Shown here one piece after another: positions 1 to 40,767 of a stretch of DNA of 40,767 nt; position 1 is the stretch's first letter; every line of letters begins with the position of its first letter. The notes beneath the pieces are model-generated. The model was not told the origin of the DNA. It saw only the letters and a list, made by a program, of their open reading frames with translations, and ran no database searches. The translations under genes were made by a program, and so were the position numbers. Source of the DNA: Enterocloster aldenensis (lineage in GTDB: Bacteria > Bacillota > Clostridia > Lachnospirales > Lachnospiraceae); contig NZ_QVEX01000029.1 in assembly GCF_003434055.1 (NCBI RefSeq), positions 1-40,767 on the forward strand. The letters are read 5' to 3'.

Positions 1-136
1 AAGTGTGCTTTTCAGTACACCCCAACATTCAGTATAGAACCGTTTTTTCATGCCTTTTTTGCATAAATGATTCAGACATACCGGATTATCCGGATTTATT
101 ACATATTTTATCCATACTATATATAAGAAAATCAAA

Positions 137-165
137 TAGACACCCGGTTATCAATCGTGTATACT
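137..165 (+). promoter_or_regulatory. sigma-A-type promoter for the binding protein/GGDEF operon
   Basis: TAGACA (137-142) and TATACT (160-165) are separated by 17 nt, each one mismatch from consensus. The predicted transcript start near 172 lies downstream of the earlier in-frame ATG at 157, which supports the ATG at 220 as the real start. Confidence 0.6.
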
Positions 166-219
166 GAAAATAAATGTAATTTATTTTCTGACGGTTTTGT
201 ATTGGAGCAGGGGAATACA

Positions 220-1644
220 ATGAAAAAATGGAATTATATGGCTGCGGCAATTATTTTGTTGACCGCGGTATTTTGCCTGTCAGGCTGCGGGGACAAGGAT
301 AAAAGAGGACTGGATGCCAAGTCGCCTACGGTCATCACGGTATGGCATGCATATAATGCAGTTGCAAAGGCACAGTTTGATGAACTGGTCATGGAATTTA
401 ATGAGACAGTTGGAATGGAACAGGGGATTATTGTGGATGCGGTGGGTTATGGTTCCAGTGAAGAGCTGGAAGACGTGCTTTATGCATCTGCCAACCATGT
501 AATCGGCTCGGAACCATTGCCGGACATATTTGCATCCTATCCGGATAATGCGTACCGGCTGGACAAAATCGCGCCGCTGGTCAATATGGATGATTATTTT
601 ACGGAAGATGAGCTTAAGGAGTACAGGCCGGAGTTCCTGGAAGAGGGGATATGGGATGATGCGTCCTGCAAGATGATACCGGTATCAAAGTCCACGGAAC
701 TTTTATATCTGAATAAGACGGATTGGGATAAATTTTCCAGGGAGACAGGTGCTTCGGATGAAATGCTGTATACCTGGGAAGGCCTGATTGAGGCGGCCGG
801 TATGTATTATGAGTGGTCGGGAGGCAGCCCGTTCCTGGGAATGAATTCATATAATGATTATGCCGTCCTGACAGCGGCCCAGATGGGCACACAGGTATAC
901 CGGGAAACAGATGGAAAGGCGGGGTTCTTCTATCCTGAGGAGACTGCCCGGAAAGCCTGGGATGCCTACTATGTCCCCCATATACGCGGCTGGTTTGAGA
1001 GCAGGGTATATAACCAGGATGGGATTAAAAGCGGCAGGCTGATGGCTTACATCGGTTCCTCGGCAGGCGCCGGGTTCTTTCCAAGGGAAGTGATAGAGGA
1101 CGAGGATAACTCCTACCCCATTGAATGTGCAAGCTTACCTTATCCCACATTCCGCGGTAAAACCCCCTATATGACACAGAGGGGCGCCAATATGGCTGTA
1201 TTTGAATCAGACCATGTCCATGAATATGCCTCGGCCCAGTTCCTTAAGTGGTTTACGCAGCCAGGGCAGAATATCCGGTTTGCGGTATCCACCGGGTATC
1301 TTCCTGTAAAGACAGCTGCCCTGGAATCAGTGGACACCCTTTTAAAAGAGATGGGCGAAGCTGAAAATGCAGAAATGGTGGAACACAGTATAGAAACAGA
1401 ACTGGAAGCCATGAGGGAACGGGAATTCTACATCCGGAAGCCTTTTGAGGGGTCCTATGATATGAACCAGATATTTACCTCTTCCCTGGAGCATAAGACT
1501 GCCCTGGACCTCCACGAGCTGAACCGCCTGGCGGAAGATGGCGGGAGCCGTGAAAAGGCGGAGGCAGGGCTTCTGGGGGAGGAGAACTTTAAAGAGTGGT
1601 ATGAAAGCCTCATGAGAGAAATGGCTGGTAGAACAGATGGGTAA
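220..1644 (+). CDS. extracellular solute-binding lipoprotein (family 1-like)
   Basis: Predicted 474-residue secreted lipoprotein that binds a small solute, probably a sugar-type ligand, outside the membrane. The N-terminus is a type II signal peptide: KK, a hydrophobic stretch, and the lipobox LSGC with the lipidated Cys at residue 23. The rest resembles family 1 ABC binding proteins (ITVWHAY near the start, then a long alpha/beta body with a Trp/Tyr-rich middle and a FLKWFTQPGQN segment typical of the C-terminal half). The start at 220 follows GGAGCAGGGG; an upstream ATG at 157 would precede the likely transcript start. No permease or ATPase gene is adjacent. Instead its last 8 nt overlap the diguanylate cyclase gene, so it may act as a ligand sensor rather than a transport component (inference). 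The ligand cannot be read from the sequence. Confidence 0.85.
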   Translation: MKKWNYMAAAIILLTAVFCLSGCGDKDKRGLDAKSPTVITVWHAYNAVAKAQFDELVMEFNETVGMEQGIIVDAVGYGSSEELEDVLYASANHVIGSEPLPDIFASYPDNAYRLDKIAPLVNMDDYFTEDELKEYRPEFLEEGIWDDASCKMIPVSKSTELLYLNKTDWDKFSRETGASDEMLYTWEGLIEAAGMYYEWSGGSPFLGMNSYNDYAVLTAAQMGTQVYRETDGKAGFFYPEETARKAWDAYYVPHIRGWFESRVYNQDGIKSGRLMAYIGSSAGAGFFPREVIEDEDNSYPIECASLPYPTFRGKTPYMTQRGANMAVFESDHVHEYASAQFLKWFTQPGQNIRFAVSTGYLPVKTAALESVDTLLKEMGEAENAEMVEHSIETELEAMREREFYIRKPFEGSYDMNQIFTSSLEHKTALDLHELNRLAEDGGSREKAEAGLLGEENFKEWYESLMREMAGRTDG

Positions 1645-3586
1645 GAGGAATGTAAGCGGTTCAATTGCATTTAAACTGGCTGTGGTGTTTATTTTCTTTG
1701 CGGTTTTCCAGAGCATCCTCCTGGCGTCCCTGATGATTTCAGGAGGTGTCCTAAAGCAGGCAAAGGCAAACCAATACAGCATATTTGCTGAAAAGGTCAA
1801 TGGGCGCAGTGATAATCTGGAAAACCAGATGAAGAATATCTGGACCAACCTGGATTATGATGCAGAGCAGATCAGCCAATATTTTGAAATAATGGAACAG
1901 GAGGGGGCTCCCGAAAACGCGGATGCGATGCTGGAAGAGCTGGCGCCCATGGTGATTGACACCTTATTCCGTGTTAAGACAACCGGGGTATTCCTGGTGA
2001 TGCCTGACCAGGGAAGGGAAGGGGACGGCGCGTTGCCCGCATTATACTTGCGCAATAACAACCCGGACAGGAGCAGCCGGGAGAACTCCAATCTCTATAT
2101 GCTGGTAGGGCCTTGGAATGTGGCGGAAAAACTGGAGATTGCCACCACCGCCAACTGGAGCTTCCGCCTGAATATGAATGAATCCAACCGGGATTTTGTG
2201 TATAAGCCCTATGAGGCGGCCCTGAATCATGGAAAATCAAAGTGGCTTGGGTATTGGAGCAGCCCCTTCCAGGTAAATCCCCAGGACGAGGATGTGATTA
2301 CCTACTCCACACCGTTGTTTGGGGCGGACGGGAAGGTAAAGGCCATATTCGGGGTAGAGATATCTGTAAATTATCTGTACCGCTTCCTTCCCGCCTCGGA
2401 CCTGCAGACATCGGATTCTTATGGATATATCATAGGAATCAGGGATGGGGAAGGGGATATAAAGGCTGCTGTCACCCATGGCGCCATGCAGAGACGGATG
2501 CTTCAGGAGGGTATGCCCCTGGAACTTGCGGGGGTGGATCAGGAAAAATCCATTTACAGGCTTTTGAATCACAAAAGCAGCGGGGAAGTATATGCCTGCC
2601 TTAATCCCATGGGCATGTACTACCACAACACTCCCTTTGAAGGAGAGGAGTGGTTCCTCATAGGATTAATGGAAGGCCCGGACCTTCACCAGTTCCCTGA
2701 AAAGATAGGGAGGATCCTCAGCTATTCATTCCTGCTGTCACTGATAATTGGTTTCATTACAGCCATCATCACCAGCCAGTGGTTTACGCGTCATGCCAAA
2801 CTGATTGAACTGGCAGGGCTTCCTGTGGGGGCTTTTGAGATGCGGCCTCATTCCAAACGGGTTTACATGACCAGCCAGGTTCCCAGGCTGCTGAACCTTA
2901 CCAGGGAGCAGGAACGGAAATTCAGCCGGGATAAGGATATGATGTGCGCATTCCTAAAAGAGCTTGAATCCTCTGAGTCCAGTGAGGAGGGCGTTTTCAG
3001 GATGCATGACAAGGGGGAAAACCGCTGGATTAAAATTGCCCGGAAAACATCAGGCAGCCCAATCCGATGCGTGGTTGAGGATGTGACAGATGAAGTCCTC
3101 CAGACAAAGGCCCTGAGGAAGGAGCGTGACTGGGATGGACTTACCGGAGTTAAGAACAGGATGGCTTTTGGGGAGACCATGATACAGATGGGGGCGCGCC
3201 GGGATGAGTACCGGTCGGTTGCGCTGGTCATGTGCGACCTCAATGACCTGAAAGGGGTCAATGACGTATTTGGCCATGATAAGGGGGATGAGTACATCTG
3301 TGCAGCTGCAGGATGCATCAGGAAAGCATTTCCCACCGGACATGTATTCCGCATTGGCGGGGATGAGTTTGCCGTCATACTGACCGATGTATGGCCGGAT
3401 GAGGCCAGGGAAGGATTAAAGGTCCTGGCGGTTGGGATGGAGGAGTACAGCCGCGGCTGCAGTTTTGATGCGTCCGTTGCGGCCGGAATTGCATTTTATG
3501 ATCCGGGAATGGACGCAGGACTGGATAACACGTTGTCCAGGGCGGATGCCGATATGTATTCGAATAAAAGGGAAATGAAGCAGTAA
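1637..3586 (+). CDS. membrane-bound Cache-GGDEF diguanylate cyclase
   Basis: Predicted 649-residue membrane sensor that makes cyclic di-GMP from two GTP. Residues 12-33 form a first membrane helix, about 40-350 an extracellular Cache-like sensor domain (FGVEISVNYLYRFLP resembles the end of a dCache unit), 360-383 a second helix, about 390-485 a linker or PAS-like segment, and 495-649 a GGDEF domain with DGLTGVKNR and an intact GGDEF at 574-578. The inhibitory RxxD motif usually found just upstream of GGDEF is absent (FPTG there), so classic product inhibition is unlikely. The ATG overlaps the stop of the upstream lipoprotein gene by 8 nt and has only a weak ribosome binding site, implying translational coupling. 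No cyclic di-GMP effector or riboswitch was found in the window. Confidence 0.92.
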   Translation: MGKRNVSGSIAFKLAVVFIFFAVFQSILLASLMISGGVLKQAKANQYSIFAEKVNGRSDNLENQMKNIWTNLDYDAEQISQYFEIMEQEGAPENADAMLEELAPMVIDTLFRVKTTGVFLVMPDQGREGDGALPALYLRNNNPDRSSRENSNLYMLVGPWNVAEKLEIATTANWSFRLNMNESNRDFVYKPYEAALNHGKSKWLGYWSSPFQVNPQDEDVITYSTPLFGADGKVKAIFGVEISVNYLYRFLPASDLQTSDSYGYIIGIRDGEGDIKAAVTHGAMQRRMLQEGMPLELAGVDQEKSIYRLLNHKSSGEVYACLNPMGMYYHNTPFEGEEWFLIGLMEGPDLHQFPEKIGRILSYSFLLSLIIGFITAIITSQWFTRHAKLIELAGLPVGAFEMRPHSKRVYMTSQVPRLLNLTREQERKFSRDKDMMCAFLKELESSESSEEGVFRMHDKGENRWIKIARKTSGSPIRCVVEDVTDEVLQTKALRKERDWDGLTGVKNRMAFGETMIQMGARRDEYRSVALVMCDLNDLKGVNDVFGHDKGDEYICAAAGCIRKAFPTGHVFRIGGDEFAVILTDVWPDEAREGLKVLAVGMEEYSRGCSFDASVAAGIAFYDPGMDAGLDNTLSRADADMYSNKREMKQ

Positions 3587-3593
3587 TAAGATA

Positions 3594-3638
3594 AAAGGCG
3601 GGAATAAGGAAGAAGGTATGTTCCATGTTCCCACCTTT
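3594..3638 (+). terminator. intrinsic terminator after the GGDEF gene
   Basis: Imperfect 13-bp stem (AAAGGCGGGAATA with TGTTCCCACCTTT), 19-nt loop, followed by an ATTTATTT tail. An A-run on its left side could also let it serve the convergent lysR-type gene. Confidence 0.6.
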
Positions 3639-3718
3639 ATTTATTTGCATTGCTGTTTATGGGAAAGGGGAGTGCGCTGCTTCGTGGTTTACCGCCCTGG
3701 TCCGGCCCTGGGCCAGCG

Positions 3719-4651
3719 TCACACCACGCTCTGGTTGTTCTGCAGGGCAGCTGCGTGGTAATGTTCAATGGCCAGTTCGATGAAGGTTTTGCCGGCCTTT
3801 GTGAGGTAATGGCCTTTTTTGTAGGTTGCGCACAATTCCCAGAAGGGGCGGGAGGGAAGATAGAAATAAGCCACGTCCTGCTGCTCCTTGGCGTAGTTAT
3901 GGGTAATCAGGGAACAGGCCATCCGGTTCTTCACCATGTTGCACAGGGTCAGGTTGCTGGATGTCTCGAACAGGATCCGGGGCATGAAGCCGGCTTCCTC
4001 AAACAGAGGGTCGATGACAGTGCGCAGCGTGGAACTTTTAAACATGAGCACGAACTGCTGGTCCTTAAAATCCCTCAGGTCCGCGGTGGCAAAGGGCTGG
4101 CCCGGCGGGTTGGCATGCTTTGCCAGGGGATGGGAACGGGGCACGGCCAGAAGGATATTCTCATAGTATATATGGACGTACTCATCATTGGTCTTGTCTT
4201 TCTCGCTGAGCGTCACAAAGCCCAGGTCCAGATATCCCTTGGAGATCATGGACTGCTGTGTCTTTACACCGATTTCCTGAGGTTCTATGGTGATGTGGGG
4301 GAACTGCTGGTAGAACTTCGGGTAAATGCTCATAAGCATGCTGATGCCGCGCTCAGGCGTCAGGCCCACGGACAGCCGTCCCACCTTATTGTCCGCCATA
4401 TCATTCAGTATGTCGTAGGCTTCCTGCTTCAGCATAAGGATCTGCCGCGCATACTTCACATAGACCTTCCCTGCTTCTGTAAGCCTCAGGTCATTCTTGC
4501 TGCGGTGGAACAGCTGGATGCCCAGTTCGTTTTCCAGCTTCAACAGCTGCTGGTTCAGGCCGGACTGGGAGATATAAAGGCGTTCCGCTGCCCGCGTTAT
4601 GCTGTTTTCATCTGCTATTTTCACGATGTATTCCAATTGTTTTAAATCCAT
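3719..4651 (-). CDS. LysR-family transcriptional regulator of the hexarate operon
   Basis: Predicted 310-residue LysR-type regulator. Residues 1-60 form the winged helix-turn-helix (ITRAAERLYISQSGLNQQL, then LGIQLFHR); residues about 90-300 form the periplasmic-binding-protein-like effector domain, starting with RLSVGLTPERG. The gene is divergent from the glucarate dehydratase/transporter operon and separated from it by 195 nt containing a LysR-box palindrome, so the natural reading is that it controls that operon in response to a hexarate or a breakdown product, and its own expression too. That role is inferred from position and the operator. The start follows a GGGAGGG ribosome binding site on the minus strand. 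Confidence 0.88.
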   Translation of the reverse strand: MDLKQLEYIVKIADENSITRAAERLYISQSGLNQQLLKLENELGIQLFHRSKNDLRLTEAGKVYVKYARQILMLKQEAYDILNDMADNKVGRLSVGLTPERGISMLMSIYPKFYQQFPHITIEPQEIGVKTQQSMISKGYLDLGFVTLSEKDKTNDEYVHIYYENILLAVPRSHPLAKHANPPGQPFATADLRDFKDQQFVLMFKSSTLRTVIDPLFEEAGFMPRILFETSSNLTLCNMVKNRMACSLITHNYAKEQQDVAYFYLPSRPFWELCATYKKGHYLTKAGKTFIELAIEHYHAAALQNNQSVV

Positions 4652-4671
4652 GTGTCTGCCCTCCCTGAATG

Positions 4672-4719
4672 ACTAAGTTTTACTTAGTGTTAAAATCGAA
4701 ACTAGTAATTTGACTTAGT
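4672..4719. promoter_or_regulatory. LysR-type operator: palindrome plus downstream half-site
   Basis: ACTAAGT (4672-4678), TTT, ACTTAGT (4682-4688) is a perfect dyad containing the T-N11-A LysR box (T4674 to A4686). A further ACTTAGT half-site at 4713-4719 overlaps the -35 box of the dehydratase promoter. This is the usual arrangement of a strong recognition site plus an activation half-site. Confidence 0.7.
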
Positions 4720-4738
4720 CCTATATATTTTATACAAT
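4710..4738 (+). promoter_or_regulatory. promoter of the hexarate operon
   Basis: TTGACT (4710-4715), 17-nt spacer, TACAAT (4733-4738). The -35 overlaps the LysR half-site ACTTAGT. The predicted start near 4745 leaves a leader of about 100 nt containing an 8-bp inverted repeat (4754-4761 with 4783-4790). Confidence 0.7.
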
Positions 4739-4846
4739 AAAGATGTAAAAAAGACAAGAACAAATTACAAAATGACGGTTTAGTTCTTGTTAAAAATCAA
4801 AGGCAGTTTAAAATAACACATATATTTTTGCTGGGAGGTAAAGAGA

Positions 4847-6175
4847 ATGTCGCCAACAATTACTAAAATGGAAGTGTGGCCGGTAGCTGGTCAGGATTGT
4901 ATGGAGCTGAACCTCAGCGGGGCCCATGCACCGTATTTTACCAGGAACGTGGTTGTCCTGTATGCTGATAATGGCGAGACAGGTGTGGGAGAGGTTCCGG
5001 GAGGACAGAAAATCACAAAGGCCCTGGAAGAGTGTATCCCTCTTGTGGTGGGCACAAAGGTGGCTGAGTATAAGAGCACGCTGCTGAAAGTGAAGAAATA
5101 CCTGGATGCAAAGGGGGAAGAGGATGTAAGGGGAAACCAGACCTTTGACCTGCGCACCGGCGTCCATGTACTGACTGCGATTGAGGCGCCAAGCCTGGAC
5201 CTTCTGGGCAAGCACCTGGGCGTTCCCGTGTGCGAGCTTTTAGGGGAAGGACAGCAGAGGGACAAGGTGCGTATGCTGGGTTACCTCTTCTTCGTGGGAG
5301 ACAGGAACAAAACAGACCTTCCTTATGTATCTGAACCGGATTCGGACTGCGAATGGTACAGAATCCGCCATGAGGAAGCCCTTACGGCTGATAAGATTGT
5401 TGCATTTGCAAAGGCAACAAAGGAAAAGTATGGATTTGAGGATTTCAAGTTAAAGGGCGGCGTCCTTGCGGGCAATGAGGAGATGGATGTGATCCGCGCC
5501 CTGAAAAAGGAATTCCCCAATGCCAGGATTGACCTGGATCCCAACGGAGGCTGGCTTCTTGAACAGGCAGTGGAGTATGTAAAGGGAATGCAGGGAATCC
5601 TCACTTACTGCGAGGACCCATGCGGGGCAGAGGGCGTTTACTCGGGGCGTGAAATCATGAGCGAGTTCCGCCGCCGCACCGGTTTCCCCACCGCCACCAA
5701 CATGATTGCAACAGACTGGAGGGAGGTAGGACATTCCCTGGAGTCACAGGCAGTGGACATCATCCTGGCAGACCCCCACTTCTGGACCATGGCCGGTTCC
5801 GTAAGGGTCGGACAGCTGTGCCATGATTTTGGATATACCTGGGGTTCACATTCCAACAACCACTTTGACATTTCCCTGGCCATGTTCACACAGGTGGGAG
5901 CAGCCGTACCAGGTGAGTACAATGCCCTGGATACCCACTGGATCTGGCAGGAAGGCCTTGAGCGCCTGACCAGGGAACCCCTTCAGATCGTGGACGGCTG
6001 CGTGGCTGTTCCTAAGAAACCCGGACTTGGGGTTGAGGTTGACATGGAACAGGTTAAGAAAGCAAACCAGATATACCTTGAGAACTGCCTGGGAGCCCGG
6101 AACGACGCCATGGGCATGCAGTACCTGATCCCGGGATGGAAGTTTGATTCAAAGCGCCCCTGCCTGGTAAGATAA
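4847..6175 (+). CDS. gudD: glucarate dehydratase (enolase superfamily), first copy
   Basis: Predicted 442-residue cytoplasmic enzyme that dehydrates D-glucarate (and probably L-idarate) to 5-keto-4-deoxy-D-glucarate. Conserved GudD features are all present: FKLKGG with K201/K203, the metal ligand Asp231 in [15 protein letters not shown] (E256 and E262), N285 in [25 protein letters not shown] with His335, HWIWQEG and the C-terminal [11 protein letters not shown]...PCLVR. Its length matches the E. coli enzyme (about 446) as I remember it. It is the first gene of the operon, behind an AT-rich leader and GGGAGGTAA. Galactarate as an additional substrate cannot be excluded from sequence. A second paralogue ends the same operon at 10558. 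Confidence 0.9.
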
Positions 6176-6215
6176 CAGAAGGGACCTGAAGAATATATAA
6201 AAAGGAGAATGAGTA

Positions 6216-7223
6216 ATGAAGAGAAGAGTATTGTGTATGTTATTGGTGCTGGCAATGGCGGTTACATGCCTGGCGGGATGCAACAGAAAGAAATCCGTAC
6301 GTGTGGTAATCGGTTCCTCATCCACCAGCGGTGACAGTTATCTGATAGCTGATACCGTGACACGTTATCTGGCAGAAGAAATGGGCTGGGATGCAAAGGT
6401 TGACCCGGTGGGCGCTGCGGAAATGTTTGAAATCATCCGCAACGACAAGGGCAAAGGCGATACCATCGCAATCTTCCATGACATGATGTATCTGGGAGTT
6501 GTATTCGGTACATACGGCGAGGAATACGCCCTTGAGAATATTACCGTGGGACCAAGGGTGGCCCAGAACCCGGGCTGCTGCTTTGCTGCTAAGGCAGACG
6601 CGCCGTACAACACACTGGTGGAGGCTGCTGAGTATTTAAAGGCAAATCCGGACGCTGAGATCCGTGTGGCCTGTGAGAACGGTTCCGTATCAACCTTGTG
6701 CTACCTGGCATACTACAACTGGGTACTGGACAACTACGGACAGGAAGTTGCCGACCAGCTCCGTGTAATCGCTGCAGGCGTTACCTCTGAGAAACGTCAG
6801 ATGTTATGGGACGGCAATGTGGACATTATCTTTGATGACTACTATGGCATCCAGCAGTATGTGGGCGTGGATGACAAGCAGCTGGCCATGAAGTGCGTGG
6901 GCCTTCTGGATGAGATTGAGGGCGCTGTAGATGCCCCGACCTATGCGGAGCAGGGAATTACATTTAACGGTGAGCCATTTGCACTGTCCAAGGATTTCCT
7001 TGTATATTACCCACAGAATATTGACGCTGATTTTGCAAAGGCAGTGGATGCGGCGGCAGCCAAAGTATGTGAGAATGAAAGCTTCAAGTCTGATATGGCC
7101 AAGCTGAATTACAGGGGCGCGTATCTGGATTCCTCTGCTGCAAAAGACTTTATCTATAACAAGAGGACAGAGATGACACAGCTGATTGAAGCGTGTCCGG
7201 ATTTTGACTACCTGACCCAGTAA
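6216..7223 (+). CDS. TctC-type tripartite tricarboxylate transporter binding lipoprotein
   Basis: Predicted 335-residue extracytoplasmic receptor of a tripartite tricarboxylate transporter (TTT). The signal peptide ends in a lipobox LAGC with the lipidated Cys at residue 22. The mature part starts VRVVIGSSSTSGDSY and carries the TctC/BUG-like two-lobe architecture. It is followed directly by TctB and TctA homologues, which fixes the family more firmly than the sequence alone. Flanking glucarate dehydratases suggest that the ligand is an aldarate such as glucarate or galactarate rather than citrate (inference). AAAAGGAGA precedes the ATG at 6216. Gap to the upstream gene is 40 nt. Confidence 0.82.
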   Translation: MKRRVLCMLLVLAMAVTCLAGCNRKKSVRVVIGSSSTSGDSYLIADTVTRYLAEEMGWDAKVDPVGAAEMFEIIRNDKGKGDTIAIFHDMMYLGVVFGTYGEEYALENITVGPRVAQNPGCCFAAKADAPYNTLVEAAEYLKANPDAEIRVACENGSVSTLCYLAYYNWVLDNYGQEVADQLRVIAAGVTSEKRQMLWDGNVDIIFDDYYGIQQYVGVDDKQLAMKCVGLLDEIEGAVDAPTYAEQGITFNGEPFALSKDFLVYYPQNIDADFAKAVDAAAAKVCENESFKSDMAKLNYRGAYLDSSAAKDFIYNKRTEMTQLIEACPDFDYLTQ

Positions 7224-7288
7224 TAGTGTTGCGCAGCAAGTAAGGCCGGGCTGGAGACAGCCCGGTTTCAATTAAGGAGGGAAAGCTT

Positions 7289-7687
7289 GTGAAGCTTAAG
7301 ATTATAAATTCAACGTCCCACTGGGTCATGCCCAGGATCGTGATGGGGATTCTGGTGGTTCTCCTGGTTATCATAGGGATTCAGAGGCTGATCCATTGCA
7401 GGAAGACAGGAACCCCTTTCATTCAATTAAAGAATTACCGCTTCTTCCGGCCAGGATGGGATAAGGTGAAGCTGCTTGGCGGCATATTGACCTTTGTTGC
7501 GTACATTTACCTGATGGAATTCCTTACATTCCTTCCGGCAAGCATCATCAGCATCTTCATATTCAATGTCCTGTTTGACAATGAGAGGACAAAGAAGAGC
7601 ATGATTACATCCGGCGTCATTTCAGTTGGTTTTTCTGTTTTCATCTGGCTTATTTTCGGAGTATTGTTCCGCATCACATTACCATAA
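7289..7687 (+). CDS. TctB-type small membrane subunit of the TTT transporter
   Basis: Predicted 132-residue integral membrane protein with a hydrophobic helix near residues 14-33, two in the middle (about 63-92) and one near the C-terminus (about 106-130). This is the usual pattern of the small, poorly conserved TctB subunit. It starts at GTG 7289, eight bases after a strong AAGGAGG; no ATG fits as well. Position between the TctC and TctA genes is the main support for the call. It is thought to work with TctA as the ion-coupled permease; its exact role is unclear in the family generally. Confidence 0.8.
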   Translation: MKLKIINSTSHWVMPRIVMGILVVLLVIIGIQRLIHCRKTGTPFIQLKNYRFFRPGWDKVKLLGGILTFVAYIYLMEFLTFLPASIISIFIFNVLFDNERTKKSMITSGVISVGFSVFIWLIFGVLFRITLP

Positions 7688-7702
7688 AAGGAGGTTTCGA
7701 TA

Positions 7703-9184
7703 ATGTTTGGGATCATGAATATTTTAATGTCGTTCCTCGGAGTGGTAATCGGTATTATCTTCGGGGCGCTTCCCGGTATGACGGCAACCATGGCAATCGC
7801 GGTATTCCTGCCGCTTACCTACTCACTGGACCTGGGGCAGGCGCTCTGCCTTCTTCTGGGGCTTTATGTGGGTGGTATCAGCGGAGGTCTTGTGCCGGCC
7901 ATCCTGATTAATATCCCGGGGACCCCGTCCTCCATCACAACCGGCTTTGACGGCCATCCCATGGCTGCCAGGGGAGAAGGTGAGAGGGCGCTTAAGATCG
8001 GCATCACGGTGTCCCTGATCGGCGGGCTTATTTCCCTGCTGGCCCTGTTCTTCTTCACACCGCCCCTGGCCAAGCTGGCCATTAAGTTCTCAGCGGTTGA
8101 GAAGTTCCTGATCATTGTATTCGCCATGACGGTCATTGCGGCCCTTTCCAAGGGTTCTATGACAAAAGGCGTGTTTGCCGGATTCTTAGGAGTCCTGGTC
8201 ACGCTGATTGGAAGATTTTTTGACAACCAGCAGCTTCGTATGGTGCCCTCGTTCCTGACCGTGGAACTGGGAAGCGGTTTCCAGCTGCTTCCGGTGCTTA
8301 TCGGACTGTTCGCCCTTTCCCAGATCCTTGAGGAAGCAGAGGCCGGAATGAAACGGAACCCCAAGATGGAAGGCGGCATTAAGGGCGGAGGCAGGAAGTT
8401 TTCCTTTTCCGATTTTAAGGGCCAGGGGGTCAATACAATCCGTTCCGCTGCCATCGGGACATTTATGGGAATCCTTCCAGGCGTGGGAGGTTCCGCCGCA
8501 TCCCTGCTGTCCTATTCACAGGCCAAGAACTTCTCCAAGCATCCGGATGAGTTCGGCAAAGGCTGTGTGGATGGTCTGGTGGCATCTGAGGCAGCCAACA
8601 ACGCACTGACAGGCGGCGCCCTGATACCGCTTCTGTCCCTGGGGATTCCCGGCGACAGTACGACGGCAGTGCTGGTCGGCGCATTCCTTTTGCAGGGCAT
8701 CCAGGTAGGGCCCCTGTTCATCACCCAGAACCCGGATTTGTGGAGGGATATCCTGATTGGCCTTGTGGTATGCAACATCATCATGTTCATAGTAATGTTC
8801 TATCCCATCAAGTACATAGCAAAGATTATCAACATTCCGAAAAACCGCCTGTATCCGGTTGTCATCCTTATGTGCGTGGTTGGCTCCTATGCAATCCGCA
8901 ACGGCAACATGTTTGACGTATGGACCCTCCTGCTGTTCGGAATTGTGGGCTTTGTATTCAGCAAGACAGGCATACCGGCAGCGCCCTTCCTGATCGGTTT
9001 TATACTGGGAGATGATTTTGAAAAATATTTCATTGACGTACTGAAATCTTCCGAAGGCAGCTTTGCGGCATTTTTCAACCGTCCAATCGGCAATATAATC
9101 TGGGTCCTGATTTTGATTTCACTGGCCTATGCTTATTTTGACAACAAGAGAACAAAAAAAATAGAGGCGCAGAACAAGGCTTAA
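7703..9184 (+). CDS. TctA-type large permease subunit of the TTT transporter
   Basis: Predicted 493-residue polytopic permease, the transport channel of the TTT system, normally driven by a sodium or proton gradient. Family signatures visible: FGALPGMTATMAIAVFLP near the N-terminus, GGLVPAILINIPGTPSS followed by TGFDGHPMA, and the repeated half GILPGVGGSAASLLSY and LIPLLSLGIPGDSTTAVL. These glycine/proline-rich loops are the most conserved part of TctA. About a dozen hydrophobic segments are present. The start has AAAGGAGG at ideal spacing, 15 nt after the TctB stop. The C-terminus ends in a charged tail. Confidence 0.92.
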   Translation: MFGIMNILMSFLGVVIGIIFGALPGMTATMAIAVFLPLTYSLDLGQALCLLLGLYVGGISGGLVPAILINIPGTPSSITTGFDGHPMAARGEGERALKIGITVSLIGGLISLLALFFFTPPLAKLAIKFSAVEKFLIIVFAMTVIAALSKGSMTKGVFAGFLGVLVTLIGRFFDNQQLRMVPSFLTVELGSGFQLLPVLIGLFALSQILEEAEAGMKRNPKMEGGIKGGGRKFSFSDFKGQGVNTIRSAAIGTFMGILPGVGGSAASLLSYSQAKNFSKHPDEFGKGCVDGLVASEAANNALTGGALIPLLSLGIPGDSTTAVLVGAFLLQGIQVGPLFITQNPDLWRDILIGLVVCNIIMFIVMFYPIKYIAKIINIPKNRLYPVVILMCVVGSYAIRNGNMFDVWTLLLFGIVGFVFSKTGIPAAPFLIGFILGDDFEKYFIDVLKSSEGSFAAFFNRPIGNIIWVLILISLAYAYFDNKRTKKIEAQNKA

Positions 9185-9214
9185 GTGTTATGGCCTGCAA
9201 GGCGGAGGTAAGAA

Positions 9215-10558
9215 GTGTTGAGCAAGACACCTGTAATAACAGATATGAAGGTCATTCCCTGTGCCGGATATGACAGCATGCTTTTATCCCTGAGCGGGGC
9301 CCATGGGCCCTTGTTCACCAGGAATATCGTCATTATCACGGATAATTCCGGCAGCACGGGAATCGGCGAGGTCCATGGCGGGGATGATATAACAAAAATC
9401 CTTGAGAGCTATATCCCCCTTGTGGTGGGAAAGACAATCGGTGAATATAAGAGTATCATAAGCAGCATCAGGAACAATGGATATGTCCCGGGCGGCAATG
9501 ACGGTCAGGGGCTTCAGAAGCTGGACCTGAGCAACCTGAAATTCGTGGTGCACGCGGAGACGGCAGTGGAATGCGCCCTGCTGGACCTGATGGGCAAGTT
9601 CCTGGGACTGCCTGTGTGCGAGCTTCTGGGGGATGGACAGCAGAGGGATGAGGTGGTGATCCTGGGATACCTGTTCTACTGCCAGGACTACACTAAGACA
9701 GACATGGCATACCTGGATGAGAGCGGTTCCCATGACAGATGGTTCAGTCTCAGAAGGAGGCCGGCCATGACCACGGACCGTATCGTGGAAAATGCCCATG
9801 CCATGAAAGAACGGTATGGATTTAAGGATTTCAAGCTGAAGGGCGGCGTCCTGAACGGCTGGGAGGAGATGGAGACGGTCCGGGAACTTAAGAAGGACTT
9901 TCCGGATGCCAGGATCAATATCGACCCAAATGGGGCCTGGACCCTGGAACAGGCAATTGAATACTGCAGGGGCATGAAGGATATCCTTACCTATATTGAG
10001 GATCCCTGCGGTGAGGAAAGAGGCTTCTCAGGCCGTGAAATCATGAGGGAGTTTAAAAATGCAACCGGCATCCAGGTGGCAACCAATATGATTGCAACGG
10101 ACTGGCGCCAGTTCTACCACGCGGCCAGCCAGACAGCGGTGGATATTGTGCTGGCAGACCCGCATTTCTGGACCATGAGCGGTTCTGTGCGCATGGGCCA
10201 GGTGTTAAATGACTGGGGCCTGACCTGGGGTTCCCACTCCAATAACCACTTTGATATTTCCCTGGCTATCTTTGCGCACAGCGCGGCCGCCGCACCGGGC
10301 AATATCACTGCGCTGGATACCCACTATGTATATCAGGACGGACAGTACCTGACAAAGAACCCCATGGAAATCAGGAACGGCGTCATTGAAATCCGCAGGG
10401 AACCCGGGCTGGGCATTGAGGTTGACATGGACGCGGTGATGAAGGCAAATGAACTTTACCGCACCCTTCCTTACGGGGACCGGAATGACGCCATGGCGAT
10501 GCAGTACCTGATCCCTGGCTGGAAGTTTGACCATAAGAAGCCGTGTATGGTAAGGTAG
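9215..10558 (+). CDS. glucarate dehydratase-like enzyme, second copy
   Basis: Predicted 447-residue paralogue of the first gene of the operon, in the same enolase superfamily group. The catalytic set is complete: K207/K209 in FKLKGG, Asp237 in IDPNGAW, EDPCGEERG, N291, [16 protein letters not shown] with His341, and [11 protein letters not shown] at the end, so it should be an active acid-sugar dehydratase. It departs from the first copy in the substrate-facing N-terminal half (GYLFYCQDYTKTDMAY instead of [16 protein letters not shown]) and near HYVYQDG, where the first copy has HWIWQEG. That suggests a different hexarate or stereochemistry (inference). Start is GTG 9215 or TTG 9218 after GGCGGAGG. 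A terminator follows. Confidence 0.88.
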   Translation: MLSKTPVITDMKVIPCAGYDSMLLSLSGAHGPLFTRNIVIITDNSGSTGIGEVHGGDDITKILESYIPLVVGKTIGEYKSIISSIRNNGYVPGGNDGQGLQKLDLSNLKFVVHAETAVECALLDLMGKFLGLPVCELLGDGQQRDEVVILGYLFYCQDYTKTDMAYLDESGSHDRWFSLRRRPAMTTDRIVENAHAMKERYGFKDFKLKGGVLNGWEEMETVRELKKDFPDARINIDPNGAWTLEQAIEYCRGMKDILTYIEDPCGEERGFSGREIMREFKNATGIQVATNMIATDWRQFYHAASQTAVDIVLADPHFWTMSGSVRMGQVLNDWGLTWGSHSNNHFDISLAIFAHSAAAAPGNITALDTHYVYQDGQYLTKNPMEIRNGVIEIRREPGLGIEVDMDAVMKANELYRTLPYGDRNDAMAMQYLIPGWKFDHKKPCMVR

Positions 10559-10636
10559 GAAACGGATAAGGCACGGCTGCCGGAACGCGTAAAAGCGGAA
10601 GGCATGGAATGTGCAGATGCAGATAACGTAAAAGAC

Positions 10637-10688
10637 AGAAGGTATTGTGTCCCTGGCTGGTTTTAGCGCCGGGGATGCAATACCTTCT
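10637..10688 (+). terminator. intrinsic terminator of the hexarate operon
   Basis: Long stem of AGAAGGTATTG...TCCC with GGGGAT...CAATACCTTCT (10637-10653 with about 10671-10688), followed by an A/T-rich tail. It separates the catabolic operon from ecfA1. Confidence 0.75.
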
Positions 10689-10705
10689 ATATTTATGTGC
10701 CATAC

Positions 10706-10734
10706 TTGACTTCTATAGTATTTTCATCTACAAT
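10706..10734 (+). promoter_or_regulatory. promoter for ecfA1-ecfA2-ecfT-truA
   Basis: TTGACT (10706-10711), 17-nt spacer, TACAAT (10729-10734), 39 nt before the ecfA1 ATG. Only one mismatch in each hexamer. Confidence 0.7.
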
Positions 10735-10773
10735 TGAAAAACGTAAACAATACATGGAAGCTAGGGTAAACAT

Positions 10774-11634
10774 ATGGGAATCATAAAAGCAGCCAGACTG
10801 GTCTATGAGTATATCAGGCGCGATGAGGAAGAGAATATAGAAGAAGTGAACCGGGCCATTGACGGTTTGGATGTGGATATAGAAAAGGGCGGCTTTGTGG
10901 CTGTCCTGGGACATAATGGTTCCGGCAAGTCCACCTTTGCAAAGCATATAAACGGACTCCTCATGCCCACTGATGGTACGGTGTGGGTGGGGGATATGGA
11001 TACAAAGGACGAGGAACACATCTGGGATGTGCGCAAAACAGCCGGAATGGTGTTCCAGAATCCGGACAACCAGATCATCGGCAATATTGTGGAGGAGGAT
11101 GTGGGTTTTGGCCCGGAAAACATCGGCGTCCCCACAGAGGAGATATGGAAGCGGGTGGAGGAAAGCCTGAAGGCGGTTGGCATGACCGCATACCGGCTGC
11201 AGTCCCCGGGCAAGCTGTCAGGCGGACAGAAGCAGAGGGTGGCCATAGCAGGCGTCATGGCCATGAAGCCGGAATGCATCATCCTGGACGAGCCAACTGC
11301 CATGCTGGACCCCAATGGCCGCAGGGAGGTCATTAAGACGGTCCATGAACTGAACCGGGCAGAGGGGATTACGGTCCTTCTGATTACCCATTATATGGAA
11401 GAGGCAATTGATGCGGACCGGATCATCGTGATGGACGGGGGCAGGATTGTGATGGATGGGAAACCTGCGGAGATATTTTCCAGGGTAAAGGAACTGAAAG
11501 CCTATGGGCTGGACGTGCCTCAGGTAACAGAACTGGCCTACGAGCTGAAGGAAGCCGGAATGCCGCTGTCCGACGGGATCCTGACCAGGGAGCAGCTGGT
11601 AAGGGAACTGGAGCCGCTTCTGAAAAAGGGTTAA
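10774..11634 (+). CDS. ecfA1: ECF transporter energy-coupling ATPase 1
   Basis: Predicted 286-residue ATPase of the energy-coupling-factor module that powers uptake of vitamins by several exchangeable S components. Walker A is GHNGSGKST (46-54), Q-loop VFQNPDNQ (93-100), signature LSGGQKQR (148-155), Walker B CIILDE (168-173) and switch His in LLITHY. The N-terminal region has the charged insert [17 protein letters not shown] typical of EcfA1. First gene of the ecfA1-ecfA2-ecfT-truA run, an order common in Firmicutes just after the rpoA-rplQ region; those genes are not upstream here. BioY encoded at 23181 is a likely client. Confidence 0.93.
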
Positions 11635-11673
11635 GGACACAGAAGCCTTGCTGCGTTGTTAAGGAGAGAACAG

Positions 11674-12576
11674 ATGTCAATTAAAGCAGTTGATTTGAAT
11701 TTTGTATATGGCGGCGGCACGGCCTTTGAGCAGCACGCCTTGTTTGATGTGAACCTGGAGATACAGGACGGGGAGTTTGTCGGACTGATCGGACATACGG
11801 GTTCGGGGAAGTCCACACTGATACAGCATCTGAACGGACTTATCAGGGCCAGCGCAGGTCAGCTCTATTATAACGGGGAGAACATCTATGACAGCGGTTA
11901 TGATATGAAGAAACTGCGGAGCAAGGTGGGGCTGGTGTTCCAGTACCCTGAACACCAGCTGTTTGAGGTGGATGTCATGTCCGACGTATGTTTTGGGCCT
12001 AAGAACCAGGGACTTGATAAGGAAGAGGCAGAGGCCCGGGCCAAAAAAGCGCTTGAGCTGGTGGGACTGGATGCTTCCTATTATAAACAGTCCCCATTTG
12101 AACTATCCGGAGGACAGAAGCGCCGCGTGGCAATTGCAGGGGTGCTGGCCATGGAACCGGAGGTGCTGATCCTGGATGAGCCCACGGCGGGACTGGACCC
12201 AAGGGGACGGGATGAAATCCTGGACCAGATAGACCATCTCCACAGGGAGCGGGGCATGACCATCATCCTGGTATCCCACAGCATGGAGGATGTGGCCAGG
12301 TACGCGGACCGGCTGATTGTGATGAACCACGGACAGAAGGTGTATGACGGTACGCCAAAGGAAGTGTTCCGTCATTACAGGGAGCTGGAGGCAATCGGCC
12401 TGGCTGCGCCGCAGATTACCTATCTGGTCCATGACCTGAAGGAAAAGGGCGTCCGGATTGACGGGGATATCACCACGGTAAATGAGGCCAGGCAAGCAAT
12501 CCTGGCGCAGTGGACGGTCGCGTCAGGGGCCGGAGGAAGTAAATTAACAGAAAGCAGCAGGGATAAAGATGTTTAG
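11674..12576 (+). CDS. ecfA2: ECF transporter energy-coupling ATPase 2
   Basis: Predicted 300-residue second ATPase, forming a heterodimer with EcfA1. Walker A GHTGSGKST (40-48), Q-loop VFQYPEHQLF, signature LSGGQKRR (144-151), Walker B VLILDE, switch His in ILVSHS. The YGGGTAFEQHAL stretch before Walker A and the FQYPEHQLF motif are typical of EcfA2. The start at 11674 (MSIKAVDLNF) has AAGGAGAG 6 nt upstream and is preferred to an in-frame ATG at 11656 that would add six residues and lacks a good site. The stop overlaps ecfT by 8 nt, which indicates coupled translation. Confidence 0.93.
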   Translation: MSIKAVDLNFVYGGGTAFEQHALFDVNLEIQDGEFVGLIGHTGSGKSTLIQHLNGLIRASAGQLYYNGENIYDSGYDMKKLRSKVGLVFQYPEHQLFEVDVMSDVCFGPKNQGLDKEEAEARAKKALELVGLDASYYKQSPFELSGGQKRRVAIAGVLAMEPEVLILDEPTAGLDPRGRDEILDQIDHLHRERGMTIILVSHSMEDVARYADRLIVMNHGQKVYDGTPKEVFRHYRELEAIGLAAPQITYLVHDLKEKGVRIDGDITTVNEARQAILAQWTVASGAGGSKLTESSRDKDV

Positions 12577-13369
12577 AGAAATTACATTGGGACAATATTA
12601 CCCGGTCGATTCCGTGGTCCACAGGCTGGACCCCAGGACCAAGCTTTTTGGCACCATGGTATTTATTGCATCCCTGTTCATTGCAGATAATATCTGGGGA
12701 TATGTGATTGCAACCGCGGTACTGGCAGCTGCCATTAAGATTACAAAGGTGCCGTTCCGTTTTATTGTCAGGGGCCTGAAGGCAATCATGATCCTTCTGG
12801 TAATCAGCGTGAGCTTTAATCTGTTCCTGACAGACGGCCATGTCCTTGCCAGACTATGGATCTTCAAGATTACAACAGAGGGACTGCGCCTTGCCTTTTT
12901 CATGGGAGTAAGGCTTGTTTACCTTGTGATCGGCTCTTCCCTCATGACCCTGACCACCACGCCGAACCAGCTGACGGACGGACTGGAAAAGGGGCTGGGT
13001 TTCCTGAACCGGGTAAATGTTCCTGTACACGAGGTTTCAATGATGATGTCCATTGCCCTCAGGTTCATTCCAATCCTGGTGGAGGAGACGGACAAAATCA
13101 TGAAGGCCCAGATGGCCAGGGGAGCTGATTTTGACACAGGAAACCTGATCCAGAAGGCCAAGGCCATGGTGCCCCTCCTGGTGCCCTTATTCATATCCGC
13201 CTTCCGCAGGGCAACGGACCTGGCCATGGCCATGGAAGCCCGCTGTTACAGGGGCGGGGAAGGGCGGACCAAGATGAAGCCCCTTAAGTACGGGCAGGCG
13301 GACCATGATGCATATATGATATTTGCCCTGTATCTGGTGGTAATGATTGCGGCAAGGGTTTACCTGTAA
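12569..13369 (+). CDS. ecfT: ECF transporter transmembrane scaffold EcfT
   Basis: Predicted 266-residue membrane component joining the EcfA1/EcfA2 ATPases to the vitamin-binding S component. It starts FREITLGQYYPVDSVVHRLDPRTKL, a family hallmark, has four or five hydrophobic segments, and carries two coupling motifs with Ala-Arg-Gly type sequence (AQMARGADF at about 177-185 and AMEARCYRGG near 220). The ATG lies inside the end of ecfA2 (8-nt overlap). truA follows after 36 nt. The CbiQ-type EcfT of cobalt systems is an alternative family member, but the ATPase pair and the truA context favour the shared group II module. Confidence 0.92.
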   Translation: MFREITLGQYYPVDSVVHRLDPRTKLFGTMVFIASLFIADNIWGYVIATAVLAAAIKITKVPFRFIVRGLKAIMILLVISVSFNLFLTDGHVLARLWIFKITTEGLRLAFFMGVRLVYLVIGSSLMTLTTTPNQLTDGLEKGLGFLNRVNVPVHEVSMMMSIALRFIPILVEETDKIMKAQMARGADFDTGNLIQKAKAMVPLLVPLFISAFRRATDLAMAMEARCYRGGEGRTKMKPLKYGQADHDAYMIFALYLVVMIAARVYL

Positions 13370-13405
13370 AGCCGAAGGAATGGAAGACGGAAGGAAAAAG
13401 AACCC

Positions 13406-14161
13406 ATGAAGCGAGTGCGCATTGTGGTTGCCTATGACGGCACCCATTATCACGGGTGGCAGATACAGCCCGGGAAAGTAACCATAGAATCCAAGCTAAA
13501 TGAGGCCCTTACCAGCCTTTTGGGAGAACCGGTACAGGTCATCGGGGCCAGCCGCACGGATTCCGGCGTCCATGCCAGGGGGAATGTGGCCGTGTTCGAC
13601 ACCAGCCACCGTATGCCTGCGGACAGGATATGCATGGCGCTGAACCAGCGGCTGCCGGAGGATATAAGGGTGCAGTCATCCGAGGAAGTGGCCTCTGACT
13701 GGCATCCGCGAAAATGCAGATGTCTCAAGACATATGAATACAGGATTTTAAACCGCAGGATTGAGATGCCCATGCAGCGCTTTTACTCTCATTTCTGCTA
13801 CTTTAACCTGGACCTGGATAAAATGCGCCAGGCAGCAGGACTGCTCACCGGAGAGCATGATTTTAAAAGCTTCTGCAGCGTGAGGACCCAGGTTACGGAC
13901 ACGGTGCGGACCATCTACAGCATAGAGGTAAAGCGGGACGAGGAGGATATGATCCGTATCCGCGTGACAGGCAGCGGCTTCCTGTACAACATGGTGCGCA
14001 TCATCGCAGGCACCCTGATGGCAGTGGGCATGGGACAGATGGCGCCTGAAGACATGGAAGGCATATTGGAGGCCCGGGACAGAAGGGCTGCGGGTCCCAC
14101 GGCGCCGGCCAGGGGGCTGACGCTGATCCGGATGGAGTACGATGATGGACCATTGCCGTAA
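13406..14161 (+). CDS. truA: tRNA pseudouridine(38-40) synthase
   Basis: Predicted 251-residue TruA, which converts uridines 38-40 of the anticodon stem-loop to pseudouridine. The catalytic Asp is D52 in GASRTDSGVHA. Other motifs: YDGTHYHGWQIQP at the N-terminus, the LNQRLPEDIRV segment, YEYRI, HDFKSFCS and the GSGFLYNMVRIIAGTL block near the C-terminus. Length fits the family (about 245-260). It follows ecfT as in many Firmicutes; the next gene rplM has its own strong promoter, so TruA and the ribosomal proteins are probably expressed at different levels. Confidence 0.96.
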   Translation: MKRVRIVVAYDGTHYHGWQIQPGKVTIESKLNEALTSLLGEPVQVIGASRTDSGVHARGNVAVFDTSHRMPADRICMALNQRLPEDIRVQSSEEVASDWHPRKCRCLKTYEYRILNRRIEMPMQRFYSHFCYFNLDLDKMRQAAGLLTGEHDFKSFCSVRTQVTDTVRTIYSIEVKRDEEDMIRIRVTGSGFLYNMVRIIAGTLMAVGMGQMAPEDMEGILEARDRRAAGPTAPARGLTLIRMEYDDGPLP

Positions 14162-14197
14162 ACCACGATTTTACGTCATTTTTTCCTGATTAAGTGG

Positions 14198-14226
14198 TTG
14201 ACATCCGTGGAAGTATATTATATAAT
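14198..14226 (+). promoter_or_regulatory. fully consensus promoter for rplM-rpsI
   Basis: TTGACA (14198-14203), 17-nt spacer, TATAAT (14221-14226): a perfect sigma-A match, as expected for highly expressed ribosomal protein genes. Confidence 0.9.
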
Positions 14227-14232
14227 ATAAAA

Positions 14233-14375
14233 CTGTGACATTAGCAGAGAATACTCGTCCAAAGCCCCGGAGTGAGTATTTGTAGATAAATACTTCCCAT
14301 ATTTATCATGCATATAGCGGGCATCCGTTGGATGTCAGGCGTATAACAAGATTGAGATTAACAGGAGGTTAACCA
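14233..14375 (+). promoter_or_regulatory. structured 5' leader of rplM (L13-leader-like)
   Basis: About 140 nt between promoter and rplM carries consecutive hairpins: AATACTC (near 14250) with GAGTATT (near 14274), then GATAAA...TTTATC, then GCATCC with GGATGT just before the ribosome binding site. Firmicutes rplM genes often carry an autoregulatory L13 leader in this place. Whether this folds as that Rfam family was not tested. Confidence 0.5.
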
Positions 14376-14804
14376 ATGAAGAGTTTTATGGCTAGTCCAG
14401 CGACAATTGAAAGAAAATGGTACGTAGTTGATGCTACAGGATATACATTAGGACGTTTATCTTCCGAGATAGCAAAGGTTTTAAGAGGAAAGAATAAACC
14501 GATTTTCACACCACACATGGACTGCGGCGATTATGTAATCGTTGTAAACGCAGATCAGATTAAGGTTACCGGCAAGAAGCTGGATCAGAAGATTTATTAC
14601 AACCATTCTGATTACGTAGGCGGCATGAGAGAGACCACCCTGCGTGAGATGATGGCTAAGAAGCCTGAAAGGGTAATAGAGTTAGCAGTAAAGGGTATGC
14701 TTCCAAAGGGACCTCTGGGAAGAAGCATGTTTACAAAGCTTCATGTATATGCAGGCCCAGACCATGAGCAGGCAGCACAGAAACCAGAAGTTTTAACATT
14801 TTAA
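14376..14804 (+). CDS. rplM: 50S ribosomal protein L13
   Basis: Predicted 142-residue L13, an early-assembly protein of the large subunit. Conserved pieces: [21 protein letters not shown], the [18 protein letters not shown] segment, [17 protein letters not shown], and MLPKGPLGR...[16 protein letters not shown]. Usual length for bacteria. AGGAGG at 14361-14366 precedes the ATG. Codon use is biased toward the preferred codons of strongly expressed genes, unlike its neighbours. It is cotranscribed with rpsI, the near-universal partner. Confidence 0.98.
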
Positions 14805-14828
14805 TGAGGATTGGAGGAAGAAAGTATC

Positions 14829-15221
14829 ATGGCTAACGCAAAATTTTATGGAACAGGCAGAAGAAAAAAATCCATCGCCAGAGTATATTTAGTACCAGGT
14901 ACAGGTAAGGTTACAATCAACAAGAGAGATATCGATGAGTATCTTGGTCTTGAGACTTTAAAAGTAATCGTACGTCAGCCTTTAGTTGCAACTGAGACCA
15001 CTGACAAATTCGATGTACAGGTTAATGTCCGCGGCGGCGGCACAACAGGACAGGCCGGCGCAATCCGTCACGGCATCTCCAGGGCCCTTCTTCAGGCAGA
15101 CGCTGACTTCAGGCCGGTTCTGAAGAAAGCTGGTTTCTTAACAAGGGACCCAAGAATGAAAGAAAGAAAGAAGTACGGCTTAAAGGCTGCACGTCGTGCA
15201 CCACAGTTCTCCAAGCGTTAA
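14829..15221 (+). CDS. rpsI: 30S ribosomal protein S9
   Basis: Predicted 130-residue S9, whose C-terminal tail reaches the P-site tRNA. Hallmarks: [20 protein letters not shown], the [18 protein letters not shown] segment, and the C-terminal [17 protein letters not shown] ending in the conserved SKR. The start at 14829 (MANAKFYG) has GGAGGAAG upstream; an in-frame ATG at 14811 would add a non-conserved extension. It lies 24 nt after rplM and is followed by a strong terminator. Confidence 0.98.
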
Positions 15222-15252
15222 TCACGTTTCAGGACAGAATATGGCAGGACAA

Positions 15253-15285
15253 AACCTTCCAGGGGATTCCCTGGGAGGTTTTTTT
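15253..15285 (+). terminator. intrinsic terminator of rplM-rpsI
   Basis: 12-bp stem (AACCTTCCAGGG with CCCTGGGAGGTT), GATT loop, followed by a seven-T run. Confidence 0.92.
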
Positions 15286-15289
15286 GTGG

Positions 15290-15295
15290 TATGAT
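15290..15295 (+). promoter_or_regulatory. possible extended -10 promoter of the ATPase/HNH pair
   Basis: TGG directly before TATGAT (15290-15295) is an extended -10 element just downstream of the rpsI terminator; the -35 position (TTCCCT) is poor. This is the only promoter-like sequence I see before the ATPase gene. Confidence 0.35.
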
Positions 15296-15379
15296 GGATG
15301 AAAAGGCTGGCAAAAATCATCTCGTAATCCTGAGCACCAGGCGATTCCGGGAGTACACTGATATTTTAAGGAGGGAACA

Positions 15380-16633
15380 GTGAACCAATTATTTATTTCA
15401 GCTTTGACAATAGAGAAGGTCCGGCATTTGGAGGATATCCGCATTCCATTGTCCAAAGACAGAATGAAGCATCTGATATTTACCGGAAGGAATGGAAGCG
15501 GTAAAACCAGTGTTTTGGATGCCATGGCAGGATTTTTGAATGCGGTATCTACAACCAATGACCCTGTGGAAGCGCAAGATTATTTAAATCAAGATATAGA
15601 TAATCTGGAATATCAGATTAAAAATGGAAAATCCGGTAATGAAATTGCAGATATAAGGAAACGCATAGAGCATTTTAAGCTAAGGATAGAACGGGCAAAG
15701 CAAGGAATCGATATGCAATTGAATTATCCATTGAATGAGATACGCAGTATGTATGAGGCCGGCGGATATATCATTGCCTATTATAAAGCCGACCGTATAT
15801 TCCGCACTGAGATTCCAAGACATGTAGAAAAGGTGGAATTGAAGGAATACTATTCAATTTCTGATACGCCACGCCAGGATTTTGTTAAATATCTGCTGGA
15901 TTTAAAGATGACCCAGGCTCTGGCGGCAACGGGAGGTAAGACAGAAAAGGCCGATGTAATCAAGACCTGGTTTAATAAATTCGAGGATCTATTAGGCAGG
16001 ATTTTTGAAGATGGCTCCTTAAAGCTGAACTTTGATGAAGATACCTTTCAATTTACGATTTGTGAAACAGGTAAGGAACCCTTTGACTTTAACAGCCTTT
16101 CCAGTGGATATGCAGCGGTTTTGGATATCATTGTTGATATTATCATCCGTATGGAAAAGCGGACCGGCAGAAGCTTTAAATTCGAAATGCCGGGAATTGT
16201 CCTCATTGATGAAATTGAGACCCACCTCCATCTGGAATTGCAGAAGAGGATTCTGGATTTATTGACAACTATATTTCCCAATATACAGTTTATTGTTTCG
16301 ACCCATTCTCCATTTATTTTGAACAGTCTGGAGAATGTGGTGATTTATGATTTGGAAAACCATCTGCTGGTGGAGGATGGCTTAACAGATGTGCCTTATG
16401 ATGGAATTGTTGAGGGATATTTTAATGTGGATAAGATGTCCGCTATGTTAAGGGAAAAGTATGAAAGATACAAAATGCTGGTGAGAAAGAAGAATCTTTC
16501 CGATGAAGATATTGCTGAGATTGCTAAATTGGAAATGTTTTTAGATGAAATACCGGATTATCTGGCTTTAAATATATCAACCGAGTATAAAGGTTTAAAA
16601 TTAGATTTCGAAAGCCGGGAGGATTTATTATAA
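15380..16633 (+). CDS. AAA/ABC-type ATPase of a Septu-like two-gene defence pair
   Basis: Predicted 417-residue soluble P-loop ATPase of the AAA_21/SMC-like type. Walker A is GRNGSGKTS (36-44), a charged coiled-coil-like stretch covers about 70-110, an ABC-type signature LSSGY lies at 240-244, Walker B is IVLIDEIE (273-280) followed by HLH, and the switch His is H309 in STHSP. There is no TOPRIM domain, so it is not an OLD-type nuclease; nuclease activity would come from the HNH protein encoded next. The GTG start at 15380 follows AAGGAGGG. Its stop shares one base with the HNH start. The pair is visibly more AT-rich than its surroundings (a 60-nt line here is 38% G+C, an ecfA2 line 62%), consistent with transfer. 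An alternative is a DNA repair or RloC/PrrC-like ATPase. Resemblance to PtuA is by architecture only. Confidence 0.85.
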   Translation: MNQLFISALTIEKVRHLEDIRIPLSKDRMKHLIFTGRNGSGKTSVLDAMAGFLNAVSTTNDPVEAQDYLNQDIDNLEYQIKNGKSGNEIADIRKRIEHFKLRIERAKQGIDMQLNYPLNEIRSMYEAGGYIIAYYKADRIFRTEIPRHVEKVELKEYYSISDTPRQDFVKYLLDLKMTQALAATGGKTEKADVIKTWFNKFEDLLGRIFEDGSLKLNFDEDTFQFTICETGKEPFDFNSLSSGYAAVLDIIVDIIIRMEKRTGRSFKFEMPGIVLIDEIETHLHLELQKRILDLLTTIFPNIQFIVSTHSPFILNSLENVVIYDLENHLLVEDGLTDVPYDGIVEGYFNVDKMSAMLREKYERYKMLVRKKNLSDEDIAEIAKLEMFLDEIPDYLALNISTEYKGLKLDFESREDLL

Positions 16634-17292
16634 TGGTAAAGATAGAACGCAGTTATCCGGCGCCGGAGTCATTATTAAAGGAGGCTGCGAAAATTAATGG
16701 AAGCTACGCTCAACCCGATGTGGTAGAAAGGCTGAAACGTGATTTTCATAACAAATGCTATATTTGTGAAATGAAGGAATTGCAGGACCCGCAGATAGAG
16801 CATCTGCTTCCCCATAAGAATGGCAGATATAAGGAAAGGGAATTTGATTGGGATAATCTTTTCTGGGCATGCGGACATTGTAATGGTGTAAAAAACCAAA
16901 GTAAGTATGATGACGGTATATTAGACTGTTGCAAAAGGAATCCGGAAGAAGCCATTATCTTTGACCTAAGAGAGGATAATGTCTCAGTCATTCCCAAAAA
17001 TCAGGAAGACCCTGAAGCCGGGTTGGCTGCCCGGCTTGTGGAAGAAGTATTTAATATGAGAAATACAGGGATGCGTATATACAAAAGTGAAATGCGTTTA
17101 AGGGCATTACAGGAAGAGATGAATGTTTTGTACACAAAATTGGAAGCGCACGCAGAGAAACCTGAATCCAAACAGATTATGCGGACATTACAGGCACTGC
17201 TGAAAAAGGAAATGCCATTTGCCGGGTTCAAACGGCATTATGTCAGGGAGCGGCTGGATGTTTTTCCGGAGTTATCTGAGTATGTCCTATAG
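16633..17292 (+). CDS. HNH endonuclease of a Septu-like two-gene defence pair
   Basis: Predicted 219-residue HNH-family protein. A Cys4 zinc site and beta-beta-alpha-metal core are readable: CYIC (C42, C45), the catalytic-type EH pair in IEHLLPH (E56, H57), N75 in WDNLFWAC, and CGHCNGVKNQ (C80, C83, N84). The C-terminal half is helical and charged. The layout fits the TIGR02646/PtuB-type nucleases found beside AAA ATPases in Septu systems and in retron-associated effectors. The ATG uses the last A of the ATPase stop codon (TAATG), so translation is coupled and the two proteins probably form one complex. No reverse transcriptase or methyltransferase is adjacent, so it is neither a retron nor an obvious restriction-modification system. 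Confidence 0.82.
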   Translation: MVKIERSYPAPESLLKEAAKINGSYAQPDVVERLKRDFHNKCYICEMKELQDPQIEHLLPHKNGRYKEREFDWDNLFWACGHCNGVKNQSKYDDGILDCCKRNPEEAIIFDLREDNVSVIPKNQEDPEAGLAARLVEEVFNMRNTGMRIYKSEMRLRALQEEMNVLYTKLEAHAEKPESKQIMRTLQALLKKEMPFAGFKRHYVRERLDVFPELSEYVL

Positions 17293-17309
17293 TATCAGAT
17301 GTATTAATA

Positions 17310-17339
17310 TTGACTTATCAATAACTGCGTAAGTATAAG
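17310..17339 (+). promoter_or_regulatory. promoter-like sequence before the gene remnant
   Basis: TTGACT (17310-17315), 18-nt spacer, TATAAG (17334-17339), 21 nt before the remnant's ATG with a good GGAGG site in between. Confidence 0.5.
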
Positions 17340-17359
17340 GCAGGTCCGGAGGAATTACA

Positions 17360-17774
17360 ATGCGAAAAGAAGCGTCCATACAGGAGTGGAAGGATTTATA
17401 CCAGGCTGCCACTATAATTAAGGAACTTAAACCATGGGAGCATTTCTGGGACATGGATTTGATTGGGATTCAGGAAGGGAAAGAGGAGGATACCGTATTT
17501 TTCAGTGTTCTTGGAAGAGGGGGAGGCTGTGTCGGGTATGATCCTAAAAGCAGATATGCTGGGTCCGGAGGAGGACCCAAGGGCAGCCCTGGCAGAGAAT
17601 ATTGTAGGTTTTATCATGGAACACGGAGCCCCAAAGGAAATACGGGTTACCAATGTGATAGTGGAGTCGGTTCTTGAACACATCTGTGAATCAGCTGAAA
17701 TCAGACTTAGAAGGGTAAAACGCCTGTCTGGCCTGGATGGGTTCAGGAAGGAGATGGGACGGTTTACCGGATGA
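17360..17774 (+). pseudogene. internally deleted, frame-disrupted gene (DUF7309/DUF6930-like)
   Basis: Two reading frames make up one broken gene. The first (from ATG 17360) reads IQEWKDLYQAATIIKELKPW and DMDLIGIQ, resembling the N-terminal domain of a conserved hypothetical family. The second frame, +1 relative to the first, reads ALAENIVGFIMEHGAPKEIR and RLRRVKRLSGLDGF to the stop at 17774, resembling that family's C-terminal domain. They meet at a run of five G (17519-17523), where the N-terminal VLGRGGE motif would continue. In intact members, as I recall them, a long middle region separates these parts, so several hundred bases seem to be lost, with the frame lost as well. The promoter and ribosome binding site remain. 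Family naming is from memory and is tentative; the broken state is clear. Confidence 0.7.
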
Positions 17775-17776
17775 AT

Positions 17777-17819
17777 AAAAATACCCCTGGGCCTGGTGAA
17801 AGGCCACAGAGGTATTTTT
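17777..17819. terminator. bidirectional intrinsic terminator
   Basis: AAAAATACCCCTG pairs with CAGAGGTATTTTT around an inner GGCC...GGCC stem. A-run on the left and T-run on the right let it stop transcription from both convergent genes. Confidence 0.8.
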
Positions 17820-17841
17820 GGTTGTGTGATGATGCAATCTA

Positions 17842-18297
17842 TTAACGTACCCCGAATTTGGTACCGCGTCTGATTGTGCCGTTACTGTTCCATTCTGTGT
17901 AGACGTATGGACCGCCGTCGGTGGTTCCGTTCTCAGTAAATTCATGGGAGCTGCCGTTAATGGTGCGGTTGCCGGTCTGCAGCTTCAGGCTGTTGTTGTC
18001 AAAATAATAGACATTGCCATTAATTTTCATCAGGCCGCCCTGAAGCTCGCCTGTATCGGCCGCATAATACCATGTCCCGTCTTTCTGAATCCAACCGGTC
18101 CTCATGATTTGGTCGGCGCCAAAGAAAAACCAGTGGTTCTTATAGTTGACCCAGTTGTTGGTGCAGTAGTCGCCGGAACCCCACTGGTATTTCATTCCCT
18201 GTGATGTGCTTACAAAACCGGCTGCAAATGATGTCATGGCGCTTCCTGCTGCCAGAGCCAGGGTCAGGGCAGCTGTTGCCAAATATTTCTTTCTCAT
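17842..18297 (-). CDS. secreted protein with cell-wall-binding (choline-binding-type) repeats
   Basis: Predicted 151-residue exported protein. Residues 1-25 are a signal peptide ending in TSFA-AG. The mature part holds aromatic-rich wall-binding repeats: WVNYKNHWFFFGADQIMRTG, then WIQKDGTWYYAADTGELQGG and KINGNVYYFDNNSLKLQTG, i.e. the GW/YY pattern of CW_binding_1 repeats. No catalytic domain is attached, so it may simply coat or modulate the wall. The C-terminus (EWNSNGTIRRGTKFGVR) is not recognisable. A strong AAGGAGGG precedes the start. The gene has a MerR-type promoter upstream on the same strand, suggesting induction by a small molecule or stress (inference). Confidence 0.8.
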   Translation of the reverse strand: MRKKYLATAALTLALAAGSAMTSFAAGFVSTSQGMKYQWGSGDYCTNNWVNYKNHWFFFGADQIMRTGWIQKDGTWYYAADTGELQGGLMKINGNVYYFDNNSLKLQTGNRTINGSSHEFTENGTTDGGPYVYTEWNSNGTIRRGTKFGVR

Positions 18298-18348
18298 GAA
18301 AATTCCCTCCTTGCAGAATCTATTAAATGTATTGCTTTCAATAGCTGG

Positions 18349-18379
18349 ATTCTACACCCTGGAGTTGCTCCAAGGTCAA
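18349..18379 (-). promoter_or_regulatory. MerR-type promoter/operator (19-nt spacer)
   Basis: On the minus strand: TTGACC (18379-18374), a 19-nt spacer, TAGAAT (18354-18349). The spacer holds a 9-bp dyad, ACCTTGGAG, CAA, CTCCAGGGT (one mismatch), at 18376-18356. Over-long spacer plus dyad between -35 and -10 is the MerR-family signature. Confidence 0.7.
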
Positions 18380-18543
18380 TACAGTTAATGGATTTGTAAG
18401 GAAAATGGAAATTTAAAGTAACAATGTTAAAATCAGTAAAACCTCTAAATACAGTATTGCATAAATAATTGAATACTAGAGCCGTCACCATGGTTGCTGG
18501 CTGGATGGAGCACTATTACTTAAGGTGTTATTGCAGCTCTGCA

Positions 18544-19275
18544 CTAGATCCAACCGCCGTCCAGCCCGATGACCTGGCCTGTAAGGTAGGATTCCTTATA
18601 TCCAAGATGGTATACCAGGTCGGCAACTTCTTCTGCCTTTCCAAGTCTTCCTGAGGGGATTCCCTCTACCAGGGAAATGAGCTCGTCCTCCTCCATCCAC
18701 TGGTTCATCTCCGTGTCAATGGCGCCGCAGGCCACTGCATTTACCTGTATGTTGCTGGGGGCCAGTTCCTTGGCCAATGCCCTGGTAAAGGCGTTAATAC
18801 CGCCTTTGGTGGCTGAATATGCCGTTTCACAGGACGCTCCCACCACGCCCCATACAGAGGAGATGTTAATGATTTTGCCCTGTTTCTGCTGCAGCATATA
18901 GGGAATGGAAAGCTTGCAGCAGTTGAATACCGAGGTCAGGTTGGTGCAGAGCATCCTTTCCCAGTCCTGGGAAGACATATCCTGCAAAAGTCCTATATAG
19001 GAAATGCCGGCATTGTTCACCAGCACATCAATGCCCCCGAACCGGGTCTTTATTTTTCCGAACAGTTCTTCGCAGCACTGCATGTTACCCATATCACCCT
19101 TATAAGCAAGGCAGGGTACCTGGAAGCCTTCAATTTCTTTCTGGGTCTGTAAGAGCCTGTCTTCCCTGTGGACGCAGCTGATGGCTATGTTATAGCCCTT
19201 TTTAGCGAATTTGACTGCGATAGCCTTTCCGATGCCCCGGGATGCCCCGGTGACCAGTACTGTTTTACGTGGCAT
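18544..19275 (-). CDS. short-chain dehydrogenase/reductase (FabG-like)
   Basis: Predicted 243-residue classical SDR using NAD(P)H. TGASRGIG (9-16) is the cofactor-binding glycine motif, NNAG is at 87-90, and the catalytic set is S140, Y153 and K157 in the YSATK context. It ends GQVIGLDGGWI, as in 3-oxoacyl-ACP reductases. Basic residues after the glycine motif hint at NADPH. It is isolated from any fatty acid synthesis genes, so the true substrate is unknown; FabG-like describes similarity only. The start at 19275 (MPRKTVLV) has GAAAGGA upstream on the minus strand, whereas the in-frame ATGs further upstream overlap or precede that site. Confidence 0.85.
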   Translation of the reverse strand: MPRKTVLVTGASRGIGKAIAVKFAKKGYNIAISCVHREDRLLQTQKEIEGFQVPCLAYKGDMGNMQCCEELFGKIKTRFGGIDVLVNNAGISYIGLLQDMSSQDWERMLCTNLTSVFNCCKLSIPYMLQQKQGKIINISSVWGVVGASCETAYSATKGGINAFTRALAKELAPSNIQVNAVACGAIDTEMNQWMEEDELISLVEGIPSGRLGKAEEVADLVYHLGYKESYLTGQVIGLDGGWI

Positions 19276-19311
19276 ATAGACACACATCCTTTCTGTCATC
19301 ACTGTATTTAT

Positions 19312-19340
19312 ATTTTATCACATCCTTACTATAATTGTAA
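19312..19340 (-). promoter_or_regulatory. promoter of the SDR gene
   Basis: Minus strand TTACAA (19340-19335), 17-nt spacer, TAAAAT (19317-19312), about 37 nt before the start codon. Confidence 0.5.
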
Positions 19341-19349
19341 GAAATTGAA

Positions 19350-19379
19350 TTGTAATAAGTTAAATATCTGTGATATAAT
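19350..19379 (+). promoter_or_regulatory. promoter of trxB and the NlpC/P60 gene
   Basis: TTGTAA (19350-19355), 18-nt spacer, perfect TATAAT (19374-19379), about 60 nt before trxB; back to back with the SDR promoter. Confidence 0.55.
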
Positions 19380-19438
19380 AATTATAAATCGGCCAAAATA
19401 CTAAAATAATGAAACTCAGATAAGGAAAAGGTAAGGAT

Positions 19439-20356
19439 ATGGAACATATTTATGATTTGGTTATCATCGGCTCAGGACCGGCAGGACTTGCCGCAGCCGT
19501 CTATGCCCAGAGGGCAAGACTTGATACACTGGTAATTGAGAAGGCAATGGTCAGCGGAGGCCAGGTCCTTACGACCTATGAAGTGGATAATTATCCCGGC
19601 CTGCCCGGGATTGGCGGATATGACCTGGGGTTAAAGTTCAGGGAACATGCGGACCAGTTGGGCGCTGCCTTTGCAGAGGATGATGTGGTAAGGATTGAGG
19701 ATCAGGGTAAGATCAAACGGGTGGTATGTGAGCATGAGACCTATGAATCCAGGGCCCTGATACTTGCCACCGGGGCTGTCCACCGGAAGCTGGGCATACC
19801 TGGCGAGGAGGAGCTGGCCGGCATGGGAGTCTCCTACTGCGCAACCTGCGACGGGGCATTTTTCCGCAACAAGGTAACCGCTGTCATTGGAGGCGGGGAT
19901 GTGGCTGTGGAGGATGCAATCTTCCTGGCCCGCATGTGCAGCAAGGTGTACCTGATTCACAGAAGGAATGAGCTGAGGGCTGCCAAGAGCCTTCAGGAGA
20001 CCCTCCTTGGTCTTGAAAATGTGGAAGTAATCTGGGATACGGTGGCTGACTGCATCAATGGGGACGGCATGGTCAGGAGCCTGTCCGTAACCAATGTAAA
20101 AACCGGGGCCAAGACGGACCTGGATGTCCAGGGCGTATTTATCGCTGTAGGCATTTCACCGGAGAGCAAAGCCTTTGAGGGGATTGTGGACATGGACCAC
20201 GGATACATCAGGGCCGGTGAAGACGGGGTGACCTCTGTTCCGGGCATCTTTGCGGCCGGGGATGTGCGGACCAAGCCCCTTCGCCAGATCATTACGGCAG
20301 CAGCGGACGGCGCCAATGCAGTTACCAGCGTGGAACGGTACCTGATAGAGAATTAG
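19439..20356 (+). CDS. trxB: thioredoxin reductase
   Basis: Predicted 305-residue flavoprotein that passes electrons from NADPH through FAD to thioredoxin. FAD motif GSGPAG (11-16), redox-active CATC (C134, C137) in SYCATCDGAFF, NADPH motif GGGDVAVEDA (151-160) with HRRNELRA (174-181) providing the arginines that prefer NADPH, and the C-terminal GIFAAGDVRTKPLRQ FAD motif. Length matches the low-molecular-weight type. No thioredoxin gene lies in the window. A cell wall hydrolase gene starts 15 nt downstream and is probably cotranscribed. Confidence 0.95.
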   Translation: MEHIYDLVIIGSGPAGLAAAVYAQRARLDTLVIEKAMVSGGQVLTTYEVDNYPGLPGIGGYDLGLKFREHADQLGAAFAEDDVVRIEDQGKIKRVVCEHETYESRALILATGAVHRKLGIPGEEELAGMGVSYCATCDGAFFRNKVTAVIGGGDVAVEDAIFLARMCSKVYLIHRRNELRAAKSLQETLLGLENVEVIWDTVADCINGDGMVRSLSVTNVKTGAKTDLDVQGVFIAVGISPESKAFEGIVDMDHGYIRAGEDGVTSVPGIFAAGDVRTKPLRQIITAAADGANAVTSVERYLIEN

Positions 20357-20371
20357 GGGGTTGCAGGGCGA

Positions 20372-21865
20372 ATGAGGAAGTGGAAGAGAATACTGGCTGT
20401 CAGCGGCCTGTGCAGCTGTGCGTTTGCAGCGCCTGCCCTGGCATCCACCAATCTGGAGACCGGTTCTTCCCTTGCAGGCATCTCCGTGGCGCTGAACAAT
20501 TTCTATGCCGGCAACACGGAGCCTGAAAAGCAGCTGGCGACCATCTATTCAGACATGGAAAACAGATCTGCAAAGAATCAGGGAAGTGGTTCTGGCAGCA
20601 ATAAAGGTGCGTCTTCGGGTAAGGGTTCGGCTTCTTCGGATTCAGGAACCGGGACGGATGCACAGACGGAAGCCCCGCCCAAGGAGACCAAGGCGGCGAA
20701 GCCCAAATCATCCCCATACGATAATATTGCTGTCTCCAAGGTCAATGGGTCCGTAAACATCAGGACCGACGCCAATACCAACAGCGGCGTTGCAGGCAAG
20801 ATATACAACGATTCAGCGGCAACCATCCTGGGTACTGTGGATGGGGAGGGCGGCAAGTGGTATAAGATACAGTCCGGTTCCGTTACCGGCTACATAAAGG
20901 CAGAATATTTTGTGACAGGGGAGCAGGCAGAGGCAAAGGCCAGGCAGGTGGGGACCACGTACGGTACCATTGTGGGCACGCCCAGCCTGCGTCTGCGGGA
21001 TACCCCTGACCTGGAGGGCAAGACACTGACCCTTCTCTCTGAAGGAGCCCATTATGTGGTTACGGGAGAAGAGGGGGACTTCTTAAAGGTCTCCGTGGAT
21101 TCGGACCTGGAAGGATATGTATTTAAGGAGTATATGAAGACCAGCGTGGAATTTAATAAGGCAGTGTCCGTGGAAGAGGAGAAGGCCAAGGAGGCTGAGG
21201 AGGCTAAGCGTAAAGAGGAGGCTGAAAAAGCCCTGAAGGCCCTGGAAGACGCTAAGAAGAAAGAATCTGAGAAAAAGACCACTGCAGCTTCCACAAAGGC
21301 AGAGAAGACCACGGAAGCGCCAACCACTGCGGCGCCAAAGAAAGAGGAAAACAAGCCCACGGACCCGGTAATCCAGACCATTGCAGCCAATCCGGAGAAT
21401 GGAAAGGATGTTACGGTGGCAGCGCCCACAACCAAGAAGGAGACAGAGGGAAGCCAGTCCAAGGGACCTGGAAGCGGGGGCAGCCCTTCCTCAGAGGTGG
21501 CATCAGCCACCAGGAACGCTGTGGTGGCATACGCCAAGCAGTTCCTAGGCAATCCATATGTGTACGGAGGGACAAGCCTTACAAGCGGTGCGGACTGTTC
21601 CGGGTTTACCCAGAGCGTATTCGCCCATTTCGGTATCAGTACGGGAAGAAGCTCCAGGGACCAGGCGGCCAGGGGCAAGGCGATTCCTGTAAGCGATGTC
21701 AAGCCGGGCGACCTTCTGTTCTATGCCAGCGGTGATTATATCAACCATGTGGCCATTTATATAGGAGGCGGCCAGATTATACATTCCAGCACTCCGGCAA
21801 CAGGCATCTGCATAGCGCCTTCTAATTACAGGACGCCATGTAAGGCAGTTACATTCCTGGATTAG
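20372..21865 (+). CDS. secreted SH3-domain NlpC/P60 peptidoglycan hydrolase
   Basis: Predicted 497-residue exported wall endopeptidase. Residues 1-24 are a signal peptide (cut after PALA). A low-complexity Gly/Ser linker follows, then two bacterial SH3 domains (about 119-178 and 196-256), a charged Ala/Glu/Lys coiled-coil-like stretch (262-303), a Thr/Pro-rich linker, and a C-terminal NlpC/P60 domain (about 380-497). The catalytic Cys is C409 in DCSGF, with H459 (NHVAIYIGG) and H471 completing the site. It should cut D-Glu-diaminopimelate bonds in peptide stems, as family members do. The 15-nt gap to trxB implies cotranscription. A strong terminator follows. Confidence 0.9.
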   Translation: MRKWKRILAVSGLCSCAFAAPALASTNLETGSSLAGISVALNNFYAGNTEPEKQLATIYSDMENRSAKNQGSGSGSNKGASSGKGSASSDSGTGTDAQTEAPPKETKAAKPKSSPYDNIAVSKVNGSVNIRTDANTNSGVAGKIYNDSAATILGTVDGEGGKWYKIQSGSVTGYIKAEYFVTGEQAEAKARQVGTTYGTIVGTPSLRLRDTPDLEGKTLTLLSEGAHYVVTGEEGDFLKVSVDSDLEGYVFKEYMKTSVEFNKAVSVEEEKAKEAEEAKRKEEAEKALKALEDAKKKESEKKTTAASTKAEKTTEAPTTAAPKKEENKPTDPVIQTIAANPENGKDVTVAAPTTKKETEGSQSKGPGSGGSPSSEVASATRNAVVAYAKQFLGNPYVYGGTSLTSGADCSGFTQSVFAHFGISTGRSSRDQAARGKAIPVSDVKPGDLLFYASGDYINHVAIYIGGGQIIHSSTPATGICIAPSNYRTPCKAVTFLD

Positions 21866-21916
21866 GGTATGGTTAATACATAAAGATTGGATGGATTGAC
21901 AGATCTGCCAACAGAT

Positions 21917-21958
21917 AAAAGGGATCATGCATGGATTTTACGGTGCATGGTCCTTTTT
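21917..21958 (+). terminator. intrinsic terminator after the NlpC/P60 gene
   Basis: 15-bp stem from 21917-21931 with 21944-21958 (including two G-T pairs), 12-nt loop, ending in five T. Confidence 0.85.
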
Positions 21959-22023
21959 AATGCCTTCTTTTTCCTGAATGCTGCTATCACGGGGATTGTC
22001 CCCTGTTCCATGGGTGTCCGTAT

Positions 22024-22053
22024 AAAAAATGCAGCCAGTATGTACTGGCTGCA
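22024..22053 (-). terminator. intrinsic terminator of hpf
   Basis: Perfect 11-bp stem, TGCAGCCAGTA with TACTGGCTGCA. On the minus strand it is followed by a six-T run (22029-22024). Confidence 0.85.
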
Positions 22054-22099
22054 GTCTTGTCCTTATTTGAAGGAAAAATCCTTACATCATCTTATATGG

Positions 22100-22630
22100 C
22101 TAGAATTCCGGTTCAATAAGGCCATAGGTTCCGTTCTTGCGTTTGTAAACAACATTGACCTGGTCCGTATCTGCGTTTAGGAATACATAGAAGCTGTGGC
22201 CCAGCATCTCCATCTGCAGGCATGCTTCCTCGGGAATGGTTGGCTTAATGGCAAACTTCTTGGTCTTGACAATCTGGATTTCATCGTCCTGTACTTCGTC
22301 CTCTTCCTCTATAAATGCCTGTGAGAAAGAGACTGCCGCCTGTTTCTTGTCAATCAGTTTCTTTCTATATCTCCGGATCTGGCGTTCAATAACCTCCTCC
22401 ACCAGATCGATGGATACGTACATGTCTGTACTGGATTCTTCTGCACGGATGGTATTGCCCTTAACCGGGATTGTTACTTCAATCTTCTGCCTGTCCTTCT
22501 GCGCGCTCAGCGCTACGATTACTTCGGTGTCCGGAGTGAAGAAATGTTCCAGCTTGCCTATCTTCTTTTCAACAGCAGCCTTCAAACCTGGAGTTACCTC
22601 AATATTTCGTCCTGTTATGGTATAACGCAT
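22100..22630 (-). CDS. hpf: long-form ribosome hibernation-promoting factor
   Basis: Predicted 177-residue protein that pairs 70S ribosomes into inactive 100S dimers in stationary phase or stress. The N-terminal domain (about 1-100) begins MRYTITGRNIEVTPGLKAAV and has the LEHFF and IEVTIP blocks of the YfiA/HPF family; the C-terminal domain (about 118-177) includes KPTIPEEACLQMEMLGHSF, FLNADTDQVNVVYKRKNGTY and IEPEF, the dimerisation domain found only in long HPF. The start at 22630 has AAAGGAG at 9 nt; the ATG two codons upstream would sit too close to that site. hpf just upstream of secA-prfB is a common clostridial neighbourhood. Confidence 0.95.
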   Translation of the reverse strand: MRYTITGRNIEVTPGLKAAVEKKIGKLEHFFTPDTEVIVALSAQKDRQKIEVTIPVKGNTIRAEESSTDMYVSIDLVEEVIERQIRRYRKKLIDKKQAAVSFSQAFIEEEDEVQDDEIQIVKTKKFAIKPTIPEEACLQMEMLGHSFYVFLNADTDQVNVVYKRKNGTYGLIEPEF

Positions 22631-22661
22631 AATCATCAACTCCTTTTCTTGAGATAGTGAC

Positions 22662-22690
22662 ATTATAACATATTTAGTATAAAATTACAA
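22662..22690 (-). promoter_or_regulatory. promoter of hpf
   Basis: Minus strand TTGTAA (22690-22685), 17-nt spacer, perfect TATAAT (22667-22662), about 30 nt before the start codon. Confidence 0.65.
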
Positions 22691-22906
22691 TCAGAACCTA
22701 TGAATTGCCTAACAATTTATCTTAATTTTTTATAAAAATAATCTTTGAATCAGGGGGATAACCATTGAATCATCAATAGGAACGGCCTTAAAATGTCAAT
22801 AGAAAAACATGTATTTTCTTCCGAAATATGAAAGTTTATCAGAAGTGTACAAAAATAAAATTTCTGTTAAGCCTGGGTAAAGTTTGAAGGCCAAAGCTTA
22901 TAAACT

Positions 22907-23021
22907 TGTGGATAATGTGGATAAGTCAGTGTATAACTATTTTTTGCCTTAAAATGGACAAACTGGGATGTGGATAACTTTGTGGGTAGTGTGCATAAAC
23001 TTCTGGGGATAATGTGGACAG
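22907..23021 (+). repeat. cluster of DnaA-box-like 9-mers
   Basis: Perfect DnaA boxes (TGTGGATAA, complement of TTATCCACA) lie at 22907-22915, 22916-22924 and 22969-22977. One-mismatch copies are at 22990-22998 (TGTGCATAA) and 23004-23012 (TGGGGATAA); two-mismatch copies at 22928-22936, 22981-22989 and 23013-23021. All point the same way, and several abut exactly with 9-nt spacing. They sit in the 517-nt gene-free region between hpf and bioY, whose left part (22690-22860) is AT-rich and otherwise featureless. Confidence 0.75.
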
Positions 23022-23105
23022 GTAAAAAATCGAACACATTTTTTGTGCAATGTGCTTGGTTGACCATAAGTGAGGCAAAAAAGTGGGGCGAATGGTGAAA
23101 GATGG

Positions 23106-23134
23106 TTGTTTAAATGAAAAAAAAGCAGTAGAAT
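23106..23134 (+). promoter_or_regulatory. possible promoter of bioY
   Basis: TTGTTT (23106-23111), 17-nt spacer, TAGAAT (23129-23134), 46 nt before the bioY ATG. I did not find a BirA operator. Confidence 0.45.
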
Positions 23135-23180
23135 AATGTTTATAGGTATTGCCTGACAATGAGACAGAGGAGAAAGAAAG

Positions 23181-23780
23181 ATGAATTATGAAAGCAGGGT
23201 TATGGCAGGGAGACGGGAAAAGGCAAAGGATTTAACGGTGTGCGGGCTGTTTTCTGCATTGATAGCAGTTGGCGCATTTATAAAAATTGTGATACCGGTG
23301 GGCGCTGACAGCATGAATTTTACCCTTCAGTGGTTTTTTGTACTGCTGGCAGGACTGTTGCTGGGGTCAAAGAGGGCGTTCCTAAGTGTGTCCACCTATC
23401 TGCTGATTGGACTTATGGGAATCCCTGTTTTTGCCCGGGGAGGCGGACCGGCCTATCTGCTCCGTCCCACCTTCGGCTTTTTGCTTGGTTTTGCATTGGC
23501 AGCATATGCCATGGGGAAAATCTGTGAGTGGATGCATTCCTCCAAACCAGGTACATGGATATTTGCGGCAACGGTTGGGTATGTGATTTATTATGGAATG
23601 GGTATTCTCTATTTTTATTTTATAACTCACTGGATTGTGGTAACGCCAAACACGGTTGGATGGGGAGCCATATTTGCGGTTTACTGCCTGCCCACCATGT
23701 TTCCGGACGGTGTGCTGTGTGTGCTTGCCATCATGGTGGCAGGGAGGCTGCGGCCTGTTGTGTCGCAGATACTAGGGTAA
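23181..23780 (+). CDS. bioY: biotin ECF transporter S component
   Basis: Predicted 199-residue membrane protein that captures biotin and uses the EcfA1/A2/T module for uptake. After a short cytoplasmic N-terminus come about six hydrophobic helices. BioY signatures include FTLQWFFVLLAGLLLG, YLLIGLMGIPVFARGGG and YLLRPTFGFLLGFALAAY, which contain the family's conserved Gly-rich and Pro-Thr-Gly-Phe positions. AGAGGAG lies upstream of the ATG at 23181; an internal Met8 is a possible alternative. No biotin synthesis genes are nearby, so the cell may rely on imported biotin. Confidence 0.92.
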   Translation: MNYESRVMAGRREKAKDLTVCGLFSALIAVGAFIKIVIPVGADSMNFTLQWFFVLLAGLLLGSKRAFLSVSTYLLIGLMGIPVFARGGGPAYLLRPTFGFLLGFALAAYAMGKICEWMHSSKPGTWIFAATVGYVIYYGMGILYFYFITHWIVVTPNTVGWGAIFAVYCLPTMFPDGVLCVLAIMVAGRLRPVVSQILG

Positions 23781-23783
23781 TGG

Positions 23784-23827
23784 AAGAACGGGTACCGGGA
23801 ATCATGCCAATGACCGGACCCGTTCTT
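23784..23827 (+). terminator. terminator after bioY
   Basis: 14-bp stem with one bulge (AAGAACGGGT...CCGG with CCGGACCCGTTCTT), then ATTTAT; the T-tract is weak. Confidence 0.6.
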
Positions 23828-23948
23828 ATTTATATGCAGGAACGTCCGGAATCAGACCTTTTGTATGGTGTTTTTGGACGCGTATAAGCCGGAAAACCCT
23901 GTAAAACCGTTGATTTTATGTCCAAAATGTTAATTTTTCATTAACCCG

Positions 23949-23977
23949 TTGAATTAATCTGCTCCAAGTGCTACAAT
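23949..23977 (+). promoter_or_regulatory. promoter of secA
   Basis: TTGAAT (23949-23954), 17-nt spacer, TACAAT (23972-23977). It implies an unusually long leader of about 330 nt before the secA ATG. Confidence 0.65.
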
Positions 23978-24215
23978 AAGTAAGATTGTATCATAGGCGT
24001 AGTATTTGCAGGATTTTATACGGAACATCCGCAGCAGGAAAGCGTTGTGGGAAGGGCCGCCAGGTCCATGATGGGAGTATCGTGGATTGTAAAGGAATAG
24101 ACTGGAATCAGCGGGCAGATAATATAAGTATTGCAAGGCAGTGCCAGGTCCAGGAAGAACTGCCCTGACAGGTGGTGCAGATACAGACGCTGGTTGAAAA
24201 GGATTTTCTGTTATA

Positions 24216-24290
24216 TAAGGAAAGCCCGCGATAAAGCCATATCGCGGGAAGTAAAGGAAAGCCCACGATAAAATCACATCGTGGGAAATT
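24216..24290 (+). repeat. two tandem hairpins in the secA leader
   Basis: CCCGCGAT (24225-24232), 8-nt loop, ATCGCGGG (24241-24248), then CCCACGAT (24262-24269), 8-nt loop, ATCGTGGG (24278-24285). The unit, including a preceding AAGGAAAG, repeats with a 37-nt period. The one stem difference is a compensatory G-C to A-T change, which argues that the fold is kept. The rest of the 535-nt gap holds the bioY terminator and secA promoter; 24000-24215 shows a weak GGGCAG...CTGCCC hairpin and no convincing gene. Confidence 0.75.
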
Positions 24291-24315
24291 AAGGAAGAAG
24301 TTAGGAGAGTATACC

Positions 24316-26889
24316 ATGAACGTAATTGAAAAGGTGTTCGGGACTCACAGTGAAAGAGAACTGAAGATGATAAGGCCGATTGTGGCAAAGATTGAAAGCA
24401 TGCGCACGGATATGATGGCCAAATCAGATGAGGAACTGCGCGACCAGACCAGGATCCTTAAGGAAAGACTGGCTGGGGGCGAAACACTGGATGACATTTT
24501 GCCGGAGGCATTTGCCACTGTCCGTGAGGCGGCAAAAAGAACCCTGAATATGGAGCATTTCCCTGTACAGCTCATTGGCGGCATCGTGCTTCACCAGGGC
24601 CGTATAGCTGAGATGCGTACTGGTGAAGGCAAGACGCTGGTATCCACCTGTCCTGCCTACCTGAACGCGCTGGGCGGCAAGGGTGTGCAGATTGTAACGG
24701 TCAACGATTATCTGGCAAAGCGTGATGCTGAGTGGATGGGCCAGGTGCACCGTTTCCTGGGACTGACCGTGGGCGTTGTTCTGAATGACATGACCAGTGA
24801 GCAGCGTAAGGAAGCATATGCGTGCGATATCACATATGTTACCAACAATGAGCTGGGGTTTGACTATCTGCGTGACAACATGGCTATCTATAAGGAACAG
24901 CTGGTCCTTCGCGACCTGGATTACGCCATCATCGATGAGGTTGACTCGGTGCTGATTGATGAGGCCAGGACGCCTCTTATCATTTCCGGCCAGAGCGGCA
25001 AGTCCACCAAACTGTATGAGGTATGTGACGTGCTGGCGCGCCAGCTGGAGCGCGGAACCGTATCCAAGGAATTTTCCAAGATTGACGCCATCATGGGTGA
25101 GGAGATTGAGGAGACCGGGGATTTTGTTGTGGATGAAAAGGATAAGGTGGTGAACCTGACCGAGCAGGGCGTCCGGAAGGTGGAGGAGTTCTTCCACATT
25201 GAGAACCTGGCTGATCCTGAGAACCTTGAAATCCAGCATAATATCATCCTGGCCCTGCGCGCCAACAACCTGATGTTCCGTGATAAGGATTATGTTGTAA
25301 AGGATGATGAGGTCCTGATTGTTGATGAATTTACAGGACGTATCATGCCCGGCCGTCGCTATTCAGACGGACTCCATCAGGCCATTGAGGCCAAGGAGCA
25401 TGTGAACGTGCGCCGTGAGAGCCGTACCCTGGCTACTGTTACCTTCCAGAACTTCTTTAATAAATATACCAAGAAGTCGGGTATGACAGGTACTGCCCTG
25501 ACAGAGGAAAAGGAGTTCCGTAACATTTACGGAATGGACGTCATCGCCATCCCTACCAACCGGCCTATGGTCCGTAAGGATTTGGATGATGCAGTATATA
25601 AGACCAAGAAGGAAAAGTACAAAGCGGTTGTGGAGGAGGTTGCAAAGGCCCATGAGAAGGGACAGCCTGTCCTGGTGGGCACCATTGCCATTGAGACTTC
25701 CGAACTGCTCAGCAAGATGCTGAATAAGCGCGGGATTCCCCACAAGGTGCTGAATGCCAAGTTCCATGAGCTGGAGGCTGAGATTGTAGCGGATGCAGGT
25801 ATCCACGGCTCCGTAACCATTGCCACCAACATGGCAGGCCGTGGTACGGATATTAAGCTGGATGAGGAGTCCAAGGAACTGGGGGGCCTGAAGATCATCG
25901 GTACGGAGCGCCATGAATCACGCCGTATTGACAACCAGCTGCGCGGTCGTTCCGGCCGTCAGGGAGACCCGGGTGAGTCCAGGTTCTACCTGTCCCTGGA
26001 GGATGACCTTTTAAGGCTCTTTGGTTCTGACCGCCTCATGGCCATGTTTGAGGCAATGGGCGTGCCGGAGGGTGAGCAGATTGAGCACAAGATGCTTTCC
26101 AATGCAATTGAGAAAGCGCAGATGAAGATAGAGAGCAACAACTTCGGTATCCGTGAGCAGCTGCTTAAATTCGATGAAGTGAACAATGAACAGCGTGAGG
26201 TCATTTACGCTGAGCGCCGTAAGGTCCTGGACGGCGACAACATGCGCGACCTTATCCTTAAGATGATTACGGATATTGTTGAGAACGCAGTGGATATGTC
26301 TGTTTCCGATGACCAGACCCCGGATAAATGGGATCTTAAGGAACTGAACAACCTTCTTCTTCCTGTTATTCCGCTGAAGCCGGTCATCCTGAGCGAAGAC
26401 CAGAAGAAGTCCATGAAGAAGAACGAGTTAAAGCATAACCTGAAGGAAGAGGCAATCAAGCTTTACGAGACAAAAGAAGCTGAATTCCCTGAGCCTGAGC
26501 AGATCCGTGAGATTGAGCGCGTTGTCCTGCTTAAGGTAATTGATAACAAGTGGATGGCCCATCTGGATGATATGGACGCCCTGCGCGAGGGTATCGGACT
26601 TCAGGCTTACGGCCAGAGGGATCCGGTTGTTGAATATAAGATGCAGGGTTATGAGATGTACGAGGCCATGATGGCTGCCGTACAGGAAGAGACCGTGCGC
26701 ATCCTGTTCCACATCCGGGTTGAGCAGAAGGTGGAGCGTGAGCCGGCTGCCAAGGTAACAGGTACCAACAAGGATACCTCCCTTGCCAGCGCGCCGAAGA
26801 AGCGGGCGGAGCAGAAGATTTATCCAAACGATCCATGTCCATGTGGTTCAGGCAAGAAGTATAAGCAGTGCCATGGAAGGATTAAATAA
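24316..26889 (+). CDS. secA: preprotein translocase ATPase SecA
   Basis: Predicted 857-residue motor that drives unfolded preproteins through SecYEG. Walker A is MRTGEGKT (100-107), the DEAD-type Walker B is in [21 protein letters not shown], and the preprotein cross-linking domain, GMTGTA motif, and second ATPase half ([24 protein letters not shown]) follow in order. The C-terminus is the SecB/phospholipid-type zinc tail [14 protein letters not shown] with C841, C843, C852 and H853. It is a single, full-length SecA. Ribosome binding site is TTAGGAGAG. prfB follows after 47 nt, as in many Firmicutes. Confidence 0.98.
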
Positions 26890-26936
26890 CTGACCGGGAT
26901 ACCGGGATGAAATATAAAATGAAAGCGGGTGAAGCT

Positions 26937-28074
26937 GTGGTAGAGTTAGATAATTTTAAATATACGTTATCAACGTATGACAAACCATTAGTGGAAGTGA
27001 GGGATTCACTTTGACCTGGATAACAAGGTCAGACGAATCGATGAATTAGATAAATCCATGGAAGAGCCGGGATTCTGGGATAACCCTGAGAAGTCCACAA
27101 GGATGGTCAGGGAAGCCAAGAACCTGAAGGATGAAGTGGAGACGTTTAGGGAGCTGGAGCAGGAGTATGAGGACATCCAGGTCATGATCCAGATGGGATA
27201 TGAGGAAAATGACGCCTCCCTGATTCCGGAGATTGAAGAGATGCTGGGCCATTTTTCCGACACCCTTGAGAAGATGCGCATGAAGCTTCTTCTGTCCGGC
27301 GAATATGACAGCAACAACGCCATACTGCGTCTTAATGCAGGGGCAGGCGGCACGGAGTCCTGTGACTGGTGCAGCATGCTTTACCGCATGTACTGCCGCT
27401 GGGCAGAGAAAAAAGGATTTAAGACAGAGGTGCTGGATTTCCTGGACGGGGATGAGGCCGGTATCAAGTCGGTTACGGTGCAGATTAACGGGGAAAATGC
27501 CTATGGTTATCTGCGCTCTGAGCACGGTGTGCACCGCCTGGTCCGCATATCGCCCTTTAATGCGGCCGGAAAGCGCCAGACCTCCTTTGTATCCTGCGAT
27601 ATCATGCCGGATATACAGGAAGATATTGACATAGAGATTAACCCGGATGACATCCGTATCGACACCTACCGTTCCAGCGGTGCAGGCGGACAGCATATTA
27701 ACAAAACCTCATCCGCCATCCGTATCACCCATTTCCCCAGCGGAACCGTGGTTACCTGCCAGAATGAGAGGTCCCAGTTCCAGAACAAGGATAAGGCCAT
27801 GCAGATGCTTAAGTCCAAGCTGTTCCTGCTCAAGCAGGAGGAGCAGGCTGCCAAGGCTGCCGGTATCCGGGGAGATGTAAAGGACAATGGATGGGGAAGC
27901 CAGATCCGTTCCTATGTACTCCAGCCATATACCATGGTCAAAGACCACCGGACCGGCGAGGAGAGCGGCAATGTGGATGCGGTATTGGACGGAAACATTG
28001 ATTCATTTATCAGTGCATATCTGCGGTGGATGAGTTTGGGATGCCCGGATAAGAATGCGGTGACAGAGGATTAA
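26937..28074 (+). CDS. prfB: peptide chain release factor 2, with programmed +1 frameshift
   Basis: Release factor for UAA/UGA codons, expressed through autoregulatory frameshifting. Codons 1-25 run from GTG 26937 (VELDNFKYTL...VEVRDSL) to CTT 27009-27011, then an in-frame TGA at 27012-27014. Slippage to CTT-TGAC resumes at GAC 27013 (DLDNKVRRIDELDKS) and continues to 28074, giving 378 residues. With this start the SPF tripeptide falls at 205-207 and the catalytic GGQ (SGAGGQHINKT) at 250-252, the positions I recall for E. coli RF2, and the stop is codon 26 as there. In-frame ATGs at 26919 and 26907 are alternative starts. The SD-like AGGG (27000-27003) is a little further from CTT than in E. 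coli. The C-terminus is about 13 residues longer than E. coli RF2. Confidence 0.95.
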
Positions 28075-28093
28075 TGGATTAGGAACAATCATG

Positions 28094-28133
28094 AACAGGC
28101 CTGGAGTATTGAGTGATTCAGGCCTGTTTTTTT
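28094..28133 (+). terminator. intrinsic terminator of secA-prfB
   Basis: Perfect 10-bp stem (AACAGGCCTG with CAGGCCTGTT), 15-nt loop, seven T. The remaining gene-free stretch to 28399 holds only the promoter at 28305. Confidence 0.92.
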
Positions 28134-28304
28134 GTATTTATCCCATCAGCAGGCCTAAGAATACGGCCAGAAGTATGGTTCGGGGAATGGATGATTTCCG
28201 TTTAAGCAGCGGTTTTCAGATTGCTGTCAAGAAAGCAGCTGGAGTGTTTGGTCCGGGTTCCGCCTGATTTCCTGCTGCTACCGGAAGCATGGCATAAAAA
28301 GTGG

Positions 28305-28333
28305 TTGCATTTTCAATGGAATTGTGCTAATAT
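28305..28333 (+). promoter_or_regulatory. promoter for the ACT-domain protein and homoserine dehydrogenase
   Basis: TTGCAT (28305-28310), 17-nt spacer, TAATAT (28328-28333), about 65 nt before the start codon at 28400. Confidence 0.55.
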
Positions 28334-28399
28334 CTTCCTCGTGAGTACAGATGTATTCCTAATGCGGACATGAATGCGGACCTATGAAAGGATTAAAGA

Positions 28400-28843
28400 A
28401 TGGAAGACAAAAGCAAATACTTTGTGGTAAAGCAGAAGGCGGTGCCGGAGGTCCTCTTAAAAGTGGTGGAGGCCAAGAAGCTTCTGGAGACAGAGCGGGC
28501 CATTACGGTGCAGGAGGCAACGGATAAGGTGGGGATCAGCCGCAGTTCCTTTTATAAATATAAGGATGACATTTTCCCGTTTTATGACAATACCAAAGGC
28601 AAGACCATTACCCTGGTGGTACAGATGGATGACGAACAGGGGCTTCTCAGCGATCTGCTTCACGTGGTGGCTGTGTACAGGGCGAATATCCTTACTATCC
28701 ATCAGAGTATTCCGGTTAACGGCGTGGCCACCCTTACCCTGAGCGTGGAAGTCAGGGACAACACGGGCAATGTGTCCAGCATGATTGATGAACTGGAGGA
28801 GCTGGAGGGGATACATTACGTTAAGATCCTTGCCAGGGAATAG
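28400..28843 (+). CDS. ACT-domain protein (UPF0735/PheB-like)
   Basis: Predicted 147-residue cytoplasmic protein. The N-terminal part (about 15-60) resembles a small helix-turn-helix (VQEATDKVGISRSSFYKYKD), and the C-terminal part (about 70-145) is an ACT domain (ITLVVQMDDEQGLLSDLLHVV, then ANILTIHQSIPVNG). ACT domains usually bind amino acids, so it may sense an aspartate- or aromatic-family amino acid. It is 71 nt upstream of homoserine dehydrogenase and probably in one operon, which suggests a role in threonine/methionine supply. In Bacillus the homologue is named PheB, but its function is not settled. Confidence 0.85.
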   Translation: MEDKSKYFVVKQKAVPEVLLKVVEAKKLLETERAITVQEATDKVGISRSSFYKYKDDIFPFYDNTKGKTITLVVQMDDEQGLLSDLLHVVAVYRANILTIHQSIPVNGVATLTLSVEVRDNTGNVSSMIDELEELEGIHYVKILARE

Positions 28844-28914
28844 GCAATCGGGAATGAACAGATATGGTGCCGGCGGCACGGCAATGAAAATAAGACACAG
28901 GGAGCGTAAGGATT

Positions 28915-30156
28915 ATGATTAAGACAGCAATAATGGGATATGGAACAATCGGTTCCGGCGTGGCAGAGGTATTGGAACAGAACAAGGACGTGATTGCAAA
29001 ACAGGTGGGCCAGGAAGTGGAGTTAAAATATGTGCTGGACCTGAGGGAGTTCCCGGACAGCCCTGTGGCAGACAGGATTGTCCATGATTTCAAGGTGATA
29101 GAGCAGGACGAGGAGGTAAGGATCGTGGTGGAGGCCATGGGCGGGCTGAACCCGGCCTATCCGTTTGTCAAGGCCTGCCTTCTGGCTGGAAAGCATGTGG
29201 CCACATCCAACAAGGCCCTGGTGGCTGCCTATGGAACCGAGCTTTTGGCCATTGCCAGGGAAAAAGGCGTGAATTTCCTGTTTGAAGCAAGCGTGGGCGG
29301 CGGCATCCCAATCATCCGGCCCATGTACCGGTGCCTGATGGGGGAGAGGATTGAAGAGATTACGGGAATCCTGAACGGCACAACCAACTTTATCCTGACC
29401 AAGATGGATAAAGAGGGTGAGTCATTTGAAAATGCGTTAAAGGAAGCGCAGAACCTGGGGTATGCGGAGCGCAACCCGGAAGCTGACGTGGAAGGCCATG
29501 ACACCTGCCGTAAGATAGCTATCCTTACTGCCATGGCAACGGGCAGGGAAGTGGATTATGAGGATATCTACACAGAAGGGATTACCCGCATTACGGATAT
29601 TGACTTTAAGTACGCGGAAAAGATGGGGACCTCGATAAAGCTTTTCGGCACCAGCCGCATCAAGGACGGCAAGGTGAATGCATTTGTGGCTCCTGTGATG
29701 ATCCAGAAGAATAACCCGCTTTATTCTGTCAATGATGTGTTTAACGGGATTATGGTTAAGGGCAACATGCTGGGGGTTTCCATGTTCTACGGAAGCGGCG
29801 CCGGAAAGCTTCCCACTGCCAGCGCAGTGGTGGCGGACATCATTGAAGCTGCCCAGAACCTGGACCACAACCTGGCCATTGGCTGGTCCGGTGAAAAGCA
29901 GGCCATTGAATCCATGGACCAGGCAAGGTTCCGCTATTTTGTCCGTGTGGCTGGTTCCTGCCGCAACAAGGAGCAGGATGTGAAGCGGGCCTTTGGCAAG
30001 GTGGAGGTTGTGGAGCTCTACGGCATGGATGAGTTCGCAGTGCTTACATCTGAGATGTCAGAAGGGGAATTTAGGGCAGCGGCAACCGCATATGACAGTG
30101 CTGAACAGGCCAGGTCTGAATATGGGATTAAACAGATGATCCGGGCAATGCTGTAG
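28915..30156 (+). CDS. hom: homoserine dehydrogenase
   Basis: Predicted 413-residue enzyme reducing aspartate semialdehyde to homoserine with NAD(P)H, a branch point to threonine and methionine. Rossmann glycine motif GYGTIG (8-13), ATSNKALVAAYG, the catalytic-region ASVGGGIPIIR, and NGTTNFILTKM are all family hallmarks, followed by the YAERNPEADVEGHDTCRK segment. The C-terminal 60-80 residues form an ACT-like regulatory region (RYFVRVAGSC...). AGGGAGC precedes the ATG. Neither thrB nor thrC is adjacent; a DUF2752 gene starts 15 nt downstream. Confidence 0.95.
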   Translation: MIKTAIMGYGTIGSGVAEVLEQNKDVIAKQVGQEVELKYVLDLREFPDSPVADRIVHDFKVIEQDEEVRIVVEAMGGLNPAYPFVKACLLAGKHVATSNKALVAAYGTELLAIAREKGVNFLFEASVGGGIPIIRPMYRCLMGERIEEITGILNGTTNFILTKMDKEGESFENALKEAQNLGYAERNPEADVEGHDTCRKIAILTAMATGREVDYEDIYTEGITRITDIDFKYAEKMGTSIKLFGTSRIKDGKVNAFVAPVMIQKNNPLYSVNDVFNGIMVKGNMLGVSMFYGSGAGKLPTASAVVADIIEAAQNLDHNLAIGWSGEKQAIESMDQARFRYFVRVAGSCRNKEQDVKRAFGKVEVVELYGMDEFAVLTSEMSEGEFRAAATAYDSAEQARSEYGIKQMIRAML

Positions 30157-30171
30157 AGGGTACGGGAATAT

Positions 30172-30531
30172 ATGACAGAAATCATTGAATGGATGACACG
30201 GATGACAAGGCAGGGTTTTCCCTGCCTGTTTCATCTTTTAACCGGACTGTACTGCCCGGGCTGCGGCGGTACAAGGGCGGTGCGGGCCATGGCGGCCGGG
30301 AACCTGAGACTGAGCTTCCAGTATCATCCCCTGGTCCTTTATACGGCGGCAGTGCTGACCGTGGAACTTTTGAGCCTTGCCATATCAAAGGCAGCAAAAA
30401 ACCCCAGATGGTATCTGGGGCATGAAACACTGTTTGTGTATATAGCGGCAGGGATTATCGTGGTCAACTGGATAGGCAAGAATGTGCTGCTGGTATTCTT
30501 TGGCATTGACCTGCTGCCGGCATGGGGATGA
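30172..30531 (+). CDS. DUF2752 membrane protein
   Basis: Predicted 119-residue membrane protein of the DUF2752 family. The signature CPGCGGTRA (C28, C31, then T34-R35) follows a short hydrophobic N-terminus and precedes the typical HPLVLY, then two more hydrophobic segments. The function of the family is not known to me; the paired cysteines suggest a metal or redox site facing one side of the membrane. It starts 15 nt after hom, so it may be cotranscribed, and it converges with the small membrane protein gene at 30540. Confidence 0.82.
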   Translation: MTEIIEWMTRMTRQGFPCLFHLLTGLYCPGCGGTRAVRAMAAGNLRLSFQYHPLVLYTAAVLTVELLSLAISKAAKNPRWYLGHETLFVYIAAGIIVVNWIGKNVLLVFFGIDLLPAWG

Positions 30532-30539
30532 AATCCCAA

Positions 30540-30986
30540 TCAGAGATGGATCCAGGAGGAACCGCCGGACAGGTGCATCTGCTGCTGGATGCGGTTGATG
30601 TATTCGTTGAATTTAGGTCCCATCACAGGGTCGCTGAGGATTTCATAGTAACATCCCAGCAGGTAGAAAAAGAAGAAGGTAAGCGCAATGGCAAGGCCGC
30701 TGAGCACAATGCCGGTGATTGCACGGGCATTGAAGCTTTTCCTGCCGCTGACATCCGCATTCCTTGACATGATGGCAAGGACGATGCCGATGATGCCGCA
30801 GATCATCCCGGTAGGCGTGTTGCTGCCGCTGACAAGGGATACCGGAAAATAAAAGAAGCTGCAGATCATCCCTGTGATTCCTGCTATCATGGAGCAGGTT
30901 GCCAGGCGCTCTGAGGAAGTGGATTCCTTGGGATTCCTGGGCTGTTTGCCGGTGTTGGGGTTTTGGCTATTATAAGTTTCATTCAT
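30540..30986 (-). CDS. small hypothetical membrane protein
   Basis: Predicted 148-residue protein with a polar N-terminus (residues 1-28, rich in Asn/Ser/Pro) and three hydrophobic segments at about 30-53, 56-72 and 88-110, then a short polar tail ending YINRIQQQMHLSGG. This resembles DUF4190-type small membrane proteins but I cannot name the family with certainty. It faces the DUF2752 gene across 8 nt. Such pairs seem to recur in related genomes from memory, so a joint function is possible but unproven. Confidence 0.65.
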   Translation of the reverse strand: MNETYNSQNPNTGKQPRNPKESTSSERLATCSMIAGITGMICSFFYFPVSLVSGSNTPTGMICGIIGIVLAIMSRNADVSGRKSFNARAITGIVLSGLAIALTFFFFYLLGCYYEILSDPVMGPKFNEYINRIQQQMHLSGGSSWIHL

Positions 30987-31104
30987 AATTCTGAACAGAT
31001 ACCTTTCTTTAAGTCCTTACGGTAGTTTTTCTGTAGTTATCCTGCTTATTTTATCACGAATTAAGCGCTGTGTCCAGATGAAGACAATTCCATTGTAACA
31101 GAAC

Positions 31105-31133
31105 TTGCATAAGAAGAAGGGATGAACTATAAT
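31105..31133 (+). promoter_or_regulatory. promoter of the tex operon
   Basis: TTGCAT (31105-31110), 17-nt spacer, perfect TATAAT (31128-31133), 40 nt before the tex ATG. Confidence 0.65.
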
Positions 31134-31172
31134 ATATAAGTTAGTTAGATTACAGATAGGTGAGGATTACCC

Positions 31173-33317
31173 ATGGACATTATTAAGAAACTGGCGGAAG
31201 AACTGAATATTGGCCGCCACCAGGCAGAGGCAGCTGTAAAGCTGATTGATGAAGGCAACACCATTCCCTTTATTGCCAGATACCGTAAGGAAGCCACAGG
31301 CTCCCTGGACGATGAGGTCCTGCGCAATCTGGATGAACGGTTAAAATATCTGCGTAACCTGGAAGAACGCAAGAACCAGGTCATCGCATCCATTGCAGAG
31401 CAGGAGAAGCTGACGCCTGAACTGGAGCGCAGTATCAGGGATGCACAGACCCTGGTGGCTGTGGAGGATTTATACAGGCCCTATAAGCCAAAGCGCCGGA
31501 CCAGGGCCATGATTGCAAAGGAAAAGGGCCTGGAGCCATTGGCGGATTTAATCAGCATGCAGATGGTGAAGGAGCCTTTGCTGCAGGCGGCCGCTGCCTA
31601 CATTTCCCAGGAAAAGGGCGTGGAAACCGCGGAAGATGCCATCCAGGGGGCCAAGGATATCCTGGCAGAGCGCATCTCGGACAATGCGGAGTACCGCACT
31701 TATATCAGGAATGCAACCATGAACAAGGGCGTGGTCCAGTCCTCGGCCAAGGATGAGAAGGCCCAGTCCGTGTATGAGATGTACTATAATTATGAGGAGC
31801 CGGTTAAAAAGTGCGCCGGACACAGGATCCTGGCGCTGAACCGCGGGGAGAATGAGAAGATACTTACGGTCAAGATTGCGGCCCCGGAAGACCAGATACT
31901 CATGTACCTTGAGAAGCAGACCATTGTAAGGGACAACCCCCATACCACGCCTGTGCTGAAGGAGGCTGCGGCCGACAGCTATCAAAGGCTCATCGGCCCG
32001 TCCATTGAGCGTGAAATCCGCAGCGGGCTGACGGAACGGGCAGAGGAAGGCGCGATTAAGGTATTTGGCAAGAATCTGGAACAGCTGCTGATGCAGCCTC
32101 CCATTGTGGGACGGGTTGTCCTTGGATGGGACCCGGCCTTCCGTACGGGCTGTAAGCTGGCTGTTGTGGACGGCACGGGAAAAGTGCTGGATACAGTGGT
32201 GATTTATCCCACGGCGCCCCAGAACAAGGTGGCGGAATCCAAGAAGATATTAAAGGATTTTATTAAAAAATATAACATTTCCCTGATTTCTGTTGGAAAT
32301 GGAACGGCCTCCAGGGAATCCGAGCAGATCATCGTGGACCTTTTAAAAGAAATCAAGGAGCCGGTGCAGTATGTGATTGTTAATGAGGCAGGCGCATCCG
32401 TATATTCCGCCAGCAAGCTTGCCACGGAGGAGTTCCCTAATTTTGACGTGGGCCAGCGCAGCGCCGTATCCATTGCCAGACGCCTTCAGGACCCGCTGTC
32501 AGAGCTGGTAAAGATTGACCCCAAGTCCATTGGCGTGGGACAGTACCAGCATGACATGAACCAGAAGCACCTGGGCGCGGCCTTGGAAGGCGTGGTGGAG
32601 GACTGCGTGAACAAGGTGGGCGTGGACCTGAATACTGCATCCGCATCCCTGCTTGAATACGTATCCGGCATCAATAAGGCCCTGGCTAAGAACATTGTTG
32701 CCTACAGGGAGGAGAACGGGGCGTTTAAGAACAGGAAGCAGCTGTTAAAGGTTGCCAAGCTTGGACCTAAGGCATTTGAACAGTGCGCTGGTTTTATGAG
32801 GATTACGGGCGGGGAAAATCCCCTGGACGGCACCAGTGTGCATCCTGAGAGTTATGAGGCGGCCAGAAAGCTTCTGACCCGGCTGGGATATGACCTTTCT
32901 GAACTGGGCCAGGGAGGAATCAAAGGAATCGGCAAAAAGATTGTTGATTACAGGAAAATGGCGTCCGAGCTGGAAGTGGGTGAGATTACCCTGCGCGATA
33001 TTGCGGGGGAACTGGAAAAGCCTGCCAGGGACCCAAGGGATGAGATGCCAAAGCCGATTCTCAGAAGCGATATCCTTGAAATGAAGGATTTAAAGCCGGG
33101 CATGGTCCTTAAGGGGACGGTGCGCAATGTAATTGACTTTGGCGCCTTTGTGGACATCGGCGTGCACCAGGACGGCCTGGTACATATCTCACAGCTGACC
33201 GACAAGTATATCAAGCATCCGCTGGAGGCGGTAAGCGTGGGGGATATTGTGGAAGTAAAGATCATCAGCGTGGATCTGGCAAAGAAAAGGATTGCCCTTA
33301 CCATGAAAGGAATTTAG
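31173..33317 (+). CDS. tex: Tex-family RNA-binding transcription accessory protein
   Basis: Predicted 714-residue cytoplasmic nucleic-acid-binding protein. In order: an N-terminal helical domain with FIARYRKEATGSLDDE, a YqgF/RNase H-like domain (about 315-440, LGWDPAFRTGCKLAVVD), helix-hairpin-helix motifs (about 490-560, LNTASASLLEYVSGI) and a C-terminal S1 RNA-binding domain at 639-714 (GTVRNVIDFGAFVDIG). Tex is conserved and influences transcription and RNA stability; its precise role is not settled. It is 2 nt upstream of tsaE, so the tex-tsaE-tsaB-rimI genes form one run. Confidence 0.95.
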   Translation: MDIIKKLAEELNIGRHQAEAAVKLIDEGNTIPFIARYRKEATGSLDDEVLRNLDERLKYLRNLEERKNQVIASIAEQEKLTPELERSIRDAQTLVAVEDLYRPYKPKRRTRAMIAKEKGLEPLADLISMQMVKEPLLQAAAAYISQEKGVETAEDAIQGAKDILAERISDNAEYRTYIRNATMNKGVVQSSAKDEKAQSVYEMYYNYEEPVKKCAGHRILALNRGENEKILTVKIAAPEDQILMYLEKQTIVRDNPHTTPVLKEAAADSYQRLIGPSIEREIRSGLTERAEEGAIKVFGKNLEQLLMQPPIVGRVVLGWDPAFRTGCKLAVVDGTGKVLDTVVIYPTAPQNKVAESKKILKDFIKKYNISLISVGNGTASRESEQIIVDLLKEIKEPVQYVIVNEAGASVYSASKLATEEFPNFDVGQRSAVSIARRLQDPLSELVKIDPKSIGVGQYQHDMNQKHLGAALEGVVEDCVNKVGVDLNTASASLLEYVSGINKALAKNIVAYREENGAFKNRKQLLKVAKLGPKAFEQCAGFMRITGGENPLDGTSVHPESYEAARKLLTRLGYDLSELGQGGIKGIGKKIVDYRKMASELEVGEITLRDIAGELEKPARDPRDEMPKPILRSDILEMKDLKPGMVLKGTVRNVIDFGAFVDIGVHQDGLVHISQLTDKYIKHPLEAVSVGDIVEVKIISVDLAKKRIALTMKGI

Positions 33318-33319
33318 TC

Positions 33320-33748
33320 ATGACAGTGTTTGAAACATGGAAACCAGAGGAGACATATGAGCTGGGTAAGAAGATGGGGGAGGAAGCCGTGCCGGGCCAG
33401 GTCATCTGCCTGAACGGCGACCTGGGTGTGGGCAAGACCGTATTTACCCAGGGGTTTGCGGCCGGCCTTGGGATTGAGGGGCCGGTGAACAGCCCTACCT
33501 TTACCATTGTCCAGCAGTATGGGGAAGGACGGCTGCCCCTGTATCATTTTGATGTTTACCGCATCGGCGATATCAGTGAGATGGATGAAATCGGCTATGA
33601 GGACTGCTTTTTCGGGGACGGCGTGTGCCTGATTGAGTGGTCCGGGCTGATTGAAGAGATTCTTCCTGAGCATGTGACGAAAGTAGCCATTGAGAAGAAC
33701 CTGGAACATGGGTTTGATTACAGGCGGATTTCAGTGGAGGAGACGTGA
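33320..33748 (+). CDS. tsaE: tRNA t6A synthesis ATPase TsaE
   Basis: Predicted 142-residue ATPase that with TsaB and TsaD transfers the threonylcarbamoyl group to A37 of ANN-decoding tRNAs. Walker A is GDLGVGKT (33-40), followed by the family motifs SPTFTIVQQY and HFDVYRI. Length is typical. It starts 2 nt after tex, and its TGA stop shares one base with the tsaB ATG. Confidence 0.95.
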   Translation: MTVFETWKPEETYELGKKMGEEAVPGQVICLNGDLGVGKTVFTQGFAAGLGIEGPVNSPTFTIVQQYGEGRLPLYHFDVYRIGDISEMDEIGYEDCFFGDGVCLIEWSGLIEEILPEHVTKVAIEKNLEHGFDYRRISVEET

Positions 33749-34527
33749 TGAGAGTATTAGGAATTGAAAGTTCATCCCTGGTTGCCAGCGTGGCCCTGGT
33801 AACGGATGATATAATGACAGCCGAATACACGGTAGATTTCAAGAAGACCCATTCCCAGACGCTCCTGCCCATGCTGGATGAGATCGTAAAGCTGCTGGAC
33901 CTGGACCTGGATACCATTGACGCCATTGCCGTGGCGGGGGGGCCTGGTTCCTTTACCGGCCTGCGCATCGGCGCAGCCACTGCCAAGGGACTGGGACTGG
34001 CCCTTAAAAAGCCTTTGGTACATGTTCCTACCGTGGATGCCATGGCATATAATATGTGGGGGGCGTCAGGCCTTGTGTGCCCGATCATGGATGCTAAGAG
34101 AAGCCAGGTATATACCGGGCTTTATCATGTGGAGCACGGCCTTGAGGTGCTGATGGAGCAGTGTCCCATGGATATGAGGGAGCTGGCCCGTCTCCTGAAC
34201 GGGAGAGGGGAGCGGGTCATATTTCTGGGGGACGGCGTGCCTGTGTACAGAAGCATCATTGAAGAGGAAATGCAGGTAAGCTATGGATTTGCACCGGCGC
34301 AGATGAACCGGCAGAGGGCGTCCTGCGTGGCGGTCCTGGGAATGACGGCGCTTGCGGAAGCAGGCAGCAGCGGGTGCGGGACTGGAGCCGGGGATTACTG
34401 CGGCGCCCGTCTTGTGGGCGCGGCTGATTTTGCCCCGGATTATCTGAGGAAACCCCAGGCAGAACGCCAGCGTGAGGCGGAGCTTTCCGCCAAGGGGGCT
34501 GCTGCCAAGCTGCCGGGCGACTATTGA
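33748..34527 (+). CDS. tsaB: tRNA t6A synthesis scaffold protein TsaB
   Basis: Predicted 259-residue ASKHA-fold paralogue of TsaD, acting as its partner in t6A synthesis. Conserved MRVLGIESSS at the start, HSQTLLPMLDEIV and AGGPGSFTGLRIG. The ATG at 33748 has GGAGG at the right distance; the GTG one codon upstream is less likely. The C-terminal third (about 195-259) is Ala/Gly/Glu-rich and less conserved. It overlaps tsaE by one base. rimI follows 28 nt later. Confidence 0.94.
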   Translation: MRVLGIESSSLVASVALVTDDIMTAEYTVDFKKTHSQTLLPMLDEIVKLLDLDLDTIDAIAVAGGPGSFTGLRIGAATAKGLGLALKKPLVHVPTVDAMAYNMWGASGLVCPIMDAKRSQVYTGLYHVEHGLEVLMEQCPMDMRELARLLNGRGERVIFLGDGVPVYRSIIEEEMQVSYGFAPAQMNRQRASCVAVLGMTALAEAGSSGCGTGAGDYCGARLVGAADFAPDYLRKPQAERQREAELSAKGAAAKLPGDY

Positions 34528-34555
34528 TTTAAAATTATGCAGTGAGGATTGGTGT

Positions 34556-35005
34556 ATGGAGTTAATCAGAGGGGTGCGCCCCATGACTGCCCGGGACATA
34601 GAGGCTGTGACCGGCCTGGAGCAGGTTTGCTTTTCGGAAAAATGGTCAGAGGGCCTGCTTCGTTCCGGCCTGGACAGCAGGCTGGACACGTACTTTGTTT
34701 ACGAGGACCACGGTCAGGTTCTTGGATACAGTATCATAAGGATACTGGCAGATGAAGGCGAGATACAGCGGATTGCCGTCCTGCCCGGTTACCGCAGGCA
34801 GGGAATCGCAAGGAAACTCATGGACGCCATGGTCACTTTTTCCAGAGCAAGGGGGGTGCGTTCCATTGCCCTGGAGGTCCGCGAGGGCAACACCGGAGCC
34901 AGAAAGCTTTATGAATCCTATGGTTTCAGGCAGGAGGCCCTGCGAAGGGGGTATTACCGTAATCCGCCCGAGGATGCAATCATCATGTGGAACAGGGGAA
35001 TATGA
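34556..35005 (+). CDS. rimI: ribosomal protein S18-alanine N-acetyltransferase-like GNAT
   Basis: Predicted 149-residue GNAT acetyltransferase. The acetyl-CoA loop is RRQGIARKLM (about 80-89), preceded by IQRIAVLPGY and followed by the ALEVREGNTGARKLYESYGF signature typical of RimI. It should acetylate the N-terminal Ala of ribosomal protein S18, but GNAT substrates cannot be read from sequence. The start at 34556 follows GAGGA at 34544-34548; an upstream in-frame ATG at 34472 would lie inside tsaB. tsaE-tsaB-rimI is a frequent gene order. Confidence 0.9.
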   Translation: MELIRGVRPMTARDIEAVTGLEQVCFSEKWSEGLLRSGLDSRLDTYFVYEDHGQVLGYSIIRILADEGEIQRIAVLPGYRRQGIARKLMDAMVTFSRARGVRSIALEVREGNTGARKLYESYGFRQEALRRGYYRNPPEDAIIMWNRGI

Positions 35006-35017
35006 AACAATTTCCAC

Positions 35018-35046
35018 TTAAAATATGTATATTTTGTGTATATAAT
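35018..35046 (+). promoter_or_regulatory. possible promoter of the small Cys-rich gene
   Basis: Perfect TATAAT (35041-35046) with a weak -35 (TTAAAA, 35018-35023) 17 nt upstream. Confidence 0.4.
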
Positions 35047-35159
35047 GGAGAGGAATCGGACATTCCTCTTCATTTTGCATTGAGCACGCAGTGTTCGTCT
35101 TATGGAGGATAAAGGGGATGGATGAGAGGACATGATGAAAGAGAAAGGCGAGGGTTCAT

Positions 35160-35402
35160 ATGAAAAGGTACAATAGGAACGGGCAGCTGGAGGCAGTACT
35201 TTGCAACTGCTGCGGAAAGAAGCTGGTTGTGGAGCATGGGATCATCCGTGAAGGCTCCATCGGTATTGACCATGCATGGGATTATTTTTCCGAAAAAGAC
35301 GGACAGGTCCATCATTTTGACTTATGTGAAGACTGTTATGATGAATGGATTTCCGGCTTCAGGCTGCCGGTGGAAACCGAGGAACAGATTGAATTATTAT
35401 AG
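35160..35402 (+). CDS. small Cys-rich protein of unknown function
   Basis: Predicted 80-residue protein. Two cysteine clusters, CNCC (C15, C17, C18) and CEDC (C56, C59), with H51/H52 nearby, suggest a zinc-ribbon-like metal site. The C-terminus is acidic (VETEEQIELL). GAGGGTTCAT precedes the ATG, and the frame has a believable codon pattern. I do not recognise the family. It stands alone between rimI and the VWA lipoprotein gene. Confidence 0.65.
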   Translation: MKRYNRNGQLEAVLCNCCGKKLVVEHGIIREGSIGIDHAWDYFSEKDGQVHHFDLCEDCYDEWISGFRLPVETEEQIELL

Positions 35403-35532
35403 GCATTTTAAGGATTATTAAGAATGGATTAGGCTTTTATTAAGCCTATTGCCGGACTTTCCTTTTTCTGTTATGTTGGAATCACAACAGAGAAATGCTG
35501 CCGCCCGGGCAGCATAAAAGGAGGAAAGTATC

Positions 35533-37242
35533 ATGAAAAAATGTATCAGATGGATGAGCCTTGCGGCAGTGGTTTTTGCGGCCGCAGGCGTATTGTGGGG
35601 CTGCGGATCCGGCGCGGGCAGGGAGGCATCGGCAACCATGGCTGCACAGCCACCCCCTGCCGCCAACACCTATGCCGCCAAGGCCGCGGAAACCATGGCT
35701 GCCATGGAGGCCGCAGTACCCGGTCCGGTCATGGATGACGGTTCCATGCCGGAAGACGGTGAAGGAAGCCCGATGGTGGCCCACAACACGGAGGAGTACC
35801 GCTATAACCCGGAAAATCCGTTCATGGCAGTGTCAGGTGCGCCCCTGTCCACCTTTGGGGCAGATGTGGATACGGCATCCTATGCCAACATCCGCAGGAT
35901 GCTTCTGGGAGGAAGCCCGGTTCCGGAAGATGCGGTGCGCATTGAGGAAATGCTTAACTATTTCTATTATGATTATCCGGAACCCAAGGAACAGGAACCG
36001 TTTTCCGTAACCACCAGGCTGGCGGAATGTCCGTGGAATCAGCCCCACAGCCTGCTTCAGATTGGACTTCAGGCTAAGAAGCTGGATGAGGATGCGCTGC
36101 CTGCCTCCAATCTGGTATTCCTGCTGGACGTATCCGGATCCATGGATGCCCCGGATAAACTGGATCTGGTCAAACGTGCATTTCTCACGATGACAGAGAA
36201 CCTGAAGGACGGGGATTCCGTTTCCATTGTCACCTATGCGTCATCGGATAAGGTTGTGCTGGACGGCGCGTCCGGCAGTGACAGGACCAGGATCATGACT
36301 GCCATTGAAAACCTTGAGGCAGGAGGAAGCACGGCGGGTTCCAAGGGTATTAAGACCGCATATGAACTGGCGGAGAAGCATTTCATAAAGGGCGGCAACA
36401 ACCGTGTCATCCTAGCCACTGACGGGGACCTGAACGTGGGCGTCACCAGTGAGGGCGGCCTGACACGCCTGATTCAGAAGAAAAGGAAAAGCGGCGTGTT
36501 TTTATCCGTCCTGGGATTTGGGACCGGGAATATCAAGGATAACAAGATGGAGGCCCTGGCGGATAACGGAAACGGACAATACGCCTACATAGACAGCATG
36601 GCTGAGGCCAGGAAGGTGCTGGTGGAAGAGATGGGAGGAACCCTTTTCACGGTTGCCAAAGATGTTAAGTTCCAGGTGGAATTTAATCCGGCCAAGGTAA
36701 AAGGATACCGTCTCATCGGTTATGAGAACCGGGTCATGGCTGACCAGGACTTTGATGACGATACAAAGGACGGCGGGGAAATCGGCGCCGGCCACCGGGT
36801 GACAGCCCTTTATGAAATCATCCCGGCCGGTTCCGCTGATGCGCTGCCGTCCCCAAGCCTTAAGTACCAGCAGGCAGCTGGAACGGCGGCTGATAAAACA
36901 GATGATGGGACAGACCATGAATCAGACCGTGAAACAGCAGAGGCCCCTTCCTTTAACGATGAATGGCTTACCGTGAAAATCCGCTATAAGGATCCGGACT
37001 CCGACAAAAGCAGCCTGCTTGAATATCCGGTTAAGGATGACTGCTACTACTCCGAGATGCCCGAGGATATGGACTTTGCTTCCTGCGTGGCTGAAACAGG
37101 ACTGTTATTAAAACATTCGGAATACGCTGGGGATGCATCCTATGGGTCGGTCATCGGCAGGCTGCAGGATATGAAGCGTGTAAAGGAAGACGATTATAGC
37201 GGGGAGTTTCTTTATCTGGTGAAAAGGGCGGCCGGATATTGA
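35533..37242 (+). CDS. VWA-domain lipoprotein (YfbK-like)
   Basis: Predicted 569-residue surface lipoprotein. The signal peptide ends in LWGC with the lipidated Cys at residue 24; an Ala/Pro/Met-rich low-complexity linker follows to about 85. An N-terminal conserved block (PLSTFGADVDTASYANIRRM) precedes a von Willebrand factor A domain beginning about 190 (LVFLLDVSGSM) with the metal site D199-x-S201-x-S203 intact, and a C-terminal DUF3520-like region (about 390-569). This architecture matches YfbK-type proteins, whose role is unclear; VWA domains usually bind proteins through a divalent metal. AAAAGGAGG precedes the ATG. A terminator follows. Confidence 0.88.
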   Translation: MKKCIRWMSLAAVVFAAAGVLWGCGSGAGREASATMAAQPPPAANTYAAKAAETMAAMEAAVPGPVMDDGSMPEDGEGSPMVAHNTEEYRYNPENPFMAVSGAPLSTFGADVDTASYANIRRMLLGGSPVPEDAVRIEEMLNYFYYDYPEPKEQEPFSVTTRLAECPWNQPHSLLQIGLQAKKLDEDALPASNLVFLLDVSGSMDAPDKLDLVKRAFLTMTENLKDGDSVSIVTYASSDKVVLDGASGSDRTRIMTAIENLEAGGSTAGSKGIKTAYELAEKHFIKGGNNRVILATDGDLNVGVTSEGGLTRLIQKKRKSGVFLSVLGFGTGNIKDNKMEALADNGNGQYAYIDSMAEARKVLVEEMGGTLFTVAKDVKFQVEFNPAKVKGYRLIGYENRVMADQDFDDDTKDGGEIGAGHRVTALYEIIPAGSADALPSPSLKYQQAAGTAADKTDDGTDHESDRETAEAPSFNDEWLTVKIRYKDPDSDKSSLLEYPVKDDCYYSEMPEDMDFASCVAETGLLLKHSEYAGDASYGSVIGRLQDMKRVKEDDYSGEFLYLVKRAAGY

Positions 37243-37303
37243 CGCCGGGGTCTGTCTGAAAATTCATTCCCGTCATCTGCACGCCCCATAAATGGAACAA
37301 TGG

Positions 37304-37359
37304 AACCGGGATGACCGTGGCATGCCCATGTAAGGGCGGTCCGGTCATCCCGGTTTTTT
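37304..37359 (+). terminator. intrinsic terminator after the VWA gene
   Basis: 13-bp stem, AACCGGGATGACC with GGTCATCCCGGTT, and a six-T run; 26-nt loop. Confidence 0.88.
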
Positions 37360-37444
37360 GCTGCCCATGGCACGCGGATATAAGAAGACAGCGGGGCATC
37401 CCTTTATTTTCATCCATATCCTACAGAACTTTTCCGGCCTCCTC

Positions 37445-37474
37445 TTGATTATTCAATACAATCTGTGTTATGAT
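37445..37474 (+). promoter_or_regulatory. possible promoter of rnz-tsaD-ispD
   Basis: TTGATT (37445-37450), 18-nt spacer, TATGAT (37469-37474), 35 nt before the rnz ATG. Confidence 0.5.
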
Positions 37475-37508
37475 TTCCAAAGTTGACAAGAAAAGATGAG
37501 GAACGGAT

Positions 37509-38420
37509 ATGTTAGATATATGTTTATTAGGAACCGGGGGAATGATGCCTCTTCCATACAGATGGCTCACCTCCATGATGGCAAGGTGCAGGGGAAGCAA
37601 CCTGCTGATTGACTGCGGAGAGGGCACCCAGGTGGCGTTAAAGGAAAAGGGATGGAGTCCCAAACCCATTGACGTCATCTGCTTTACCCATTACCATGCA
37701 GACCATATCAGCGGCCTTCCGGGACTGCTTCTGACCATGGGCAATGCGGAGCGGATGGACCCCCTTACGCTGGTTGGCCCCAAGGGGCTAGAGCGGGTGG
37801 TCACTGCCCTGCGCACCATTGCGCCGGAGCTGCCCTTTGAGCTGAAGTTCAAGGAGCTGACAGAGAACAGGGAACACATGGAGTTCGGCCCATATGTGAT
37901 TGACGCCTATAGGGTAAACCACAATGTGATCTGTTACGGGTATTCCATTTCCATTCCGCGTACCGGGCGGTTTGACGTGGAGAGGGCAAGGGCCGGGGCA
38001 ATCCCGCAAAAGTTCTGGAGCCGTCTGCAGAAAGGCGAGGAGATTGAACATGAGGGAAGGCTGCTGACCCCAAAGATGGTGCTGGGACCTGACAGGAGGG
38101 GACTGAAGGTAACGTACTGTACGGATACCAGGCCGGTGCCTGTGATTGCAGAATATGCAGCTGGTGCGGACCTTTTTATCTGTGAGGGCATGTACGGTGA
38201 AAAGGATAAGGCTGCCAAGGCAAAGGAATACAAACATATGACCTTTTACGAGGCAGCGTCCCTGGCCAGGGATGCGCAGCCTGGGCAGATGTGGCTGACC
38301 CATTACAGTCCTTCCCTGACAAGGCCCGAGGAATATATGGATGAGGTGCGCAGCATTTTCCCGCGGGCAAAGGCTGCCAGGGATGGCTGGACCCTGGAAC
38401 TGGAATTTGATGAAGATTAG
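37509..38420 (+). CDS. rnz: ribonuclease Z (metallo-beta-lactamase fold)
   Basis: Predicted 303-residue zinc endonuclease that trims the 3' end of tRNA precursors. The metal motif HYHADH (H61, H63, D65, H66) follows the glycine-rich LLGTGGMMP and [10 protein letters not shown] stretch. Downstream are [17 protein letters not shown] and LTHYSPSL, which hold the remaining ligands of the family. Many encoded tRNAs lacking CCA, including both tRNA-Ser in this window, would depend on it. It is followed closely by tsaD, 13 nt apart, so tRNA maturation and modification genes are probably cotranscribed. Confidence 0.9.
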
Positions 38421-38433
38421 TGGAGATGGGATC

Positions 38434-39468
38434 ATGATTGGAAATACTTCAGAGGATATTTTAATATTGGCAATAGAAAGTTCCTGCGACGAGACAGCTG
38501 CATCCGTGGTGAAGAACGGAAGGACCGTGCTGTCCAATGTAATTTCGTCCCAGATTGCAACCCATACCGTATATGGAGGCGTGGTTCCGGAGATTGCTTC
38601 CAGGGAGCATATCAAGGCTGTGAATTACGTGATAGAGCGGGCGCTGGCAGAGGCGCAGACAAGCCTTGAGGAGATCACTGCCATCGGTGTGACCTACGGA
38701 CCGGGGCTGGTGGGGGCTTTGCTGGTGGGAGTGGCGGAAGCCAAGGCACTGGCCTATGCTGCTAAAAAACCGCTGATTGGAGTGCATCATATAGAAGGCC
38801 ATGTATCTGCTAACTTTATTGAGAACCCGGACCTTAAGCCGCCCTTCGTGTGCCTGATTGTATCCGGCGGACATACCCATCTGGTGATTGTAAAGGACTA
38901 CGGTGAATTTGAAATCATTGGCCGTACCAGGGATGACGCTGCAGGCGAGGCATTTGATAAGGTGGCCAGGGCCGTGGGGCTGGGATATCCGGGCGGTCCA
39001 AAGGTTGACAAGGCTGCCAGGGAAGGCAATGCCCATGCCATGGAATTTCCCAGGGGCAAGGTGGACGGCTCGCCCTATGATTTCAGCTTCAGCGGCCTTA
39101 AATCAGCAGTGCTGAACCACATCAACCATGCCCGCATGGTTGGCGAGGAGATAAATGTGCCCGACCTGGCGGCCTCATTCCAGAATTCCGTGGTGGAATC
39201 CCTGGTAAGCAGGGCCATACTGGCTGCCCGGGAGTTTGGTTATAAAAAGCTGGCCATTGCAGGCGGTGTTGCAAGCAATTCAGCCCTCAGGAGCGCCATG
39301 GAGGAAGCCTGTAAAAAAGAAGGTATAAAGTTCTATCATCCCTCGCCCATATTCTGCACGGACAATGCGGCCATGATCGGCGCTGCTGCGTATTATGAGT
39401 ATTTAAAGGGAAATGTCTCAGGCTGGGATTTAAACGCGGTCCCTAACCTGAAACTCGGTGAACGGTAA
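38434..39468 (+). CDS. tsaD: tRNA t6A synthesis transferase TsaD
   Basis: Predicted 344-residue catalytic subunit that attaches threonylcarbamoyl to A37 of tRNA. Metal-binding histidines H119 and H123 lie in [12 protein letters not shown]; other hallmarks are [54 protein letters not shown] and CTDNAAMIG. The start at 38434 (MIGNTSED) follows GGAGA; longer in-frame starts run into the rnz gene. TsaB and TsaE are encoded about 4-5 kb upstream rather than adjacent. Confidence 0.95.
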
Positions 39469-39482
39469 GGAGAGCGGATTCC

Positions 39483-40226
39483 ATGGAGAAGCAATATTGT
39501 ACGGCTGTTGTGCTGGCAGCTGGCAGAGGGGCCAGGATGGGTACCCGGACAGCAAAGCAGTATCTGGAAATCGGAGGCATGCCGGTGGTGGTCCATGCGC
39601 TTCTGGCCTTTCAGGAGTCCCCTGTGATTGACGAGATCATCCTGATGACAGATGCCGGCCATCTTGGATACTGTAAACAGGAAATCGTGGAGGCATACGG
39701 TCTGGACAAGGTATCCACGGTAGGGGCCGGCGGCCGGGAGCGGTATGAGAGCGTATGGAAGGCGCTCTGCACCATTATGGACCAGGAAGAGTGGGAAGAT
39801 GAGGCACGGTGCAGGGCAAGACAGGAAGGGTATGTATTTATCCATGACGGCGCCCGCCCCTTTGTGACCCCCGAAATCATAGCCAGGGCATATGAGGATG
39901 TGGTGCGGTGGAAAGCCTGTGTGGTGGGGATGCCTGTGAAGGACACCATCAAACTGGTTGACACGGACAGCTGCATCGTGGACAGCCCCAGGCGCAGTCT
40001 TGTGTGGCAGGCGCAGACGCCCCAGGTGTTTGCCGTGCCCCTGATTGCAGAGGCGTTTGCCCGTCAGATGAAGAAAGACTGCAGCAATGTGACGGACGAC
40101 GCAATGGTGGTGGAAGCCCAGATGGGAGTAAAAATCCACATGACCCAGGGCAGCTATGAGAACATAAAAATCACCACGCCTGAAGACCTTTTGATAGCCG
40201 AAACCATGTTAAATAAAAAAAGTTAA
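39483..40226 (+). CDS. ispD: 2-C-methyl-D-erythritol 4-phosphate cytidylyltransferase
   Basis: Predicted 247-residue enzyme of the non-mevalonate isoprenoid pathway, coupling CTP and methylerythritol phosphate to CDP-ME. The CTP-binding N-terminus VVLAAGRGARMG, KQYLEIGG, the GRERYESVWKAL motif, HDGARPFV, VKDTIK, and TPQVF with the C-terminal NIKITTPEDL are characteristic. About 15 residues longer than E. coli IspD because of a Glu/Arg-rich insert near 100-115. It lies 14 nt after tsaD with GGAGAG before the ATG. No ispF is adjacent. Confidence 0.95.
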   Translation: MEKQYCTAVVLAAGRGARMGTRTAKQYLEIGGMPVVVHALLAFQESPVIDEIILMTDAGHLGYCKQEIVEAYGLDKVSTVGAGGRERYESVWKALCTIMDQEEWEDEARCRARQEGYVFIHDGARPFVTPEIIARAYEDVVRWKACVVGMPVKDTIKLVDTDSCIVDSPRRSLVWQAQTPQVFAVPLIAEAFARQMKKDCSNVTDDAMVVEAQMGVKIHMTQGSYENIKITTPEDLLIAETMLNKKS

Positions 40227-40234
40227 AAAAGGTG

Positions 40235-40263
40235 TTGACTTATGTCGAAATACATGATAGACT
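40235..40263 (+). promoter_or_regulatory. possible upstream (P1) promoter of the tRNA genes
   Basis: TTGACT (40235-40240), 17-nt spacer, TAGACT (40258-40263). Weaker than the promoter at 40339 but in a tandem layout that is common for stable RNA operons. Confidence 0.35.
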
Positions 40264-40338
40264 ATCCGAGTTGCCACTGAACAGGGCAGCACAGAAAAAC
40301 AGAGAAAAAAAGTTTTTCAAAAAGATTTAAAAAAACAC

Positions 40339-40367
40339 TTGACAAAACTGCTAATCTTCTGTAATAT
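40339..40367 (+). promoter_or_regulatory. strong promoter of the tRNA-Ser genes
   Basis: Perfect TTGACA (40339-40344), 17-nt spacer, TAATAT (40362-40367). The predicted start lies about 8 nt before the first tRNA. An A-rich stretch upstream resembles an UP element. Confidence 0.85.
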
Positions 40368-40381
40368 AGAAAAGCACGTTT

Positions 40382-40467
40382 GGAGAGATATCGAAGTGGT
40401 CATAACGAGGCGGTCTTGAAAACCGTTTGTCCGCAAGGGCGCGTGGGTTCGAATCCCACTCTCTCCG
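40382..40467 (+). tRNA. tRNA-Ser (UGA anticodon)
   Basis: Acceptor GGAGAGA (40382-40388) pairs with TCTCTCC (40460-40466), G discriminator. Anticodon loop CTTGAAA gives TGA, flanked by CGGT and ACCG. The long variable arm (TTGTCCGCAAGGGCGCG) is typical of tRNA-Ser. GTGGG-TTCGAAT-CCCAC is the T arm. No CCA is encoded. Confidence 0.97.
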
Positions 40468-40553
40468 CTGCAGACGGATTCTATGATTTGCCTGCGGAAT
40501 TAAATAAATGGTGTGATGCTTTTAAAACAGAAGCGCACACAGGAATCAGCCAA

Positions 40554-40642
40554 GCAGAAGTACCCAAGCGGCTGAAGGGGCTCCCCTGGAAAGGGAGTAG
40601 GTCGTTAGTAGCGGCGCGAGGGTTCAAATCCCTCCTTCTGCG
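40554..40642 (+). tRNA. tRNA-Ser (GGA anticodon)
   Basis: Acceptor GCAGAAG (40554-40560) pairs with CTTCTGC (40635-40641), G discriminator. Anticodon loop CTGGAAA between CTCCC and GGGAG gives GGA. A long variable arm and a GAGGG-TTCAAAT-CCCTC T arm are present. No encoded CCA. Confidence 0.96.
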
Positions 40643-40767
40643 TTCGGCATATGACATTTTGGACGAGACAGATTGTCCTATGTGGAAATGCCCCGTACCT
40701 TAACAATTGAAGACTGAATAATACACAAACCCTGAAAATTCTAAAAAACAGAAGGCCTGGTTTGGGC

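Follow-up and report, generated by a model that had tools for sequence, protein, structure and literature searches.

The two overlapping genes at positions 15380 to 17292 of the Enterocloster aldenensis DNA that we analysed (contig NZ_QVEX01000029.1, 40,767 nucleotides; this whole stretch is called the window) very probably form an ordinary Septu type I anti-phage operon of a Lachnospiraceae lineage, with the defence role taken from their homologues. They are inserted behind rpsI, and the interval behind rpsI is strongly variable among genomes of the Enterocloster group.

Gene order and family assignment

The pair lies on the plus strand downstream of rplM and rpsI. The latter encodes ribosomal protein S9 (14811..15221; Pfam Ribosomal_S9, E = 1.1e-50) and is followed on the same strand by an intrinsic terminator with a stem of 14 pairs and then a T run (15251..15282). 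The gene ptuA (15380..16633) starts with GTG and encodes an SMC/ABC-type ATPase of 417 amino acids; AAGGAGG at 15368..15374, 5 bases upstream of the GTG, reads as its likely ribosome-binding site. The gene ptuB (16633..17292) starts with ATG and encodes an HNH endonuclease of 219 amino acids. The initial annotation had placed both open reading frames at these coordinates with a one-base overlap within TAATG, and this was borne out, as the ptuA stop and the ptuB start have one base in common. Its description of the genes as fused is right as to this overlap and wrong as to the products, which are two separate proteins; "overlapping" is the right word.

Both proteins matched PADLOC models of Septu type I nearly over their full lengths. 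PtuA aligned with PtuA1 (PDLC00268, E = 1.1e-125) over residues 3-414, corresponding to positions 2-407 of 411 in the model, and PtuB aligned with PtuB1 (PDLC00321, E = 1.1e-78) over residues 1-218, corresponding to positions 1-222 of 223. This confirmed the earlier suggestion, made from the domain pairing, that the proteins match PtuA and PtuB of Septu. Among the other profiles that had been named as relevant, AAA_21 matched PtuA (E = 6.3e-22), and the match of PtuB to TIGR02646 (E = 3.9e-9) stayed under the cut-off of that model. The window pair has the gene order of the PADLOC type I system (PtuA1-PtuB1) and likewise no reverse transcriptase; we saw no substantial difference between the two, and the pair is best described as a lineage inside the type. 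The alternative of a novel system, or of a minimal or divergent subtype with a compact ATPase, was rejected because the existing type I models fit both proteins end to end and the length of PtuA is typical. Indeed, the median length among the 120 best homologues is 416 amino acids for PtuA and 219 for PtuB, so the 417 residues of PtuA do not make it an outlier, and the best PADLOC model of PtuA is itself 411 positions long.

The motifs expected of an SMC-like ATPase are all present in PtuA: Walker A (GRNGSGKT, including K42), the LSSGY signature, Walker B (VLIDE) and STHSP. K42, S241-S242-G243, D277-E278 and T308-H309-S310-P311 were invariant across 22 aligned PtuA proteins. The reading of PtuB as a CxxC-EH-N-CxxC HNH nuclease held equally well, with C42, C45, E56, H57, H61, N75, C80, H82, C83 and N84 invariant in 23 aligned proteins. 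Within the 120 best homologues of each protein, Walker A, signature, Walker B and H-loop were found in 118, 119, 120 and 119 PtuA sequences, and the three HNH patterns in 118, 118 and 119 PtuB sequences. At E ≤ 0.001 we counted at least 5,491 PtuA-like proteins, within a scored set of the 7,999 candidates with most words in common, and 931 PtuB-like proteins. One entry has the same sequence as the window PtuB from end to end; the cluster that it represents, built at 90% identity, comprises 145 sequences from 84 contigs.

The ATPase-HNH pairing and its motifs are shared with the E. coli Septu of PDB entries 8ee4, 8eea and 8sux, the first two of which we take to come from strain ATCC 25922; identity is low, and the 8ee4 PtuA has 465 amino acids against 417 in the window. 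The same pairing and motifs are found in the E. coli Septu EcB88 (PMC13096335), again at low identity.

PtuB adjoins PtuA in 32 of the 37 rows examined (L001-L017 with flanks of up to 8 kb and L064-L083 with flanks of up to 1.5 kb; L077 repeats L017, so one locus is counted twice). The scan also took in L033, L034, L084 and L092, and because their matches are weaker or incomplete, L018-L032 and L035-L040 were left aside; one of the underlying searches gave at least 32 loci. No PtuB was seen in L006, L008, L015, L076 and L081, of which at least L008 stops shortly after the PtuA match, and the PtuB of L082 and L083, both counted among the 32, is weak or broken. PtuB had no match in 50,697 phage records, and PtuA matched 58 plasmid records, every one at less than 60% identity. 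Eight loci were found on contigs classed as viral in IMG/VR, and the best two (L033 and L034) are Septu-like PtuA-PtuB pairs at 36-37% identity.

Since the Pfam matches of PtuA are to generic families (AAA_21, AAA_15 at E = 2.5e-21, and SMC_N), and since the AriA model of PADLOC matches PtuA as well, one could suppose another kind of ATPase-nuclease pair, for example AbiLi or an OLD-like system, or a housekeeping gene of the SMC/RecF type. However, the AriA model reached 87 bits where PtuA1 reached 418, and the second protein of the pair matches the PtuB1 models. These profile scores already largely refute the supposition, which we consider scarcely credible. Membership in an established housekeeping family, which the initial annotation had raised as the outcome that would speak against defence, was rejected because of the patchy presence of the pair: at E = 1e-50 or better, ptuA gave 20 matches in 19 of the 397 genomes of the family, and the pair is absent from the site in congeners.

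Relation to retron effectors

The PtuA and PtuB proteins of retron I-A systems (Ec78 = Eco7 and Ec83 = Eco4; PDB entries 9kjx, 9nnb and 9e8z) belong to the same protein families as the window pair, and the available text of PMC11555353 describes retron and Septu PtuAB as related. This kinship lends some weight to an alternative in which the pair is an orphaned retron I-A effector that has lost its reverse transcriptase and msDNA and is left as an unregulated or dead remnant. The ranking of solved structures points the same way: the PtuA profile matched retron PtuA at E = 1.1e-22 and the E. coli Septu PtuA 8ee4 at E = 1.8e-17, and retron PtuA and PtuB both outscored E. coli Septu PtuA. The PtuB profile aligned with retron PtuB chains over the EH...W-NLF-CG core, and no PtuB chain of the E. 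coli Septu entries 8ee4, 8eea or 8sux was among its matches listed at E ≤ 1.

Profiles built for retrons, in contrast, fit the window proteins poorly. In PADLOC, PtuA scored 418 bits with PtuA1 and 132 with the retron I-A ATPase model, and PtuB scored 262 bits with PtuB1 and 43 with the retron I-A HNH model. Neither protein reached the cut-off of the NCBIfam equivalogs for retron Ec78 (128.3 bits against 500 for PtuA, 35.5 against 150 for PtuB). PtuA-like chains in the PDB, excluding 8ee4, AriA and the OLD family, are 542-552 amino acids long, with one of 456, and are thus longer than the window PtuA. Nor did we find the other parts of a retron. Pfam scans covered 38 of the 94 open reading frames of at least 100 amino acids in the window (E cut-offs of 1, 1e-10, 1e-8 and 1e-6) and contained no reverse transcriptase, methyltransferase or recombinase family, in agreement with the earlier remark that no retron reverse transcriptase or methylase is nearby. 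Rfam at gathering thresholds gave two tRNAs only in the window, although it may not model the msr RNA of I-A retrons.

The relatives show the same arrangement. We searched 25 genomes (the 19 with ptuA and six others) for reverse transcriptases and obtained hits in 19, but no more than two of the 20 ptuA matches have such a hit on their contig, in both cases more than 400 kb away. On the contigs available, no reverse transcriptase lies near any of the 20 matches, and a more distant one could have escaped because several of these contigs are short. Together with the profile scores, this disfavours the orphaned retron, which we regard as very improbable. The PADLOC authors use the name Septu type II for the arrangement that includes a reverse transcriptase (PMC8565338), and we assign the window pair to type I rather than to the retron type because none was found among the 38 scanned frames.

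The predicted structure of PtuA is consistent with the PtuA fold. The PtuA model was of moderate quality (pLDDT 75, pTM 0.68), and the 50 Foldseek hits listed for it all came from retron I-A or E. coli Septu PtuA/PtuAB entries, the best with E = 1.3e-13 and the query TM scores at only 0.38-0.51. The modelled fold of PtuA thus appears compatible with Septu and retron PtuA. The PtuB model was weak (pLDDT 69.5, with the HNH core predicted at low confidence), and its best Foldseek hit, from a retron effector complex, was not significant (E = 0.43).

The variable interval behind rpsI

Comparison with congeners by blastn and inspection of the sequence delimited a variable insert at 15223..17776 that is missing in congener G008, in which the homologue of window position 17777 onward begins about 80 bp after the end of rpsI. 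Among the 17 congeners searched, rpsI is present in 16; over rplM-rpsI, 15 genomes are 82-98% identical to the window, one has a partial match (85%) and the last has none. The closest congener, G013, is 98% identical at rplM-rpsI and 93% over 2.3 kb. Four of the 16 (G008, G009, G017 and G018) have an empty site, in which about 80-170 bp separate the rpsI stop from the conserved right flank; in G001 and G006 the site is nearly empty or the right flank is shortened. Because the site is empty in congeners such as G008, we regard ptuA-ptuB as an insert.

The initial annotation had already spoken of a low-G+C insert behind the rpsI terminator, and both the terminator and the insert were upheld. Its argument from base composition is less convincing. 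The G+C content is 0.38-0.40 over ptuA-ptuB and 0.44-0.54 directly upstream. A second low-G+C stretch at 22001-23500 (0.398-0.399) is, unlike the Septu insert, largely retained in congeners, and low G+C alone is therefore weak proof of insertion.

The remaining congeners carry diverse genes at the site. Septu is found there in G013 and G011, and type I-C cas3-cas5-cas8c-cas7 genes in G012 (L096:1415-7226), whose contig stops before the right flank and in which an open reading frame after the cas genes (L096 8008-9060) is presumably IS110-like. G014 has a D12 adenine methyltransferase that need not serve defence, since its PADLOC scores as a type II and as an orphan methyltransferase are about equal. 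G010 has an AbiLi-like ATPase, PemK and pieces with DNA similarity to the recombinases of G019, and G016 has PemK. In G019 there is a tyrosine recombinase together with a second open reading frame of similar sequence. Other open reading frames occupy the site in G007 and G015, and the contig of G020 ends 44 bp beyond rpsI and is uninformative. These assignments rest on profile scans of ten open reading frames in one scan and nine in another, out of a longer list. Defence- or toxin-antitoxin-like genes were thus seen in 6 of the 16 congeners and in the window, a count made at the rpsI site alone that hence implies no excess over other sites.

Another alternative is that the operon is a decayed or silent leftover whose genes are drifting and whose defence function is lost. 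Two observations fit such decay. The adjacent gene in the window, with Pfam domains DUF7309 (E = 1.3e-13) and DUF6930 (E = 4.1e-17), is a remnant on the plus strand (17360..17774) in two frames (17360-17677 and 17463-17774); its homologue in G013 is a single intact open reading frame of 337 amino acids, and relative to it about 602 bp are missing in the window, at an 8-base repeat. Furthermore, ptuB of G013 (L084:4351-5014) has a frame change near the HNH motif, which is either real or an assembly error, and because this nearest relative has an interrupted frame, Septu may be dispensable. G013 also has a run of 567 N between rpsI and ptuA. In the window, however, ptuA and ptuB are both intact, the catalytic motifs are retained and the ribosome-binding site is good. 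The ptuA genes of the window and G013 differ in 39 of 417 codons, 24 of them synonymously and 15 nonsynonymously, and 26 of the 42 base differences are in third positions. Overall, we consider decay unlikely, less so than a retron origin. A functional link between the DUF7309-DUF6930 gene and Septu was not supported, as the gene stands beside Septu only in G013 among the 41 loci scanned besides the window.

Signatures of an attachment site were seen in two other congeners. The last 50 bp of rpsI (15172-15221, plus strand) occur in an extra copy on another contig in 2 of the 16 genomes (G011:C6, L092:125-174; G019:C256, L094:2409-2458). The copy in G019 lies about 100 bp past the end of a recombinase gene, and the copy in G011 is directly followed on its right by Septu, beyond which comes the conserved flank. 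G011 and G019 are 93.6% identical over 296 bp comprising the rpsI end and the next 200 bp or so, and 74.5% identical over 157 bp comprising the 50-bp copy and the 107 bp that precede it. Such an arrangement matches that of a site-specific element integrated at the rpsI 3' end, with its pieces seen on separate contigs only. Elements with tyrosine integrases in the rpsI 3' end are known from streptococci (PMC4701971, as far as the available text goes), and G011 and G019 show use of the same gene end; the window insert differs from them in having neither an integrase nor a repeated rpsI end. A tree of PtuA from 37 chosen rows grouped the G011 protein with other genomes, apart from the window and G013, and we conclude that the two Septu systems at the rpsI site are separate lineages.

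The window Septu sits at an integrase target site and has no attachment repeat of its own. Allowing up to 11 mismatches (9 on the minus strand), a 36-base probe from the rpsI end matched the window a single time, and none of the 15 families of direct repeats of 12-22 nt over 15150-18400 derives from the rpsI end. The stretches of the G019 element that we compared are absent from the window insert except for the rpsI end itself, and no recombinase was among the 38 scanned open reading frames. Across the family, the rpsI end had a match in 292 of 397 genomes and, counted from the listing, two matches in 15 of 397; at most two candidates were scored per genome, and whole-gene duplicates or contamination may be among these 15.

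Excision of an adjacent element would yield exactly the arrangement seen in the window. The rpsI 3' end of Enterocloster might be a standing site of defence-gene turnover, in which elements enter time and again through tyrosine recombinases and excision or decay strands their defence genes within one short interval, the window Septu being such stranded cargo; we put this forward tentatively, at somewhat under even chances. The cargo would include Septu twice (the separate lineages above), type I-C CRISPR-Cas, a methyltransferase, and an AbiLi-like ATPase with PemK. We found no report of rpsI as a defence hotspot with an integrase in the openly licensed literature.

Proposed mode of action

For the Septu of E. 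coli ATCC 25922, phage DNA is reportedly the target. In EcB88, mutants of the Walker and H-N-H motifs lose immunity, infected cells show abortive-infection behaviour (more weakly when T6 is used at high multiplicity), and cleavage of tRNA-Tyr, in its variable loop, occurs only upon infection, according to the available text of PMC13096335. ATP-controlled release of the HNH nuclease would be expected of the window proteins because they retain the Walker and H-N-H motifs. By analogy with solved or tested homologues, PtuA would assemble into an ATP-binding oligomer in which PtuB is held and kept in check. Infection would then shift the ATP state or the oligomer and free the nuclease, and freed PtuB would cut nucleic acid and stop phage growth, probably at the expense of the cell. 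As to the target, we lean slightly towards tRNA, as in EcB88, rather than phage DNA, as reported for ATCC 25922, a weak preference that we draw from the fact that, among solved chains, PtuB finds only retron-type PtuB below E = 0.1. Phage data for the Lachnospiraceae lineage of the window were not found in the literature. The pair itself was probably acquired horizontally and placed at the 3' end of rpsI, which appears to be a target of site-specific elements in the genus.

Overall, our analysis adds one more member to Septu type I and not a new subtype. The Lachnospiraceae Septu may offer a test of tRNA versus DNA cleavage, which differs between the E. coli examples, and the interval from rpsI to the next conserved gene is a concrete place to seek further defence genes in the genus.
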